Assembly: GCA_947625015.1 (NCBI GenBank)
Contig: CANQMR010000004.1
Location: forward strand, 62,001-126,000
DNA from: an uncultured Lachnospiraceae bacterium
GTDB taxonomy: Bacteria > Bacillota > Clostridia > Lachnospirales > Lachnospiraceae
Length of the DNA stretch: 64,000 nucleotides
Reading direction: 5' to 3'
Of this stretch, positions 1-64,000 are shown one piece after another; positions within the stretch are counted from its first letter, which is position 1; each line of letters starts with the position of its first letter. The notes under the pieces were generated by a model. That model was given only the letters and a program-made list of their open reading frames with translations. It was not told where the DNA came from and searched no databases. The position numbers were made by a program, and so were the translations under genes.

Positions 1-714
1 GGCGGCGTCTATGCGGTAATGAACCAGTTAAAGAGCGCCGGATTGTTAAATGAGGACTGCATGACGGTAACTGGAAAGACGATTGGCGAGGCTGTAGAAG
101 GACATGTGAATAAAAATCCGGAGGTTATCCGGCCAATGGATAATCCATACAGCAAGACTGGCGGATTGGCTGTATTAAAGGGCAATCTTGCGCCGGACGG
201 TTCTGTGGTAAAGCGTTCCGCAGTGGTTCCTGAGATGATGAAGCACGAAGGTCCGGCAAGAGTCTTTGACTGTGAGGAGGATGCCATTGAAGCGATCAAG
301 GGCGGTAAGATTGTCGAAGGGGATGTAGTGGTCATCCGTTATGAGGGACCAAAGGGCGGTCCGGGTATGAGAGAGATGTTAAATCCTACTTCTGCCATAG
401 CCGGAATGGGACTTGGTTCTTCCGTAGCCCTGATTACCGACGGGCGGTTTTCCGGTGCAAGCCGCGGAGCGTCTATCGGGCATATTTCCCCTGAGGCGGC
501 AGTAGGCGGGCCGATTGCTTTTGTGGAAGAGGGAGATATTATCAAGATTGATATTGACAATCATTCTTTAGAACTTGCGGTTTCCGATGAGGAGATGGCA
601 AGGCGTAAAGCTGCCTGGACACCGAGAGAACCTAAGGTGACAACCGGTTATCTGGCAAGATATGCTAAGATGGTAACATCAGGAAACCGGGGAGCAGTAT
701 TAGAACTTGACTGA
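1..714 (+). CDS. ilvD: Dihydroxy-acid dehydratase, C-terminal part (5' end outside window)
   Basis: This is the last ~237 residues of IlvD, which dehydrates 2,3-dihydroxy-isovalerate and -methylvalerate in valine and isoleucine synthesis. The reading frame is open from base 1, so the true start lies upstream; family members are about 550-570 residues. Visible family motifs are [34 protein letters not shown], and [23 protein letters not shown], which belong to the substrate/cluster-binding C-terminal half. It lies 73 bp upstream of ilvB, in the same pathway, so co-transcription is likely. The family needs an Fe-S cluster, but the cysteines that bind it lie in the missing part. Identification is secure. 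Confidence 0.96.
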
Positions 715-787
715 TTCCCCCTAAATACAGTACAATAATGAGTTGTTAAGAGGATATATAGATTACAAGAATTAAGGAGACATGTAA

Positions 788-2476
788 ATGAAACAGTTGA
801 CAGGTTCAGAGATTATTATTGAGTGTTTGAAGGAGCAGGGCGTGGATACCGTATTTGGTTATCCCGGCGGCACCATCTTGAACGTATATGATGCCCTTTA
901 TCAGCATCAGGATGAGATTACCCATGTGCTGACTTCCCATGAGCAGGGTGCGTCCCATGCAGCTGACGGTTATGCCAGGGCTACCGGTAAGGTAGGCGTG
1001 TGCATGGCAACCTCCGGTCCCGGGGCGACGAATCTGGTAACGGGGATTGCAACAGCTTATATGGATTCTATTCCTTTAGTTGCAATTACAGCTAATGTAG
1101 GTGTTTCCCTGTTAGGAAAGGATTCTTTTCAGGAGGTAGATATTGCGGGAGTGGTTATGCCGGTAACCAAGCACAGCTTTATTGTCAAGAATGTACATGA
1201 GCTGGCTTCTACGATCAGACGTGCCTTTAAGATTGCCCAAACGGGAAGGCCGGGGCCTGTCCTTGTGGATATTACCAAGGATGTGACGGCGAATCTGGCA
1301 GACTATGAATATAAGAAACCGGAACCAATCTCTCCGATAACGAATACGATTAAGGAAGACGATATTGCCGAGGCAGCGAAGCTGATTAAGAAATCCAAGA
1401 AGCCTTTTATCATGGCGGGCGGCGGTGTGGTCGCTTCCGGCGCTTATAAGGAATTTCGGGAGTTTGCGAAGCTGATGGATGCGCCGGTCTGTGATACTTT
1501 GATGGGAAAAGGCGTTATGGATGGCCACGATCCTCATTATACCGGTATGATTGGAATGCATGGGACAAAGACTTCCAATTTCGGCGTGACTGCCTGCGAC
1601 TTGCTGGTGGTGGTTGGCGGACGGTTTTCAGACCGGGTAATCGGTAATGCCAAGAAATTTGCCAATGACGCCAAGATTATCCAGATTGATGTAGATGCGG
1701 CTGAGATTAACAAGAATGTGGTTGTGGACGCCTGTATTGTGGGCGATGCAAAAGAGGTCTTAACCAGATTAAATCAGGTGATTGAGCAGAAAGATAATAA
1801 GGAATGGTTAGCGGAGATTAAAGCGTTAGACCGGAAATATCCGGATACCTATCCGAAGGATATCCTTACCGGCCCGACAATCATTTCCAAGATTTATGAA
1901 CTGACAAAAGGGGATGCAATTATCACAACAGATGTAGGACAGCACCAGATGTGGGCTGCGCAGATGTACCGTTATAAAGAGCCGAGACAGCTGCTTACTT
2001 CCGGTGGGCTTGGAACCATGGGTTATGGTTTGGGCGCCAGTATTGGCGCCAAGGTTGGAAGAAGGGATAAAGTAGTGGTGAATATTGCCGGCGACGGCTG
2101 CTTCCGCATGAATATGAATGAGATTGCTACGGCAGTGCGCTACAATATCCCCATTATTCAGGTTGTGATTAACAATCATGTTCTCGGCATGGTGCGCCAG
2201 TGGCAGACGTTATTCTATGACAAACGCTACTCCAACACTGTCTTAAATGATGCGGTGGATTTTGTTAAGGTGTCAGAGGGTATGGGCGCTTTGGCGTATA
2301 AGGCTACTACACTTGAGGAATTTGAGGACGCCTTTAAAAAGGCGTTAGAGGCAGGAAGGCCATGTGTAATTGACGCCCAGATTGACCAGGATGATAAGGT
2401 ATGGCCTATGGTGGCAGCAGGACAGCCGATTTCAACCTGTTTTTCAGAAGAGGATTTGAAGAATGGCGCAGTGTAA
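788..2476 (+). CDS. ilvB: Acetolactate synthase, large (catalytic) subunit
   Basis: This 562-residue, full-length TPP enzyme condenses two pyruvates, or pyruvate plus 2-oxobutyrate, in the first common step of branched-chain amino-acid synthesis. The N-terminal pyrimidine-binding domain has the catalytic Glu52 in SHEQGASHAADGYARATG, followed by ATSGPGATN. The middle FAD-type domain is intact, and the C-terminal diphosphate-binding motif is GDGCFRMNMNEIATA...NN. The start follows an AAGGAGA site. It sits directly after ilvD. No small regulatory subunit (ilvN/ilvH, an ACT protein of ~80-160 residues) is found beside it, so regulation by valine, if any, relies on a gene elsewhere. The biosynthetic role is inferred from the ilvD context. 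Confidence 0.95.
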   Translation: MKQLTGSEIIIECLKEQGVDTVFGYPGGTILNVYDALYQHQDEITHVLTSHEQGASHAADGYARATGKVGVCMATSGPGATNLVTGIATAYMDSIPLVAITANVGVSLLGKDSFQEVDIAGVVMPVTKHSFIVKNVHELASTIRRAFKIAQTGRPGPVLVDITKDVTANLADYEYKKPEPISPITNTIKEDDIAEAAKLIKKSKKPFIMAGGGVVASGAYKEFREFAKLMDAPVCDTLMGKGVMDGHDPHYTGMIGMHGTKTSNFGVTACDLLVVVGGRFSDRVIGNAKKFANDAKIIQIDVDAAEINKNVVVDACIVGDAKEVLTRLNQVIEQKDNKEWLAEIKALDRKYPDTYPKDILTGPTIISKIYELTKGDAIITTDVGQHQMWAAQMYRYKEPRQLLTSGGLGTMGYGLGASIGAKVGRRDKVVVNIAGDGCFRMNMNEIATAVRYNIPIIQVVINNHVLGMVRQWQTLFYDKRYSNTVLNDAVDFVKVSEGMGALAYKATTLEEFEDAFKKALEAGRPCVIDAQIDQDDKVWPMVAAGQPISTCFSEEDLKNGAV

Positions 2477-2528
2477 TGATTGCCAGCCGACAGAATATAA
2501 TAGATAAGGACTTTTAGGAGGATAAAAA

Positions 2529-3617
2529 ATGGAACGAGTTTACAATTTTTCAGCAGGACCTTCCGTATTGCCGGAGGTGGTGTTGAAGCAGGCAGCAGAC
2601 GAGATGATGAATTATAACGGCACCGGCATGAGTGTTATGGAGATGAGCCACCGTTCAAAGGCTTTTGAGGAGATTATTCAGACAGCAGAGCAGGATTTAA
2701 GGGATCTGTTAAAGATTCCTGACAATTATAAGGTGCTTTTCTTACAGGGCGGGGCGTCCCAGCAGTTTGCGGCTATTCCCATGAACCTGATGAAAAACGG
2801 CGTTGCGGATTATATCATTACCGGACAGTGGGCAAAGAAAGCCTTTGAAGAGGCAAAGCAGTATGGAAAGGTGAAGGCTGTGGCTTCTTCGGCAGATAAG
2901 ACTTTTTCCTATATACCGGACTGTAGTGATTTGGATATTGACGAGGATGCAGATTATGTATATATCTGCCATAACAACACCATTTACGGAACCGCTTATA
3001 AGGAACTTCCCAACACAAAGGGCAAGATCTTAGTGGCAGATATGTCTTCTGATATTCTGTCTCAGCCGGTAAATGTAGAGGATTATGGACTGATTTACTT
3101 TGGCGTGCAGAAGAATGTAGGGCCTGCCGGTGTGGTAGTGGTAATTATCAGAGAGGATTTAATCAGGGAGGATGTGCTTCCGGGAACGCCGACCATGTTA
3201 AAGTATAAGACACAGGCAGATGCAGATTCTCTTTACAATACGCCCCCTGCTTATGGCATCTATATCTGCGGCAAGGTGTTCAAATGGGTTAAGGAGATGG
3301 GCGGCTTAGAGGCCATGAAGATACACAATGAAAAGAAGGCGGCAATCCTTTACGACTTCTTAGATTCTTCTAAACTCTTTAAGGGAACTGTTGAAAAGAA
3401 AGACCGCTCTTTGATGAATGTGCCTTTCGTTACGGGAAATGAGGAATTAGACGCCAAGTTTGTCAAGGAGGCAACGGCAGCAGGATTTGTGAACCTGAAA
3501 GGACACAGAACAGTGGGCGGCATGCGTGCTTCCATCTACAATGCCATGCCAATCGAGGGTGTGGAGAAGCTGGTAGAATTTATGAAACGCTTCGAGGAAG
3601 AAAACCTGCCAAAATAA
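2529..3617 (+). CDS. serC: Phosphoserine aminotransferase
   Basis: This 362-residue class V PLP aminotransferase converts 3-phosphohydroxypyruvate to 3-phosphoserine. It opens with the family hallmark YNFSAGPSVLPEVVL; the PLP-binding lysine is in YFGVQKNVGPAGVV; the C-terminus carries GHRTVGGMRASIYNAMP. An AGGAGG site precedes the ATG. It is followed 39 bp later by serA, the preceding enzyme of the same pathway, making a compact serine operon. Length and motifs are complete. Confidence 0.97.
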   Translation: MERVYNFSAGPSVLPEVVLKQAADEMMNYNGTGMSVMEMSHRSKAFEEIIQTAEQDLRDLLKIPDNYKVLFLQGGASQQFAAIPMNLMKNGVADYIITGQWAKKAFEEAKQYGKVKAVASSADKTFSYIPDCSDLDIDEDADYVYICHNNTIYGTAYKELPNTKGKILVADMSSDILSQPVNVEDYGLIYFGVQKNVGPAGVVVVIIREDLIREDVLPGTPTMLKYKTQADADSLYNTPPAYGIYICGKVFKWVKEMGGLEAMKIHNEKKAAILYDFLDSSKLFKGTVEKKDRSLMNVPFVTGNEELDAKFVKEATAAGFVNLKGHRTVGGMRASIYNAMPIEGVEKLVEFMKRFEEENLPK

Positions 3618-3656
3618 TGAATAATCAGAGAAAAGGGATTTAGGAAAGGAGCTATT

Positions 3657-4823
3657 ATGGCTAAGATTCATTGTTTAAATCCAATCGCCGCCTGCGGTCT
3701 GGATTTATTCTCAGATAACTATGAAATTACAGATAATATGGGTGAGGCGGATGCGGTATTGGTCCGTTCCGCTTCCATGCACGAGTTAGAACTTCCGGAA
3801 GGATTAACCGCCATTGCCAGAGCGGGCGCCGGCGTCAATAATATTCCTTTGGAGGATTGCGCCAAAAAGGGAATTGTTGTATTCAATACGCCGGGAGCTA
3901 ATGCCAACGGCGTGAAGGAGTTGGTGGTGGCAGGCCTACTGATGGCTTCCAGGGATTTAGTGGGCGGCTGCAACTGGGTAAAGGCCAATGCGGAGGATGC
4001 AGATATCGCCAAGAGAGTGGAGAAAGAAAAGAAGAATTTTGCGGGCAATGAGATTTTAGGCAAGAAATTAGGCGTGATTGGTTTGGGCGCCATTGGGGCC
4101 AAGGTTGCCAACATAGCGTTTCGTCTTGGGATGAACGTATATGGATATGATCCTTATGTTTCTGTAGATGCGGCATGGTCCTTATCCCGCCATATCAAGC
4201 ACATTACGGATGTGGAGGATATCTATAAAGAATGTGATTACATAACCATTCATGTCCCGGCTTTGGACAGCACGAAGGGGATGCTGAACAAGGCGGCCTT
4301 TGATTTGATGAAAGATGGCGTACGCATCCTGAATTTTTCAAGGGATACGCTGGTAAATGATGAAGATATGAAGGCTGCGCTTGCCTCCGGCAGGGTTGCT
4401 AAGTATGTGACGGATTTCCCGAATCCTGCAATGGCGGGTCTTGACAATGTGATTGCCCTGCCGCACTTAGGCGCATCTACGGAGGAATCCGAAGATAACT
4501 GTGCGATTATGGCAGTAAGGCAGATTGCAGACTTTTTGGAGAATGGAAATATTGTCAACTCTGTAAATTATCCTGCCTGTGACGCCGGCGTCTGCACGAC
4601 TGCGGCAAGAGTGGCAATCTGCCATAAGAATATTCCGGATATGTTGACCAGATTTACCGGCGTATTTTCCAAGCAGGGAATTAATATCTCCAACATGGTC
4701 AGTAAATCCAAGGGCGATTGGGCTTATACAATTCTGGATGTGGAAAATGCGGTGGATGAGAGCAGCGAGGCGGAATTAGCGGCGGTAGACGGCGTGGTTA
4801 AGGTCAGGGTAATCGCCGGATAA
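3657..4823 (+). CDS. serA: D-3-phosphoglycerate dehydrogenase with ACT domain
   Basis: This 388-residue NAD-dependent 2-hydroxyacid dehydrogenase catalyses the first step of serine synthesis. The Rossmann fingerprint is GVIGLGAIGAKVA (about residues 139-151). The catalytic Arg lies in NFSRDTLV and the catalytic His in ALPHLGASTEESE. The C-terminal ~75 residues (FTGVFSKQGINISNM onward) form an ACT domain, which in the family senses serine. It is the short form (~390 residues) without the extra intervening domain. It follows serC, preceded by an AAAGGAG site, and is closed by a terminator hairpin 84 bp after its stop. Confidence 0.96.
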   Translation: MAKIHCLNPIAACGLDLFSDNYEITDNMGEADAVLVRSASMHELELPEGLTAIARAGAGVNNIPLEDCAKKGIVVFNTPGANANGVKELVVAGLLMASRDLVGGCNWVKANAEDADIAKRVEKEKKNFAGNEILGKKLGVIGLGAIGAKVANIAFRLGMNVYGYDPYVSVDAAWSLSRHIKHITDVEDIYKECDYITIHVPALDSTKGMLNKAAFDLMKDGVRILNFSRDTLVNDEDMKAALASGRVAKYVTDFPNPAMAGLDNVIALPHLGASTEESEDNCAIMAVRQIADFLENGNIVNSVNYPACDAGVCTTAARVAICHKNIPDMLTRFTGVFSKQGINISNMVSKSKGDWAYTILDVENAVDESSEAELAAVDGVVKVRVIAG

Positions 4824-4906
4824 ATTTCCTGCGCCATAGCTTGTGGTTAGCTTATACCATGTTTTGCACATAACTTGAATAAATTCTTAATGTGGAATCG
4901 ATAATT

Positions 4907-4950
4907 AAAAATGACTGCCATGCAGAAATTGTATGACAGTCATTTTCCAT
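4907..4950 (+). terminator. Rho-independent terminator after serA
   Basis: A perfect 10-bp stem (AAAATGACTG at 4907-4916 pairs with CAGTCATTTT at 4937-4946) encloses a 20-nt loop, with T-rich sequence at the 3' foot. It separates the serine operon from the two-component system. The rest of the 216-bp gap is AT-rich; a TATAAT at 4997-5002 could be the -10 of the response-regulator promoter, but I see no good -35. Confidence 0.8.
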
Positions 4951-5039
4951 TTACTTTTCATATAAAAGCGATAGTATAAATTTATATGTGTGATTTTATA
5001 ATATAGTTAGTTTGCAAGATATATGGGAGGAGACAAGAT

Positions 5040-5714
5040 ATGGCAATTAGTTTGTTGATCGCAGATGATGATGAATTGCTGCGCAATTTAGTCCGGGAAA
5101 TATTTGAAGAGAATGCCTTTACTGTATATGAAGCGGGAGATGGCGAGGAGGCATTAGAACTGTTCTGGGAGCATCCTGATCTTTCTATGGTGATACTGGA
5201 TATTATGATGCCCAGAATGGACGGTTTGGCAGTATTAGATGAAATCAGGGAAAAGTCGGAGGTTCCGGTACTGATGCTGACGGCGCTTGGTGATTCTGCC
5301 AGCGAGCTGGACTGTCTGCGGCATGGTGCCAGTGATTTTGTCAGCAAGCCGTTCCACTATGAGATTCTTTTAGAGCGGGTGAAGAATCTGATGCGCATGA
5401 CTAAGTCCCAGGATTTTGATAAAATCACTGTGGGCATATTGGAGATGAACCGGCAGTCCCATAAGGTATATGTAGACGGGAAAAATGTTGTGCTGAACAA
5501 TAAGGAATATCGTCTGTTGGAGTTTCTGATTATGAATCAGAATATTGTTCTGACCAGAGACAGGATATTAGACCGGATTTGGGGCTATGATTATGAGGGA
5601 GATATCCGCACCATTGATACCCATATCAAGATGCTGCGGGCAAGCCTTGGAAAAGCGGGGAAATATATTAAGACAATCCGGGGAACCGGATACGCCTTTG
5701 AGGAAACATTATGA
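5040..5714 (+). CDS. OmpR/PhoB-family response regulator
   Basis: This 224-residue DNA-binding response regulator has a complete receiver: acidic pair Asp9/Asp10, phospho-acceptor Asp54 in VILDIMMPRMDG, the switch Thr in LMLTALGD, and the Lys in FVSKPF. The C-terminal winged-helix domain (about residues 130-224) has the usual NNKEYRLLEFL and RTIDTHIKMLR...IRGTGYAF signatures. The ATG follows GGGAGG. The stop overlaps the start of the partner kinase by 4 nt, so the two are translationally coupled. The signal and regulon cannot be told from the sequence. It lies between the serine genes and asd, which gives no functional clue. Confidence 0.94.
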   Translation: MAISLLIADDDELLRNLVREIFEENAFTVYEAGDGEEALELFWEHPDLSMVILDIMMPRMDGLAVLDEIREKSEVPVLMLTALGDSASELDCLRHGASDFVSKPFHYEILLERVKNLMRMTKSQDFDKITVGILEMNRQSHKVYVDGKNVVLNNKEYRLLEFLIMNQNIVLTRDRILDRIWGYDYEGDIRTIDTHIKMLRASLGKAGKYIKTIRGTGYAFEETL

Positions 5715-7135
5715 AGAAATCACTTTGGAAGAAAATCTGCATAACCGGGATTGTGTTAAGCAGTGTGTTCATTTTACTGAATCTGCTTTTAACGTATCTG
5801 TTTATGGCGCCCTTTTCCACGATTGCCTACAGAGAGCAGGTAGAGAAGATTGCAGAAGGGCTGAAAGACCGGATTGCAGATAACGAACAGGCGGTCAGGG
5901 AATATATGGAGGAATTAGATGAGAACCATAATATCAAGATTACAGTCCTTGACGAGGATAAGCATGTAATCTATACGACCCGGACTAGTGATATCCGGGA
6001 AAGCAGGAGTTGGCCGTTTATTACCAAGGAAATGGACACAAAAGATGGAAAATTATACCATGGAGAGAGCGTATTCCTTGCAAGAAAAACCACGATGAGA
6101 GATCGTCAGGCGGTAAGGCTGGTGCTTCTAAAGAAGATAGCGGAAGACCGTTTTGTGATAATTTCCCGCTCCTATGAGAGCCTGATTAACGCCACCTATA
6201 CGGCGATGGTATTTGAACTGGTTATCGGTGTTCCCATGCTTTTGGGTGTGGTCGTTATCATTTATTATTTAAGCCGCCGTATGGTCAGGCCGATTAAGGA
6301 AATGACGGAAACGGCAGCCCGGATTTCCCGGCTTGATTTTGATAAAAAGGTAACGGTTTCCACAGAGGATGAAGTGGGACAACTGGGAAATGCAATTAAT
6401 AAGATGTCGGAGCATTTGGAAAACAATGTGGCCATGATGAAGAAGGAGATTGAGGAACGAAAGAAGCTGGTGCGGAATCTTTCCCATGAGATTAAATCGC
6501 CGGTTGCGGTAATTATGGGATATGCAGACCGGTTAAAGACAATTCTGTCGAAGAATCCAAAGAAGGCAGTGGAATATTGTGAAATTATTTCCAATGAGAG
6601 TACCAGAGTCGACGTCCTAGTCAGGGAAATGTTAGAGTTATCCAGATTGGAGCAGGGCGCGGATGAGGTGATCCGGGAAAGTTTTCCGGCAAAGCGGTTA
6701 TTCGACGCTATCAGGAAGCGTTTTTATGAAGAGAATATGGAAAGGCGGTTTGTCTATACAGACCATTTTGAGGAAGAAGATTCCATATATGCAGATTATA
6801 TATTATTAGAGCGGGCTGTCTACAATCTGATTAACAATGCGTTGCAGCATGGAACCGGCGATGATATGAAGATTCATGTTACAGGCTGCGCCGAAGGGGA
6901 ATATTATGAGATCCGGGTATATAATTCCGGCAGCAGGATTGAGGAAAACGAGCTGGCGGATGTCTGGAATGTGTTCAGCAAGGTAGATAAGGCGAGGAGC
7001 CGGGGAAAGGGGTACGGCATCGGCCTTGCCATAGTACGGGAGATTGTGGAGGTTCACGAAGGCTATTATTCGGTGGAGAACAAAGAGGATGGCGTGGAAT
7101 TTTGTATTGCCATTCACAATAAAAAAACTTGCTAA
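5711..7135 (+). CDS. Membrane sensor histidine kinase
   Basis: This 474-residue kinase has an N-terminal membrane helix (about residues 11-32), an extracytoplasmic sensor of ~125 residues, a second membrane helix (about 165-188), and HAMP linker RRMVRPIKEMTETA. The phospho-acceptor His lies in the H-box NLSHEIKSP, followed by N-box LINNALQHG and G2 box GKGYGIGLAIV. In the G1 box the usual D-x-G is replaced by NSG (YNSGSRI); this variant occurs in functional kinases but weakens the canonical ADP contact. It overlaps the response-regulator gene by 4 nt and is its certain partner. The ligand is unknown. Confidence 0.94.
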   Translation: MKKSLWKKICITGIVLSSVFILLNLLLTYLFMAPFSTIAYREQVEKIAEGLKDRIADNEQAVREYMEELDENHNIKITVLDEDKHVIYTTRTSDIRESRSWPFITKEMDTKDGKLYHGESVFLARKTTMRDRQAVRLVLLKKIAEDRFVIISRSYESLINATYTAMVFELVIGVPMLLGVVVIIYYLSRRMVRPIKEMTETAARISRLDFDKKVTVSTEDEVGQLGNAINKMSEHLENNVAMMKKEIEERKKLVRNLSHEIKSPVAVIMGYADRLKTILSKNPKKAVEYCEIISNESTRVDVLVREMLELSRLEQGADEVIRESFPAKRLFDAIRKRFYEENMERRFVYTDHFEEEDSIYADYILLERAVYNLINNALQHGTGDDMKIHVTGCAEGEYYEIRVYNSGSRIEENELADVWNVFSKVDKARSRGKGYGIGLAIVREIVEVHEGYYSVENKEDGVEFCIAIHNKKTC

Positions 7136-7190
7136 ATTCATAAGATTAGAGTATGATTATGTAGATTTATAGCGCAGGAGGAATTTAGCG

Positions 7191-8282
7191 ATGAGCGAGA
7201 AATTAAAAGTAGGTATCCTTGGGGGTACCGGTATGGTAGGACAGAGATTTATTGCTTTATTGGAAAACCACCCATGGTTTGAGGTGACAACCATTGCGGC
7301 AAGTCCCCGAAGTGCAGGAAAGACGTATGTCGAGGCAGTAGGAGACAGGTGGAAGATGGATACCCCTATGCCGGAGGCAGTGAAGAATATTGTTGTGCAT
7401 AATGTAAATGAAGTGGAAAAGGTGGCGTCTACCGTTGATTTTGTCTTCAGTGCAGTGGATATGACAAAGGATGAGATTAAGGCCATTGAGGAAGCCTATG
7501 CGAAGACGGAAACTCCGGTTGTGTCGAATAATTCCGCCCACAGATGGACGCCGGATGTGCCGATGGTGGTACCGGAGATTAATCCGGAGCATATGAAGAT
7601 TATTGATTTTCAGAAGAAGCGTTTGGGAACTGCCAGAGGGTTTGTGGCAGTAAAGCCGAACTGTTCCATACAGAGTTACGCGCCGGTTCTGACTGCATGG
7701 AAGGAATTTGAGCCCTATGAAGTGGTTGCCACTACCTATCAGGCAATTTCCGGAGCGGGCAAGACCTTTAAGGACTGGCCGGAGATGATGGGCAATATCA
7801 TTCCCTATATCGGCGGTGAGGAAGAAAAGTCGGAAAAGGAGCCGCTTCGTATCTGGGGACACATCGACGAGGCAAAGGGCGAAATTGTTCCGGCACAAAG
7901 TCCTGTGATTACCTGCCAGTGTATCCGGGTGCCTGTGTTAAACGGCCACACTGCGGCGGTATTTGTGAAGTTTAAGCAAAAGCCAACTAAGGAACAGTTA
8001 ATCCAGAAGTTAGTGGAATTTAAGGGCGTGCCGCAGGAGCTTGAACTGCCCAGCGCGCCAAAGCAGTTTATCCGGTATATGGAAGAGGATAACCGCCCTC
8101 AGGTTACTTTGGATGTGGACTATGAAAAGGGAATGGGCGTGTCTGTAGGCCGTCTTCGGGAGGACAGCATTTACGACTGGAAATTTATCGGCCTTTCCCA
8201 TAACACCGTCCGGGGAGCGGCAGGCGGAGCGGTACTTTGCGCCGAACTTTTGAAAGCCCAGGGCTACATAACCGCAAAATAA
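7191..8282 (+). CDS. asd: Aspartate-semialdehyde dehydrogenase (archaeal/fungal subclass)
   Basis: This 363-residue NADP-dependent enzyme makes aspartate semialdehyde, the branch-point precursor of lysine/diaminopimelate, threonine and methionine. The dinucleotide motif is GILGGTGMVGQRF. The catalytic Cys is in VKPNCSIQ, and SGAGKTFKDWPE follows. The NSAHRWTPDVPMVVPEINPEH segment and the overall length (~360 against ~335-370 for the proteobacterial type) fit the archaeal/fungal subclass. The start is set by an AGGAGG site 9 bp upstream. It stands alone after the two-component system. It links functionally with the m-DAP-type murE at 36.2 kb and with metA at 59.1 kb. Confidence 0.95.
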   Translation: MSEKLKVGILGGTGMVGQRFIALLENHPWFEVTTIAASPRSAGKTYVEAVGDRWKMDTPMPEAVKNIVVHNVNEVEKVASTVDFVFSAVDMTKDEIKAIEEAYAKTETPVVSNNSAHRWTPDVPMVVPEINPEHMKIIDFQKKRLGTARGFVAVKPNCSIQSYAPVLTAWKEFEPYEVVATTYQAISGAGKTFKDWPEMMGNIIPYIGGEEEKSEKEPLRIWGHIDEAKGEIVPAQSPVITCQCIRVPVLNGHTAAVFVKFKQKPTKEQLIQKLVEFKGVPQELELPSAPKQFIRYMEEDNRPQVTLDVDYEKGMGVSVGRLREDSIYDWKFIGLSHNTVRGAAGGAVLCAELLKAQGYITAK

Positions 8283-8294
8283 TATAAAGATAAA

Positions 8295-8375
8295 AGTCCG
8301 GGGATTCTGACGCAATAAGGAATCAGGCATACAACAGGTCAATCGGGTCTGGGAACAAATTTCCCGGACTCTTTT
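8295..8375 (+). terminator. Long-loop hairpin with T-run after asd
   Basis: A 10-bp stem (AGTCCGGGGA at 8295-8304 with TTCCCGGACT at 8361-8370, one G-T wobble) is followed by CTTTTTCTTTT, as in an intrinsic terminator. The 56-nt loop is unusually long and has further self-complementarity (for example ATTC and GAAT around 8304-8322). It ends about 50 bp before the ATG at 8425, so it could be a plain asd terminator or a leader structure controlling the next gene. I recognise no known riboswitch. Confidence 0.6.
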
Positions 8376-8424
8376 TCTTTTGTGAAAAAAGGTGTATAAT
8401 AAGAATATTAATGGAGGTGGTCGC

Positions 8425-9039
8425 ATGAGCAAAAAGGAGAATAGGCATGAACTGGCAATTCCGAGAACCGGATTTGTGATTAAGGGAGAATTATCGGTAA
8501 AAGGGGAATTGGCCGTAAAGGGAGAATTAGCGGCCATTAACGAGTTAGCGACGAGGGGAGAATTGTCCGTTAAGGGAGAGCTGGATAAAAATGCAGACAG
8601 TGAGAGGATTATCATTGTAGAGAGCATAGAGGCGGCAGTGGAGTATTTAAAGGATACAAAGGGCAATGTCTTAACGGCTACCGGCGCTTCCGGGATTTAT
8701 GAATACACGAAGCTTGAGGACTATAAGAACCGCATTTACTGCCGGGTGCCGGCAGACAGCGAGGTCATCCGCTCCTGTGAGAAAATGGAGATTACTGGCC
8801 GTCATATAATCGGCATGAAAAGTCCTTTTTCAAAATTGATGAACTATGCCACCTTAAAGGAGTATGATATTCGGTACTTTGTCACAAAGGATTCCGGTAT
8901 ATCCAGCGGGTTTATTGAGAAGATGGAGGCGGCTTTGGAGCTTGGGGTAACTTTAATTGTGGTGGCGGTCGGCTACCATGAGGACGGTGAAAACGAGGAG
9001 ACGGTGAAACGGATAAAAGGCAGCGCGCCGAGGGCGTAG
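8425..9039 (+). CDS. Stand-alone CbiJ/CobK-derived domain protein with N-terminal hexapeptide repeat
   Basis: This 204-residue protein starts at the ATG placed 4 nt after GGAGGTGG. Residues 19-54 are six exact-length hexapeptide units of the form (V/I)KGEL(S/A). From about residue 62 to 190 the sequence matches the C-terminal half of precorrin-6A / cobalt-precorrin-6A reductase: VLTATGASGIYEY, RIYCRVPADSEVI, HIIGMKSPFS, DIRYFVTKDSGISSGFIEKMEAA, TLIVVAVG. The enzyme's N-terminal half is missing, and no cobalamin genes lie nearby, so the reductase reaction is not assumed. It is followed by the TPR-DUF4037 and DUF4125 genes in the same direction. The function is unknown; a nucleotide- or tetrapyrrole-binding accessory role is only a guess. 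Confidence 0.75.
   Translation: MSKKENRHELAIPRTGFVIKGELSVKGELAVKGELAAINELATRGELSVKGELDKNADSERIIIVESIEAAVEYLKDTKGNVLTATGASGIYEYTKLEDYKNRIYCRVPADSEVIRSCEKMEITGRHIIGMKSPFSKLMNYATLKEYDIRYFVTKDSGISSGFIEKMEAALELGVTLIVVAVGYHEDGENEETVKRIKGSAPRA
8479..8586 (+). repeat. Six in-frame 18-bp tandem units coding for (V/I)KGEL(S/A)
   Basis: Six consecutive 18-nt units lie inside the CbiJ-like gene. They encode IKGELS, VKGELA, VKGELA, AINELA, TRGELS and VKGELD, starting from the ATT at 8479. Unit length is kept exactly while codons vary (GGA/GGG, TTA/TTG/CTG), which suggests the peptide periodicity is maintained rather than being a fresh DNA slippage product. The 6-residue period recalls left-handed beta-helix hexapeptides, but the spacing of small residues does not fit that rule cleanly. 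Confidence 0.85.
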
Positions 9040-9152
9040 CGGCATCGAACAAAGTATAAGAGACAGTCATCAGATAAAGGATGGGAAGCGTTCGGCAGAG
9101 GACTGCCGGGGAAGGAAACGAGTATCAGTTTAACAGACGGAGGGAAAGAGGA

Positions 9153-10949
9153 GTGGATATTGAAAATGTAATTGCAGGGTTAGACCGGCTTTTTGATACG
9201 AATCAGGGTGAAAAGGTGGAAGATTATTTATCCGGATATTTAGAGCAGGCGTTAAAGGAAGGCGATGCGGGCAGCGCCATAACCCTGATTAATGAATTGA
9301 TTGGGTTTTACAGGGATACCTCCCAGTATGGCAAGGCTATGGCCTATTGTGAGAAGTTGCCCTCCTTTATGGAGCGGGCAGGTCTTTCCGGAACGGTGCA
9401 TTACGGAACAAGCTGCTTAAATATCGCCAATGCTTACCGGGCGGCCGGAAGGCTTGAGGATTCCATGAAATATTATCATATTGTGTTTGATATTTATGAA
9501 CAGGTGTTAGAGCCGGGGGATTTCCGCTATGCCAGCTTGCATAATAATCTGTCCCTGCTCTATCAGGAAATGGGCGAGTTTGATAAGGCGTGCGGGGAAT
9601 TAGAGCAGGCCCTTTCCATTGTCTTGCATTATCCGGAGGCAGTCATCGAGCAGGGAGTGACTTATACGAATCTGGCGGCTTCCTATAACCGGGCAGGAGA
9701 GAAAGAGAAGGCAAAGGAAATGGTGGGAAAGGGGCTTGCTATATTTGAGGACGGCCGCGAGGAGGATTTTCATTACAGCGCCGCCCTTTCGGTAGCCGGG
9801 GATGTCTGGTTTGCATACGGAGAGTATGAAAAGGCAGCGGACAGGTATGAACAGGCAATGCTCGTATTAAGGCGGCACGTGGGAGTAACCCACGCTTATT
9901 TCCGTATTGTCTCCAATCTGCAAACCTGCTGTGAGGCATTGGGAAAGCCGGAGGCTTTAAAGGGGCTTGTGCTTTGCCGGGCATATTATGAGCAGTTTGG
10001 AAAAAAGGTGTTTGAAGAATTGCAAGAAGAACTTAAAGGGGAAGAAGCGGGAAATGACGCGGCCTTTACGATTGCCAAGGTAGGCGAGGGCTCCGACTGC
10101 TTCGGGCTGGACGACATTTTATCGAAGGACCATGATTTTGGACCGGGCTTTGCCCTTTTTGTCACCAGGCGGCAGTACGGACAGTACGGTGAACGGTTAC
10201 AGAAGGCTTATGACGGCCTGCCCCCGGCATTCCGGGGCTTTGACAGGCCGGTGGAGCGGACGGATATGCCCCGGAACGGGGTAATCATCATAGAGGATTT
10301 CCTCGGACGGATTTTGAATCTGGAAGAAGAAGAGGTGGCGTATCTGTTAGAAAATGCCGCGCTTACAGAAAACGCATGGTTAAAGGTAAAGGACTGGCAG
10401 TTAAAGACAGTGACCAACGGGGAGATTTTTGCCGGAGCAAACGGCGTCTTTGGCCGCATTTATACGGCGTTAAAAAAGGGGTATCCCCAAAAGCTGTGGC
10501 GGCGGAAGGTGGCACAGTGTCTGGGCGAAATCTGTCAGGACGGACAGTATAATTACAAGCGTCTGATGCAAAGGGGAGATTCTTCGGGAGCGACGGTACT
10601 TCTTCATTCCTTTGAGGAGCATGTGCTGGAATTTCTCTATCTCATCAACCGGGAATATGCCCCCCACAAGAAATGGATGCTAAAAGGGGCGGAGTTGCTT
10701 TCAGAAGGCCAGGACATTTTAGGAAAATTAAAGGAACTGCTATGTAAGTCTCCGGACCCGGCTGTCTATCAGCAGCGCGACTGCATTGAATGGGTGGGGA
10801 CGGTGAACCGGGAAGACCGGGTGCTTGCCGCCATTGAGGAGATTGCAGCCCTAATCAGCGGACTGCTTTTGGAAAAAGGACTTACAAAAAGCAGGGAGAC
10901 CTATCTGGAGGCGCATATCCCGTATCTGCTGGTGGAGACTCTCGATTAA
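9153..10949 (+). CDS. TPR-repeat protein with C-terminal DUF4037 nucleotidyltransferase-like domain
   Basis: I place the start at GTG 9153 (598 residues), 9 nt after a GGAGG site; an ATG at 9081 in the same frame has no ribosome site. Residues ~1-275 are tandem tetratricopeptide helices (for example GTSCLNIANAYRAAGRLEDS, GVTYTNLAASYNRAGEKEKA). From ~310 the sequence matches DUF4037: GEGSDCFGLDDILSKDHDFGPGF, RLQKAYDGLPPAFRGF, then KTVTNGEIF and GQYNYKRLMQRGD...LEFLYLINREYAPHKKWM. DUF4037 is thought to have a nucleotidyltransferase fold; the GS...DD...D pattern fits that, but no substrate is known. It lies between the CbiJ-like and DUF4125 genes and probably works with one or both. Confidence 0.82.
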   Translation: MDIENVIAGLDRLFDTNQGEKVEDYLSGYLEQALKEGDAGSAITLINELIGFYRDTSQYGKAMAYCEKLPSFMERAGLSGTVHYGTSCLNIANAYRAAGRLEDSMKYYHIVFDIYEQVLEPGDFRYASLHNNLSLLYQEMGEFDKACGELEQALSIVLHYPEAVIEQGVTYTNLAASYNRAGEKEKAKEMVGKGLAIFEDGREEDFHYSAALSVAGDVWFAYGEYEKAADRYEQAMLVLRRHVGVTHAYFRIVSNLQTCCEALGKPEALKGLVLCRAYYEQFGKKVFEELQEELKGEEAGNDAAFTIAKVGEGSDCFGLDDILSKDHDFGPGFALFVTRRQYGQYGERLQKAYDGLPPAFRGFDRPVERTDMPRNGVIIIEDFLGRILNLEEEEVAYLLENAALTENAWLKVKDWQLKTVTNGEIFAGANGVFGRIYTALKKGYPQKLWRRKVAQCLGEICQDGQYNYKRLMQRGDSSGATVLLHSFEEHVLEFLYLINREYAPHKKWMLKGAELLSEGQDILGKLKELLCKSPDPAVYQQRDCIEWVGTVNREDRVLAAIEEIAALISGLLLEKGLTKSRETYLEAHIPYLLVETLD

Positions 10950-11034
10950 ACGTATCGTTGGATTTTCCCTGGCGAAAGTTACCGGATCATTTTAGCAGTA
11001 TATACAATAAAGGTATAGAAAGAAGGAAAAGCAT

Positions 11035-11658
11035 ATGGAAAAAGAAGAATTGGTAGAGGCCATTGTAAAGTTAGAGTGGGATGCCTTTGATAAAGTGGAG
11101 AATAGAGGTGGCAGGGCGGAGTGCCAGGATAACTGGAATACGTTTTCCCTTATGCGGAAAAGCCAGTATCTGGCATGGCCAAAGGAACTTCTTGAGAGCT
11201 TTTACGAGGATTTTGTCGAGGCCAACCAGAAGGGCTGGAACCTGATTACGGAAAAATATGGACGCATGATGGAATCCACCGTCCCGGAGGAATACGAGGC
11301 AATCAAAGAACAGCTTCCTCCCTGTCCATCACAGAAACGGGCAATCATCAATCAGATTGCGGAGATTCAGGTACAGTGGATGGAGGATTTTGCAAAGGAT
11401 TATCCCCATATGGCCATGAATGCCCGGAGTATCCGTTCCGCTGAAGATACGCCCAGTAACACCTCCTATGAGACCTACTTAAAGGGCGAACTCATGACCT
11501 ACTCTGACCGCACCTTAAGCCTTTATGGCCGGTGGATTGTCGACTTAAACCAAAAGGACGAAAACCTTGCCCGCATAATCATGACAAACACAGCGCTCCT
11601 TTACGGCTACGCCTCCTTACAGGCCGCCGAAGAAGCCCTTAGCAGCCAACCCCAATAA
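11035..11658 (+). CDS. DUF4125 family protein
   Basis: This 207-residue soluble protein starts after an AGAAGGAA ribosome site. It begins MEKEELVEAIVKLEWDAFDKVENRGGRAECQDNW and continues with WNTFSLMRKSQYLAWP and SYETYLKGELMTYSDRTLSLYGRW, which I recognise as DUF4125, an uncharacterised family frequent in Clostridia. It is acidic and mostly helical, with no signal peptide or membrane segment. It follows the TPR-DUF4037 gene by 85 bp; that pairing suggests a common task, which is inference. The gene ends 23 bp before the giant palindrome, whose long stem may double as its terminator. Confidence 0.8.
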   Translation: MEKEELVEAIVKLEWDAFDKVENRGGRAECQDNWNTFSLMRKSQYLAWPKELLESFYEDFVEANQKGWNLITEKYGRMMESTVPEEYEAIKEQLPPCPSQKRAIINQIAEIQVQWMEDFAKDYPHMAMNARSIRSAEDTPSNTSYETYLKGELMTYSDRTLSLYGRWIVDLNQKDENLARIIMTNTALLYGYASLQAAEEALSSQPQ

Positions 11659-11681
11659 CCCTTCCTTTTCCCATATCCTTA

Positions 11682-12176
11682 TTTCCGTTTCCCGGCGGCG
11701 CCTTTTCTCTTATCCGCCATATGATTAGTAAATTACCGCCCGAGGGTAATCCTTATCCCAATTTTCCCGACACGCGGTTTTTTAGAAATCCACTGCCGGG
11801 CCCGCCTGCATATTGCACGCGCGAAGAAGTGTCTGAGCACCGGGTTTGGGGTGCTGGGCAAACATTTTGCAGCCACGCTTGCGCTCTGTTGAAAACGCAG
11901 CGGTACATAAGCGAAGGCCCTGTTTATTATCTGCTGAATAACAGATTAAGAAAGGGCCTTCGCAAGTACCGACGTTTTCAAAGGGGCTGCAAATGTTTCC
12001 CAGTCACCCAAACCCGGTGCGAGTTCTTCGTAAGCGCGTGCAATCTAATATGCAGGCGGGTTCGGCAGATGGATTTCTTAAAACCGATGGCAGTGCGGGA
12101 AAATGGGAAAGGATTATCCCGGGGCGGTTTTATAAAAAGGGTGGATAAGAGAAAGGGCGCCGCCGGGAAACGGAAA
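11682..12176 (+). repeat. Giant quasi-palindromic element, copy 1
   Basis: This ~495-nt region folds on itself almost end to end. The basal stem pairs 11682-11702 with 12156-12176 (21 bp, perfect) and continues 11703-11718 with 12140-12155 (only G-U exceptions). Inner arms pair across the middle: GAAAACGCAGCGGTAC with GTACCGACGTTTTC, and the apical stem GCGAAGGCCCT (11911-11921) with AGGGCCTTCGC (11953-11963) around a 31-nt loop. A second copy, in inverse orientation, is at 54571-55051. The core (about 11731-12130) is closely similar in both: 11850-11924 differs at only two positions from its counterpart. An open frame of 153 codons across it is a by-product of the palindrome. No transposase is present; it could be a MITE-like element or a structured RNA. 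Confidence 0.9.
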
Positions 12177-12190
12177 AAGTAATTTTTGTG

Positions 12191-12219
12191 TTGAAAAAGA
12201 ATGGATTATACAGTATAAT
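12191..12219 (+). promoter_or_regulatory. Sigma-A-type promoter of efp
   Basis: TTGAAA (12191-12196), a 17-bp spacer, and a perfect TATAAT (12214-12219) lie about 80 bp upstream of the efp start and directly beyond the giant palindrome. Confidence 0.8.
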
Positions 12220-12302
12220 GCTGATATGTGAGTGCTTATGGCGTGGAAGATTGTGGTTATAAGTGCAGAGGATATGTGACTTATGGTAAGGAGGATTTTG
12301 TA

Positions 12303-12866
12303 ATGGCAACAATTTCAGCAGGTGATTTTAGAAATGGCGTAACCATTGAATTTGAAGGGAATATTTATCAGATTGTAGAATTTCAGCATGTTAAGCCGGG
12401 TAAAGGCGCAGCCTTTGTCCGTACCAAGTTAAAGAATATTGTGAACGGCGGCGTGGTGGAGAAGACGTTCCGTCCTACAGAGAAATGTGAGACGGCTCAC
12501 ATTGACCGGAAGAATATGCAGTATCTTTATCAGGATGGAGATTTGTACTACTTTATGGACAATGATACCTATGACCAGATTGCTTTAGGTAAGGATGTGG
12601 TTGGCGATTCCCTTAAATTTGTTAAGGAGAATGAGAATGTGAAAGTGGTTTCCCATGCGGGCAACGTATTTGCCATTGAGCCGGAGATTACCGTTGTCTT
12701 AGAGGTAACGGAGTGCGAACCGGGCGTTAAGGGCAATACGGCAACCGGAGCAACCAAGCCATGTACTGTGGAGACCGGAGCAACCCTTAATGTGCCGCTG
12801 TTTGTCAATCAGGGAGATAAGATTTCCATTGATACAAGGACTGGGGAGTATCTTTCAAGAGCATAA
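12303..12866 (+). CDS. efp: Translation elongation factor P
   Basis: This 187-residue EF-P relieves ribosome stalling at polyproline stretches. The ATG at 12303 follows AAGGAGG; an in-frame extension to 12228 lacks a ribosome site. Three OB-type domains of normal length are present. The loop [15 protein letters not shown] carries Lys34, the position modified in many bacteria; no epmA/epmB or deoxyhypusine-type modification gene is in the window, so its modification state is open. The C-terminal signature [20 protein letters not shown] is intact. It precedes spoIIIAA, as in other sporulating Firmicutes. Confidence 0.97.
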
Positions 12867-12953
12867 TATGTAACCAGGGAAATGTGAAAGTATTTGCAGT
12901 TACCAGGATAAGACTACAACTATTTTTACATTCCAACAAAAGAGATATGGTAA

Positions 12954-12984
12954 AACGGCGTGGTGCAAACCACGCTGTTTTTTT
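12954..12984 (+). terminator. Rho-independent terminator after efp
   Basis: An 11-bp stem (AACGGCGTGGT with ACCACGCTGTT, one G-T wobble) with a short loop is followed by a run of seven T. It separates efp from the spoIIIA operon. Confidence 0.9.
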
Positions 12985-13040
12985 GTATATTTTTTTAAAA
13001 TGATATGGAAGAATATGGCATATTCAGAAATAGATGGAGT

Positions 13041-13067
13041 AATATTTTTAACCGGTGGACATATACT
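13041..13067 (+). promoter_or_regulatory. Probable sigma-E promoter of the spoIIIA operon
   Basis: AATATT (13041-13046) and CATATACT (13060-13067), separated by 13 bp, resemble the sigma-E -35 (ATATT) and -10 (CATACANT-like) elements. It lies 75 bp upstream of the chosen spoIIIAA start and just after the efp terminator. In Bacillus the spoIIIA operon is transcribed by sigma-E in the mother cell, which supports the reading; this is inference from pattern and context. Confidence 0.6.
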
Positions 13068-13141
13068 AAAGGTAGGGAGAAACTGTTTGTCCCAAAATGG
13101 AACGGACAGAAAATTATACTTTTAAAGAAAGGCCGGGTAAC

Positions 13142-14119
13142 ATGATTGAAAAGAAAAAAGAAATTTTGAAGATAGTATCTGCGAAGATAAGAAAAATATT
13201 AGAAGCATCCCAACTGGATTTTGAAGAGTTGCAGGAACTGCGGCTGCGGATGAACGAACCCTTTATTGTTCTCTATGAAGGAAAAGAGTATTTTGTGGCG
13301 GAAAATGGCAGCCTGATTAAGGAGGCGGAGGATGCATATGAAATCCAGTCGGGGGATATCAGGGAAACCATAGAATATATCAGCAGTTTTTCTCTTTACG
13401 CCTATGAGGATGAAATCAGACAGGGATTTATTACGGTACAGGGCGGGCATCGTATCGGGCTGGCAGGAAAGGTGATTTTAGAACAAGGAAAGGTAAAAAG
13501 CGTGAAACATATCTCTTTTATTAATATCAGAATGTCGCATGAGAAGAAAGGCTGCGGTACCGAGATTATGCCGTATATATATGAGGGAAACCAAATCTGT
13601 CATACACTGATTATCTCTCCGCCGGGCTGTGGCAAGACCACTCTGCTACGGGATTTAGTGAGAATGATTTCCGATGGCTTTCACAATCATCCCGGCGTCA
13701 GCGTGGGCGTGGTGGACGAAAGGTCGGAGATTGGCGCCTGTTACAGAGGGGTTCCGCAAAATGACGTGGGAATCCGGACGGATATTTTAGACTGCTGTCC
13801 TAAAGCGGAAGGGATGCTTATGCTCATACGGAGCATGTCACCGGCAGTCATTGCGGTGGATGAGATTGGAAAGCGGGAGGACATTGACGCCCTTGCCTAT
13901 GTGATGAACTGCGGCTGCCAGATGTTAGCCACTGTCCATGGCGCATCCGTTGATGATGTAAAAAATAAACCGGTACTGCGGAAATTAGTGGAGGAAAAAC
14001 TTTTTAAACGCTTTATCGTATTGTCCGGCAGGCAGGTTCCGGGAACCATAGAAAGTATATTTGACGAGCGGGGAAGCGTTCTTTATGATGGGAAAATTGC
14101 TTTGGCGGGAGGCGCTTAA
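13142..14119 (+). CDS. spoIIIAA: Stage III sporulation protein AA (secretion-type ATPase)
   Basis: SpoIIIAA is the mother-cell ATPase of the channel between mother cell and forespore. I prefer the ATG at 13142 (325 residues), 9 nt after AAAGG; an in-frame ATG at 13097 lacks a ribosome site. The Walker A motif is ISPPGCGKTTLLRDL and Walker B is AVIAVDEIGKREDIDAL, in the layout of the type II/IV secretion ATPase superfamily. The N-terminal part has the family's SGDIRETIEYISSFSLYAYEDEIRQGF region. It is first of the eight-gene spoIIIA operon. Confidence 0.95.
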   Translation: MIEKKKEILKIVSAKIRKILEASQLDFEELQELRLRMNEPFIVLYEGKEYFVAENGSLIKEAEDAYEIQSGDIRETIEYISSFSLYAYEDEIRQGFITVQGGHRIGLAGKVILEQGKVKSVKHISFINIRMSHEKKGCGTEIMPYIYEGNQICHTLIISPPGCGKTTLLRDLVRMISDGFHNHPGVSVGVVDERSEIGACYRGVPQNDVGIRTDILDCCPKAEGMLMLIRSMSPAVIAVDEIGKREDIDALAYVMNCGCQMLATVHGASVDDVKNKPVLRKLVEEKLFKRFIVLSGRQVPGTIESIFDERGSVLYDGKIALAGGA

Positions 14120-14162
14120 AAAACGGATAGCGGGCGGTTTGGTAACAGAGAGGAGGGAAAGC

Positions 14163-14690
14163 ATGGTTTTTATCTGTAAGCTGGCAGGGATAGTTTTTGT
14201 CATGGGTGCGGCCGGATACCTCTCCCTGTCGATGGGGCAGAACCTTGACCGGCGGAAATGCGAACTGAGGGGGCTTTACAGCATTTTTATTCAGTTAAAA
14301 AGCCAGATACAGTATATGGGCGATACCTTACCGGAATGTTTCGAGACCCTGTCAAAGGGTGCAAAGGGGATTCTGGCAGACTGGCTTGTAGGGCTGGCGG
14401 AGCGCCTTAACTTAAAACAGGATATGGTTTTTTCGGAAATCTGGAGTGAAGAACTTAACCGTTTGTATCAGATTTCTGCATTGGTTAAAGAGGATGTGGA
14501 ACCTTTAAGGGAACTTGGGGACAAGCTGGGCAGCGCAGATGTGGACGCCCAGATAAAAGCCATTGACTATGCGTTGCTTCACATGGAAAAAAATCGTCAG
14601 ACCCTGGAAGAAACTATGGAACAGAAAAAAAAGGTAATTGTTACATTAAGTTTATTTGGAGGATTCATGACCCTGCTGATATTATTTTAA
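14163..14690 (+). CDS. spoIIIAB: Stage III sporulation protein AB
   Basis: This 175-residue SpoIIIAB has an N-terminal membrane helix (FICKLAGIVFVMGAAGYLSLSM) followed by MGQNLDRRKCELRGLYSIFIQLKSQIQYMGDTLPECF, which is typical of the family. A second hydrophobic segment closes the protein (VIVTLSLFGGFMTLLILF). The family resembles GspF-type platform proteins of secretion machines. The ATG at 14163 follows GGAGGG; a longer in-frame opening from 14061 would overlap spoIIIAA by 59 nt and is rejected. Second gene of the operon. Confidence 0.93.
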   Translation: MVFICKLAGIVFVMGAAGYLSLSMGQNLDRRKCELRGLYSIFIQLKSQIQYMGDTLPECFETLSKGAKGILADWLVGLAERLNLKQDMVFSEIWSEELNRLYQISALVKEDVEPLRELGDKLGSADVDAQIKAIDYALLHMEKNRQTLEETMEQKKKVIVTLSLFGGFMTLLILF

Positions 14691-14721
14691 TTAGAAAGCA
14701 GGAGTACATAAGGGGTTTGCT

Positions 14722-14916
14722 ATGTCTAATGAAATAATTATAAAAATTGCGGCTTTGGGAATTGTTATTTCCCTGCTTAATCAGGTGTTAAAACATGCCG
14801 GGCGGGACGACCAGGCATTTTTTGTCACCATGGCGGGAATCATTATTGTACTTACCTGGCTGCTGCCATATTTTATCGATCTTTTTTCTGCTATGGAGGG
14901 GTTGTTTGGTATATAG
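14722..14916 (+). CDS. spoIIIAC: Stage III sporulation protein AC
   Basis: This 64-residue membrane protein has two hydrophobic helices and the family pattern IIIKIAALGIVISLLNQVLKHAGRDDQAFFVTMAGIIIVL. It is part of the SpoIIIA-SpoIIQ channel needed to keep forespore gene expression going after engulfment. It lies between AB and AD with short gaps; length equals the usual ~65-68. Confidence 0.94.
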   Translation: MSNEIIIKIAALGIVISLLNQVLKHAGRDDQAFFVTMAGIIIVLTWLLPYFIDLFSAMEGLFGI

Positions 14917-14926
14917 GGGGGACTTT

Positions 14927-15310
14927 ATGGGCTTTTTTAAGATTCTGTGCGGAGTGATGATCGGCGTGCTGATTACGATTAAATTAAAGAGCTTGAACAG
15001 TCCGTTGTGGGTGTACTTATCTTTGACGCTTAGTCTGTATGTCGTATTTTATATTACAGACCGCTTGACTTTTGTTTTTGATTTTCTCAATCATGTGATG
15101 GAACAAATTGGTCTGGAATCCGGTTACTTTGAAATATTAATCAAAATTATCGGCATTTCTTATCTCTGTGAATTTGCTTCTAATATCTGTCGGGAGTCCG
15201 GATTTTCCGCGGTGGCCGGGCAGATTGAAATAGGGGGAAAGCTGACTATGATGGTGATGAGTATGCCTATACTGATGGCTATTGTGGAGACCATAACGTC
15301 CGTATTGTAG
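14927..15310 (+). CDS. spoIIIAD: Stage III sporulation protein AD
   Basis: This 127-residue protein has three to four membrane helices and the family segment SGYFEILIKIIGISYLCEFASNICRESGFSAVAGQIEIGGKL. I choose ATG 14927, 8 nt after GGGGGG and 10 nt after the spoIIIAC stop. A longer frame opening at 14795 would overlap AC by 120 nt and has no support. Component of the mother-cell side of the feeding channel. Confidence 0.93.
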   Translation: MGFFKILCGVMIGVLITIKLKSLNSPLWVYLSLTLSLYVVFYITDRLTFVFDFLNHVMEQIGLESGYFEILIKIIGISYLCEFASNICRESGFSAVAGQIEIGGKLTMMVMSMPILMAIVETITSVL

Positions 15311-15368
15311 AGCATCGGCCGGTTGGTCGGAAAATGTTTCAGAACAGGGAGAGAGCGGGGAAGGAAGC

Positions 15369-16535
15369 ATGATGAAAAAGGTATGGCCGGCAATGGTTTG
15401 CGCTTTATTGTTATTGTGGAATATGGGAATTGAGGCCAAAGCTCAGGAATATGTGGATTCTTATTATGAAGAATTTTATGACAATCTGGATATGGACAGC
15501 ATAGAGGACAAACTGGCAGACATTGGGGATGCTTATGGGGAGACGGAAGAAATCTCTTTTTCTGAAATTTTTCAATTACTGATGAATGGCGAGGTCGAGG
15601 AGGCTGTGTCAAAAGCGGCGGATGGTTTTTTTGATGGAATTTCCGGAGAGATTGTGGAAAACCGGGAGTTGATTATCCGATTAACCGTCCTGGTTTTAAT
15701 TGCAGCCATTTTTAATAATTATTCATCTATTTTAAAGGCAAGCTACATTGGAGACCAGGGATTTTATATTACATATCTGATGATTGCCGCTTTGCTGATC
15801 CGATCTTTTACTTTGGTTTATGGTATGGCGGAAGACACGATCTATTATATTGGGGAAATTATGCAGTGTATGCTGCCCGCCTTTTATATGTCGATTATTC
15901 TGTGCAGCGGACTTACCACCTCTCATATGGTGAATACGATGTTTTTATGGATGCTGTCTCTTGTGGAAAAATTATTAATTAACGTAATATTGCCGGGAAT
16001 AAGGATTTATTTTCTCATTGTCCTGCTTAACCAGATAAATATAAAGGACAGGTTTTCAAAACTTGCCGGATTGCTAAAGCAGGGGTTACTGTTTCTGCTT
16101 AAGGGTATGGTGACGGGAATTATTGGACTGAATATGATGAAGAGTATGTTAGTACCTGTCTATGATAATGCGAAATACAATGTTCTGCAAAAAGGGCTGT
16201 CCATTCTGCCCGGAGGCGCTTCCTTATCCGGACTTAGCACAATTTTACTGGGGGCGGGGGTACTGATTAAAAATAGTATAGGCGTGGCGGCGGTAATAAT
16301 TTTAATCGTATTAGGCAGCGTTCCCCTGATTAAGATGTTTTGCTTTTATATCGTGTATAGGATTATACTGGCGCTGGTTCAGCCAATCAGCGACAGCAGG
16401 ATTCTGGCAGGAATCCAGGGGGCGGCGGACGGTACCGGGATTTTACTCCGGGCGGCCGCCACGTCAATTATTTTGTTTATCCTTTCTATCGCCATTGTAA
16501 TTTTGACGACCAATGTTAAATTGTACGCTGGGTAA
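15369..16535 (+). CDS. spoIIIAE: Stage III sporulation protein AE
   Basis: This 388-residue protein has an N-terminal signal peptide (WPAMVCALLLLWNMGIEAKAQE), an extracytoplasmic acidic region, and then about seven to eight membrane helices. Family motifs are ISGEIVENRELIIRLTVLVLIAAIFNNYS, KGMVTGIIGLNMMKSM and ILPGGASLSGLSTILLGAGVLIKNSIG. It is the largest membrane subunit of the SpoIIIA complex. The two adjacent ATG codons at 15369 and 15372 are equivalent candidates behind GGAAGG. Confidence 0.94.
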   Translation: MMKKVWPAMVCALLLLWNMGIEAKAQEYVDSYYEEFYDNLDMDSIEDKLADIGDAYGETEEISFSEIFQLLMNGEVEEAVSKAADGFFDGISGEIVENRELIIRLTVLVLIAAIFNNYSSILKASYIGDQGFYITYLMIAALLIRSFTLVYGMAEDTIYYIGEIMQCMLPAFYMSIILCSGLTTSHMVNTMFLWMLSLVEKLLINVILPGIRIYFLIVLLNQINIKDRFSKLAGLLKQGLLFLLKGMVTGIIGLNMMKSMLVPVYDNAKYNVLQKGLSILPGGASLSGLSTILLGAGVLIKNSIGVAAVIILIVLGSVPLIKMFCFYIVYRIILALVQPISDSRILAGIQGAADGTGILLRAAATSIILFILSIAIVILTTNVKLYAG

Positions 16536-16547
16536 AGGAGTGTTTTT

Positions 16548-17012
16548 ATGGAATGGATTTTTTCATGGGTAAAAAGCGGTTTGCTTTTTGGTATATTTGC
16601 ATCGGTTATTTTGATGCTATGTCCCAACAAGGCGTATCAAAAACATATTGGATTAATTGTGGGCATGTTATTTATTCTGGTTATGCTGCATCCGCTGATG
16701 GAACTGTTTCAGGTAGATAGTAATGCCTACGTATCTTATATCCGGAATTTTTTGATGTTAGAGACAGGCGAAGGGGAGATTACAGATTCGGATTTAGAAC
16801 TTTATGAGGAAGCGATTGGCATACAGCTTACGGCTAATTTAAAAGAGGCGGGATATCCGGTGAAAAGGATTGGCGCAAGAGCCGAACCTACCGGGGAAAT
16901 GGAAGAGATTACTATTGTTTTTGAAGGTGAAGTTAAGTCTTTGGGCGCAATAGAACAATATTTAAAGAATCTGTTTGGGGAGGAGGTGGTAATCAGCTAT
17001 GCATATCGGTAA
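16548..17012 (+). CDS. spoIIIAF: Stage III sporulation protein AF
   Basis: This 154-residue protein has two N-terminal membrane helices (SGLLFGIFASVILMLC; HIGLIVGMLFILVMLHPLMELF) and a C-terminal soluble domain with the ring-building fold known from SpoIIIAF/AG. The ATG follows AAAGGAG. Its end overlaps spoIIIAG by 14 nt, so translation is coupled. Confidence 0.93.
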   Translation: MEWIFSWVKSGLLFGIFASVILMLCPNKAYQKHIGLIVGMLFILVMLHPLMELFQVDSNAYVSYIRNFLMLETGEGEITDSDLELYEEAIGIQLTANLKEAGYPVKRIGARAEPTGEMEEITIVFEGEVKSLGAIEQYLKNLFGEEVVISYAYR

Positions 17013-17580
17013 TCTGTTTAAGTTATCTGCGGAGAAAAAAGAAAAGGCGGTAATTTTGTTTTTGCTGGGCGTATTTTTTCTGCTGATTGCAACGCCAATT
17101 TCCGATCTTTCCGGCAAGAGCGAAAAGCAGAATAAAAAAAACAATGCGCCTGTAGAAGATAAAACTGTGGAAACAGATAAAAAAGATGCATATATTGATT
17201 GGCTGGAGAATAAGTTAGAACAAACTATTGGAGGTATGGAGGGCGCAGGAAAGGTTTTGGTCATGATCACATTAAAGGATAACGGGGAAAAGATTTTAGA
17301 CAAGAACCAGCCTTATGAGAGCGAATCTTTAAAAACTCAGGAGGAGGGAAAAGCGTCTGAAGAGACCACAATCCGGAGTGACCAGGAAACTGTCTTGATT
17401 GAAGAAGGAGGGGATACGGCGCCCGTCGTCGTACAGGAACTTTATCCCGATATACAGGGGGTTTTGGTCGTATGCGAAGGGGGCGACAATTCTGAACTTG
17501 CCCTTCATATTAAAGAGGCAGTAATGGCATTATTTTCAATCGATGCCCATAAAATAGTAGTATGTAAATTGCAACAGTAA
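16999..17580 (+). CDS. spoIIIAG: Stage III sporulation protein AG
   Basis: This 193-residue protein has one membrane helix (AVILFLLGVFFLLIATPI), a Lys/Asp-rich linker, and the family core LENKLEQTIGGMEGAGKVLVMITLKDNGEKIL and GVLVVCEGGDNSELALHIKEAVMALFSIDAHKIVVCK. SpoIIIAG forms a large ring in the space between the two membranes in Bacillus. Its first 14 nt overlap spoIIIAF. Confidence 0.94.
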   Translation: MHIGNLFKLSAEKKEKAVILFLLGVFFLLIATPISDLSGKSEKQNKKNNAPVEDKTVETDKKDAYIDWLENKLEQTIGGMEGAGKVLVMITLKDNGEKILDKNQPYESESLKTQEEGKASEETTIRSDQETVLIEEGGDTAPVVVQELYPDIQGVLVVCEGGDNSELALHIKEAVMALFSIDAHKIVVCKLQQ

Positions 17581-17607
17581 TGCAAAAAGCAGAAAGCGAG
17601 GAGTTTT

Positions 17608-18360
17608 ATGAAAAAACTATTCAAAAAAAATCAAGTGATTATTACTGCATTGGCAATCATGATTGCAGTGGCTGGATATCTGAATTTTACCAGTGACAAG
17701 CAGGTATTGAACACTTCTGTGGAAGACATGGAAAGTGAAGGCGCAAGCGGTAATTCAGATGACGCGGCGGTAAGCGCGGCTGTAGAGGACACCATAGAAG
17801 GACAGGAATTAGCTCTTGAAGACGTTCAGCCGGAACAGACGGCAGAGGTTAACGGGGAAGCGGCAGGTACGGATGTAGCTGAAAATGCAGAAAATGCGGT
17901 ACAGACAGAAGAACCGGGCGAAGCCGGCACTGATCTTGCACAGGCCAGCCTGGACGAAAATGGAGAACCCATAGACGCAGAAAAGGTAGGGGAAACGGTG
18001 CTGACCAATGCTTCCGTCTCCTTGTCTCAGGCAAAACTTAACCGGGAGCAGACCCGTTCTAAAGCAAAAGAAATGCTTTTAGAGATTATCAATAACGAAA
18101 GCCTTTCTGAGGACGCCAAAAAAGACGCTATTAACGAAATGCTCTCCATGACAGAGCGCATGGAGAAGGAGACCTCCGCAGAAACCCAGCTTACGGCTAA
18201 AGGTTTTCCTGATTCCATTGTCAGCATATCCGATGACAGCGTGGACGTCACCTTAAGCATTCCGGAACTTACGGATACGCAGCGCACCCAGATTGAAGAT
18301 ATTATCATGCGCAAGACCGGCTGCGAATTAAGCCAGATTGTGATTACCACCGCCAACTAA
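17608..18360 (+). CDS. spoIIIAH: Stage III sporulation protein AH
   Basis: This 250-residue protein has an N-terminal membrane anchor (QVIITALAIMIAVAGYLNF), a long acidic Ala/Glu-rich linker (residues ~35-135), and the C-terminal YscJ/FliF-like domain (LNREQTRSKAKEMLLEIINNESLSEDAKKDAINEM...EMLLS-type region to the end). In Bacillus it crosses to the forespore protein SpoIIQ to form the channel; SpoIIQ is not in the window. Last gene of the operon, with the start behind AGCGAGGAG. Confidence 0.94.
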   Translation: MKKLFKKNQVIITALAIMIAVAGYLNFTSDKQVLNTSVEDMESEGASGNSDDAAVSAAVEDTIEGQELALEDVQPEQTAEVNGEAAGTDVAENAENAVQTEEPGEAGTDLAQASLDENGEPIDAEKVGETVLTNASVSLSQAKLNREQTRSKAKEMLLEIINNESLSEDAKKDAINEMLSMTERMEKETSAETQLTAKGFPDSIVSISDDSVDVTLSIPELTDTQRTQIEDIIMRKTGCELSQIVITTAN

Positions 18361-18388
18361 ACATAACCGTTCTAAGAAACCCTGCCGC

Positions 18389-18410
18389 ATACGCTTGCGT
18401 ATATTTTATT
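18389..18410 (+). terminator. Possible weak terminator after spoIIIAH
   Basis: A short 5-bp hairpin (ATACG, loop CTTG, CGTAT) is followed by ATTTTATT. It is in the right place to end the spoIIIA operon, but the stem is short. Confidence 0.4.
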
Positions 18411-18470
18411 GCACACACTGATGAAGGACGCGCACCGGGAAGAGGAATGTTAAAGTTTTTTGTAAAAAGA

Positions 18471-18500
18471 TTGCAAAATAACATGTATATTTGGTATACT
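18471..18500 (+). promoter_or_regulatory. Sigma-A-type promoter of the Asp23/Gls24 gene
   Basis: TTGCAA (18471-18476) and TATACT (18495-18500) are separated by 18 bp and lie about 50 bp upstream of the Asp23-family gene. Confidence 0.6.
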
Positions 18501-18552
18501 ATAATACGTATGATTTATTTGTTGATCACGAAGTGGAGAAGGAGGAGTGGAT

Positions 18553-18954
18553 ATGGCGGCAGATGTTCAAAGCAGCGGTAACTATAATATAAAGGAGACC
18601 GGCGCGCTTGGTGATATTCAGATTGCAGACGAGGTAATTGCAATCATTGCCGGATTAGCAGCGACAGAAGTTGATGGCGTTGCCAAGATGTATGGCAATA
18701 TTCCGAATGAACTGGTAAGCAGACTGGGAATGAAGAATCTTTCAAAAGGGGTTAAGGTATTTGTTACGCCGGGCAATGTAAAGGTAGATTTATCTCTGGA
18801 ACTGAAATATGGTTACAGCGTAATGGAAGTATCTAAAGAGGTTCAGGAGAAAGTAAAACAGGCAATCGAGACGATGACCGGATTGGAAGTATCAGAGATA
18901 CGGGTAAGAATTGCAGGGGTGGCAATCGATAAGGAAGAGAAAGTAAAGGCATAA
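18553..18954 (+). CDS. Asp23/Gls24 family protein (YqhY-type)
   Basis: This 133-residue protein starts at ATG 18553, 7 nt after AGGAGG; a GTG two codons earlier is too close to that site. The sequence has the Asp23 core: GDIQIADEVIAIIAGLAATEVDGVAKM, VKVFVTPGNVKVDLSLELKYGYSVMEV, VQEKVKQAIETMTGLEVSEIRVRIAGV. In Bacillus the orthologue yqhY sits at the same place before nusB, next to the acetyl-CoA carboxylase genes, and has been tied to control of fatty-acid synthesis; accB and accC are absent here. Its own promoter and terminator make it a single-gene unit. Confidence 0.9.
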   Translation: MAADVQSSGNYNIKETGALGDIQIADEVIAIIAGLAATEVDGVAKMYGNIPNELVSRLGMKNLSKGVKVFVTPGNVKVDLSLELKYGYSVMEVSKEVQEKVKQAIETMTGLEVSEIRVRIAGVAIDKEEKVKA

Positions 18955-18964
18955 TGCGGATTTG

Positions 18965-19011
18965 ATAAGGCTGCTTTGGCACATATTCCATATGGCTGAA
19001 AGCAGCCTTAT
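18965..19011 (+). terminator. Rho-independent terminator after the Asp23-family gene
   Basis: A perfect 13-bp stem (ATAAGGCTGCTTT at 18965-18977 with AAAGCAGCCTTAT at 18999-19011) encloses a 21-nt loop. The trailing sequence is only moderately T-rich. Confidence 0.75.
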
Positions 19012-19111
19012 TCCTGTTATACAATGATTATTGGGATTTTTGCGTTGTTTTTGCAAACATTTTGGCATTAGGGGAATTTGGATTTAGATACGGCTAGAGA
19101 GAGGAAAAATT

Positions 19112-19522
19112 ATGTTAAAAAGTAAAATACGCGAGGAAGTGTTTAAGATTTTATTTCGGCAGCCTTTTATGGAAGAAGGAGAAATGGAAGAGCAGATTGC
19201 ATATTCCATGGAGGAGCTGTCAGGAAAAAGTCAGGAGAATCAGGAATATATTCGCAATAAAGTCAACGAAATATTGAAAGAAATTGTTGATATAGATGAC
19301 AAGATCGCACAAAACTGTGAAGGCTGGAGCCTGAATCGGATCGGCAGGGCAGAGATTACAATTATGCGGATTGCAGTTTATGAGATGATATTTGAAGATG
19401 AGATACCCGATAAAGTAGCCATTAATGAAGCGTTAGAACTTAGTAAACTTTATTGTGACGACGGAGCCAGAAGTTTTATTAATGCGGTGCTTGGTAAGGT
19501 GGAAATGAGCCTGAAAGGATAA
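19112..19522 (+). CDS. nusB: Transcription antitermination factor NusB
   Basis: This 136-residue all-helical RNA-binding protein acts with NusE (ribosomal S10) in rRNA antitermination. Family signatures are REEVFKILFRQPFM, GWSLNRIGRAEITIMRIAVYEMIFEDEIPDKVAINEALELSK and DGARSFINAVLGKV. The start follows GAGAGGAA. It is 2 bp from xseA, in the conserved nusB-xseA-xseB-ispA-dxs order (folD, found between nusB and xseA in Bacillus, is absent). Confidence 0.96.
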   Translation: MLKSKIREEVFKILFRQPFMEEGEMEEQIAYSMEELSGKSQENQEYIRNKVNEILKEIVDIDDKIAQNCEGWSLNRIGRAEITIMRIAVYEMIFEDEIPDKVAINEALELSKLYCDDGARSFINAVLGKVEMSLKG

Positions 19523-19524
19523 TT

Positions 19525-20757
19525 ATGGAGACCATTTATTCTGTTTCACAGATTAATACCTACATAAAGAATATGTTTGCCAATGATTACCTGCTTCGCA
19601 ACGTACAGGTAAAAGGGGAGTTATCCAATGTCAAATATCATTCATCCGGACACATTTATTTTACGCTGAAGGAATCCGGCAGCGTGATTGCCGGAGTAAT
19701 GTTTTCTTCTGCAAGACGCAATGGTCTTGATTTTACCCTGGAAAATGGACAAAGTATTATTATATCCGGCAGCATAGCGGTTTATGAGCGAGATGGTAAA
19801 TATCAGATTTATGCGAGAAGCATACGCAAAGAGGGAGTGGGAAACCTCTATGAGGCATATGAGCGGCTTAAACAAAAGCTGTATGAGGAGGGGCTTTTTG
19901 ATTTTGAGGTAAAAAAAGAGATTCCCCAATTTCCCAAAAAAGTGGGAATTGTGACGGCTAAGACCGGCGCTGCCATTCAGGATATACAAAACATTGCCAG
20001 ACGCCGCAATCCTTTTGTACAGCTCTATCTGTATCCGGCCAGGGTGCAGGGAGAGGGTGCGGCCCAGACCATAGTAAAAGGAATAGAGACTTTGGATAAG
20101 TTGGGGTTAGATACCATAATTATTGGCCGGGGCGGCGGTTCCATTGAGGATTTGTGGGCTTTTAACGAAGAAATTGTGGCAAGGGCCATATATGCGGCCA
20201 ATACGCCGATTATATCGGGCACCGGCCATGAGATAGATAATACGATTGCAGATTATGTTGCGGATTTGCGGGCGCCGACGCCCAGCGCTGCGTGCGAACT
20301 GGCTATACCTGATGTAATGTCATTCCTGCATCAGGCAGTTTTGTATGAAAAAAATCTGAGACAGGCCATGGAAAAGAGATTTGCCGGGAAGGAACAGAGA
20401 CTTGGCATGTTGTCCGCCAGACTGGACAGCCTTTCCCCACAGGCAAAACTTGACAATCAGAAAATATATATGGATACTTTGCAGGACAAACTTTACCAGA
20501 TTATCGTAAAGAAAATGACAGGCGCAAAGCACAGATACGAGCTTTTACTTACCCGCCTGCATAGTTTGAGCCCTACTGCAAAACTGACCGGCGGATTCGG
20601 ATATATCGAACACGAAAATGGAAATGCCATACAGTCGGTTGCGGACGTGAAGGAAAAGGATGCTTTTCTGGTAGTGCTTAGGGACGGTAATTTTTCGGGT
20701 ATGGTAACGAAGGTCAGAAATGAAAAGGAGAGTGGGTATGGCGGCAGAGGAGAGTAA
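19525..20757 (+). CDS. xseA: Exodeoxyribonuclease VII large subunit
   Basis: This 410-residue catalytic subunit of exonuclease VII, which degrades single-stranded DNA, has the N-terminal OB-fold (VSQINTYIKNMFANDYLLRNVQVKGELSN...HIYFTLKE) and the nuclease core with KVGIVTAKTGAAIQDI, IIIGRGGGSIEDLWAFNEE and SGTGHEIDNTIADYVADLRAPTPSAACE. A coiled-coil follows, which in the family binds several XseB copies. It overlaps xseB by 20 nt. Confidence 0.96.
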   Translation: METIYSVSQINTYIKNMFANDYLLRNVQVKGELSNVKYHSSGHIYFTLKESGSVIAGVMFSSARRNGLDFTLENGQSIIISGSIAVYERDGKYQIYARSIRKEGVGNLYEAYERLKQKLYEEGLFDFEVKKEIPQFPKKVGIVTAKTGAAIQDIQNIARRRNPFVQLYLYPARVQGEGAAQTIVKGIETLDKLGLDTIIIGRGGGSIEDLWAFNEEIVARAIYAANTPIISGTGHEIDNTIADYVADLRAPTPSAACELAIPDVMSFLHQAVLYEKNLRQAMEKRFAGKEQRLGMLSARLDSLSPQAKLDNQKIYMDTLQDKLYQIIVKKMTGAKHRYELLLTRLHSLSPTAKLTGGFGYIEHENGNAIQSVADVKEKDAFLVVLRDGNFSGMVTKVRNEKESGYGGRGE

Positions 20758-20986
20758 GATTAAGAAAAAAAAGGAAGCCGGGGAAAAGGAGTTTCATCTT
20801 GAGGAGGCTTTTGGCGAACTGGAAGAGATTATTGCCAGGTTGGAATCGGATCAGATTTCATTGAAGGAATCCATAGCTCTGTATGGACAGGGGGCAAAAT
20901 TAGTATCCCGTTGTAAAGAAGAGCTGACCGGAATTGAAAAAGAAATGATTCTTATTGATGAAAATTTTCATATGGAAGAGGAATAG
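20738..20986 (+). CDS. xseB: Exodeoxyribonuclease VII small subunit
   Basis: This 82-residue partner of XseA has the family helical hairpin FHLEEAFGELEEIIARLESDQISLKESIALYGQGAKLVSRC preceded by a Lys-rich N-terminus. The ATG at 20738 sits 5 nt after AGGAGAG; an ATG at 20720 in frame is less well placed. It overlaps the end of xseA and is 2 bp from ispA. Confidence 0.93.
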   Translation: MAAEESKIKKKKEAGEKEFHLEEAFGELEEIIARLESDQISLKESIALYGQGAKLVSRCKEELTGIEKEMILIDENFHMEEE

Positions 20987-20988
20987 TT

Positions 20989-21945
20989 ATGGATTTTGAA
21001 CAGGAATTGCAGAAAAAGACAGAGATGGTTGAGCATATCATCAAAGAATATATGCCGCGGGAAGCAGCGTTTCAGAAAACAGTGCTGGAGGCTATGGAAT
21101 ACACAATGTCGGCCGGCGGCAAGCGAATCCGTCCGGTGCTTATGATGAGCAGCTACGAGCTTTCAGGCGGACGGGACAAGCTTATAGAACCCTTTATGGC
21201 GGCGATAGAGATGATTCACACCTACTCCCTGATTCATGATGATTTGCCGGCGTTGGACAACGACGATTACCGGAGAGGAAGAAAGACGGCTCATATCGTG
21301 TATGGGGAGGCCATGGCGATTCTTGCGGGGGACAGCCTGTTAAACTACGCCTATGAGACGGCGGTTAAGGCGTTTGCCCTTCTGGAAAGCAAATATGCTG
21401 CATCGGGTGCAGGGTTATCAGACCGGGGAGCAGAAGAATTAAGAAATGAGTTAAGTGAGCGAAAGCATGTGGAGCAGGCTTTGGCAATCCTTGCGGCAAA
21501 GCCCGGCATTTACGGCATGATTGGCGGACAGGTGGCGGATGTGGAGCTGACCGGCTCCGTACTGAATGAGGAGCAGCTTACCTTTATCTACGAAAATAAG
21601 ACGGGCGCTTTAATTGAAGCTTCCATGCTCATTGGGGGAATCTTAGCGGGGGCAGATGAAAGCGCCATTGAAAAGCTCCAAAAAGTGGCGTATAATATTG
21701 GAATGGCATTTCAGATACAGGACGACATTTTAGATGAGACGGCAACCTTTGAGGAATTGGGAAAACCGATTCACAGTGATGAAAAGAATGAAAAGGTTAC
21801 CTATGTGACGCTGCATGGCATAGACGCGTCCAAAAAGGAGGCAGAACGCCTGTCAAAGGAGGCGGTGAGCCTGCTTAACTCCTTTGGACCGGATGCGGAA
21901 TTTTTGACAGAGCTTACCGAATATCTCATACATAGAAAGAATTAG
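20989..21945 (+). CDS. ispA: Farnesyl-diphosphate-type polyprenyl synthase
   Basis: This 318-residue trans-prenyltransferase builds farnesyl diphosphate from IPP and DMAPP. The first aspartate-rich motif is IHDDLPALDNDDYRRG and the second QIQDDILDETATFEELGK; SAGGKRIRPVL and LIEASMLIGGILAG are also intact. It is about 20 residues longer than the usual ~295, because of an inserted hydrophilic loop around residues 130-160 (ASGAGLSDRGAEELRNEL). Product length is predicted, not proven. It precedes dxs, which supplies the MEP pathway. Confidence 0.94.
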   Translation: MDFEQELQKKTEMVEHIIKEYMPREAAFQKTVLEAMEYTMSAGGKRIRPVLMMSSYELSGGRDKLIEPFMAAIEMIHTYSLIHDDLPALDNDDYRRGRKTAHIVYGEAMAILAGDSLLNYAYETAVKAFALLESKYAASGAGLSDRGAEELRNELSERKHVEQALAILAAKPGIYGMIGGQVADVELTGSVLNEEQLTFIYENKTGALIEASMLIGGILAGADESAIEKLQKVAYNIGMAFQIQDDILDETATFEELGKPIHSDEKNEKVTYVTLHGIDASKKEAERLSKEAVSLLNSFGPDAEFLTELTEYLIHRKN

Positions 21946-21963
21946 AAAAGGCTTGGAATCAGG

Positions 21964-23826
21964 ATGAAACGATTAGATAAGATTAAGGAACCCAACGACA
22001 TCAAACAATTTGAAGATGAGGAACTAGAGCCGTTAGCGGAGGAGATCCGCACATTTTTATTGGAGCATGTCTCTAAGACGGGCGGGCATTTAGCCTCTAA
22101 TCTTGGCTGCGTGGAGCTTACCATGGCGCTGCATCTTGCGTTAAACCTCCCGGAGGATAAGATTATCTGGGATGTGGGGCATCAGAGCTACACGCATAAG
22201 ATTCTGACCGGAAGAAAGGAGCAGTTTGACACCCTGCGCCAGTTTGGGGGAATGAGCGGTTTCCCGAAAGGGGTGGAGAGCGAGACGGATATTTTCGATA
22301 CGGGACACAGTTCCACCTCCATATCCGCGGCAATCGGCATGGCGGAGGCCAACGAGCTGGAGAATATTAAGGGAACGGTCGTTGCGGTAATCGGGGACGG
22401 CTCCTTTACCGGCGGGCTGACCTATGAGGCCCTTAACAATCTGGCCAGATTAAAGAGCAGCTGCATGATTGTATTAAATGACAACGAGATGTCCATTGAT
22501 GAAAATGTGGGCGGCATGTCTAATTATCTCAACAAGATTCGTGTGGGACAGGCTTACAATGAAGTGAAGTCCAGCGTGGAAAAGGGATTGATGAATATTC
22601 CTGCCATTGGCGAGGGAATTGCCAAAGCGGTGAAACGCGGTAAGGACAGTATCAAGGGACTGCTGGTTCCGGGCATGTTCTTTGAGGATCTGGGCATCAC
22701 CTATATCGGTCCGATTGACGGACATAATATTCTCAAGATGGTGGAGACCTTTCAGGCGGCAATCCGGCTGAAGCGCCCTGTGGTGGTGCATGTAAAGACC
22801 GTAAAGGGGAAGGGGTACCGCTATGCGGAACGGCATCCCCAGCATTTTCATGGCGTGGAGCCCTTTGACTTAAAGACGGGAAAGCCTTTGTTAAAAAAAG
22901 AAAAGATGAGCAATACGGATGTGTTCGGGAAAAAGCTGTTAGCGCTTGGCGGAGAGTATCCCAAGCTGGTGGCAATCACTGCCGCCATGGCTTCCGGAAC
23001 CGGTTTGGAGCGGTTTGCCAATGTATATCCCAAACGCTTTTTTGACGTGGGAATTGCGGAGCAGCATGCAGTTACCTTTGCGGCAGGTCTTGCCAAAGCG
23101 GGAATGGTGCCGGTCGTGGCGGTCTATTCATCATTTCTGCAAAGGGCTTATGACCAGATTTTACATGATGTCTGCCTGCAAAAGCTCCATGTGATATTTG
23201 CCATTGACCGTTCCGGTCTGGTAGGGCAGGATGGCGCCACCCACCAGGGAATTTTCGATACGGCGTACCTGACGCAGATTCCCAATATGACGGTGTTCGC
23301 CCCGAAGAACCGGTATGAGCTTAGTCTATCGATGGATTACGCCATGGAATTTGACGGCCCCATTGCAGTTAAGTACAGCCGGGGAACGGCTTTCGACGGG
23401 CTGAAGGAGCAGTTAGCGCCCATAGAATACGGGAAAAGCGAAGTTTTATTTGAAGGAGAAAAGGTTGCCTTAATTGCGGTGGGAAATATGGTGGAGACCG
23501 CCGCTTATGTGCATGACAGGCTTTTGGAAAAAGGAGAGAAGATTACGCTGGTCAATGCCCGGTTTGTGAAGCCTTTGGATGAAGACCTTTTACGAAAACT
23601 TTCGGAGCGTCATTCGGCCGTCATCACCTTAGAGGAGCATGTCAGCGGAGGGGGATACGGACAGGCTGTGTCCGCATTTTATATGCAAAACGATATTCGG
23701 GATATCCGGGTACATAACTTAAATGTGGGAGACGCTTTTGTGGAGCATGGAACCGTAGCCCAGTTGAGAAAGATGTTAGGCATTGATGCAGACGGGGTAT
23801 TAGAGACAGTGGAGCGGTATTTATGA
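21964..23826 (+). CDS. dxs: 1-deoxy-D-xylulose-5-phosphate synthase
   Basis: This 620-residue TPP enzyme makes DXP from pyruvate and glyceraldehyde-3-phosphate, the first step of the MEP isoprenoid pathway. Signatures are GGHLASNLGCVELTMALH, DVGHQSYTHKILTGR, the TPP motif GDGSFTGGLTYEALNN, GIAEQHAVTFAAGLA and DRSGLVGQDGATHQGIFD. The length is typical. The stop overlaps the start of tlyA by 4 nt. Confidence 0.97.
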   Translation: MKRLDKIKEPNDIKQFEDEELEPLAEEIRTFLLEHVSKTGGHLASNLGCVELTMALHLALNLPEDKIIWDVGHQSYTHKILTGRKEQFDTLRQFGGMSGFPKGVESETDIFDTGHSSTSISAAIGMAEANELENIKGTVVAVIGDGSFTGGLTYEALNNLARLKSSCMIVLNDNEMSIDENVGGMSNYLNKIRVGQAYNEVKSSVEKGLMNIPAIGEGIAKAVKRGKDSIKGLLVPGMFFEDLGITYIGPIDGHNILKMVETFQAAIRLKRPVVVHVKTVKGKGYRYAERHPQHFHGVEPFDLKTGKPLLKKEKMSNTDVFGKKLLALGGEYPKLVAITAAMASGTGLERFANVYPKRFFDVGIAEQHAVTFAAGLAKAGMVPVVAVYSSFLQRAYDQILHDVCLQKLHVIFAIDRSGLVGQDGATHQGIFDTAYLTQIPNMTVFAPKNRYELSLSMDYAMEFDGPIAVKYSRGTAFDGLKEQLAPIEYGKSEVLFEGEKVALIAVGNMVETAAYVHDRLLEKGEKITLVNARFVKPLDEDLLRKLSERHSAVITLEEHVSGGGYGQAVSAFYMQNDIRDIRVHNLNVGDAFVEHGTVAQLRKMLGIDADGVLETVERYL

Positions 23827-24626
23827 AGGAACGGTTAGATGTGCTTTTGGTAAGCAGGGGGCTTGCCCCTTCCAGAGAAAAAGCAAAGGCGATTATCATG
23901 TCCGGAATTGTCTATGTGGACGGACAAAAAGAGGACAAGGCGGGCGCGTCCTTTGAGGATAAAGTGCAGATTGAGGTAAAGGGAAATCCCCTTCCCTATG
24001 TCAGCCGGGGCGGCCTGAAGCTGGAAAAGGCGATGTCATGCTTTTTCCTTGATTTGACCAATCAGGTGTGCATGGATGTAGGCGCTTCTACCGGGGGATT
24101 TACAGACTGTATGCTGCAAAACGGAGCGGCAAAGGTCTACTCTGTAGATGTGGGATATGGGCAGTTAGACTGGAAGCTGCGGCAGGATGAGCGGGTGATA
24201 TGCATGGAAAAGACCAATATCCGCTATGTGACGCCGCAGGATATAGCGGAGCCGCCCTCCTTTGTTTCCATTGATGTGTCCTTTATTTCTTTAACAAAGG
24301 TGTTAGAGCCGGTAAAAAATCTGATGACAAAAGAGGGGAGGCTTGTCTGCCTGATTAAACCCCAGTTTGAGGCGGGCAGGGAAAAGGTAGGAAAAAAGGG
24401 CGTGGTCAGGGACCGGCAGGTGCACAGGGAGGTAATTGAAAGGGTAATCGATTATGCAAGGTCCATAGAACTGACTCCCTTAGGCTTGGAATTTTCCCCG
24501 GTTAAGGGGCCGGAGGGCAATATTGAGTATCTGCTCTATCTGACTAAGAATCCGGCGGACCGGGCGAAAGATATTCAGGCAGACGCAGTTGTCGAGGCGT
24601 CCCACAAGGCGTTAGACCGCAGTTAG
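23823..24626 (+). CDS. tlyA: TlyA-family rRNA 2'-O-methyltransferase (YqxC type)
   Basis: This 267-residue protein has an N-terminal S4 RNA-binding domain (ERLDVLLVSRGLAPSREKAKAIIMSGIVYVDG) and an FtsJ-like SAM domain (VSRGGLKLEKAM, MDVGASTGGFTDCMLQNGA, SIDVSFISLTKVLEPV, CLIKPQFEAGREKVGKKGVV). In mycobacteria TlyA methylates 16S and 23S rRNA; in Clostridia the target is not established. It is translationally coupled to dxs and followed by nadK, in the conserved order. Confidence 0.92.
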   Translation: MKERLDVLLVSRGLAPSREKAKAIIMSGIVYVDGQKEDKAGASFEDKVQIEVKGNPLPYVSRGGLKLEKAMSCFFLDLTNQVCMDVGASTGGFTDCMLQNGAAKVYSVDVGYGQLDWKLRQDERVICMEKTNIRYVTPQDIAEPPSFVSIDVSFISLTKVLEPVKNLMTKEGRLVCLIKPQFEAGREKVGKKGVVRDRQVHREVIERVIDYARSIELTPLGLEFSPVKGPEGNIEYLLYLTKNPADRAKDIQADAVVEASHKALDRS

Positions 24627-24663
24627 GCGACCTGTGGTGCTTGTGCGGCCAGGAGGTGATGGA

Positions 24664-25521
24664 ATGAGAACATTTTTAATCGCAACCAATTATACAAAGG
24701 ATGAAAACCTGATTCTGACAAAAAAGATTGAGGAATACATTGCCATGCATGGCGGAACAAGCCAGACGGTGGTAGGCGACACTAACGGGATTATCTCCTA
24801 TGAGATTGAAAAAAACAGGGATTATGACTGTGTGATTGCCTTAGGGGGCGACGGGACCATTTTAAAGGTCAGCCGGGATTTGCGAAAGATGAATATTCCC
24901 ATTGTGGGCGTGAATTTAGGGACGCTCGGATTTCTGACGGAGATTGAGCCGGAACAGGTCTTTCCGGTTATCGACCGGCTGATGGCGGGGGATTATGAGA
25001 TTGAGGAACGGATGAACATTCAGGGGGAGATTTATAAAGGCGGGGAAGATGCGCCGCTGCTTAAGGATGTGGCGCTCAATGATATCGTTGTTTCCAGAGC
25101 GGGATTTTCCCGGGTAATCGGCCTTAAGGTGTATGTGAACGGAAAGGTGATGGATATCTATGAAGCGGACGGCCTGATTGTCAGTACGCCTACCGGCTCT
25201 ACCGGCTATAATCTCTCGGCAGGGGGGCCGATTGTATCGCCAAAGACGGACCTGATGATTGTGACGCCGGTGTCTCCCCATTCCCTGACCTCTAAAAGCA
25301 TTGTCTTTTCCAGCCAGGATGAAGTCGCAGTGGAGATTTTAAAAATGCGGAAGGCCCAGAAGGAGGAGGCCATTGTCAGCTTTGACGGGCAGCCGGGAAC
25401 GCTGCTTTCCGCCGGGGACCGGATTTTGATTAAAAAGGCGAAGCCGATTACGAAGATGGTTAAACTGTTTGACGTCAGCTTTTATGAAGTTTTGCGCGAA
25501 AAAATTGCAAATCATTGGTAA
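24664..25521 (+). CDS. nadK: NAD kinase
   Basis: This 285-residue NAD(+) kinase supplies NADP. The ATG at 24664 lies 7 nt after AGGAGGTG; an upstream GTG at 24634 has no site. Motifs are ALGGDGTILKVSRDL, GVNLGTLGFLTE, and DGLIVSTPTGSTGYNLSAGGPI with the catalytic Asp in the first. It is between tlyA and argR. Length and motifs are complete. Confidence 0.96.
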   Translation: MRTFLIATNYTKDENLILTKKIEEYIAMHGGTSQTVVGDTNGIISYEIEKNRDYDCVIALGGDGTILKVSRDLRKMNIPIVGVNLGTLGFLTEIEPEQVFPVIDRLMAGDYEIEERMNIQGEIYKGGEDAPLLKDVALNDIVVSRAGFSRVIGLKVYVNGKVMDIYEADGLIVSTPTGSTGYNLSAGGPIVSPKTDLMIVTPVSPHSLTSKSIVFSSQDEVAVEILKMRKAQKEEAIVSFDGQPGTLLSAGDRILIKKAKPITKMVKLFDVSFYEVLREKIANHW

Positions 25522-25571
25522 ATCGGAATCCATTATTTTTAATCAAATCATTTGGAAAACGGAGTATGAAA

Positions 25572-26027
25572 ATGAAAGAAATCAGGCAAAATAAGATTAA
25601 AGAAATCATAGAAAGCCGGGATATCGAGACGCAGGACGAGCTGTTGGCGGAGCTTTCCAAGGAAGGATTTTCCGTCACCCAAGCCACAATTTCCAGAGAT
25701 ATCCGGGAGATGAAGCTGACGAAGGTGTCCGGCGACGGCGGGAGACAGCGCTATGTGCTGATTCAAAATGAAGATACCGATGTGATGCAGAAGTATCATC
25801 AGGTATTGAGTGCAGGCATTTTGAATATGGACTATGCGGAGAATCTGATTGTCATCCGCACTGTGTCTGGTATGGCCATGGCGGTGGCGGCGGCTCTTGA
25901 CAATATGAAGCTGCCGGGACTTATGGGCTGTATTGCAGGGGACGACACCATTTTCTGCGCTGTCAGAAACAGCAGATATTGCAGGGAAATTATTGCTGGA
26001 ATTAAAAAGGTGGCATCTGACGAATAA
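25572..26027 (+). CDS. argR: Arginine repressor ArgR/AhrC
   Basis: This 151-residue regulator has an N-terminal winged helix (EIRQNKIKEIIESRDIETQDEL; VTQATISRDIREMKLTKV) and a C-terminal hexamerisation/arginine-binding domain with GCIAGDDTIFCAVRN. The start is ATG 25572, 7 nt after GGAG. In the family it represses arginine synthesis and activates catabolism when arginine is bound. No arginine gene is in the window; its place before recN is the ancestral Firmicutes order. Confidence 0.95.
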   Translation: MKEIRQNKIKEIIESRDIETQDELLAELSKEGFSVTQATISRDIREMKLTKVSGDGGRQRYVLIQNEDTDVMQKYHQVLSAGILNMDYAENLIVIRTVSGMAMAVAAALDNMKLPGLMGCIAGDDTIFCAVRNSRYCREIIAGIKKVASDE

Positions 26028-26041
26028 GTTGGAGGGAGCGT

Positions 26042-27715
26042 ATGCTGTTAAATTTACATATCAAGAATATGGCGTTAATCGATGAGATTGACATTAATTT
26101 TTCTGATAACCTGAATATACTGACCGGAGAGACCGGCGCCGGAAAATCCATTGTAATCGGTTCTATTATGCTGGCTTTAGGCGGCAAGGCACCGAAGGAT
26201 TTTGTGAAGGCGGACGCAGAGTACGGTCTGGTGGAACTGTTATTTTCAGTGGAGGATGAAGAGATTATAGAGAGGCTTAAGCAACTGGAGGTTCCGGATA
26301 TCGGGGAAGGAGAGCTTGTGCTTTCGAGAAAGATTATGGGAACCCGCAGCGTCAGCAAGATAAACGGGGAGACCGTAACCCTTTCCAAGGTAAAGGAGGT
26401 GGCGGCCCTGCTTTTGGATTTGCACGCCCAGCACGAGCACCAGTCCTTATTGGTGCCGGCCAATCATTTAAAGATTCTCGACCGCTACGGGCAGGAAACC
26501 CTGGCGCCTATCAAGGAAAAAGTCGGCGGATTTTTTAAAGAATATACCAAATTAAAAAATGCGCTTTCTGAAAATACGATGAATGAGGAAGAAAAAAAGC
26601 GGCAGATGGATTTAATTGATTATGAGAGAAAGGAAATCGCCGCCGCGATGTTAAAGGAAGGTGAGGACGAGGAGTTAGAGCAGCTCTATAAGCGGGCAGC
26701 TAACAGCAAACATATTGCGGAGGGCATATCCGCCGCCTATGGCCTTACGGAGAATACGGCCAGAGAGGCGGTAGACCGGGCCTTACGGGAAATCCTGCCT
26801 CTTTGCGAATATGACGAAACCCTCGGCAGGGCCGCAGATACGCTGACAACGGCTTCTGAACTGTTAGGGGATTTTGACAGGGAGGCCAGACAATATCTGG
26901 AGGAGAATACCTTTTCCGAAGAGGAATTTCGCCAGACGGAGGAACGGCTCAATCTGATTAATCATTTGAAATCAAAATATGGAAAGACCTTAGCGGAAGT
27001 GATTTCCTATGGGAAGGCTTTGGATGAGAAATATGAGAGCCTTTTAAATCAGGAAACTTATGTTGCGCAGGTAAAAGAGCAGATGGAAGCGGCGGAGAAA
27101 AAGCTTGCGGCGGCCTGCGGGGAATTGAGCAGGGAGCGAAAGAAAGTGGCGGATAAGCTCTGCGGACAGATTCGCGAGGCGTTAGTGGACCTCAATTTTT
27201 TGGATGTGCGTTTCGATATGGTATTTGAACCTCTTTCCGGATACAGCGCGGAAGGTGTGGACAATCCTTATTTTATCATTTCCACCAATGTGGGCGAGGA
27301 GGAAAAGCCGCTCTGGAAGGTGGCTTCCGGCGGGGAACTTTCCCGGATTATGCTGGCATTAAAGTCCTGTCTTGCGCAGGAAGATAAGGTGGAAACTTTG
27401 ATTTTTGACGAGATTGACGTGGGAATCAGCGGGCGCACAGCCCAGATGGTGGCGGAAAAGATATATAAAATCGGCGCCTGTCATCAGGTGATTTGCATTA
27501 CGCATCTGCCCCAGATTGCGGCCATGGCAAATCACCATTACTTGATTGAAAAACAGGTAAATGATGGAAAGACGGTAACAGGAATTAAGCGTCTTGACAG
27601 GGAAGCGGAAATTATGGAATTGGCAAGGCTTATCGGCGGCGTGGAGATTACCGATACGGTTTTGAAAAGCGCAAGGGAAATGAAAGAATTGGCAGGTAAG
27701 GCAAAGGTTAACTGA
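26042..27715 (+). CDS. recN: DNA repair protein RecN
   Basis: This 557-residue SMC-like ATPase is used in double-strand break repair. The Walker A motif is LTGETGAGKSIVIGSIMLAL (residues ~29-48); a central coiled coil follows (~150-370); the ABC signature is VASGGELSRIMLALK, and Walker B is TLIFDEIDVGISGRTAQMVAEK. The start follows GGAGGG 14 nt behind the argR stop. It is closed by a strong terminator. Confidence 0.96.
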   Translation: MLLNLHIKNMALIDEIDINFSDNLNILTGETGAGKSIVIGSIMLALGGKAPKDFVKADAEYGLVELLFSVEDEEIIERLKQLEVPDIGEGELVLSRKIMGTRSVSKINGETVTLSKVKEVAALLLDLHAQHEHQSLLVPANHLKILDRYGQETLAPIKEKVGGFFKEYTKLKNALSENTMNEEEKKRQMDLIDYERKEIAAAMLKEGEDEELEQLYKRAANSKHIAEGISAAYGLTENTAREAVDRALREILPLCEYDETLGRAADTLTTASELLGDFDREARQYLEENTFSEEEFRQTEERLNLINHLKSKYGKTLAEVISYGKALDEKYESLLNQETYVAQVKEQMEAAEKKLAAACGELSRERKKVADKLCGQIREALVDLNFLDVRFDMVFEPLSGYSAEGVDNPYFIISTNVGEEEKPLWKVASGGELSRIMLALKSCLAQEDKVETLIFDEIDVGISGRTAQMVAEKIYKIGACHQVICITHLPQIAAMANHHYLIEKQVNDGKTVTGIKRLDREAEIMELARLIGGVEITDTVLKSAREMKELAGKAKVN

Positions 27716-27731
27716 TTGAGATAAGAAAGAT

Positions 27732-27776
27732 AACTCATAATAAAGGTAAAGGCATTTATTATGGGTTATTTTTTTT
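27732..27776 (+). terminator. Rho-independent terminator after recN
   Basis: A 13-bp stem (AACTCATAATAAA at 27732-27744 with TTTATTATGGGTT at 27755-27767, one T-G wobble) is followed by ATTTTTTTT. It ends the recN transcript just before spoIVB, which therefore needs its own promoter; I found no convincing sigma-G site. Confidence 0.85.
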
Positions 27777-27793
27777 ATGGAAGGAGAACCGCA

Positions 27794-28885
27794 ATGCGTA
27801 AATATAAAATATTTTTAAAAACCCTGCTCACAGTGAATATCTTATTTGTCCTTGTGGTGGCCGGTCTTGGATACCGGGCCGAACAGAAAGAAAAACAACT
27901 GGCCCGGGTTAGCAATACCTTGGAGACAAAGGCGGAAACTGCGCAAAATAAAGTGATTCCCGTAGGACAGACTGTGGGGATATACATTAACACTAACGGT
28001 ATTCTGGTAATCGACACCGGCGAGGTGACAGATATGGAGGGGAAAAATACCACGCCGGCTAAGAATAAACTGATGCCGGGGGATTATATTGTAAGCCTGA
28101 ACGGGATGCAAATGCAGACGAAAAAGAAGCTGATCGAGTCGATTACCGGATGCGGCGGAGAAACGCTGATATTCGGCGTCCGGCGCAACGAGGAACAGAT
28201 TGAGGTTAAAGTGGAGCCGGTACAGACGGGAACGGACGAGTACAAGGTGGGCATCTGGGTGCGGGATGATTTGCAGGGACTGGGCACAGTAACCTATGTC
28301 GACGGAAATACTTTTGGCGCGTTGGGCCACAGCATCAATGATACAGATACCGGAGAACTTCTTGAGGTATCCGGCGGAGAAATCTATACGGCGGATATTT
28401 TTGGCGTGGAAAAAGGAAGCGCGGGCAGTCCGGGCGAGATTGAAGGAATGATAGCCTATGAGACGGAAAATGTGGTGGGCGAGATTGACGGCAACCAGTT
28501 GTATGGAATCTATGGTACGGTTACCGATTCTTTTCAACAGGAATTAGAAGGCGAAAAGGCGTTAGAGATTGCGGCCGCCGATGAAGTAAAAATGGGGGCA
28601 GCCTATATTCAGTCCTGCATAAGCGGAGAAAGCAATTTATATGAAATAGAGATAGTGGATCTGCATAAAAATGAAAATGGAGACCAGGAAATGGAAATAC
28701 TTGTCACAGACGACCGGCTCATCGAGCTTACCGGCGGAATTGTTCAGGGCATGAGCGGAAGCCCAATTATACAAAATGGGAAATTAATCGGGGCGGTCAC
28801 CCATGTTTTTGTTGATGAACCAAAAAAAGGATATGGGATTTTTGTTGAAACTATGCGGAAAAATGAGGAACAGGTGCAAAATTAG
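27794..28885 (+). CDS. spoIVB: SpoIVB serine peptidase (sporulation signalling)
   Basis: This 363-residue protein is the forespore-made peptidase that triggers pro-sigma-K processing in Bacillus. An N-terminal membrane anchor (ILFVLVVAGLGY) is followed by a PDZ domain (about residues 75-150: NKLMPGDYIVSLNG...LIFGVRRNEEQIEVKVEP) and the S55 peptidase domain. The expected catalytic His lies in FGALGHSIND and the Ser in VQGMSGSPIIQNGKLIGAVTHVF. The ATG at 27794 follows AAGGAGAA; an in-frame ATG at 27761 overlaps the terminator. The spo0A-type genes follow, as usual. Confidence 0.95.
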   Translation: MRKYKIFLKTLLTVNILFVLVVAGLGYRAEQKEKQLARVSNTLETKAETAQNKVIPVGQTVGIYINTNGILVIDTGEVTDMEGKNTTPAKNKLMPGDYIVSLNGMQMQTKKKLIESITGCGGETLIFGVRRNEEQIEVKVEPVQTGTDEYKVGIWVRDDLQGLGTVTYVDGNTFGALGHSINDTDTGELLEVSGGEIYTADIFGVEKGSAGSPGEIEGMIAYETENVVGEIDGNQLYGIYGTVTDSFQQELEGEKALEIAAADEVKMGAAYIQSCISGESNLYEIEIVDLHKNENGDQEMEILVTDDRLIELTGGIVQGMSGSPIIQNGKLIGAVTHVFVDEPKKGYGIFVETMRKNEEQVQN

Positions 28886-28983
28886 TTAAATAAATGTAAA
28901 CTGGCGGTGTCGTTTTTTGTAGAAATCTGTGAAATGGTAAATTTTATGAAATATCTTGTATTTAATAGCTTTTTCTTAAACGG

Positions 28984-29021
28984 CAATTAAAAAATTGTGT
29001 TACGGCACAATTTTTTAATTG
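28984..29021. promoter_or_regulatory. Perfect 16-bp hairpin in the spoIVB-spo0A gap
   Basis: CAATTAAAAAATTGTG (28984-28999) pairs perfectly with 29006-29021 across a 6-nt loop. No T-run follows outside the stem, but the stem itself ends in T6, so it could end transcription in either direction or act as a protein-binding palindrome. Nearby are TGTCGTT (28908-28914) and TGTCGCA (29028-29034), near-matches to the Spo0A box TGTCGAA. Confidence 0.5.
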
Positions 29022-29162
29022 GCAGTTTGTCGCATCATTGTTGTGAGTTAACTTTTAAAAGCATTTTCCTTTTGATATAGTCATAAATGGTCGATGTCAC
29101 AGTAATTGTGTCAATGGATGGAATTATTTGTGATGAATATTCATATAATTTAGGAGGAATGT

Positions 29163-29954
29163 ATGATTAATGTAATGATTGGATATCATGATGCAATCAT
29201 GCGAAGGAGAATGGAAGACATTGTGAGGCGGCAGGCCCAATGTCATCTTTTAGGAACTTATGAAAAAGGGGATCAATTACTGTTACATATTCGTGAGGAC
29301 ATGCCAGACCTTGTAATATTAAATCCTGTAATGCCGAAATTAGACGGCATCGGAGTAATAGAAAAAATTCGTTCTGAAGCACAATTCGATAAAATCAGTT
29401 TTCTTTTAGTTGCAGCATCTCAACAGACAAAGGTTTTAAATGTATTAAAAAGCAGGCGGAATGTAAAATTTCTGCCTTGGGAAAATGATGAAAATACTTT
29501 GGAAAAGTGCATTATGGAAATACCGAAGAGCAATAACCTGACGAATCGGACAGTACCCATTGAAGACATTGTGGTCAAGCAGGGGAATCGGGAAAAGGAT
29601 TTGAATCTTTTAGTGACCCAGATGATCCATGAAATTGGCGTACCGGCCCATATCAAGGGTTATTTGTATTTGCGGACGGCAATCATTATGGCTGTGGATA
29701 ACATGGACATCTTAAATGCAGTGACCAAGCAGCTATATCCGGACATTGCCAGGGAGTACGGAACAACGGATACAAGAGTGGAACGGGCAATCCGCCATGC
29801 GATTGAAGTGGCATGGGAACGGGGAAATATCGATATGATACATGATTTGTTCGGATATACGATTCAGGCGGATAAAGGTAAACCGACCAATTCTGAATTT
29901 ATTGCACTTATGGCGGACAGGATTCGTCTCGATCAGTCAAAAAATGCAGAATAA
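29163..29954 (+). CDS. Spo0A-type regulator with pseudo-receiver (paralogue 1)
   Basis: This 263-residue protein has a fully recognisable Spo0A DNA-binding domain (about residues 155-262): [60 protein letters not shown]. The receiver domain has lost the phosphorelay residues seen in Bacillus Spo0A: the Asp pair DD is YH (MIGYHDAIM), the phospho-acceptor Asp is Asn ([12 protein letters not shown]), the switch Thr is Val, and the Lys before Pro is gone (FLPWEN). It should still bind 0A boxes but cannot be phosphorylated in the usual way. The start follows AGGAGG. A second Spo0A-type gene follows 60 bp later. Confidence 0.9.
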
Positions 29955-30014
29955 CAGCGGTCTGTTTAAAAATGCGGAAAGTATACTGCAAAATCAGAGA
30001 TAGGAGTATGAAAT

Positions 30015-30842
30015 ATGAGAGAAAGCATGAAAATATTAATTGCTACCGCTCAGGAAAGAGAAGAGGTTGGGGCAATAATTGGGTATATGAAGCAGTTTGA
30101 GTATGCCATTCAGAAAATAAGCGAATCTTATGAAAAGATTGTCGAGCGTGTACATGCTACCGAACCGGATTTGATCATTGCGGATATTTGTCTGAAAGAG
30201 GGGGATGGAATCAGTCTTTTGCAGGAGTGCAGCGGACAGAATAATCAGTGCAGCAAATTTGTATTCCTTACCGACGTGTCCGCCCAGCCGGTCATTGACT
30301 TAGCTTATAAATTAGGCGCAGATTATTATTTTATGTATAATCAGGACCCTAAGTTTATTGCAAGGATTTTGGAGAGAATATTAGAAAGCCATTACCAGAT
30401 GAAACAGCAGGAAAAGCAGCGGGCCGGCATGACATTAGAGCAGAAGCAGTTTTTGTTTGATTCCGCGCTCGAAAACGACGTGACCAGAATGATACGGGAG
30501 ATTGGCATCCCCGCCCATATCAAGGGATACCAGTATATACGGGAAGGTATCATCATGTCCGTTAAGGACCCGGAAATATTAAATTACATAACCAAGTACC
30601 TGTACCCCACCATCGCCAAAAAATACCGCACAACCACCAGCAGTGTGGAGCGTGCGATCCGCCATGCCATTGAGGTGGCGTGGAACCGGGGGAAATTAGA
30701 GTCCATGGAGGAACTTTTCGGCTACAGCGTCAACTCCGGCAAGGGCAAGCCGACCAATTCAGAATTTATTGCCCTGATTGCGGATAAACTCCGGTTAGAG
30801 TACCGGATGAAAGGGTACGGCATGGACGAATTTTCAGCGTAG
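30015..30842 (+). CDS. spo0A: Spo0A-type regulator (paralogue 2)
   Basis: This 275-residue protein is a second Spo0A-type regulator in tandem. The C-terminal sigma-A-binding/0A-box domain is intact: [59 protein letters not shown]. In the receiver, an Asp is kept at the phospho-acceptor place ([12 protein letters not shown]) and a Thr in FLTDVS, but the N-terminal acidic pair is absent ([10 protein letters not shown]) and the conserved Lys-Pro is replaced (FMYNQDP). It is therefore closer to a phosphorylatable Spo0A than paralogue 1, but still non-canonical. Which of the two is the master regulator cannot be told here. It ends before a strong terminator. Confidence 0.88.
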
Positions 30843-30866
30843 CTTTAGCAAGATTTATTTTTCCGG

Positions 30867-30904
30867 AAAGCCTGTTTTTTGTGAAAACAGGCTTTTGTTT
30901 TTTT
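30867..30904 (+). terminator. Rho-independent terminator after the spo0A-type pair
   Basis: A 12-bp stem (AAAGCCTGTTTT with AAAACAGGCTTT) with a 5-nt loop is followed by TGTTTTTTT. A TATACT at 30916-30921 just downstream may be the -10 of glgA. Confidence 0.9.
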
Positions 30905-30972
30905 GCGATTTATGCTATACTGGTAAAAGTATATATTTGCCTGATATGATGATGAACAAGGAGACAAGTCTT

Positions 30973-32403
30973 ATGAAAAAAATTGCTTATATTGCTTCTG
31001 AATGTGTTCCCTTTATCAAGACCGGAGGTCTTGCGGATGTGGTGGGAACGCTTCCCAAGATTTTTGATAAAAAGGAGTATGATGTGCGCATCATTATTCC
31101 CAACTATATGTGTATTCCTTCCAAGTACAAGGAAAAAATGCGGTTTATCACCAATTTTCAGATGGATATCGGGAACCGCTCCCAGTATGTGGGTATTATG
31201 TACATGGAATACGAGGGCGTGCCGGTCTATTTTATTGACAATGAGTATTATTTTAACGGGCTTACCCCTTATACCGAGGCCAAATGGGATATTGAGAGAT
31301 TCTGCTATTTTTCCAAGGCGGCGCTTTCGATTCTGCCGGTAATCGGTTTCCGCCCGGATATTGTCCACTGCCATGACTGGCAGGCGGGTATGGTGCCGGT
31401 TTATTTAAAGACCTTGTTTGCGGGCAATCCTTTTTTTGGCGGAATCAAGTCCATTATGACGATACATAACCTGCAATTTCAGGGAAAATGGGGCATCGAA
31501 CATGTCCGTTACTGCTCCGGTCTGCCGGACTATCTTTTTACGGCGGATAAGCTGGAGATTCACCGGGATGCGTCTATGCTGAAGGGCGGACTGGTATATG
31601 CAGATGTGATTACTACGGTCAGCAACACCTACGCCTATGAGATTCAGACGCCGTATTACGGCGAGGGCTTAGACGGTCTGCTGCGGGCAAGGAATCAGTC
31701 CCTGGTGGGAATTGTGAATGGCATCGACTATGACGTCTATAATCCGGAAAAGGACAAGAATTTAGCCAAACCGTATAATGTGAAGAATTTTAAGCGCAAT
31801 AAGGCGGCCAACAAACTTGCCCTGCAAAAGGAGGTCGGCCTGCCGGAGGATAAGAATCAGTTTGTTCTGGGAATCATATCCAGACTGACGGACCAGAAGG
31901 GACTTGATCTGGTGGATGCGGTGATGAACGAGATCTGTCAGGACGGCGTGCAGTTTGTTGTCCTCGGAACAGGCGATCATCACTATGAGGAGATGTTCAA
32001 ATATTATCAGAATTTCCACCCGGCAAAGGTCAGCGCGAACATATACTTTTCCGACGCTCTTTCCCATAAGATGTATGGCGGCTGCGACGCTATATTAGTG
32101 CCCTCCCGCTTCGAGCCATGCGGCTTAACCCAGCTGATGGCGCTGCGTTACGGATCCCTGCCTATTGTGCGGGAGACCGGTGGCCTTAAAGATACGGTTA
32201 TTCCGTATAACGAATATGAACAGACCGGAACAGGATTTTCCTTTGCCAATTATAATGCGCAGGAATTGTTGAACACAATCAACTATGCCAAGGAAGTATT
32301 TTATAACCAGAAGAAGAGCTGGGAGGATATGCAGGTGCGGGCAATGAGCCAGAATTACTCCTGGGCAAGCTCCGCTAAGCAGTATGAGGACTTATATCGT
32401 TGA
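30973..32403 (+). CDS. glgA: Glycogen synthase (ADP-glucose type)
   Basis: This 476-residue GT5 glycosyltransferase extends alpha-1,4-glucan from ADP-glucose. The N-terminal KTGGLADVVGTLPK carries the substrate lysine motif; HCHDWQAGMVPVYLK and the C-terminal PSRFEPCGLTQLMALRYGSLPIVRETGGL are diagnostic. I choose ATG 30973, 9 nt after AAGGAG; an in-frame opening from 30895 lies inside the preceding terminator. It stands without other glycogen genes. Glycogen storage is often linked with sporulation in Firmicutes, but here only the position next to spo0A suggests that. Confidence 0.95.
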   Translation: MKKIAYIASECVPFIKTGGLADVVGTLPKIFDKKEYDVRIIIPNYMCIPSKYKEKMRFITNFQMDIGNRSQYVGIMYMEYEGVPVYFIDNEYYFNGLTPYTEAKWDIERFCYFSKAALSILPVIGFRPDIVHCHDWQAGMVPVYLKTLFAGNPFFGGIKSIMTIHNLQFQGKWGIEHVRYCSGLPDYLFTADKLEIHRDASMLKGGLVYADVITTVSNTYAYEIQTPYYGEGLDGLLRARNQSLVGIVNGIDYDVYNPEKDKNLAKPYNVKNFKRNKAANKLALQKEVGLPEDKNQFVLGIISRLTDQKGLDLVDAVMNEICQDGVQFVVLGTGDHHYEEMFKYYQNFHPAKVSANIYFSDALSHKMYGGCDAILVPSRFEPCGLTQLMALRYGSLPIVRETGGLKDTVIPYNEYEQTGTGFSFANYNAQELLNTINYAKEVFYNQKKSWEDMQVRAMSQNYSWASSAKQYEDLYR

Positions 32404-32471
32404 CATCCTGCGTTTAGCCGGGAATACCACAGGACGATACAGAGATTGTTTGACGGATAAAGGAGAGAGTC

Positions 32472-34247
32472 ATGGCATTTGACGGAGTAGTGATTTCCAA
32501 TATCGTAAGAGATATGCGGCAGCGCCTTATCGGCGGCCGCATTTACAAAATATATCAGCCGGAAAAGGATGAGATTAATCTGGTCATTAAGAATCAGGGC
32601 GGAACCCACCGCCTGATGTTAAACGCCAGCGCAACCCTGCCGCTGGTATATTTTTTGCCGGAGAATAAGAAAAATCCGGCGGCAGCGCCTAATTTTTGTA
32701 TGCTTTTGCGCAAGCATATCGGCAACGGTCGGATTACCGCCGTCGAGCAGCCGGATTTTGAGAGAATTATCCGCATGGAAATTGAACATTTGGATGAAAT
32801 GGGCGATATCAGGACCAAGTATCTGGTGATTGAGCTGATGGGGAAGCACAGCAATATTATTTTTATGGAGGATAACGGCCGGATTATTGACGCCATCAAG
32901 CGGATTGGCGCCCAGATAAGCTCTGTCAGAGAGGTCCTTCCGGGCCATGATTATGTACTGCCGCCCAATACTAAGGCCAATCCCCTGACACTTACCAGGG
33001 AATATTTTATGGATCAGGTCTTAGGGAAGGCCATGAGTATTGAAAAGGCAATCTATACTTCGGTTACCGGGTTTTCCAAAGGGATTGCCTGTGAACTCTG
33101 CTATGAGGCGGGCGTGGATGGCAGTTTCAGCACAGACAGCTTAGCGCCTGCAAACAAAGAGGATCTCTGGAATTGTTTGCAGACGCTTTTGGAGCGGATA
33201 AAGGCAGGGAACTATGAGCCGGTAATTGTGTATGATGATGGGCAACCGGTGGATTTTTGCGCCGTTCCCCTTACCATGTATGAAGAACTTACGCTTGCGC
33301 ATTATACAGATATATCCGCCCTGTTGCAGGAATTTTACGCCCAAAAGGACGTGTATTCCCGGATGCACCAGAAATCAACGGATATGCGCAAGGTTCTGGC
33401 AACGGCCATCGAGCGGACGGCCAAAAAATACGACATTCAGCGCAGACAGCTTACGGATACGGATAAGAGAGAAAAATACCGCCTGTATGGGGAATTGCTA
33501 CAGACCTATGGGTATCAGGCAGAAGAAGGGGCGCGGCAGATTACGGTGGATAATTATTATAACGGGGAGCAGGTGACGATTCCGTTAGACCCCGATTTGA
33601 CGCCCCAGGAAAACGCTGCCCGGTACTTTCAGAAATACAATAAGTTAAAGCGGACATACGAGGCCTCCCTCACGCTGGCGAAGGAGAGCAAAGAGACGCT
33701 TACCCATCTGTTGTCCATACAAAACAGTATGGAGTTGGCAGTCTCCGAGGCGGATCTTGCAGACATTAAGGAGGAGATGGTATTGGCCGGACTGCTTAAG
33801 GCAAAGCCGGCCAAAAAAGACGGGGTGAAGCCGGAAAAGAGCAGGCCTTTGCATTATCTTTCTTCTGACGGCTTTCATATCTATGTGGGGAAAAACAACC
33901 TGCAAAACGACAGGCTGACGTTCAAGGTGGCAGACGCTAAAGACCTCTGGTTTCACGCCAAGGAGATGGCGGGCTCCCATGTAATCGTGAAGTTAGAGGG
34001 AGCCGGGGACGTTCCCGACGCCACCTACGAGGAGGCCGCAAGGCTGGCGGCGTATTATTCCTCCGGCAGGACCAGTCCCAAGGTGGAGGTGGACTATACC
34101 AGAAGGGGAAACTTAAAGAAACCGCCGAAAGCCAATCCCGGTTATGTCATCTACCACACCAACTATTCCATGGTGGCGCTGCCGGATATTAAGGGTATTA
34201 AAGAAGTTGAATCCGCCATGAATGGCAATCAGGAATTACCGGAGTGA
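32472..34247 (+). CDS. rqcH: NFACT-family ribosome quality control factor RqcH
   Basis: This 591-residue Rqc2/NEMF homologue binds the 50S subunit with peptidyl-tRNA and directs addition of C-terminal alanine tails to stalled chains. The N-terminal NFACT-N domain starts MAFDGVVISNIVRDMRQRLIGGRIYKIYQP, a long coiled coil spans about residues 270-430, and the C-terminal NFACT-R domain has HYLSSDGFHIYVGKNNLQND and KDLWFHAKEMAGSHVIVKL. The family was formerly called fibronectin-binding protein (FbpA). Start behind AAAGGAGAG. The partner RqcP is not in the window. Confidence 0.93.
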   Translation: MAFDGVVISNIVRDMRQRLIGGRIYKIYQPEKDEINLVIKNQGGTHRLMLNASATLPLVYFLPENKKNPAAAPNFCMLLRKHIGNGRITAVEQPDFERIIRMEIEHLDEMGDIRTKYLVIELMGKHSNIIFMEDNGRIIDAIKRIGAQISSVREVLPGHDYVLPPNTKANPLTLTREYFMDQVLGKAMSIEKAIYTSVTGFSKGIACELCYEAGVDGSFSTDSLAPANKEDLWNCLQTLLERIKAGNYEPVIVYDDGQPVDFCAVPLTMYEELTLAHYTDISALLQEFYAQKDVYSRMHQKSTDMRKVLATAIERTAKKYDIQRRQLTDTDKREKYRLYGELLQTYGYQAEEGARQITVDNYYNGEQVTIPLDPDLTPQENAARYFQKYNKLKRTYEASLTLAKESKETLTHLLSIQNSMELAVSEADLADIKEEMVLAGLLKAKPAKKDGVKPEKSRPLHYLSSDGFHIYVGKNNLQNDRLTFKVADAKDLWFHAKEMAGSHVIVKLEGAGDVPDATYEEAARLAAYYSSGRTSPKVEVDYTRRGNLKKPPKANPGYVIYHTNYSMVALPDIKGIKEVESAMNGNQELPE

Positions 34248-34264
34248 ATCGGAATGGAATAAAC

Positions 34265-34293
34265 TTGCTTTTCTATGGGGTTTCGGTTATAAT
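34265..34293 (+). promoter_or_regulatory. Sigma-A-type promoter of yicC-gmk-rpoZ
   Basis: TTGCTT (34265-34270), a 17-bp spacer and a perfect TATAAT (34288-34293) lie about 40 bp upstream of the yicC start. Confidence 0.75.
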
Positions 34294-34334
34294 TTATTAG
34301 TTGACAAATACTTAGGATAAAGAAGGTGAGGCAC

Positions 34335-35213
34335 TTGATCAAAAGCATGACCGGTTTTGGCCGGGCAGAGAGCGTGACAAAAGAGCGCAGGATTGTGATT
34401 GAGATGAAATCGGTGAATCACAGATACTGCGATATGAATATAAAAATGCCAAAAAAACTTAATTTTTTTGAGACTTCCATCAGGAATTATCTGAAAAATT
34501 ATATTGGCAGGGGAAAGGTGGACATTTTCATTACCTATGAGGATTATACGGAGAATAATGTCTGCGTAAAGTACAATCAGGAGATTGCGTCTGCATATGT
34601 GAAGTATATACAGCAGATGGCAGATACCTTTGAACTGAAAAACGATCTGTCGGCGGCCTCCCTGTCCCGTTATCCGGAGGTATTAACCTTAGAGGAACAG
34701 TCAGAGAACGAGGAGGAACTCTGGAAGGATTTTGTCGTGGTGTTAGACCAGGCGGCTAAACAGTTTGTGGAATCCAGAACAGTGGAGGGAGAAGCATTAA
34801 AGGCGGATCTGTTGGAGAAATTAGAAGGTATGCTTGCCATGGTGGAATACATCGAATCCTATTCCCCTTCTTTGGTTGAGGAATACCGGAACAAATTAGA
34901 AGCTAAGGTGAAAGAGCTGTTAGAAGGGGCGGCGATAGACGAGAGCCGGATTGCCACAGAGGTTACGATATACGCCGATAAGATCTGTGTGGATGAGGAG
35001 ACGGTAAGGCTTAGAAGCCATATTGAAAATACCCGGGCCATTCTATTAGAGGGCGGCAATGTGGGACGCAAGCTTGACTTTATTGCCCAGGAGATGAACA
35101 GGGAGGCCAATACCATACTTTCCAAGGCAAATTCCTTAGCGATTTCCAACAAGGCGATTGATTTAAAGACCGAGATTGAGAAAGTAAGGGAGCAGATACA
35201 GAATATTGAGTAG
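34335..35213 (+). CDS. yicC: YicC-family endoribonuclease
   Basis: This 292-residue protein begins MIKSMTGFGRAE when started at TTG 34335, the form usual in the family, and AAGGTGAG lies just upstream; the GTG at 34326 leaves no room for a ribosome site. The C-terminal DUF1732 region RKLDFIAQEMNREANTILSKANSLAISNKAIDLKTEIEKVREQIQNIE is diagnostic. YicC proteins cleave RNA in E. coli and Bacillus. It is followed by gmk and rpoZ, a conserved Firmicutes trio. Confidence 0.92.
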   Translation: MIKSMTGFGRAESVTKERRIVIEMKSVNHRYCDMNIKMPKKLNFFETSIRNYLKNYIGRGKVDIFITYEDYTENNVCVKYNQEIASAYVKYIQQMADTFELKNDLSAASLSRYPEVLTLEEQSENEEELWKDFVVVLDQAAKQFVESRTVEGEALKADLLEKLEGMLAMVEYIESYSPSLVEEYRNKLEAKVKELLEGAAIDESRIATEVTIYADKICVDEETVRLRSHIENTRAILLEGGNVGRKLDFIAQEMNREANTILSKANSLAISNKAIDLKTEIEKVREQIQNIE

Positions 35214-35225
35214 AGGGGGAGGCAT

Positions 35226-35861
35226 ATGAAGAAAAAAGGTGTGTTGATTGTCATCTCCGGATTTTCCGGCGTAGGCAAGGGAACCGTTGTAAAGAAGCTG
35301 ATTGAAAAATATCACTACAGCCTTTCCATTTCCGCCACCACCAGAGCGCCAAGAGCCGGAGAGGTAGACGGGCAGGATTACTATTTTAAGAGCGTGGAAG
35401 AGTTTCGCAATCTCATTGACTATAACGGTTTTATCGAGTGGGCCCAGTATGTGGAGAACTATTACGGCACGCCCCGGAAATATGTGGAAGAGGAGCTTGC
35501 CAAAGGCAACAATGTCATTTTGGAGATTGAGGTACAGGGCGCCATGCGGGTAAAGGAGCAGTACCCGGATGCAGTGCTGATTTTCTTGACCGCGCCGGAC
35601 GCCGCCAATCTGAAAAAGCGTTTGGAGGGAAGGGGCACCGAGGATGCAAAGGTAATTGCCAAACGGTTAAAGCGGGCTTATGAAGAGACCGACGATATGG
35701 AAAAATACGATTATCTGGTCATCAATGATGATTTGGATACCTGTGTGGACAATGTAAATGCTGTGATCGTGGCGGAGAGCTGTAAAACCGCCAATAACAG
35801 GGAATATATTACAAAGACAAAAAATGAATTAAAGGATATTCGAAAGGAGATAGTTTCATGA
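35226..35861 (+). CDS. gmk: Guanylate kinase
   Basis: This 211-residue enzyme phosphorylates GMP to GDP. The P-loop is SGFSGVGKGTVVKKL; ATTRAPRAGEVDGQDYYF and FIEWAQYVENYYGTP are GMP-binding signatures. The start follows AGGGGGAGG. Its stop overlaps the rpoZ start by 4 nt. Confidence 0.97.
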   Translation: MKKKGVLIVISGFSGVGKGTVVKKLIEKYHYSLSISATTRAPRAGEVDGQDYYFKSVEEFRNLIDYNGFIEWAQYVENYYGTPRKYVEEELAKGNNVILEIEVQGAMRVKEQYPDAVLIFLTAPDAANLKKRLEGRGTEDAKVIAKRLKRAYEETDDMEKYDYLVINDDLDTCVDNVNAVIVAESCKTANNREYITKTKNELKDIRKEIVS

Positions 35862-36100
35862 TTCATCCATCTTACAGTGATTTAATGGCAGTCGTTAACA
35901 GTGAGGTTGAGCAGGGAGAGCATCCGGTTGTACAGAGCCGTTACTCCATTGTATTGGCCACAGCAAAGCGGGCGAGACAGATTATTGCCGGAGAGGAGCC
36001 TTTAGTGGAGGCGGAGGGAAAGAAACCGTTGTCTGCCGCAGTAGAGGAGCTTTATCAGGGCAAGGTTAAGATTGTAGGCGATGAGGAAGACGAGGAGTAG
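35858..36100 (+). CDS. rpoZ: RNA polymerase omega subunit
   Basis: This 80-residue subunit helps fold beta-prime. It has MIHPSYSDLMAVVN, SRYSIVLATAKRARQIIAG and the C-terminal KPLSAAVEELYQGKVKI typical of Clostridia. It is coupled to gmk and ends before a terminator. coaBC, often next, is absent here and murE follows instead. Confidence 0.93.
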   Translation: MIHPSYSDLMAVVNSEVEQGEHPVVQSRYSIVLATAKRARQIIAGEEPLVEAEGKKPLSAAVEELYQGKVKIVGDEEDEE

Positions 36101-36106
36101 ACAGGT

Positions 36107-36134
36107 GGCAGGCAGGACAGCCTGCCCTTTCTTT
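36107..36134 (+). terminator. Rho-independent terminator after rpoZ
   Basis: A perfect 7-bp GC-rich stem (GGCAGGC with GCCTGCC) with a 6-nt loop is followed by CTTTCTTTA. Confidence 0.8.
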
Positions 36135-36169
36135 ATGCAGAAAGTTATTTGAAATAGGAGGTTAGGGAT

Positions 36170-37675
36170 ATGAAGTTGGAGGGATTATTAGAGGGGCTTA
36201 ATTATACTCTGGTACAGGGGAGTCTGGACACAGAGGTTACCGCAGTGGAAAACGACTCCCGGAAGGTACGGGAGGGCGCGCTTTTTTTCTGTATAACAGG
36301 GGCGGTGTTTGACGGGCATAAGTATGCGAAGGAAGTGGCCGAAAAGAAAGCCTCCGTCCTTGTGGTGGAACAGGATATTGATACAGCGGAAGTGGGAGAG
36401 ACGACAATCATCAAGGTACCGAGCACGCGTTACGCCATGGGAATGATGGGGGCCGCATTTTACGGACACCCGGCAGATGAACTGACCGTAATCGGCATTA
36501 CCGGAACGAAGGGAAAGACGACTACAACCTATATGATTAAGGCCATGTTAGAGGCGGCGGGGCATAAGACCGGACTGATTGGAACCATTGAGACCATTAT
36601 CGGGAATCAGGCGACTCCGGCCAGCCATACCACGCCGGAATCCCTGGTCATCCAGCAGTCCTTACGGGAAATGGTGGATGCGGGGCTTGACAGCGTGGTG
36701 ATGGAGGTTTCCTCCCAGGGGCTGATGCTTGACCGGGTGGCAGGAATCTCGTTTGATTACGGTATTTTTACCAATCTGTCCAAGGACCATATCGGGCCGA
36801 ATGAACACAAGAGCTTTGAGGAGTATCTGGGCTGGAAGGCCAAACTGTTTACTCTTTGTAAGACGGGAATCTTTAATGCGGACGACGCCCATTATGAGCA
36901 GATTCTTAAGGACCATACCTGCCGGGTGATTACCTTTGGCACAAAGGAGGGGGCGGATTATATTGCCAAGGACAGAAAACTGTATGGAAAGGACGGGCGA
37001 CTCGGCATTACCTATCAGTTGGAAGGAAAGTGTGAGGCTAAAGTTTTAGTCAGCATGCCCGGAGAATTTTCCGTATATAATTCCCTGTCCGCCATTGCCG
37101 TAGCCAGGGAAATGGGCGTGCCGCTTGACCGGATTCTTTCCATATTGACGGATATCCATGTAAAGGGCAGGGTGGAAATGATCCCTATTTCCGACGCTTT
37201 TACGCTGCTTATTGACTACGCCCACAATGCGGTGAGCTTGGAGAGTATTTTAACCACTCTTCGGGCCTATGAGCCAAAACGGCTGGTTTCCTTGTTTGGC
37301 TGCGGGGGAAACCGCTCTAAGGACCGCCGGTTTGAAATGGGCGAGGTGTCCGGGAGGTTAGCGGACCTTACGGTAATTACTTCTGACAATCCGAGAAATG
37401 AAGAACCCCAGGCCATTATTGACGATATCCGTACCGGAATTTCTAAGACGGACGGGGAATTTGTGGAGATTATCGACCGGAAGGAAGCCATCCGGTATGT
37501 GGTGATGAACGCCCGAAAAGGGGATGTAATTGTGTTGGCCGGAAAAGGGCATGAAGATTATCAGGAGATTAAGGGAACGAAACACCATATGGATGAGCGG
37601 GATTTAATCCGGGAGATACTGGAGGAAGAAGATGTCACCAAAATATGCGGATATCATAATCGATATTTCTCATGA
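36170..37675 (+). CDS. murE: UDP-MurNAc-tripeptide synthetase, m-DAP type
   Basis: This 501-residue Mur ligase adds the third residue of the peptidoglycan stem peptide. The ATP motif is GITGTKGKTTTTYMIKAML; HTTPESLVIQQSL, and the specificity motif DNPRNEEP, indicate meso-diaminopimelate rather than lysine. The start follows AGGAGG. The last 44 nt overlap priA in another frame, giving a ~14-residue tail that homologues may lack. It stands apart from the main mur cluster, which is not in the window. Confidence 0.94.
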   Translation: MKLEGLLEGLNYTLVQGSLDTEVTAVENDSRKVREGALFFCITGAVFDGHKYAKEVAEKKASVLVVEQDIDTAEVGETTIIKVPSTRYAMGMMGAAFYGHPADELTVIGITGTKGKTTTTYMIKAMLEAAGHKTGLIGTIETIIGNQATPASHTTPESLVIQQSLREMVDAGLDSVVMEVSSQGLMLDRVAGISFDYGIFTNLSKDHIGPNEHKSFEEYLGWKAKLFTLCKTGIFNADDAHYEQILKDHTCRVITFGTKEGADYIAKDRKLYGKDGRLGITYQLEGKCEAKVLVSMPGEFSVYNSLSAIAVAREMGVPLDRILSILTDIHVKGRVEMIPISDAFTLLIDYAHNAVSLESILTTLRAYEPKRLVSLFGCGGNRSKDRRFEMGEVSGRLADLTVITSDNPRNEEPQAIIDDIRTGISKTDGEFVEIIDRKEAIRYVVMNARKGDVIVLAGKGHEDYQEIKGTKHHMDERDLIREILEEEDVTKICGYHNRYFS

Positions 37676-39899
37676 AGCCATAGACCGTACCTTTCAATAT
37701 AAGGTGCCGGACAGATTAAGGGATAAGCTGCAAATAGGCACAAAGGTGTCCGTCCCTTTTGGGCGGGGCAGCCACATGAGAAGCGGCTATGTAGTTTCTT
37801 TTTCGGAAACGCCGGTCTTTGAAAAAGAGCGGCTTAAAGAGATTGCAGATGTATACGAGGGTGCGGTTGCTGTGGAGGATTCCCTGATTGAGCTGGCGGC
37901 TTTTATCCGGGAACAGTATGGCTCTACCATGATTAACGCCTTAAAGACGGTAATGCCCATCAGGGAAAAAGTGAGAGGGCTTACCAGACGGCAGGTAAGG
38001 CTGTTAATTGACCGGCAGGAGGCTTTAGAAAAGCTTGCGCTTTACCGGAAGAAAAATGCCAGGGCAAAGGAGCGGCTGTTAGTGGAATTGATGGACGTCC
38101 GGGTCATTGCTTATCCCATTGTCACCGGAAAGCTGAACATTTCCTCCGCGACATTGAAAGCCATGGAAAATGAACAGGTCATCGCTATCGAGGAAGAGGG
38201 GTATGACAGGGAGATTTTCAGTGAGGAGGAAAAACGGGAAGATGCGTTAGCGGGCACCGGCAAGGAATGTCCCAACGCAGAGCAGAAGACTGCCATTGAT
38301 ACCATTTTAGGAGATTACGAAAAGGGACGGCAGGGAACTTATCTCTTAAAGGGCGTAACCGGAAGCGGCAAGACGTTAGTCTATATTGAGGTTATTGACC
38401 GCATTGTGGCCATGGGAAAACAGGCGATTGTGTTAATTCCGGAGATTGCCCTCACCTATCAGACGGTCAAACGGTTCCGCAAACGGTTTGGGGACCGGGT
38501 GACGATTATGAACTCCCGGCTGAGCAAGGGGGAACGGTACGAACAGTTTGAAAAGGCAAAAAAGGGCGAGGTCTCTGTGATGATCGGTCCCCGGTCCGCC
38601 CTCTTTGCCCCCTTTCCCAATCTGGGGCTTATTGTCGTGGACGAGGAGCATGAGACCAGCTATAAGAGCGAGTACCCCCCAAAATACCATGCCAGGGAGG
38701 TAGCCATAAAACGGGGACAGATGGCAGGGGCCAGCGTGTTATTAGGCTCCGCCACGCCTTCGGTAGAGTCCTATTACCATGCCCTAAACGGCGACTACAA
38801 ACTGCTGACGCTGTCAAAGCGGGCAAAGGAGGATTCTTTCCTTGCCCGGGTGTTCGTGGCGGATATGCGCGAGGAATTAAAAAGGGGAAACCGGGGAATA
38901 TTTAGTAACAGATTACAGGAACTGATGCGGGACCGGCTTGATGCGGGACAGCAGATTATACTGTTTTTGAACCGCCGGGGACATACCGGTTTTATCTCCT
39001 GTAGAAGCTGCGGGCATGTGTTCAAATGCCCTCACTGTGATGTGTCCTTAACCAGTCATTTTTCCGGCACCAATCGGGAAAAGCTGGTATGCCATTACTG
39101 CGGCTATGAGCAGAAGCGGCCGGCCCTCTGCCCTGAGTGCCAGTCCCGGTACATTGGCGGGTTTGGCGTTGGCACCCAGAAGGTAGAGGAGGAGGCGGCA
39201 AAGCTTTTTCCCAGGGCTAAAATTCTGCGGATGGATATGGATACCACCCGGAATAAGGACGCCCATGAGCAGATATTGAGCCGGTTTGCCAACGGGGAAG
39301 CGGATATTTTAGTGGGCACCCAGATGATTGTAAAGGGACATGACTTTTCCAATGTCACGCTGGTGGGCGTGGTGGCCGCCGACCTGACCCTCTTTGAAAA
39401 TGATTACCGCTCCGCCGAGCGTACCTTCGATTTGCTGACACAGGCGGCGGGCCGGGCAGGAAGGGGCAGCCTTAAAGGGGATGTCGTTATTCAGACCTAT
39501 GCGCCGGAGCATTACTGTATTGAGACCGCTGCCAGACAGGATTATCAGGCGTTTTATGAAGAGGAACGGGCTTACAGGGAACTGCTTGCCTATCCGCCGT
39601 TTACCCATGTGCTGGCGGTGTTCATGGAGCAGGAGGACTATGACGCGCTTTGCGCCTTTGCCGGCCGGCTGACAGAAAAGCTGACAGAGTGGGGAGAACA
39701 TGCCGGGGTAAGGGTAACCGGCCCATGCGACGCCACCATTGTCAAGATAAACGACCGGTACCGCAGAGTGATTTATTTAAAGCACAAGGAATATGGCGAA
39801 CTGACCAAAATAAAGGACAGGGCGGAGGCTTTTTTAGAGAGCCGGACGCAAAAAGGCTGCCAGGTGACATTTGATTTTGACCCTTTACATTCCTATTAA
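37632..39899 (+). CDS. priA: Primosomal protein N' (replication restart helicase PriA)
   Basis: This 755-residue helicase restarts stalled replication forks. An N-terminal DNA-binding domain is followed by the helicase core with Walker A GVTGSGKTLVYIEVI, DEEHETSYKSE, and GSATPSVESY. The zinc region has CRSCGHVFKCPHCDVSL and CHYCGYEQKRPALCPEC. FDLLTQAAGRAGR is motif VI. The ATG, behind GGAGGAAG, lies 44 nt inside murE, so the two are coupled. Confidence 0.96.
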   Translation: MSPKYADIIIDISHEAIDRTFQYKVPDRLRDKLQIGTKVSVPFGRGSHMRSGYVVSFSETPVFEKERLKEIADVYEGAVAVEDSLIELAAFIREQYGSTMINALKTVMPIREKVRGLTRRQVRLLIDRQEALEKLALYRKKNARAKERLLVELMDVRVIAYPIVTGKLNISSATLKAMENEQVIAIEEEGYDREIFSEEEKREDALAGTGKECPNAEQKTAIDTILGDYEKGRQGTYLLKGVTGSGKTLVYIEVIDRIVAMGKQAIVLIPEIALTYQTVKRFRKRFGDRVTIMNSRLSKGERYEQFEKAKKGEVSVMIGPRSALFAPFPNLGLIVVDEEHETSYKSEYPPKYHAREVAIKRGQMAGASVLLGSATPSVESYYHALNGDYKLLTLSKRAKEDSFLARVFVADMREELKRGNRGIFSNRLQELMRDRLDAGQQIILFLNRRGHTGFISCRSCGHVFKCPHCDVSLTSHFSGTNREKLVCHYCGYEQKRPALCPECQSRYIGGFGVGTQKVEEEAAKLFPRAKILRMDMDTTRNKDAHEQILSRFANGEADILVGTQMIVKGHDFSNVTLVGVVAADLTLFENDYRSAERTFDLLTQAAGRAGRGSLKGDVVIQTYAPEHYCIETAARQDYQAFYEEERAYRELLAYPPFTHVLAVFMEQEDYDALCAFAGRLTEKLTEWGEHAGVRVTGPCDATIVKINDRYRRVIYLKHKEYGELTKIKDRAEAFLESRTQKGCQVTFDFDPLHSY

Positions 39900-39903
39900 G
39901 GTT

Positions 39904-39940
39904 CCGGTTAAGGCGGACAGCCGCCTGTTTTGTGGACCGG
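39904..39940 (+). terminator. Terminator after priA
   Basis: A 6-bp stem (AGGCGG, loop ACAG, CCGCCT) is followed by GTTTTGT, enclosed by a second 5-bp pairing CCGGT/ACCGG. Confidence 0.6.
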
Positions 39941-40026
39941 AGATAGTGACAAGTCGGACGGAATGTGTTAGAATGTGTATTTAGTTGTGATTATGTAGTT
40001 TGAAGGATAAGGAGAGAGGAAAGAAC

Positions 40027-40524
40027 ATGGCACTGCGACAGATAAGGTATGACGGAGATGATATTTTAAGAAAGAAATGCAAGGAAGTAAAAGAGATGTC
40101 GGAGCGTACCCTGACATTAATCCAGGATATGTTTGATACCATGTATGACGCAGACGGCGTAGGGTTAGCGGCTCCTCAGGTGGGCGTGCTAAAGAGAATC
40201 GTGGTGATTGATGTGGACGGTGAGACGCCTTATGTGTTAGTCAATCCGGTTATTGTGGAAAAAGAGGGTCAGCAGACCGGGGACGAGGGCTGTCTAAGCC
40301 TGCCGGGAAAGGTGGCGGTCGTCACAAGACCGAACCGCGTAGTCTGCAAATGCTTAAATGCGGATATGGAGGAAGTAACCATTGAAGGTGAAGGGCTTTT
40401 GGCCAGGGCAATCTGCCATGAGGTGGACCATTTAGAGGGAATCCTTTATAAGGATGTGGCCAGCGAGCCCCTGCGGGATGTGGAATATCCGGAGGATTCC
40501 GGTGGAGAGGGCGGCAGCAGATAG
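40027..40524 (+). CDS. def: Peptide deformylase
   Basis: This 165-residue metalloenzyme removes the formyl group from new proteins. All three motifs are present: GVGLAAPQVG, EGCLSLPG (metal Cys) and HEVDHLEG (metal His pair with Glu). ATG 40027 lies behind GGAGAGAGG; a TTG-initiated frame from 40000 is unlikely. It is the first gene of def-fmt-rsmB-rlmN. Confidence 0.96.
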   Translation: MALRQIRYDGDDILRKKCKEVKEMSERTLTLIQDMFDTMYDADGVGLAAPQVGVLKRIVVIDVDGETPYVLVNPVIVEKEGQQTGDEGCLSLPGKVAVVTRPNRVVCKCLNADMEEVTIEGEGLLARAICHEVDHLEGILYKDVASEPLRDVEYPEDSGGEGGSR

Positions 40525-40588
40525 CAGCCCTTTCCTTAGTTACGGAAAAGTTTCGCATATGGACAGAGAAAAGTCAGGTGGTGGTGTG

Positions 40589-41521
40589 ATGAAGATTGTA
40601 TATATGGGAACGCCGGATTTTGCAGTGGATACCTTAGAGGCCATTGTGAAGGCGGGGCATGAGGTGGCGCTGGTCGTTACCCAGCCGGACAAGGCAAAGG
40701 GCCGGGGAAAGAAACTGACTTATACGCCGGTAAAGGAAAAAGCAATGGAATACGGGCTGGCGGTTGCCCAGCCGGAAAAAGTAAGGGAAGAAGGATTTGT
40801 CGAGCAGTTAAAAAAGATTGCCCCGGATGTCATTGTCGTAGTGGCGTTTGGCCAGATTCTTCCGGAGTCCATATTGGAAATTCCGCCCTATGGGTGTATC
40901 AATGTACATGCCTCCCTGCTTCCCGCATACCGGGGCGCGGCCCCCATTCAGTGGGCGGTAATCGACGGCCTTAAGGAGACGGGCGTTACCACCATGTATA
41001 TGGAAAAGGGGTTGGATACCGGGGATATCATCTGTCAGGAGCGGGTGGCGTTGGCGGAGGATGAGACCGGCGGTTCTTTGTTTGACCGTCTTTCTAAGAC
41101 CGGAGCCAGACTTTTATTAACCACTCTAGAGCAGTTAGAACAGGGAACCGCAGTGCGGACGAAACAGGACGACAGCCTTGCCTCCTATGCCAAAATGCTG
41201 ACTAAGGATATGGGACGGCTTGATTTTACGGAGGATGCGGAAAAGCTAGAGCGGCTGATCCGGGGACTGAACCCATGGCCCAGCGCATACACGACGATAA
41301 AGGGCAAATCCATGAAGATATTTGCCGCCGAGGTGGTATCCGGATATCCGGATATGGAGCCGGGGACTGTGGCTAAAGTGGATAAGAAGGGCTTTACCGT
41401 CTGCTGTAAAAACGGAGCCCTGCGCATTTTAACTCTTCAGTTAGAGGGGAAAAAGCGTATGGATGCAGAGGCGTTTTTGCGGGGATACGATATGCAGGAA
41501 GGAATCCGGTTAGGGGAATAG
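40589..41521 (+). CDS. fmt: Methionyl-tRNA formyltransferase
   Basis: This 310-residue enzyme formylates initiator Met-tRNA, the counterpart of def. Motifs are MGTPDFAVDTLEAI, VTQPDKAKGRGKK, CINVHASLLPAYRGAAPIQWA and RGLNPWPSAYT. ATG 40589 follows AGGTGGTG; an in-frame opening at 40454 overlaps def and is rejected. Confidence 0.96.
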   Translation: MKIVYMGTPDFAVDTLEAIVKAGHEVALVVTQPDKAKGRGKKLTYTPVKEKAMEYGLAVAQPEKVREEGFVEQLKKIAPDVIVVVAFGQILPESILEIPPYGCINVHASLLPAYRGAAPIQWAVIDGLKETGVTTMYMEKGLDTGDIICQERVALAEDETGGSLFDRLSKTGARLLLTTLEQLEQGTAVRTKQDDSLASYAKMLTKDMGRLDFTEDAEKLERLIRGLNPWPSAYTTIKGKSMKIFAAEVVSGYPDMEPGTVAKVDKKGFTVCCKNGALRILTLQLEGKKRMDAEAFLRGYDMQEGIRLGE

Positions 41522-41549
41522 ACAGGCAATTTGGGAAAGGTACAAAAAT

Positions 41550-42908
41550 ATGGCAAAAGAAAATATCCGGCTGCTGGCCTTGGATATCTTATTGGAAGCA
41601 GAAAAAAAGAATGTGTTTGTCAAGGACGTCTTAAACCGGATGCTTTCCGGCAGACAGTTTATGGACAAGCAGGACCGGGCGTTTATTACCCGCATAGTGG
41701 AGGGAGTTACGGAATATCAGGTGAGGCTTGACTATGTCATTGACTGTTTCAGTAGCCGGAAGACGGCTAAATGCAAACCGGCCATTCGCTGTATTTTGCG
41801 CATGGGCGTTTATCAGATTCTCTATATGGACAGCGTGCCGGATGAGGCGGCCTGCAATGAATGTGTGAAGCTGGCGAAGCAGAAAAGTTTTCAGAATTTA
41901 TCCGGTTTTGTCAACGGTGTGCTGCGAAGCGTGGCAAGGAACCGGGAAGAGATTTCCTACCCGAAATGGGAAGAGGATTTTGTGGCCTGCCTGTCTGTTA
42001 CCTATTCCATGCCTGCCTGGATTATCCGGCATATGGCGGATTGGTATGGGGTGGAAAAGACAAAGAAGATATTAGCGGCTTCCTTAGAGACCGCAGATTT
42101 GACGGTCAGGGTAAATTCAAAAAAAGCGGACGGCAAAGACTTAATGAAACGGTGGAGGGAAAAGGGCATTGAAGCGGAGGCGGGCAGCTATGTACCGGAG
42201 GCCTTTCATCTAAAGAACATTAACTATCCCAGACGGATTCCCGGTTTTTCGGAAGGGGAGATTTTTATTCAGGATGAAAGCTCCATGCTTCTATATCATC
42301 TTACCGATATCAGAAAAAAAGAACGGCCGATTAACATCTTAGACCTTTGCGCGGCTCCCGGAGGAAAGGCAACCCATTTTGCCCAGATGTTGGGAGAGCA
42401 GGCGGAGATTGAGGCCAGGGATGTGTCGGAGCAGAAGTTGGAATTAATCCATGAGAATATCGAGCGGTTAGGCCTTACGAATATCCGTCCTGTCAAATGG
42501 GATGCGTTAGTGCCGGATACAGATAAGAAGGAATGGGCGGATATTGTTATTGCGGATCTGCCCTGCTCCGGGTTTGGCATATTCTCCAAAAAGAATGACA
42601 TAAAATATCATATGAAAGAACAGCAGCTTGTAGAGCTTGCCAATCTACAGCGTACCATACTTGCCAATGCGGCGGACTATGTAAAGCCGGGGGGCCTTTT
42701 GCTGTATAGCACCTGTACCATCAACCCGGCGGAAAATAAGGAAAATGCGGAATGGTTTTTACAGCATTTTCCCTTTGCGCCGGAGGATATCCGAAGCAGG
42801 GTGCCGGAGGAACTGAAACATTTTGTCATCAAGGACAATATGCTTCAGCTAATCCCCGGACTGGTAAAATGCGACGGCTTTTTTATCGCGGAGTTTAGGA
42901 AGAAATGA
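41550..42908 (+). CDS. rsmB: 16S rRNA (cytosine-967-C5)-methyltransferase
   Basis: This 452-residue enzyme has an N-terminal NusB-like RNA-binding domain (ALDILLEAEKKNVFVKDVL; RAFITRIVEGVTEYQVRLDYVI) and a C-terminal SAM domain with LDLCAAPGGKATHFAQML, DLPCSGFGIFSKKNDI (catalytic Cys) and YSTCTINPAENKENAEWFL. The stop overlaps rlmN by 4 nt if rlmN starts at 42905. Confidence 0.95.
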   Translation: MAKENIRLLALDILLEAEKKNVFVKDVLNRMLSGRQFMDKQDRAFITRIVEGVTEYQVRLDYVIDCFSSRKTAKCKPAIRCILRMGVYQILYMDSVPDEAACNECVKLAKQKSFQNLSGFVNGVLRSVARNREEISYPKWEEDFVACLSVTYSMPAWIIRHMADWYGVEKTKKILAASLETADLTVRVNSKKADGKDLMKRWREKGIEAEAGSYVPEAFHLKNINYPRRIPGFSEGEIFIQDESSMLLYHLTDIRKKERPINILDLCAAPGGKATHFAQMLGEQAEIEARDVSEQKLELIHENIERLGLTNIRPVKWDALVPDTDKKEWADIVIADLPCSGFGIFSKKNDIKYHMKEQQLVELANLQRTILANAADYVKPGGLLLYSTCTINPAENKENAEWFLQHFPFAPEDIRSRVPEELKHFVIKDNMLQLIPGLVKCDGFFIAEFRKK

Positions 42909-43942
42909 GGGGAACAATGGACATAAAATCTATGACTTTGCCGGAACTGACAGAGCATATGACAAAGTGGGGATATCCGGGATTTAGGGCAAAGCAGGTA
43001 TATGAGTGGTGCCATAAAAAACTGGTGCGGGATACGGAAGAGATGAGCAATGTGCCCAAGGCTTTGCGGCAGAAGATTGCTGAAGATTATGTCGCTTTAA
43101 CTGTGGCGGACCGGTTGGTGTCAAAAGCGGACGGCACCAACAAATTTGTATTCCGGTTAGCGGACGGCAATGTGATTGAAAGTGTTTTCATGCCTTACCG
43201 CTATGGCAATTCGGTCTGCATTTCTTCTCAGGCGGGCTGCCGCATGGGCTGCCGGTTCTGCGCCTCCACGCTGAACGGGCTTTCCAGAAATCTGACGGCG
43301 TCGGAGATGTTAGACCAGATTTATGCCATTACCCGGATTACCGGAGAGCGGGTTTCCCATGTAGTGGTTATGGGAACCGGGGAGCCCCTTGATAATTTTG
43401 ATAATCTGTGCCGCTTTATCACCCTGATAACGGATGAGAACGGCCTTCATATCAGCCAGAGAAACATTACGGTTTCCAGCTGCGGGTTAGTGCCGGAAAT
43501 CTACCGGTTGGCGGATAAGCAGTTTGCGCTTACCTTTGCCTTGTCTCTGCACGCGCCAAATGATGAAAAGAGAAGGGCGCTGATGCCCGTTGCAGAGCGC
43601 TATACCATTGCAGAGGAGCTTAAGGCGTGCAAATATTATTTTGAAAAAACCGGAAGACGGATTACCTTTGAGTATGCTTTGGCAGCCGGGGAAAATGATA
43701 CCGGCAAGGACGCCGGACAGCTAGCCGCCCTGCTAAAAGGCTTTCCCTGCCATGTGAATCTGATTCCTATCAATCCCGTTAAGGAGCGGGGATACAGGCG
43801 TACAGACAAGGATTCTGTCGAAAATTTTAAACTTTTACTTGAAAAAAATGCAATAGATGTTACTATTAGAAGAGGTATGGGCAGAGATATTGACGCTGCC
43901 TGTGGACAGCTCAGGAAGGCATATATGGATGAGAACGGCTAA
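42905..43942 (+). CDS. rlmN: Dual-specificity RNA methyltransferase RlmN
   Basis: This radical-SAM enzyme makes 2-methyladenosine at A2503 of 23S rRNA and A37 of some tRNAs. The cluster motif is CRMGCRFCAST; GTGEPLDNFDNL and NLIPINPV are diagnostic; the C-terminal catalytic Cys is in DIDAACGQL. Two starts are possible: ATG 42905 (345 residues, behind AGGA) and ATG 42917 (341 residues, behind GAGGGG). The gene precedes the PP2C-kinase pair. Confidence 0.95.
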   Translation: MRGTMDIKSMTLPELTEHMTKWGYPGFRAKQVYEWCHKKLVRDTEEMSNVPKALRQKIAEDYVALTVADRLVSKADGTNKFVFRLADGNVIESVFMPYRYGNSVCISSQAGCRMGCRFCASTLNGLSRNLTASEMLDQIYAITRITGERVSHVVVMGTGEPLDNFDNLCRFITLITDENGLHISQRNITVSSCGLVPEIYRLADKQFALTFALSLHAPNDEKRRALMPVAERYTIAEELKACKYYFEKTGRRITFEYALAAGENDTGKDAGQLAALLKGFPCHVNLIPINPVKERGYRRTDKDSVENFKLLLEKNAIDVTIRRGMGRDIDAACGQLRKAYMDENG

Positions 43943-43954
43943 AGGAGGGTTTAG

Positions 43955-44689
43955 ATGATATCCTACGGTAAAACAGATATTGGCATGGTCAGAAGTATGA
44001 ATCAGGATACCATCTACTTTTCTGACAGGGATGTGGGCAACCTTCCCAATCTGTATATTGTGGCAGACGGGATGGGCGGGCATCAGGCGGGAGATTATGC
44101 GTCCGCCCATGCGGTTTCCTGGTTTGTGGACTATGTAAAGACCTGCCAGTATGTGAATCCCATTACAATCTTAAAGACGGGAATCGCCAGAGTGAACGAC
44201 ATGCTTTTGCAAGAGGCGTCGGAGCATAAGGAGCTGAAAGGAATGGGAACCACCTTCGTCGTGGCTGTGGCCGCGGAACCGAAGGTGTATGTGGCCAATA
44301 TCGGTGACAGCCGCCTTTACGTCATGGGAAAGGAACCCAAACAGATTACCTTAGACCATTCCCTTGTGGAAGAATTAATCCGTACCGGACAGCTAGACAG
44401 GCGCAAGGTCCGGTTTCATCCGGAGAGGAATATTATTACAAGGGCGCTTGGAACCGGAAATGAAGCGGTGCCGGACTTCTTTGAAATTCAGTTAGAACCG
44501 GGGGAAAAACTGCTTCTGTGTACGGACGGGCTGACCAATATGATTGAGGATGATGAGATTCGGGATATTGTGATGCAAAAGCAGTTTACAGACCGGATTT
44601 GTGATGATTTGATAGAACGCGCCAATTATTATGGCGGTAAAGACAATATAGGCGTTGTGGTTGTAGAACAGGCAATAAATGAGGTGTGA
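43955..44689 (+). CDS. prpC: PP2C-type Ser/Thr protein phosphatase (Stp/PrpC)
   Basis: This 244-residue metal-dependent phosphatase reverses phosphorylation by the adjacent PASTA kinase. Metal-binding motifs are VADGMGGHQAGDYASAHA, GMGTTFVVAV, ANIGDSRLYV and CTDGLTNMIEDDEI. It starts behind AAAGGAGG and is 4 bp from the kinase gene. The pair is conserved beside rsgA in Firmicutes. Confidence 0.95.
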   Translation: MISYGKTDIGMVRSMNQDTIYFSDRDVGNLPNLYIVADGMGGHQAGDYASAHAVSWFVDYVKTCQYVNPITILKTGIARVNDMLLQEASEHKELKGMGTTFVVAVAAEPKVYVANIGDSRLYVMGKEPKQITLDHSLVEELIRTGQLDRRKVRFHPERNIITRALGTGNEAVPDFFEIQLEPGEKLLLCTDGLTNMIEDDEIRDIVMQKQFTDRICDDLIERANYYGGKDNIGVVVVEQAINEV

Positions 44690-44693
44690 AGAT

Positions 44694-46832
44694 ATGTTTG
44701 AACAGGGAATGATAATTCAAAATCGATATGAGATTATAGAGGAGGTAGGCTCCGGCGGAATGAGCGTGGTCTATAAGGCCAGGTGTCATGTGTTAAACCG
44801 CTATGTGGCTATTAAGGTGCTGAAGCCGGAGTTCAGTGACGACAAGAGTTTTGTCAACAAATTCCGGGCGGAGGCTCAGTCGGCGGCAGGGCTTTCCCAC
44901 CCCAATATCGTGAATGTATACGACGTGGGGGAGGAGAATGGCTTTTACTATATTGTGATGGAGTTAGTAGAGGGAATTACCCTGAAGGAATATATCCAGC
45001 AAAACGGCCGTCTGCCTTATCAGACCGCTTTAGACTTTATCATCCAGATTGCGTCCGGAATTGAGGTTGCCCATGAACATCACACCATTCATCGGGATAT
45101 TAAGCCGCAGAATATTATTGTCTCCCGCAACGGTACGCTGAAGGTAACGGATTTTGGCATTGCCAAGGCCGCCACCTCGAATACCATTGCTTCCAGCGCT
45201 ATGGGCAGCGTGCACTACATATCGCCGGAACAGGCAAGGGGCGGTTACTCTGACGAGCGTTCTGACATTTATTCTTTAGGAATTACCTTGTATGAGATGC
45301 TGACGGGCAGGGTGCCCTTTGAGGGAGAGAACAACGTTACGGTTGCCCTGATGCATATCCAAAGCGAGATGATTCCGCCGAGGGAATACTATCCGGATAT
45401 TCCTGTGGGTCTGGAAAAGATTGTCCTTAAGGCAACCCAGAAAAAGCCGGAGAGAAGATATTTGACAACGAACGCCATGCTGGCAGATCTGCACAAGATT
45501 GCCGTCGATCCCAATGCGGCAGTAGGCGTAACCGGCGGTATGATGTCAGACAACGCGCCGACAATTCAGATTACAGATGAGGAACTGGCGGTAATTAAAA
45601 ATTCTGCTGTGGAGGAACCGGAAGAACTTTCTGTTTTCCCGGTTACGCATGTAGAGACTGAAGAAGCAAATCAGAATGACAGCTTTTATGAGGATGATAA
45701 AATTGAGGATGAGGAAGAGGATGATCTCTTTGATGAGGAAGACGAAAAAGAAAGAAATGAAGAGATCGATCCCAAAATGGAAAAGATTATCACCATCGGC
45801 GCTATTGCATCCACAGTTTTGATTGCGATCATTATCATTATCGCGATTGTTTCTGTGACTGGCGGATTTAAAAAGAAGAAAAATACAGAGGAAAAAACTT
45901 CCGCTGAATCAGAAGTGCTTACCATGATTGATGTGGTTGGCATGACTGAGGCCGAGGCCGCCGCCGCATTGGAGGAAGCAGGGATTTCTTACGATATAGA
46001 GCGGGAATACTCTGATCTGGTAGAGGAAGGAAAGGTAATCAGCCAGAATATTCAGGATGGAGAGGTCCTAAAGGAAGGGGATAAAGTCTGGATTGTAATC
46101 AGCAAGGGAATTGAGAAAGTTTCCGTACCGGATGTGACAGGCAAAAAGGCTGAAGATGCAAAAGTGACGCTGGAAGCGGCAGGATTTACAGTCGTCGAAG
46201 AAGAAGAATACAGTGAGGATGTGGAAGAAGGAGAGGTAATCAGCCAGAATCCCGCAGGCAACACGCAGGCTGCGAAGGGTTCAGTTGTGACGATTAAGGT
46301 AAGCAAGGGAGAAGAAGTTAAAGTTTCCAAGGTTCCCAATTTGAAAAAGAAGACGGTTTCCGAGGCGGAAGCTGCTCTTTCTGAAGTAAATCTTGAACTG
46401 GGAAATGTAAAACAGGAATACCATGATTCAATTCCGGAGGGCCAGGTCATCAGTCAAAGTATTGCAGAGGGAACAGAGGTTAAGGAAGGCACAGCCGTTG
46501 ACATTACAATCAGCAAGGGCAAGGAACAGAAAAACCTTGTGTACAGGGCTACATTTTCCGGCGTTGTTACCAACAGCAGTTACAGCTTTGAAGAGGGAGA
46601 AGCGGTTTATGTATCCGTTATATTGAAAGTTGGCGACGCCAGCTATACGGTTATTCAGGATTATTATCAGGAAAATTCTTTTCCGATAGATTTGTCCGGC
46701 GCATCGGCAGTGGAGAATTTAAGCAGTAAAAACGCTACTTTAGTGTACAGTGTAAAGAATGAAAACGGTGAAGATATTACGGCATATTTTTCTTCTTCTG
46801 CACAGGCAAAGTTAAAGGCTGTTGAAGAATGA
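44694..46832 (+). CDS. prkC: PASTA-domain Ser/Thr kinase (PrkC/Stk)
   Basis: This 712-residue membrane kinase has an N-terminal kinase domain (residues ~10-280: GSGGMSVVYKA, VAIKVLK, HRDIKPQN, DFGIAK, SPEQARGG). A very acidic linker precedes one membrane helix (IITIGAIASTVLIAIIIIIAIV, ~365-387). Three PASTA repeats follow outside (IDVVGMTEAEAAAALEEAG; VPDVTGKKAEDAKVTLEAAG; VPNLKKKTVSEAEAALSEV), then a ~90-residue extra C-terminal domain. PASTA domains bind muropeptides and signal growth or germination. ATG 44694 follows GAGGTG; it is coupled to the rsgA start by ATGA overlap. Confidence 0.95.
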   Translation: MFEQGMIIQNRYEIIEEVGSGGMSVVYKARCHVLNRYVAIKVLKPEFSDDKSFVNKFRAEAQSAAGLSHPNIVNVYDVGEENGFYYIVMELVEGITLKEYIQQNGRLPYQTALDFIIQIASGIEVAHEHHTIHRDIKPQNIIVSRNGTLKVTDFGIAKAATSNTIASSAMGSVHYISPEQARGGYSDERSDIYSLGITLYEMLTGRVPFEGENNVTVALMHIQSEMIPPREYYPDIPVGLEKIVLKATQKKPERRYLTTNAMLADLHKIAVDPNAAVGVTGGMMSDNAPTIQITDEELAVIKNSAVEEPEELSVFPVTHVETEEANQNDSFYEDDKIEDEEEDDLFDEEDEKERNEEIDPKMEKIITIGAIASTVLIAIIIIIAIVSVTGGFKKKKNTEEKTSAESEVLTMIDVVGMTEAEAAAALEEAGISYDIEREYSDLVEEGKVISQNIQDGEVLKEGDKVWIVISKGIEKVSVPDVTGKKAEDAKVTLEAAGFTVVEEEEYSEDVEEGEVISQNPAGNTQAAKGSVVTIKVSKGEEVKVSKVPNLKKKTVSEAEAALSEVNLELGNVKQEYHDSIPEGQVISQSIAEGTEVKEGTAVDITISKGKEQKNLVYRATFSGVVTNSSYSFEEGEAVYVSVILKVGDASYTVIQDYYQENSFPIDLSGASAVENLSSKNATLVYSVKNENGEDITAYFSSSAQAKLKAVEE

Positions 46833-47707
46833 TGACGGGTAAGATTATCAAAGGAATTGCAGGGTTTTATTATGTGCATACCGGCAAAAAGGTCTATGCC
46901 TGTAAGGCGAAAGGCGGTTTCCGGAACCAGAACCGGAAGCCATTAGTCGGAGATAATGTGGAGATTACCGTTTTGGACGAGACGGACGCGGAGGGCAATA
47001 TTGAAAACATCCTCCCAAGAAGCTGTGAACTAATCCGTCCGGCGGTCGCCAATATTGACCAGGTGATGGTAGTCTTTGCCGCCGCCAAGCCGGAGCCTAA
47101 TTTCAATCTTTTAGACCGCTATCTGGTTACGATGGAGCGTCAGGCAATACCGGTAGTTCTGTGCTTTAACAAGGTGGATTTAATCGACAGCGGCAGACAG
47201 GATTTCTATCAGCGTATATACGCCAAAAGCGGTTATCCGGTCATCTTTGCCAGTACCGTTGAACGCCATGGCATGGATGAGGTGCGCGACGCTTTGACGG
47301 GGAAGACGACAGCTTTGGCAGGGCCTTCCGGTGTGGGCAAGTCTTCCATAACCAATCTGTTGAATCCGGAAGCGAATATGGATACCGGCGCCTTAAGCCG
47401 GAAGATTGACCGGGGAAAGCACACTACCCGACATTCTCAATTTATCCCCCTTGGAACAGACACTTATTTAATGGATACGCCGGGGTTTAGTTCTGTGTAT
47501 TTTTCGGATATGGAAGCAGAAAAGCTTAAAGACTATTACAGAGAATTTAAGGAATTTGAACCTTATTGCAAATATGGGGGCTGCAACCATATCGGAGAGA
47601 AAGAGTGCGGCGTGAAACAGGCTGTGGAAAAGGGGGAGCTTGCGGATTCCCGCTATGAGAATTACCGCCTGTTTTTTGAGGAATTAAAGACAAAGAAAAG
47701 GTATTAG
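46829..47707 (+). CDS. rsgA: Ribosome small subunit GTPase RsgA
   Basis: This 292-residue circularly permuted GTPase matures the 30S subunit. An N-terminal OB-fold is followed by the G4 motif LCFNKVDLI ahead of the P-loop GPSGVGKSSITNLL and G3 DTPGFSS, the order that marks the permutation. The C-terminal zinc domain has CKYGGCNHIGEKECGVKQAV. It starts within the ATGATGA that ends prkC, so expression is coupled with the kinase. Confidence 0.96.
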   Translation: MMTGKIIKGIAGFYYVHTGKKVYACKAKGGFRNQNRKPLVGDNVEITVLDETDAEGNIENILPRSCELIRPAVANIDQVMVVFAAAKPEPNFNLLDRYLVTMERQAIPVVLCFNKVDLIDSGRQDFYQRIYAKSGYPVIFASTVERHGMDEVRDALTGKTTALAGPSGVGKSSITNLLNPEANMDTGALSRKIDRGKHTTRHSQFIPLGTDTYLMDTPGFSSVYFSDMEAEKLKDYYREFKEFEPYCKYGGCNHIGEKECGVKQAVEKGELADSRYENYRLFFEELKTKKRY

Positions 47708-47722
47708 GAAAGGATAGAGCAT

Positions 47723-48387
<665 letters not shown>

Positions 48388-48391
<4 letters not shown>

Positions 48392-49062
48392 GCTGCGCGT
48401 TGATTGTGACCGGCGGATGGCTGGATATGGAATTTGCCGGAAATTTTTGTCGTGCCAATTCCTTTGATTTGCTGTATGCGGTCGACAAGGGGCTTCAGTA
48501 TGTCCATGAACTTGGCTTGGAACCGGATTATATTATCGGGGATTTTGATACGGTGGACGGTTCTTTATTGCATGAATACGAAAGAAAAGCAGATTCTGGT
48601 AAGAAAAAACCGGTGATTGCGCGCTACCCGGCCCGAAAGGATGCGACGGATACGGAATTGGCGGTACAAAAAGCAATCGATATGGGAGCCGGGGAGATCA
48701 CGCTGTTGGGAGCTACGGGAAGCAGGCTTGACCATGTGCTGGCCAACGTGGAACTGTTAGGCCTTGCGGCAGATAAGGGCGTGGAATGCCGGATTGTAGA
48801 TTCCTGCAACCGGATTTCTTATTTAAAAGGCGGAGGAGAATATTGTATTCCAAAGAAGGAGCAGTATGGAACATATCTGTCCCTGATTCCCCTGACGCCA
48901 TCCGTAACCGGGTTGACGATGACCGGCGTTGATTATCCGGTTAAGGACAAGACAATCCGGCAGGGAAGCAGTTTTACCGTCAGCAACCGGATTGTGGAAG
49001 ATACGGCATTTATAGCGATTCGGGAGGGCGCGGTCTTAATTATTGAAAGCAGGGATGAATAG
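48388..49062 (+). CDS. thiN: Thiamine pyrophosphokinase
   Basis: This 224-residue enzyme makes TPP from thiamine and ATP. It begins MSCALIVTGGWLD; YAVDKGLQYVHELGLEPDYIIGDFDTVD and GATGSRLDHVLANVELL are diagnostic. The ATG overlaps the rpe stop (ATGA); a longer frame from 48301 lies within rpe. TPP is the cofactor of ilvB and dxs in this window, though that is not regulatory evidence. Confidence 0.95.
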
Positions 49063-49191
49063 GACTGGATTTTTTTTCGGATATGTGCTATGATTATGCC
49101 TGTTTGTGTTAAGTATGTGCATGACGGCAGATAGATGGCCGGAGACTGCGCAGATTTATCTGCTAATTTTATTTACGAGGAGAAAGAGGTT

Positions 49192-50772
49192 ATGAGTAAT
49201 AGTTCTTTAGTAGGAGTTTTTCTGGCATTTGCAGTTTATATGCTGGTTATGATTGTCATCGGCGCAATCTATGCCAAAAAAACTAAAAATTCAGAAGATT
49301 TCTTCTTAGGAGGAAGAAGTTTAAACGGCTGGGTAGCCGCATTGTCGGCCCAGGCGTCCGATATGAGCGGCTGGCTTTTAATGGGACTTCCCGGAAGCAT
49401 ATATGCGTTTGGTACCGGACAGGCCTGGATTGCGGTGGGGCTTTTTATCGGTACGGTGTGTAACTGGCTTTTTGTATCTTCAAGACTTAGAAGGTATACG
49501 ATTCGGGCCAATAACTCCCTGACCCTGCCGGCATATCTGGAGAACCGCTTCCATGACCGGAAACGGATATTGCTGGTGGCGTCCTCCATTGTCATTGTTA
49601 TCTTCTTTCTGGTATATACCGCTTCGGCTTTAACTGCCGGAGGCAAGCTGTTTTCTTCCGTCTTTGGCGTGAATTATAAGCTGGCCCTGACTATTGGCGC
49701 AGTCGTGATTTTAATCTATACCTTTTTAGGCGGGTTCATGGCTGTGTGTACAACGGACTTTATCCAGGGTACGCTGATGCTGGTGGGAATCCTTTTGGTA
49801 CCGATTATCGCATACTGTTTTGTGGGACCGGAGAACATGGTCAGCGTGCTGAATGCTTCCGGCGTGCAGGGAGGAGCCAGTTCTTTCCTTAACATCATGC
49901 ATGATTCCGGACAGCCGGTATCCTTTATCTATATAATTTCACAGCTTGCATGGGGCTTTGGCTATTGCGGAATGCCGCATATTCTGGTGCGGTTTATGGC
50001 GGTGTCCGATGAAAAGGAGCTGAATAAGTCCAAGGTAATCGCAATTATCTGGGTTGCGCTTTCCTTAAGCTTTGCGGTGATTATCGGAATTGTGGGGCGT
50101 GCTTATCTGTTCCCGGAGATTTTAGGAGAGACCACAGAGATTTCTGCGGAAAATGTATTTATCGAAATCATACAGAAGATTTTTATGGAGGATATGAATC
50201 TGGCGTTTATCGGCGGACTGTTCCTGTGCGGCATCTTAGCGGCCATTATGTCTACGGCGGATTCCCAGCTTCTCGTTACGGCTTCCGCAGTGGCGGAGGA
50301 TTTGTATAAGGGCGTGATAAAAAAGGATGCAGACGACAAAGTGGTATTAACCGTAAGCCGGGTGACGGTAGTGGTTGTCGCCGTTCTTGCTTATCTGATT
50401 GCCTTGAATCCGGACAGTTCGGTTATGGGGCTGGTGTCTAACGCCTGGGCCGGTTTTGGCGCTGCCTTCGGTCCGATTGTCCTGTTATCGTTATACTGGA
50501 AGCGGGTAAATCTTCCGGGAGCCATTGCCGGTATCGTGTCCGGTGCGGCAACGGTTATCATCTGGGATTATATTCCGATATTCCATACCGGGGAGATAAA
50601 TTCGGCCGGAAAAGAGATTATCAATACATTAGGCGCGCAGACGGGACTTTATTCCTTAGCGATCGGATTTGTCATCAGCCTGGCGCTGATTGTAATAATC
50701 AGTCTTGCCACCAAGGCGCCTTCTGAGGAAATGTTGAAAGAGTTTGAGGATATGAAGAACAATAACCTGTAA
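49192..50772 (+). CDS. putP: Sodium/proline symporter (PutP type)
   Basis: This 526-residue member of the sodium:solute symporter family has about 13 membrane helices. The family core SLNGWVAALSAQASDMSGWLLMGLPGSIYAFG and ILAAIMSTADSQLLVTASAVAEDLYK, the latter with the Na+-site Ser/Thr residues, are intact; the former matches PutP most closely. ATG 49192 follows GAGGAGAAAGAGG. It is a single-gene unit with its own terminator. Substrate proline is inferred from similarity. Confidence 0.9.
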   Translation: MSNSSLVGVFLAFAVYMLVMIVIGAIYAKKTKNSEDFFLGGRSLNGWVAALSAQASDMSGWLLMGLPGSIYAFGTGQAWIAVGLFIGTVCNWLFVSSRLRRYTIRANNSLTLPAYLENRFHDRKRILLVASSIVIVIFFLVYTASALTAGGKLFSSVFGVNYKLALTIGAVVILIYTFLGGFMAVCTTDFIQGTLMLVGILLVPIIAYCFVGPENMVSVLNASGVQGGASSFLNIMHDSGQPVSFIYIISQLAWGFGYCGMPHILVRFMAVSDEKELNKSKVIAIIWVALSLSFAVIIGIVGRAYLFPEILGETTEISAENVFIEIIQKIFMEDMNLAFIGGLFLCGILAAIMSTADSQLLVTASAVAEDLYKGVIKKDADDKVVLTVSRVTVVVVAVLAYLIALNPDSSVMGLVSNAWAGFGAAFGPIVLLSLYWKRVNLPGAIAGIVSGAATVIIWDYIPIFHTGEINSAGKEIINTLGAQTGLYSLAIGFVISLALIVIISLATKAPSEEMLKEFEDMKNNNL

Positions 50773-50776
50773 ATCA

Positions 50777-50806
50777 AAAGAGACCAGACAACTGGTCTCT
50801 TTCTTT
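50777..50806 (+). terminator. Rho-independent terminator after putP
   Basis: A perfect 11-bp stem (AAAGAGACCAG with CTGGTCTCTTT) with loop ACAA is followed by CTTT. The stem's A/T ends make it usable from both sides. Confidence 0.9.
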
Positions 50807-50934
50807 ATAAGTATAAGGGAGAATTAAATGAAAAATGAAAAAATCTTTATATATAATATATAAGATAAATATGAACAAATTATGACTTTGAAAAAAACAA
50901 TTTGAAAACTTTTGAAAAATAAGAGCTTAAAATT

Positions 50935-51393
50935 ATGAATTTTCAGATATTTTGTATTGGAAAAATAAAAGAGGAGTTTTACCGGAGACAGATTTCTTCC
51001 ATATGCGGCAGATTGCAGGGCAGGGGACACCGGATAAATATCGTGGAATTTCCGGATGCCGCCATACCGGATAAACTGTCGGAGAGCAAGCGGGAGGTAT
51101 TTTTGGAAAAGGAATGTCATAAGCTGTCAGAACGGATAAAGCCGAAGGATTATGTAATTGCCCTTTGCATTGAGGGAAAAGAAATGACCACAGGGGAACA
51201 TAGGAAGTATATGGAAAAAGCCATGGATTATGGATATGAAACCGTTACCTATGTAATCGGCGGTTCCTTAGGCCTGCCAGAATCCGTTAAGCGGCGGGCG
51301 GATTTAAAGCTTAGCTTTTCTAAAATGACCTTTCCTCATCAGATTATGCGCGTGGCGCTGTTAGAGGAGCTGGCCGGTGCGCTGGAGATTTGA
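50935..51393 (+). CDS. rlmH: RlmH-family rRNA methyltransferase lacking the C-terminal YHK tail
   Basis: This 152-residue SPOUT protein is homologous to RlmH, which methylates pseudouridine 1915 of 23S rRNA. The SAM-binding loop VIGGSLGLPESVKRRADLKLSFSKMTFPHQIMRV (residues ~107-140) is intact. However, the protein ends LLEELAGALEI where RlmH continues EQIYRA...GEPYHK; about eight residues including the YHK tail are missing and are not coded after the stop. The N-terminal KRLSRYC-type segment is also degenerate (GRLQGRGH). A second RlmH-like gene that keeps these parts lies head-on, 9 bp away. The two may form one enzyme; the ribosome site here is weak. Confidence 0.85.
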   Translation: MNFQIFCIGKIKEEFYRRQISSICGRLQGRGHRINIVEFPDAAIPDKLSESKREVFLEKECHKLSERIKPKDYVIALCIEGKEMTTGEHRKYMEKAMDYGYETVTYVIGGSLGLPESVKRRADLKLSFSKMTFPHQIMRVALLEELAGALEI

Positions 51394-51402
51394 GGATACG
51401 GT

Positions 51403-51837
51403 TTATTTGTGATAGGTTTTTCCCTGCAAAATGGTATATCCCCGGTAAAGCTGTTCATAAAGCAGCAGGGTAAGAGGGGCCGGGGGAAGGGCGAGCCGGG
51501 TAAGGGAAAGGGTATCGAAGGAATATTCCGGAAGCGGCGCTAACGCATTTTCAACCATGGCTTTGGGAAAGCCTACGGTAATGTGTATGGCAGAATGCCT
51601 GCTTTGCTGGAGCCGGTCTATATATCCGGCAAATTCGGGAGAGGAATAAGAGGAGACGCCGGGGACGACGCAGAGAAAATGCTGGCGGGCCGGACTGCCG
51701 CCGCTAAGAAGGGACAATTCCTGTCCTGTGTGCAGGGTAACGGTGCAGTAGGCGGAGAGCCGTTTGGTAAATTCCGCTATGGCGTCCTGATAATTTGCTT
51801 CCAAATTGTTCTGATTGCAATAGATATGATAGTGCAA
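51403..51837 (-). CDS. Divergent RlmH-like protein lacking the SAM loop but keeping the YHK tail
   Basis: On the minus strand, started at TTG 51837, 8 nt after AGGAG, this gives 144 residues beginning MHYHIYCNQNNLEA, which aligns with the RlmH N-terminus; an ATG six codons earlier overlaps that ribosome site. It keeps DAIAEFTKRLSAYC near the N-terminus and LLLYEQLYRGYTILQGKTYHK at the end, both typical of RlmH. The SAM loop is gone (ITVGFPKAMVENALAPLP instead of VIGGSLGL), and the MTFPHQ motif reads LALPPAP. Alone it should not bind SAM. It converges on the tail-less RlmH gene, with which it is complementary. Confidence 0.75.
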   Translation of the reverse strand: MHYHIYCNQNNLEANYQDAIAEFTKRLSAYCTVTLHTGQELSLLSGGSPARQHFLCVVPGVSSYSSPEFAGYIDRLQQSRHSAIHITVGFPKAMVENALAPLPEYSFDTLSLTRLALPPAPLTLLLYEQLYRGYTILQGKTYHK

Positions 51838-51864
51838 GGCAAGTTCTCCTGACATATAAAAGAT

Positions 51865-52476
51865 TTATAATTTTTTGATAAATTGTATTAAATAATTTCC
51901 ATTTATATTTGTTTCGTCTTTATCCAGTGTTCGTTTTCCGAACTCAGTGAATCCGTTATTGGTATAGAAGTCTTTTAATTCGGGTATGTCTTCACATTCT
52001 AAATATGTGTATCGTCCACCAGATTCCATTTGAACTTCTTTAACTTTTTCAAGTGCCAGTCCCAATAGTTCTTTTCCGCTTATTAAGGTTTCATTTCCGC
52101 TTGAAAAATTTTTACCTATCTGGCCAATCAATATGGAGGGAATATCACAGCAGTTAGAATAAGGATTATGGACGCCAAATTTTGATATGGATTTGTATTT
52201 TGTTTTGCTGACAGCATCTTTTTTTATTGATAATATTTTAGGTGCAAGAGAATAATATCCGACTAATTCTGTTTCTGTCATATCTTCGCTTTGCCAGTAA
52301 ACCAAATGAGTTTTGGCTAAGCCTGATTGGGAAAAAGCAATGGCTTTTTCTTTTAAAAAAGCCTGAATATCTTTATTAAGCGGGCAAGAAAAACAGGAGA
52401 GGAATCTTTTGGTGTCTTCCTCTCCATAGGCTTCTAATATATCTGTAAGATTGATCTGGTTGTATGAAGAACTCAT
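51865..52476 (-). CDS. GNAT-family N-acetyltransferase of accessory type
   Basis: This 203-residue protein has a GNAT fold: ETELVGYYSLAPKIL (central strand), the acetyl-CoA loop SILIGQIGKNFSSG, and YTYLECEDIPELKDFYTNNGFTEFGKRTL (C-terminal strand and helix). Proteins beginning YNQINLTDILEAYGEEDTKRFL are common in Clostridia and their phages. The gene lies 5 bp after a 59-residue small gene in the same direction, a layout like GNAT toxin-antitoxin modules (AtaT/TacT). The upstream protein shows no clear ribbon-helix-helix, so a toxin role is only a possibility. The locus is AT-rich compared with its neighbours. Confidence 0.75.
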   Translation of the reverse strand: MSSSYNQINLTDILEAYGEEDTKRFLSCFSCPLNKDIQAFLKEKAIAFSQSGLAKTHLVYWQSEDMTETELVGYYSLAPKILSIKKDAVSKTKYKSISKFGVHNPYSNCCDIPSILIGQIGKNFSSGNETLISGKELLGLALEKVKEVQMESGGRYTYLECEDIPELKDFYTNNGFTEFGKRTLDKDETNINGNYLIQFIKKL

Positions 52477-52481
52477 AACTG

Positions 52482-52661
52482 TTACTTTGTGCGTTCAAGA
52501 AACTCCTTGACAGCAGCTGCTCCTTTTATCTCTTTTGGGGTACTTTTATATTCTACAGGCTTTGATTCAGTAGTTTCAGCTTTTTGTATTGCTGTGACAA
52601 AGGAATCTGCCAAATGTTTATCATGAATATCTATGGTTTTTAAAAAAGATTTAGTTGCCAT
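52482..52661 (-). CDS. Small acidic/basic protein coupled to the GNAT gene
   Basis: This 59-residue protein starts at ATG 52661 behind AAAGGAG (7 nt); a longer frame to 52685 has no site. It reads MATKSFLKTIDIHDKHLADSFVTAIQKAE and ends in a KGAAAVKEFLERTK helix. I do not recognise a DNA-binding motif. It immediately precedes the acetyltransferase and is probably its partner or antitoxin (inference). A TATAAT lies upstream on this strand around 52692-52697. Confidence 0.65.
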   Translation of the reverse strand: MATKSFLKTIDIHDKHLADSFVTAIQKAETTESKPVEYKSTPKEIKGAAAVKEFLERTK

Positions 52662-52743
52662 AAAAATCACTCCTTTTGTATGCATTCTTTATTATAGTAT
52701 TCGGCTAAATTCAAATATATATTATAAAGAATGTTATAAAAAA

Positions 52744-52815
52744 TGCACCAGAGAAGAGTCGAACTTCCTCACATGGCTCCGGAGGCCATTGCTCTATCCG
52801 TTGAGCTACTGGTGC
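52744..52815 (-). tRNA. tRNA-Arg (anticodon CCG)
   Basis: On the minus strand, the 72-nt cloverleaf starts GCACCAG and ends CTGGTGC plus discriminator A, a 7-bp acceptor stem. The D-arm is GCTC...GAGC; the anticodon arm ATGGC-CTCCGGA-GCCAT gives anticodon CCG, reading CGG (Arg). The T-loop is TTCGACT. CCA is not encoded, and a T-run follows directly as terminator. Confidence 0.93.
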
Positions 52816-52827
52816 AACGTATCTAAT

Positions 52828-52856
52828 ATAATACTACATTTTTTCAGAAAGTGCAA
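52828..52856 (-). promoter_or_regulatory. Promoter of tRNA-Arg
   Basis: Read on the minus strand: TTGCAC (52856-52851), a 17-bp spacer, and TATTAT (52833-52828), ending 12 bp before the tRNA. It is back to back with the next promoter. Confidence 0.7.
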
Positions 52857-52863
52857 ACGATTG

Positions 52864-52892
52864 TTGCTTTTTTTTTTTTCTTTTGTTACAAT
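52864..52892 (+). promoter_or_regulatory. Promoter with a 12-T tract reaching into the spacer
   Basis: TTGCTT (52864-52869) and TACAAT (52887-52892) are 17 bp apart. Twelve consecutive T (52868-52879), then C and TTTT, make up the end of the -35 and most of the spacer. Gain or loss of a T would change the -35/-10 distance. It serves the membrane-anchored protein at 52935. Confidence 0.6.
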
Positions 52893-52934
52893 GAATTGGC
52901 AATAGACTGTAGGATTGTAATTTAGGAGATTACT

Positions 52935-53849
52935 ATGAAGAAAAATGTATTTGATAAACTATCGGATTCTTATGAGCAATTTCATCTGAAAGATACGGAG
53001 ATACAAAAGGGAGGAAGCACCATTGTAATCAGTCCCAAACTTAAACTGACACTGGGGTGGAGCCTGTTTGTACTCTGTTGCATACTTGCTTATATTGTAT
53101 TGGGAAATCCTTTTCAAAAAAATGTGAATATCAGTGCGGAGGAGAAAGAAAAAGTCCTGACCTCCGAGGTGGATGTGGATAAGGAGCACGACACCATTAT
53201 TCCTTATGAAAAGGATGCAGATAAGGAGGTTATTGAGTTTGTCACAGCCTATCTCAAAGCCATTACGGATTGCGATAATCTTGCCTTGCAGGATATGGTG
53301 ACGGATTCCAGTCAATATAATGACAATGAAGATTTGAAGAAGAAGGCGGAATTTATTACGGCCTATGACAATATTACGGTGTACACAAAGGAAGGACTTG
53401 ACGAGGGCAGCTATGTGGCCTTTGTGGTGGCGAATGTGACGATAACCGGTGTGAACTCGAATCCCTATGATATTCTTACCCTTTACCTTATTAACGGCGC
53501 AAGGGGTTATCTGGTCAATAATGGACAGCTTTCAGAGGATGCGGCTGCGTATATCGAAAAGATTAAGGGAGATGAAGATATTCAGAAGATATACCGCTCT
53601 GTGGAGAAGAAGAACAATGAATTAAAGGAAAAAGACGCCTCCCTGCGGGAATTTTATGAGATTATCAGCAGACGGAATGTGGAGACCAATTCCATGGCAG
53701 ACCAGTTGACGACGGAAGCTCCGGCGGAAGACGGGGGAGCAGGGGACCAATCCCAGGAGCAGCAGCCGGAAGGCGAACAGCCTCAGGAGCAGCCTGCGCC
53801 GGAAGAAGGACAGTCAGTGGAAGGACAGGGCGAGCAGCCTGCCCAGTAA
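52935..53849 (+). CDS. Membrane-anchored extracellular protein of unknown function
   Basis: This 304-residue protein has a ~40-residue cytoplasmic N-terminus, a single membrane helix (LGWSLFVLCCILAYIVLG, ~42-59), and an extracytoplasmic region. Residues ~95-200 (KEVIEFVTAYLKAITDCDNLALQDMV... to NGARGYLVNNGQL) look like an NTF2-like cystatin-type fold. A coiled-coil segment (~210-245) and a Gln/Glu/Pro/Gly-rich tail with PEGEQPQEQPAPEEGQ follow. I do not recognise a named family. The low-complexity tail suggests wall spanning. Its promoter has a 12-T tract, and it is a single-gene unit. Confidence 0.8.
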   Translation: MKKNVFDKLSDSYEQFHLKDTEIQKGGSTIVISPKLKLTLGWSLFVLCCILAYIVLGNPFQKNVNISAEEKEKVLTSEVDVDKEHDTIIPYEKDADKEVIEFVTAYLKAITDCDNLALQDMVTDSSQYNDNEDLKKKAEFITAYDNITVYTKEGLDEGSYVAFVVANVTITGVNSNPYDILTLYLINGARGYLVNNGQLSEDAAAYIEKIKGDEDIQKIYRSVEKKNNELKEKDASLREFYEIISRRNVETNSMADQLTTEAPAEDGGAGDQSQEQQPEGEQPQEQPAPEEGQSVEGQGEQPAQ

Positions 53850-53879
53850 ATATCCGTACAGATTTGATGTGAATGTGAT

Positions 53880-53930
53880 AAGGAGACATTGGATGCAGAT
53901 AGCGCGGCTGTCAGCATTTAATGTCTCCTG
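53880..53930. terminator. Bidirectional terminator between the membrane protein and Lrp genes
   Basis: AGGAGACATT (53880-53889) pairs perfectly with AATGTCTCCT (53920-53929) around a 30-nt loop, followed by GTTTTAT. It lies between convergent genes and can serve both. Confidence 0.75.
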
Positions 53931-53937
53931 TTTTATA

Positions 53938-54408
53938 TCAATCTTCGCTGTTGTCTTCTTCCGGCGCTTCTTTGGCATAGATGTCAATGCCTCTTGGCTT
54001 TACCGGGGTGGAGAATACGATTTGGGTTTCCGTCTTGCCGTATTTCTGAAGCTGGCCAATAAAGGAGTCTAACTCCATCGTGCTGGGAAAGGCCACCTTA
54101 ATCAGCATAGAGTATGCTCCTGTGACGCAGTTACATTCCAGTACGTTGGGACAGGCTTCAATATAGGGATAAAAAACGGGCTTTTGCTTGGGATCAAGCG
54201 ACATGTTGATAAAAGCAGTCACATGATAATCCAGCATAGCCGGATCTACGGCGGCATGATAGCCGGTAATAATCTGTGCTTTTTCCAGCCGGTCAATTCT
54301 CGCAGAGACGGCCGGTGAGGATAAAAATACTTTGTTTGCCAGATATTTCAATGGGTATCGTGCGTTTTCCTGTAACAGATGCAGTATCTTTTTATCAATA
54401 CTATCCAT
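53938..54408 (-). CDS. Lrp/AsnC-family transcriptional regulator
   Basis: This 156-residue protein has an N-terminal helix-turn-helix (DSIDKKILHLLQENARYPLKYLANKVFLSSPAVSARIDRLEKAQIITGYHA) and a C-terminal RAM ligand-binding domain (VTAFINMSLDPKQKP; VLECNCVTGAYSMLIKVAF). The last ~12 residues are acidic (APEEDNSED). Such proteins respond to amino acids; the ligand is unknown. It is divergent from the DUF975 gene, with the second giant palindrome between them. Confidence 0.93.
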   Translation of the reverse strand: MDSIDKKILHLLQENARYPLKYLANKVFLSSPAVSARIDRLEKAQIITGYHAAVDPAMLDYHVTAFINMSLDPKQKPVFYPYIEACPNVLECNCVTGAYSMLIKVAFPSTMELDSFIGQLQKYGKTETQIVFSTPVKPRGIDIYAKEAPEEDNSED

Positions 54409-54570
54409 GAAATCACTTCCTTTGCTGAATATACGAAAAAATGAGATGCCCTTAATAATTGTAAGAACACCTCATTGCATTCATCTACATTATATATGCG
54501 CACCTTAATTTTTTCAAGTATTTTTCTCAAAAAATTCCAATATATCTATTTCCCGCATAATTTTCTAATG

Positions 54571-55051
54571 TCTGCGGATATTTTTCTGTTATCTTTAAGT
54601 TTTTATTTGTGAAACCGCCGCCGGATAATCCTTTCCCATTTTCCCGCACTGCCATCGGTTTTAAGAAATCCTGCTGCCGGACCCTCCTGCATATTAGATT
54701 GCACGTGCTTACGAAGAACTCGCGCCGGGAAGGGGTGGCTGGGAAACATTTGCAGCCCCTTTGAAAACGCCGGTACTTGCGAAGGCCCTTTGACATATCT
54801 GCCATTAAGTATATGATGAACAGGGCCTTCGCTTATGTACCGCTGCGTTTTCGACAGAGCGCAAGCGTGGCTGCATAATGTTTGCCCAGCACCCTAAACC
54901 CGGCGCTCAAACACTTCTTCGCACGTGCAATATGCAGGAGCGTCCGGCAGTGGATTTCTAAAAAACCGCGTGTCGGGAAAATCGGGATAAGGATTACCTT
55001 GCGGCGGTAATTCACGAATATTCCGGAAGATAACAGAAAAATATCCGCAGA
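54571..55051 (-). repeat. Giant quasi-palindromic element, copy 2
   Basis: This copy matches copy 1 (11682-12176) in reverse orientation. The basal stem is a perfect 25-bp pairing of 54571-54595 with 55027-55051. The apical stem GCGAAGGCCCT (54779-54789) pairs with AGGGCCTTCGC (54822-54832). The arms are closely similar to copy 1 (54819-54893 differs at two positions), but the 32-nt apical loop is different in sequence. The basal stem differs in sequence from copy 1 while remaining paired (TCTCTTATC/GATAAGAGA against TCTGTTATC/GATAACAGA). Open frames on the minus strand here (54527-54805, 54894-55244) are palindrome by-products. It separates the divergent Lrp and DUF975 genes. Confidence 0.9.
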
Positions 55052-55203
55052 ATCGGAAAGGATAAAAGCGGGGGATGAATATGTTGCGTTGGGGGTGGGA
55101 AAGAAGGTGTGAAGAAAGGTTTGAAAATGAAGGGCCGCTATGGTATGATAATGGGGAATATTTATTGTTATCTGCTAAAGATACGCGTAAGGAGGTAGAG
55201 GGT

Positions 55204-56232
55204 ATGGAACCGATTAATAGAAAACTTTTAAAGGCAAATGCCAAAGAGGCGCTTAAGCATAATTTTTGGATGATTATGCTGGTCGTGTTAGTGGGCAGTC
55301 TGTTGAGTGCAGATTGGAGCGGACTTCACACAGGTGGCAGTGGAACCAGATTTGTATCTGGTTACAATTCTGGAAGCAGTGTGGATAGTGATGATCATTA
55401 TGCAATGGGCCGTAGCAGAGAAGCGGCGACTGGACGCCAGCTCATTTGGCAGTTAGAAGATCTGATTGATGAGATATTTGACGTGGATGTGGACTACACA
55501 TATGATGACAGCAAATCTATAGAAGATAATATGGACGCCTTTGGAGAAGAGGTAAAGAGGAGCCTCAGCGCAGCCGGTTCGGAAGTAATGAACCAGATTT
55601 TGATTATCGTCGGCGTACTTTTGTTGGTTATTGTTATAATATGGATTCTGGCAATAGTAATATCTTTTGCCATGGGAACCTTTGCTTATGCACCGATTGG
55701 TGTGGGATACCGCCGTTATTTTATGCGGAACAGGCACAGGGACAGTGAATTTATGGATATATTCTCCTCCTTTAAAAAGGGAAAATATATGAATATTGTA
55801 AAGAGCATGTTTTCTACGAATATCCGGATCTGGGGCTGGAGTCTGCTGTTCTATTTTCCGGGACTTGTCAAGTATTATCAGTACTATTTTGTGAGCTGGA
55901 TTATGGCAGAAAATCCGGATATTTCTCCCGAGCGTGCAAGGGAGCTTAGCCGGAACATGACGCAGGGGCATAAGTGGCAGATTTTTGTGCTGGAGCTCTC
56001 ATTTTTTGGCTGGTACCTTGTCTTTGTGCTGGAAGAGATACTGCTGGCGGTATTTTCCTGCGGATTGCTGGCAATTCCGGGAATGCTGTTAGTGCTGCCT
56101 GTTAACGGATATATTGAGACGACCAAGGCGGAGCTTTATGCGGAGCGGCGGGAGTGGATGCTTGCCAATGGCAATGCCTCACCGAGAGAATTAAAGGGCT
56201 TTATTCCTCAGCAGCCGGAGATGGAAATATAA
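55204..56232 (+). CDS. DUF975 family membrane protein
   Basis: This 342-residue protein starts at ATG 55204 behind AAGGAGG; the open frame to 55075 lacks a site. It begins MEPINRKLLKANAKEALKHNFWMIMLVVLVGSLL, typical of DUF975. A hydrophilic Gly/Ser-rich stretch (residues ~45-130) follows the first helix, then about four further membrane helices (for example QILIIVGVLLLVIVIIWILAIVI; EEILLAVFSCGLLAIPGMLLVLPV). The motif RRYFMRNRHRDSEFMDIFSSFKKGKYMNIVKSMF is characteristic. The function of the family is unknown. The stop shares one base with the start of the next gene (TAATG). Confidence 0.87.
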   Translation: MEPINRKLLKANAKEALKHNFWMIMLVVLVGSLLSADWSGLHTGGSGTRFVSGYNSGSSVDSDDHYAMGRSREAATGRQLIWQLEDLIDEIFDVDVDYTYDDSKSIEDNMDAFGEEVKRSLSAAGSEVMNQILIIVGVLLLVIVIIWILAIVISFAMGTFAYAPIGVGYRRYFMRNRHRDSEFMDIFSSFKKGKYMNIVKSMFSTNIRIWGWSLLFYFPGLVKYYQYYFVSWIMAENPDISPERARELSRNMTQGHKWQIFVLELSFFGWYLVFVLEEILLAVFSCGLLAIPGMLLVLPVNGYIETTKAELYAERREWMLANGNASPRELKGFIPQQPEMEI

Positions 56233-56963
56233 TGGGCGAGACAATGCGGTTGAATAAATATTTAAGCGCATCCGGCGTTTGCTCCAGAAGAAAGGCGGAT
56301 GAGTGGATTGCCGCCGGTCGGGTGACGGTCAATGGAGTAAAGGCAGATGTAGGCATGAGCGTAAGCGGCAGGGATACCGTCTGTGTCGATGGCAGGCAGA
56401 TTCGGAATGAGGAGCCCTTTAAGCTGGTGCTGTTCTATAAGCCTAAGGGCTATGCCTGTACTGCATACCGGGGGGATGAATCTGGGATTTTCCGCAATTT
56501 CGACCTGTCCGCCGATTTGAAATATATCGGCAGGCTGGACAAGGATTCCGAGGGTTTGTTACTGCTTACAAATGACGGAGATTTGTGCAACGAGGTGGCC
56601 AAGGCCAGAAATAAGCATGAGAAGGAATATGTGGTTAAGGTCAACCGGACGGTTACGAAAGATTTTTTAGAGGGGATGGCCGCCGGTGTGCGGATCTATG
56701 ACCAGCATAAAGAGGAATGGCAGGTCACAAGGCCATGCGTGGTGAAGAAGTTAAATGAAAATACGTTTTCCATTATCCTGACGCAGGGATTGAACCGCCA
56801 GATCCGGAGAATGTGCGAGCATTTTGCGTACCGGGTAGAGGAGCTGCGCCGGGTGCGGGTTATGAATATCCGGCTTGGCGAGATGAAGCCGGGCGGCATA
56901 AGGAGCGCAACGGAAGAAGAGATTATGGAATTGCGGCGGCAGCTTGGAAGCCGGGCACAGTAA
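56232..56963 (+). CDS. rluF: 23S rRNA pseudouridine synthase, RluF/RluB type
   Basis: This 243-residue enzyme has an N-terminal S4 domain (MRLNKYLSASGVCSRRKADEWIAAGRVTVNG) and a RsuA/RluB/E/F catalytic domain with the Asp in YIGRLDKDSEGLLLLTNDGDL. The tail region LTQGLNRQIRRMCEHFAYRVEELRRVRVMNI fits RluF most closely. It starts at the TAATG overlap with the DUF975 gene; a second ATG at codon 5 is also possible. Confidence 0.9.
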   Translation: MGETMRLNKYLSASGVCSRRKADEWIAAGRVTVNGVKADVGMSVSGRDTVCVDGRQIRNEEPFKLVLFYKPKGYACTAYRGDESGIFRNFDLSADLKYIGRLDKDSEGLLLLTNDGDLCNEVAKARNKHEKEYVVKVNRTVTKDFLEGMAAGVRIYDQHKEEWQVTRPCVVKKLNENTFSIILTQGLNRQIRRMCEHFAYRVEELRRVRVMNIRLGEMKPGGIRSATEEEIMELRRQLGSRAQ

Positions 56964-57063
56964 CGCAAAGGAAGCCGGACACAGGCGCACAACGGAATGG
57001 AAAAAGAAAATCTGGCAGTAAAATACAAGCGGATGGGAATATATAGGTAAGGAAGGCGGATTT

Positions 57064-59046
57064 ATGGAAAAACAGAATCGCATGAAAGAACTGGTCGGCA
57101 GACTGAACGAGGCGGCGGAAGCCTATTACCAAAAAGATACGGAGATTATGTCTAATTTAGAGTACGACAGATTATATGATGAACTGGCGGCGCTGGAAAA
57201 AGAAACGGGGATTGTGCTGGCCAACAGCCCTACCGTCCATGTTGGATACGAGGTGTTAAGCGAACTGGAAAAGCAGGCCCACCCGTCGCCCATGCTGTCT
57301 TTGGACAAGACGAAGGAAACTGCCGCTTTGGTCAGTTGGCTTGGAGACCACGAGGGCGTGCTTTCGTGGAAGTTAGACGGCCTTACCGTAGTGCTTACCT
57401 ATGAGGGGGGAGAGCTTAAGAATGCGGTGACAAGAGGAAACGGCGAGATTGGCGAGGTGATTACCAACAATGCCAGAACCTTTGTCAATCTCCCCAAGGT
57501 CATTCCTTATCAGGGGCATCTTGTAATCCGGGGGGAGGCGGTAATCAAATATTCGGATTTTAACCGGATGAATGAGGAGATTGCCGAGGCGGAGGAGCGT
57601 TACAAAAATCCGAGAAACTTATGCTCCGGCTCGGTGCGGCAGTTAAATAATGAGATTACCGCAAAGCGTCATGTGCATTTTTACGCCTTTGCTTTAGTGG
57701 CGGACGCCGACGAAAAAAACGGCGGTACCGGTTCAGTTTTTGGCAGCCGGATGACAGAGCGTTTTGCGTGGCTTAAGGAGCAGGGTTTTGATGTGGTGGA
57801 GCATTTTCCGGTGACGGGGGAGAATCTGGAGGAACGGGTTATGGATTTTGCCGGACGGATTGCGGATCATGATATACCTTCCGACGGTCTGGTGCTTTCC
57901 TTTAACGATATTGCCTATGGAAAAAGCCTTGGCAGGACTGCAAAATTCCCCAGGGATTCCATCGCCTTTAAATGGGCGGACGAACAGGCGGAGACGACGC
58001 TTTTGGACGTGGAATGGTCTCCGTCGAGAACTGGGCTGATTAATCCGGTTGCCATTTTTGCACCGGTGGAGTTAGAGGGAACGACAGTGACAAGGGCAAG
58101 CCTTCATAATGTAAGCATACTGCGGGCGTTGGGCCTTGGCATCGGGGACCGGATTACCGTATATAAAGCCAATATGATTATTCCCCAGGTGGCGGAGAAT
58201 CTGACTAGAAGCGGTAACTTAGAGATTCCAAAGACCTGTCCCGCCTGCGGAGGGGAGACTACCTTGCAGAATATCAATGACGTGCAGTCTTTGTACTGCC
58301 TGAACCCGGAGTGCAGCGCCAAGCAGATTAAGGGATTTTCCCATTTTGTATCCCGGAACGCCATGAATATGGACGGCCTTTCTGACGCTACTTTGGAGAA
58401 ATTTATTGCCCATGGCTTTATCAGGCGGCTGCCGGATATTTTTCATCTGGACCGCTACCGGCAGGAGATTGTAACGCTGGAGGGCTTTGGGGAGAAATCT
58501 TACGAAAATATTATTCAGTCTGTGGATACCGCCAGACAGGTTACTTTGCCGAAATTTATCTACAGTCTTGGCATCGGCGGGATTGGTCTTGCCAACGCCA
58601 AGGTGATTGCCGCGCATTTCCGGCAGGATTTTGAAAAGATTATGGAGGCTTCCATAGAGGAACTGGACGCCATCGAAGGAATTGGCGATGTGCTGGCAGC
58701 CTCATTTTATGATTATTTTCATCATCCGGACAAACGCAGACTGGTAGAGGAGCTTTTAAAAGAGATTACCTTTGCCGAAGAAGAACAGGCGGAGAACCGG
58801 ACGTTAGCGGGCAAGGTTTTCGTTATTACAGGAAGCGTGGAGCATTTTGCCAACCGCAATGAATTAAAGGAACATATCGAGAAGTTAGGGGGCAAGGTGA
58901 CCGGTTCGGTTTCAAAGAATACGGATTATCTCATTAACAATGATGTTCATTCCGGTTCATCTAAGAACAAAAAGGCGGCCGAACTGGGGATTCCCATTCT
59001 TTCGGAGGAAGATTATATAAGGCTTGCAGAAGGGGAATTAAGCTAG
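57064..59046 (+). CDS. ligA: NAD-dependent DNA ligase LigA
   Basis: This 660-residue ligase seals nicks in replication and repair. The adenylation lysine is Lys103 in SWKLDGLTV; RGEAVI follows. The OB-fold, a four-Cys zinc site (CPACGGETTL...CLNPEC), tandem helix-hairpin-helix motifs (ALGLGIGD..., IEGIGDVLAASF) and a C-terminal BRCT domain (from AGKVFVITGSVEHFANRNELKE) are in the usual order. The start follows AGGAAGG. Full length. Confidence 0.96.
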   Translation: MEKQNRMKELVGRLNEAAEAYYQKDTEIMSNLEYDRLYDELAALEKETGIVLANSPTVHVGYEVLSELEKQAHPSPMLSLDKTKETAALVSWLGDHEGVLSWKLDGLTVVLTYEGGELKNAVTRGNGEIGEVITNNARTFVNLPKVIPYQGHLVIRGEAVIKYSDFNRMNEEIAEAEERYKNPRNLCSGSVRQLNNEITAKRHVHFYAFALVADADEKNGGTGSVFGSRMTERFAWLKEQGFDVVEHFPVTGENLEERVMDFAGRIADHDIPSDGLVLSFNDIAYGKSLGRTAKFPRDSIAFKWADEQAETTLLDVEWSPSRTGLINPVAIFAPVELEGTTVTRASLHNVSILRALGLGIGDRITVYKANMIIPQVAENLTRSGNLEIPKTCPACGGETTLQNINDVQSLYCLNPECSAKQIKGFSHFVSRNAMNMDGLSDATLEKFIAHGFIRRLPDIFHLDRYRQEIVTLEGFGEKSYENIIQSVDTARQVTLPKFIYSLGIGGIGLANAKVIAAHFRQDFEKIMEASIEELDAIEGIGDVLAASFYDYFHHPDKRRLVEELLKEITFAEEEQAENRTLAGKVFVITGSVEHFANRNELKEHIEKLGGKVTGSVSKNTDYLINNDVHSGSSKNKKAAELGIPILSEEDYIRLAEGELS

Positions 59047-59068
59047 CGGGATGGTGTGATATTTACTG

Positions 59069-59090
59069 AACCCGATTCATGGGTTTGTTT
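59069..59090 (+). terminator. Possible terminator after ligA
   Basis: A 5-bp stem (AACCC, 7-nt loop, GGGTT) is followed by TGTTT. Short, but in the right place. Confidence 0.4.
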
Positions 59091-59125
59091 GCATTGTATA
59101 AAATAGACAGAAAAGGGGAGCAGCT

Positions 59126-60034
59126 ATGCCAATCAGAATAGACAACGATTTGCCGGTTAAGAAAATACTTGAGGAAGAGAATATATTCGTCATGGACGCA
59201 GACCGGGCCATGAGCCAGGATATCCGTCCGTTGGAGGTGGTAATCCTAAACCTGATGCCCTTAAAGGAAGATACGGAGCTTCAGCTTTTGAGGAGTCTGG
59301 CCAACACGCCTTTACAGGTCAATATTTCCTTTATCCGCACAGGAACCTATGAGCCGAAAAATGTGGCGAGAAAGCATTTGGAGCGGTTCTATACCACATT
59401 TAAGGAAATCCGCCACCGCCGCTTCGACGGCATGATTATTACCGGCGCGCCGGTGGAGAAAATGGAATTTGAAGATGTGGAATACTGGGATGAACTTACG
59501 GAGATTATGGACTGGTCCAAGGAAAATGTGACCTCCACCCTGCACATCTGCTGGGGGGCCCAGGCGGGGCTTTATTACCGTTACGGAGTGAGAAAATACG
59601 ACCTTCCAAAGAAACTCTCCGGCATTTACAAGCACTATACCTTCCACAAGCGGACGCCGTTAGTCCGGGGCTTTGACGATTCTTTTCTTGTGCCCCAGTC
59701 CCGTTATACCGGCGTCAGCAGGGAGGATATTGTGGCTAACGACAAGTTAGAGATTGTGTCTGAAGGCGAGATAACCGGTCCCTATCTGATTATTGCCGAG
59801 GGCGGGAAGAATATCTTTGTCACCGGACACCCGGAGTATGATACCCTGACCTTAGACCAGGAATATAAGCGGGATATAGGGCGGGGCCTTAACCCGGAGA
59901 TTCCCTGTAACTATTATCCGGGAGACGACCCGGAACAAAAGCCGATTAAGTCATGGCGGTGCCACGCCAACACCCTCTATTTTAACTGGCTCAATTATTA
60001 TGTATATCAGATAACGCCTTATGAGTGGAAGTAA
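59126..60034 (+). CDS. metA: Homoserine O-acyltransferase MetA, predicted acetyl type
   Basis: This 302-residue enzyme activates homoserine for methionine synthesis. The nucleophile is Cys142 in LHICWGAQAGLYYRYG, with His in VTGHPEYD and the Glu two residues on. Position 111 is Glu (TGAPVE), the residue that in characterised MetA proteins goes with acetyl-CoA use; succinyl-CoA enzymes have Gly. I therefore predict O-acetylhomoserine as product. The start follows AAAAGGGGAG. It is a single-gene unit with a strong terminator; no SAM riboswitch or T-box was seen upstream. Confidence 0.95.
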   Translation: MPIRIDNDLPVKKILEEENIFVMDADRAMSQDIRPLEVVILNLMPLKEDTELQLLRSLANTPLQVNISFIRTGTYEPKNVARKHLERFYTTFKEIRHRRFDGMIITGAPVEKMEFEDVEYWDELTEIMDWSKENVTSTLHICWGAQAGLYYRYGVRKYDLPKKLSGIYKHYTFHKRTPLVRGFDDSFLVPQSRYTGVSREDIVANDKLEIVSEGEITGPYLIIAEGGKNIFVTGHPEYDTLTLDQEYKRDIGRGLNPEIPCNYYPGDDPEQKPIKSWRCHANTLYFNWLNYYVYQITPYEWK

Positions 60035-60095
60035 AATCTTTAATTGACGCAGTAATAAATAAGGGAAAGCTAATATACAGCAGATATTTTTATTG

Positions 60096-60130
60096 AAAAC
60101 ATTCACTGTTAAAAGTGGATGTTTTTTATT
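60096..60130 (+). terminator. Rho-independent terminator after metA
   Basis: AAAACATTCAC pairs with GTGGATGTTTT (one wobble) around an 8-nt loop, followed by TTATTT. The rest of the 228-bp gap is very AT-rich; TATAAT at 60209-60214 may be the -10 of the next gene. Confidence 0.85.
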
Positions 60131-60262
60131 TAGAATTTATCCTTTTTTTGCTTGTAAATTATTAATATATTAATAAAAAAATAAGTGGATTTTTTATATA
60201 GAAAAATGTATAATAATTAAAACTAAACACGTAATAATTAAAAAGTAAGAGGGAGAGTATCA

Positions 60263-61006
60263 ATGTACAGGAAAAAATTAGTATTAATGCTATTATTTAT
60301 ATTAATTGTATGTTTACAAGAAGAACCAGTATATGTGATTGCCAGTCAGGGGATTCAATATGAATATGATTCTTTAGGGAGAATTACCCGGATTGCGTAT
60401 CCGGATGGTTCAACAATTCAGTACACTTATGATGCAAATGGGAATTTGTGTACAAGTATGGTGTCGGCGGTGTCCGGCAATGAAGAGCAGAAAATGACAG
60501 AAGAAGAGAGTGGGGGAAAACAGACAGTTACGACAGAGAAAGAAACTACAGGAGAACAATCTGCCGCAATGCAGCCACAGACAACAGTAAATCCTTCATG
60601 GAGTGAGGAAATGCAGCCATCTGCGGAGAGAGAAGTAAGTATCCTTCACGATACGGCACAGGAGTTAAAAGAATATAATGCATTTAAAAAGAGAAAACCT
60701 GTTATCAGGAAATTGACGTTGAAAAAGAAGAAAAGTAAACGGTATCTTAAGATTCAGATTAAAAAGGTGGGGAAAAATAAAGGGCGAATCGAGTCAGGAT
60801 ATCAGATCCAATATGCGACAAAGAAAAAGTTTAAAAAAGCAAAATCAGTGACAGTACAGAAACAAAGAAAAAAGGCTGTAACAGTAAAGCAGTGGAAAGT
60901 AAAAAAGAATAAGACCTATTATGTCAGAGTAAGGGCTTATATGATCACCAGAACAGGAAAGAAAATTTATACGAAATACAGCAGGGTTAAAAAAATCAAA
61001 TCATAG
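60263..61006 (+). CDS. Secreted protein with a YD (RHS-type) motif and a basic C-terminal domain
   Basis: This 247-residue protein starts behind GAGGGAGAG. A signal peptide (LVLMLLFILIVCLQEEPVYVIAS) is followed by paired YD/RHS-repeat units, YEYDSLGRITRIAYPDGST and YTYDANGNLCTSM. A Thr/Glu-rich linker (~70-125) follows, then a very Lys-rich C-terminal domain (KLTLKKKKSKRYLKIQIKK to the end) with the WKVKKNKTYYVRVRAY pattern of a fibronectin-III-like fold found in clostridial surface proteins. RHS proteins normally have dozens of such repeats; here only a stub remains. It precedes a giant secreted protein, 40 bp downstream in the same direction. Confidence 0.8.
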   Translation: MYRKKLVLMLLFILIVCLQEEPVYVIASQGIQYEYDSLGRITRIAYPDGSTIQYTYDANGNLCTSMVSAVSGNEEQKMTEEESGGKQTVTTEKETTGEQSAAMQPQTTVNPSWSEEMQPSAEREVSILHDTAQELKEYNAFKKRKPVIRKLTLKKKKSKRYLKIQIKKVGKNKGRIESGYQIQYATKKKFKKAKSVTVQKQRKKAVTVKQWKVKKNKTYYVRVRAYMITRTGKKIYTKYSRVKKIKS

Positions 61007-61046
61007 TTATATATACAGATTTGCAATAAATGGAGAAGGGGTATTT

Positions 61047-64000
61047 ATGGGAAAACGAGGCGTAGATAAAATAGTAAAAAGAATAATTTCATTGTTTCTT
61101 ATTATGATATTGGGGATTGATAGTTTTGGACAATATGTGCCAGCGGGCATGGGAACCGTATATGCGACGGAAAAAGAGACAGATTATGAGAATGGCAGTG
61201 AAGAGGCAGAAGAGGTAATCCGGGCGGCGGAAAAAGCTGCGGGAATCGAAGTGGAAGAAACTGAATCGGCAAAAGAAAACGAAGAGGAAACAAAACAAAA
61301 TTCTGTTTCATTACAAAATTCAGACCCAAATGCGGATTACGAATGGAAGGATTTTTCTGTAAATGGAAATGTGCTTGAAGGAGATTATGCAAATAATGAC
61401 GCCATCAGATTATCTAGCGATTTATTGATTAAGGGTTCTCTTTCCATAAATAATTCAATCGATTTAAATGGACATACGCTGACTGTAGAAGGAAATATAA
61501 CCCAATATAAAGACTTTGTGATTGATGGGCAGTGTAATGTATATGGAAATTATCAATGTGTAGATGGAGACATTACATTCGAGAATGGATACATGCGTAT
61601 TGCAGGTGATTTTAAGACGGAAAGCAGTTGCGATATACAGCTTACCATGGAACACGCACAAGATTATCTTCTTGTGGAAGGAGATATAACATTAATTCAT
61701 TATAACAAATTGACAACAAATATTACAGACGGAACTATTGAATTGAAAGGCGATTTTACGCAAGAAGTCATGTTGGCTGGACAGAATATTCTGTATCCCG
61801 AGACGGATTTTTTGGCAGAAGGGAATAGTATGTTACTGCTTTCCGGGGAAGATATGCAGAATATTTATATTGCGAAGGAGACTTCCGGATTCGGAAATAT
61901 TAAAGTGAAAACAGAAGGTTTGCCCACTGATGACGAAGGGAATTATCTTTTTGGCAATCGAATAATTGGGTTTAGTGGACAATGTAATTATGACAAATAT
62001 GAGGATTATGGCTGTCCAACAACATATGGGTACGCAATTTTGAATCCGGAAAAGATGGATGAAAGTATTATTTATGGTTCCTGTTACTTTGAAGGGGAAC
62101 CTTGGCATTTAAACAACAGATTGACGGTTATTGGTGATTTTATTCAGGCTGGAGATTTGTATTTAGAAAAAGGGGCATTGTTTGTATATGGTGATTATAG
62201 AATCCAGTCGATAGGGGAAAATGGCGAATATGGGGAGACAGAGGCAAAACTGGTGTCTCAAAATTATAGCACAAATTATATATACGGAGATTTTGTGACA
62301 CAGTCGGTTACGGACCATACCGGATTGCTGACAAATGGAATATGGTATCTCTATGGCAATCTCTATCAGTATGGTAAATCTGCCAAAAATTTCGTTACAA
62401 GTGATAATATGTATATTTATCTCGACAGTATAACTTCGGTTGAGAAGCGGGAATTTCATATTGTCATGGATAATCCTATAGATAATATAATTAGTCATTT
62501 GCGCAGGTATGCATCTAATATTGATATTGTCATAGATAACGGGGCATGTATTTTAGAAAGTTATTTGCTTGGCTCATATACCGGTTATATTATTGTTAAA
62601 GGCGAGTTATCTTATGCCGATTATGCCGGAGATGTTAAAATAATGTCCGATACGAACATATTAAGTTCGCTTTATGTAGATGGAAATTTGTATATAGAGG
62701 CGGATGTGTCTGTTACAAATTCATTGCAAGTAGAGAAAGATATTATTGTAGAGAGGGGAGTTCTTACCGTCAACAATGCCAAAATATCAGCAGAAAGCAT
62801 CTATTTTCAGGATGGAAGTGACAGTGCGCTTGTAATGGAAATGCAATACGGAAGTGTTTATTGCAAAGATTTTTATTATGGAAGTAATCGCAAATCAGGA
62901 AATTTAACCAATGGCAACATTCAATTTACTGGGAAATTTGATGTCAGGGATACGGGAACTCCAGACAGCTTTGTATGTTCTGGAGAACATATGGTTACTG
63001 CCACTGGAAACAGTAAGGATTTGGAAATTAACATTGATAATCCGGAATCTAATATAGAGACGCTAAGAATAAGCAGCAGTGAAGATGTCCGGATTACCGA
63101 ACAGACGGTTATTCATAATCTGATATATGCAGGTCCCTACCATGTCTGGGAAGGAACAGAGGGTTATGTGTTGGAACAGGATGAAGTCTATGATGAGGAC
63201 TTTATATTATCTGATGGTACGCTGGATTTAAATGGACACACGCTGACAATCAACGGCGATTTTAATGCGGGGCAGGGAAAAATATACATTCATGGCGGAA
63301 AGCTTGTAGTAAATGGTAATTTAAATTTGGTATATCGAAATTGGTGCAATGGAAGTCCGGAATATATGAACTCCAAGGCGGAGATTATCATGAATTATTT
63401 AAATGACCGAATTGATGTTGCAGGGGATCTGTATGCAAATTTATCTTCCGGCGGCCTTAAATATATGGATAAGGGTTCTATACATATATCTGGAAATGTG
63501 CGGTTTGAAGGTGTTATTGGGAAAGATTCCCGATATTGTGATACGGTTATGAATGGAGTGTCCTTGTATTTTGAGGGAGAAAAAGAACATGCTATTACTG
63601 CGGCTAACGATCATATTATTCTGGATGTTGGGAATTTTATGGCGTCAGACGCACAAAAAATTCAGTCAGAGATTACAGTAAGTGTTAACGGAATTTTACA
63701 ACTGCCGGAGCAGTATCAATTTCCAGAGTTACAAATACAGAATTTGAATGATATACAGGGTAACACGATAAAAGGCAATATTGTTGCAAAAACTGCCATA
63801 TTGAAAAAGGATATTTATGTGGATGGAGATTTAAATATTAGCAAGGAATCTGATCTTTGCGGATATAAGATTTATGCTGAAAAAATGACAGTTGACGGTG
63901 AATTATATCTTTCAGGCGGCGCTGTATGTGTTAAGGAATTATATATGAACAATAAGATTTACATGCAGGAAGCCGAGGATATGATTAATACAACAAATAT
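61047..64000 (+). CDS. Giant secreted repeat protein (3' end outside window)
   Basis: The frame from ATG 61047 (behind GGAGAAGGGG) is open for 984 codons to the window edge. A signal peptide (RIISLFLIMILGIDSFGQYVPAGMGTVYAT) is followed by an acidic linker and then a long beta-rich region. DLNGHTLTVEGNI (~residue 139) recurs as DLNGHTLTINGDF (~727). HIVMDNPIDNIISHLRRY (~470) recurs as INIDNPESNIETLRIS (~658). Many short strands of the form hhhxGDh/hxVxGNh repeat between, which suggests a beta-helix-like shaft. I do not know the family name. Clostridial proteins with such modules can continue into RHS/toxin regions, and the YD stub upstream fits that, but the C-terminus is unseen. Base composition is clearly AT-richer than the core genes. 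Confidence 0.8.
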   Translation, partial: MGKRGVDKIVKRIISLFLIMILGIDSFGQYVPAGMGTVYATEKETDYENGSEEAEEVIRAAEKAAGIEVEETESAKENEEETKQNSVSLQNSDPNADYEWKDFSVNGNVLEGDYANNDAIRLSSDLLIKGSLSINNSIDLNGHTLTVEGNITQYKDFVIDGQCNVYGNYQCVDGDITFENGYMRIAGDFKTESSCDIQLTMEHAQDYLLVEGDITLIHYNKLTTNITDGTIELKGDFTQEVMLAGQNILYPETDFLAEGNSMLLLSGEDMQNIYIAKETSGFGNIKVKTEGLPTDDEGNYLFGNRIIGFSGQCNYDKYEDYGCPTTYGYAILNPEKMDESIIYGSCYFEGEPWHLNNRLTVIGDFIQAGDLYLEKGALFVYGDYRIQSIGENGEYGETEAKLVSQNYSTNYIYGDFVTQSVTDHTGLLTNGIWYLYGNLYQYGKSAKNFVTSDNMYIYLDSITSVEKREFHIVMDNPIDNIISHLRRYASNIDIVIDNGACILESYLLGSYTGYIIVKGELSYADYAGDVKIMSDTNILSSLYVDGNLYIEADVSVTNSLQVEKDIIVERGVLTVNNAKISAESIYFQDGSDSALVMEMQYGSVYCKDFYYGSNRKSGNLTNGNIQFTGKFDVRDTGTPDSFVCSGEHMVTATGNSKDLEINIDNPESNIETLRISSSEDVRITEQTVIHNLIYAGPYHVWEGTEGYVLEQDEVYDEDFILSDGTLDLNGHTLTINGDFNAGQGKIYIHGGKLVVNGNLNLVYRNWCNGSPEYMNSKAEIIMNYLNDRIDVAGDLYANLSSGGLKYMDKGSIHISGNVRFEGVIGKDSRYCDTVMNGVSLYFEGEKEHAITAANDHIILDVGNFMASDAQKIQSEITVSVNGILQLPEQYQFPELQIQNLNDIQGNTIKGNIVAKTAILKKDIYVDGDLNISKESDLCGYKIYAEKMTVDGELYLSGGAVCVKELYMNNKIYMQEAEDMINTTN

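Follow-up and report, generated by a model that had tools for sequence, protein, structure and literature searches.

Two long palindromic elements lie in the window, by which we mean the whole 64,000-nucleotide stretch of an uncultured Lachnospiraceae genome that was analysed. Copy 1 is located between a gene encoding a DUF4125 protein and efp, the gene for elongation factor P. Copy 2 is located between an AsnC-type regulator gene and a DUF975 gene (Table 1). A tRNA gene (52744-52815, minus strand; Rfam RF00005, 61.9 bits) lies about 1.8 kb from copy 2, and no link between the two was seen.

A first-pass annotation of this DNA had described each copy as folding almost end to end into one hairpin, and our folding agrees. 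Copy 1 folds at -326.7 kcal/mol, compared to -165.6 (sd 6.6) for 100 dinucleotide shuffles (z -24.4). The minus strand of copy 2 folds at -279.6, compared to -144.7 (sd 6.5) in shuffles (z -20.9). In copy 1 the outermost arms pair with each other, and pairing continues up to the apical loop. When the two copies are aligned, they are in opposite orientation and differ in their apical loops, as the annotation had also stated. Its description of the arms as closely similar is accurate for the inner arms but not for the outer arms, which are partly copy-specific, each side matching its partner inside one copy. The outer arms of the long window copies are matched, but the exact terminus is not common to copies. 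No direct repeats that could represent a target-site duplication were recognised flanking either window copy, and a CGTCC foot was not seen at either.

Table 1. Positions in the window of the two palindromic elements, their parts and the genes next to copy 1.
Feature	Position	Strand	Basis
Copy 1, palindromic element of ~495 bp	11682..12176		Fold z -24.4; multi-copy in genome
Outer left arm of copy 1, partly copy-specific sequence	11683..11718		Pairs with 12140-12175; comparison with other copies
Outer right arm of copy 1	12140..12175		Pairs with 11683-11718
Conserved apical core of copy 1, R1 positions 1-96	11866..11994	- (strand with GNRA-type loop)	93.2 bits
GNRA-type mini-hairpin of copy 1, loop GCAA on minus strand	11875..11886	-	Sequence; family conservation
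Variable apical loop of copy 1, approximate limits	11921..11953		Sequence and fold; differs in copy 2
Copy 2, palindromic element of ~481 bp, inverse to copy 1	54571..55051		Fold z -20.9; alignment
Conserved apical core of copy 2, R1 positions 1-96	54748..54877	+	92.9 bits
GNRA-type mini-hairpin of copy 2, loop GCAA	54857..54868	+	Sequence; family conservation
DUF4125 gene, upstream neighbour of copy 1 (context)	11035..11658	+	ORF; Pfam 286.6 bits
Elongation factor P gene efp, downstream neighbour of copy 1 (context)	12303..12866	+	Pfam EFP_N, EFP, Elong-fact-P_C

Distribution and arrangement of the element

We aligned 22 cores, wrote their structure by hand and built a covariance model, R1. 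At E up to 1, R1 has exactly two matches in the window, which are copies 1 and 2. The element is thus present twice in the window, as first annotated, but the genome holds many more copies. In this genome (G000; 2.82 Mb in 47 contigs) BLAST finds 29 loci plus fragments, and R1 finds 54 matches.

The first-pass annotation had proposed a covariance-model search of Lachnospiraceae and had said that a lack of any further copy would count against its reading. Absence of further copies is ruled out by the 54 matches in G000 and by matches in all 26 genomes of the same genus, which carry 1 to 80 each with up to 143 candidates scored per genome. Across the family, 107 of 299 sampled genomes are positive at E 1e-6 or better, with up to 12 candidates scored per genome. 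The order sample yielded 29 positives among 295 genomes and the class sample 7 among 291, every one of them our own genome or a member of the same family; since filters were tighter for surveys of more than 40 genomes and the training sequences of R1 all came from the genus, these counts may overlook distant members. An exact pattern was found in 25 stretches of named genomes, titled Lachnospiraceae, Clostridiales, Clostridium or Clostridia MAGs. Viral contigs gave 0 matches to one exact pattern.

The close relative G023 has a copy number similar to that of G000, mostly at orthologous sites. In eight other species of the genus, BLAST matched only 33 to 56 nt within positions 186-244 of the query. 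Among the loci viewed, these short matches are hairpin tips on unrelated, well-paired stems.

Copies were found at or near contig ends of G000 (C4:1-71, C23:75-136, C32:28153-28307, C35:147-481 and C40:18206-18601). Therefore, the element probably breaks assemblies, and its copy number is a lower bound. Several G023 loci have flanks that match two G000 copies each, as after rearrangement between copies (L039 versus L004/L005, L051 versus L007/L008, and L049 versus L011/L008). When the orientation of the core to neighbouring long ORFs was scored (n=122), 51 cores were antisense to both, 31 sense, 27 divergent and 13 convergent, a mild bias.

The arrangement and the stem feet vary between lineages. 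Core-bearing hairpins occur in tandem in G159 (L203-L205, on C21 and C59), at spacings of 164 and 187 bp. Cores also form inverted pairs or clusters (L196 and L197 in G155, L146 in G318), which resemble the REP dimer arrangement. At L190-L194 (G316), L203-L205 (G159), L208 (G255) and L050 (G005), stems unrelated in sequence have the same foot motifs, CAG on the 5' side and CGTCC on the 3' side. G000 itself contains a second, short-stem subfamily (L295, L296 and L297, on C3, C15 and C30) with GCGAAAC-like ends and GGTATT adjoining the core.

The element resembles REP/BIME repeats of the GTAG and CGTC families (PMC3733652) in being palindromic and dispersed and in its occasional tandem or inverted arrangement, and the CGTCC stem foot of some of its lineages recalls tagged REPs. 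REPs are described there as 20-40 bp long with stems of 5-13 bp. In contrast, the element is 140 to 500 nt long (~490 bp in the window), has a structured core and shows no association with Y1 transposases, which go with REPs of the GTAG type.

Structure of the apical core

The conserved unit of the family is an apical core of ~96 nt that forms a three-way junction with a GNRA-type mini-hairpin. An outer helix is followed by a short single-stranded segment on the 5' side, a helix containing an internal loop of CC/GCTG type, a tip that varies, and a 2-bp mini-hairpin on the 3' side. This folded core is the most conserved part of the element, and stem sequence, stem length and element ends vary by lineage.

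The core alignment contains 107 matches, 84 of them distinct, from 91 loci, and 85.7% of its cells are paired. Two-sided changes are present at 29 of 30 core pairs. The covariation score is 0.486, compared to 0.169 when shuffled and 0.077-0.137 with slid partners, in an alignment fitted to R1, which favours this result. The tip helix is the weakest in the core (61% paired). The mini-hairpin loop is of GNRA type in 83 of the 84 sequences (GAAA 32, GCAA 27, GAGA 19, GGGA 2, GCGA 2, GGAA 1, and AAAA 1), and the pair that closes it is C-G in 70 sequences and T-A in the other 14, intermediates being absent. In the core helices, 35 G-T pairs compare to 22 A-C pairs, a slight wobble preference that speaks only weakly for RNA.

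The loop pattern is that of RNA GNRA loops, which suggests that the core strand is the minus strand for copy 1 and the plus strand for copy 2. Because of this pattern, we consider RNA about twice as probable as single-stranded DNA for the folded form of the core.

At the gathering score, Rfam 15 identifies only a tRNA in the window and nothing over the element, which bears out the earlier statement that no large bacterial RNA matches. A permissive Rfam 15 search of six loci (E up to 5) gave five weak matches, none of them over a core. In the literature searched, which included few subscription papers, no description of the core or the element was found.

Stems and centre inversion

The stems behave differently from an RNA helix. 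At 73 of 76 loci (the other three lacking the motif), the paired arms contain 14843 Watson-Crick, 340 G-T, 370 A-C and 1435 other pairs, in alignments that extend somewhat into the flanks. Between orthologous arms, we observed 31 double changes from one Watson-Crick pair to another, and single changes led to G-T 37 times and to A-C 47 times. G-T and A-C counts taken from RNA folds of the orthologs were set aside, as they are biased towards G-T. Double changes of any kind numbered 81, compared to ~9 expected if changes were independent, and many are of the kind that inversion makes. The stems are palindromes of Watson-Crick pairs that show no preference for wobble. Of the first-pass option of a structured RNA, the covarying apical core with its GNRA-type loop stands, and the long stem, which behaves as a DNA palindrome, does not.

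The centre of the element also changes orientation. Of 21 ortholog pairs tried, 20 were readable, and in 7 of these the core is inverted with respect to the flanking DNA. The copy beside efp has opposite orientations in G000 and G023. Some of these flips could be assembly errors, since the genomes are drafts and the arms are long; the flipped copy L075 lies at a contig end. At one locus, L073 (G023:C81:1429-1746), the tip is lost and one sequence is present on both arms beside the gap, which looks like arm conversion.

Template switching between inverted repeats is known to have two products, homogenised arms and an inverted spacer (PMC8604942, PMC8794818). Our element displays the same arm homogenisation and spacer inversion between orthologous copies. 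The cases in those texts are short repeats in yeast genes, and RNA genes, whereas ours is a multi-copy element with arms of up to ~200 nt. The pattern of complementary arms and flipped centres is as replication template switching would give, and we infer that mechanism from the published work. Template switching alone, with no selection at the RNA level, can produce covariation in the long helices, which counts against the explanation favoured below.

A different explanation places the function in the DNA itself: a nucleoid or replication protein would bind the hairpin or cruciform, which would serve chromosome architecture whether or not it is transcribed. Stems that behave as DNA palindromes with no preference for wobble, nearly free orientation with flips, and genomic rearrangements between copies are all consistent with such a site. 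However, the core loop follows the pattern of RNA GNRA loops, and patchy occurrence in the family is odd for an architecture site. We find this explanation highly doubtful.

A cis effect of the element on neighbouring genes is unlikely because the centre flips. The core more probably acts in trans, or helps the element to spread.

Transposon ends and the divergence of the core

Empty sites in relatives, a comparison that the first-pass annotation had recommended, were examined at efp. We matched efp in 24 of the 26 genus genomes, with different upstream genes in some, and scanned 23 loci, one per genome, leaving aside two partial loci in G006. The core is present in 2 of the 23, G000 and G023, and absent from the other 21. 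The many copies and the presence or absence beside efp show that the element was inserted and that the family is dispersed. The idea that the outer arms are inverted duplications of flanking DNA was unsupported, as empty efp sites show neither arm at the 8 loci viewed; this is a weak test, since the intergenic DNA has diverged.

Transposon ends were recognised in a related subfamily. G013 contains near-identical core-bearing copies of ~211 bp with TAGGNRNTTGCGAAAC ends, a pattern counted 58 times, compared to 0 for its reversal. Direct repeats of 9-13 bp, read by eye, are present at 7 of 11 complete G013 copies. The same ends together with the core are also found in other genera (G200, G587 and G106), and a script found direct repeats of at least 10 bp at 6 of 13 loci with paired ends. 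The short-stem copies L295-L297 of G000 retain GCGAAAC-like ends, but the long window copies do not. The TTGCGAAAC ends are absent from the long window copies, and the only exact match in the window lies elsewhere.

In G002, a pair of such ends 1.75 kb apart led to an insertion sequence (IS) with TAGGNRNTTGCGAAAC-type ends and an intact transposase gene. This IS is 1753 bp long in G002 and 1770 bp, with an 11-bp repeat, in G008. Its 491-aa protein has a DUF772 domain and a DDE match below its cut-off. The nearest NCBIfam model is IS1182, and we call the IS only IS1182-like, since it scores 77.5 bits against a cut-off of 270; its ends match the related subfamily and not the window copies. Relatives of this transposase occur in 9 of the 26 genus genomes searched, and none was found in G000, G013 or G023.

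The core model found no match within the IS. Core-less derivatives with IS ends also exist, namely a 63-bp element in G013 (G013:C180:32844-32906, with TAGG...TTGCGAAA ends) that adjoins a core-bearing copy, and two loci in G091. These results indicate that the transposase need not use the core.

Other candidate mobilisers were rejected. The Y1/RAYT domain PF01797 occurs in 56 of the 107 genomes that have the core and in 118 of the 192 that do not (P = 0.14), is absent from G000, and strong Y1 matches are slightly negatively associated with the core (P = 0.047). We clustered 1355 stop-to-stop ORFs from around the loci and found no transposase, reverse transcriptase or recombinase common to them in the 25 largest clusters, inspected by eye without a domain search. 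Twenty stretches at solo ends in G013 yielded no acceptable autonomous element. L228 is the only G013 end pair that encloses a long ORF; its left end does not start with TAGG, and the ORF has no Pfam match. A second IS candidate, G159:C25, has other ends and a Mu-type C-terminal domain and was set aside.

The element resembles bacterial IS-derived MITEs, which are described (PMC10969869) as likewise short, non-coding, intergenic, multi-copy inverted repeats that form a stable stem-loop if transcribed. Its length of ~500 bp and its 29 loci plus fragments in G000 agree with MITE size and copy number, no conserved gene was seen near the cores (ORF clusters, by eye), and the related subfamily has ends in common with a full-length IS. 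Unlike the MITEs of that text, the element's best-conserved part is a covarying central core, common to lineages with different ends and stems, its arms reach ~200 nt and its centres flip. The first-pass annotation had said that a match to a described IS-derived MITE would count against its reading. None matching the window element was found in the literature searched, which included few subscription papers, but the genomes did yield an IS whose ends are those of a related subfamily that carries the core. Its option of a non-autonomous mobile element is supported by the dispersed copies, by presence and absence beside efp, and by the transposon ends and direct repeats of the related subfamily.

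We then compared divergence within the element at 20 orthologous sites. Changed positions amount to 12 of 1096 in the core (1.1%), 170 of 5353 in the stems (3.2%) and 88 of 1040 in the apical loop (8.5%). The flanking DNA of 19 of these ortholog pairs differs at 1577 of 46036 positions (3.4%). The core diverges less than the stems (P = 5e-5) and less than the flanks (P = 2e-6), with sites that are not fully independent. At the secY-adk site, the element differs at 1 of 178 positions between G005 and G013, where the flanks are 84-87% identical in local alignments. G004 also has an element downstream of secY, with different arms that mismatch G005 at 12 of 29 and 19 of 34 positions. The core of this G004 element has 10 changed positions out of 80 and a further 11 gap columns, concentrated in the tip.

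Because the core diverges less than stems and flanks and the secY element is nearly unchanged, the resident copies appear constrained. The low core divergence could instead stem from exchange between copies, without selection, and recent transfer is a possible alternative for the similarity at the secY site. Sequence exchange does occur between copies, as three G023 copies have one apical loop in common.

Exchange of this kind bears on another account, in which the MITE family is an ordinary one and its core a functionless hitch-hiker kept uniform by descent and by exchange between copies. MITE ends and direct repeats in one subfamily, and the existence of core-less derivatives, are in agreement with it. 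However, the core occurs in about a third of the sampled genera while stems and ends differ, and the two-sided changes in the 2-bp helix (C-G 70, T-A 14, no intermediates) do not come from long-arm switching. This account seems to us quite unlikely.

Constraint on resident copies could also reflect domestication. The element would have arrived by transposition and become a structured RNA of the host in many copies, which would now be kept since the core RNA acts in trans, for example by binding a host protein. The lower divergence of the core at orthologous sites in two genomes with no relative of the transposase found, and the near identity of the secY-site element between G005 and G013, argue for this. 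Against it, species of one genus carry anywhere from 1 to 80 copies and about two thirds of the sampled family genomes have no match, so the RNA is not generally needed; its orientation to genes is also nearly free, and it flips. We regard domestication as unlikely.

A bolder proposal is of a selfish palindrome, spread across Lachnospiraceae, whose cargo is a structured RNA of a new class: a three-way junction with a GNRA mini-hairpin, under selection in resident copies, acting whichever way it faces neighbouring genes and passing between unrelated transposon ends. The folded core would then be the persistent unit, rather than the transposon. We advance this proposal tentatively, as a possibility that we would not yet prefer.

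The explanation that we favour, and hold to be probably correct, treats the window hairpins as resident copies of a Lachnospiraceae element that is palindromic, of MITE type and non-autonomous, has a structured core, and would be moved in trans, reshaped by template switching and bound at its core by a protein. The mobilising enzyme would be the DDE-type transposase encoded by an IS1182-like IS, acting on common terminal repeats and leaving direct repeats of ~11 bp; shared ends and repeats document this for the related subfamily, and the window's own copies presumably moved in the same way. DNA replication that switches template between the arms would keep them complementary and flip the centre. 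Binding of the folded single strand by a protein, useful to the element or to its host, may be what preserves the core.

A mobile palindrome is a known kind of element. The covarying central core, common to genera with differing ends and stems, is a variant not found in Rfam 15 or the literature searched. It is present in about a third of the sampled family genomes, at up to 80 matches per genome, yet has no Rfam family. In the element's many natural copies, the evolution of long inverted repeats through arm conversion and inversion can be followed in parallel. The element sits at contig ends and at genomic rearrangements, and its covarying core offers a partner to seek.
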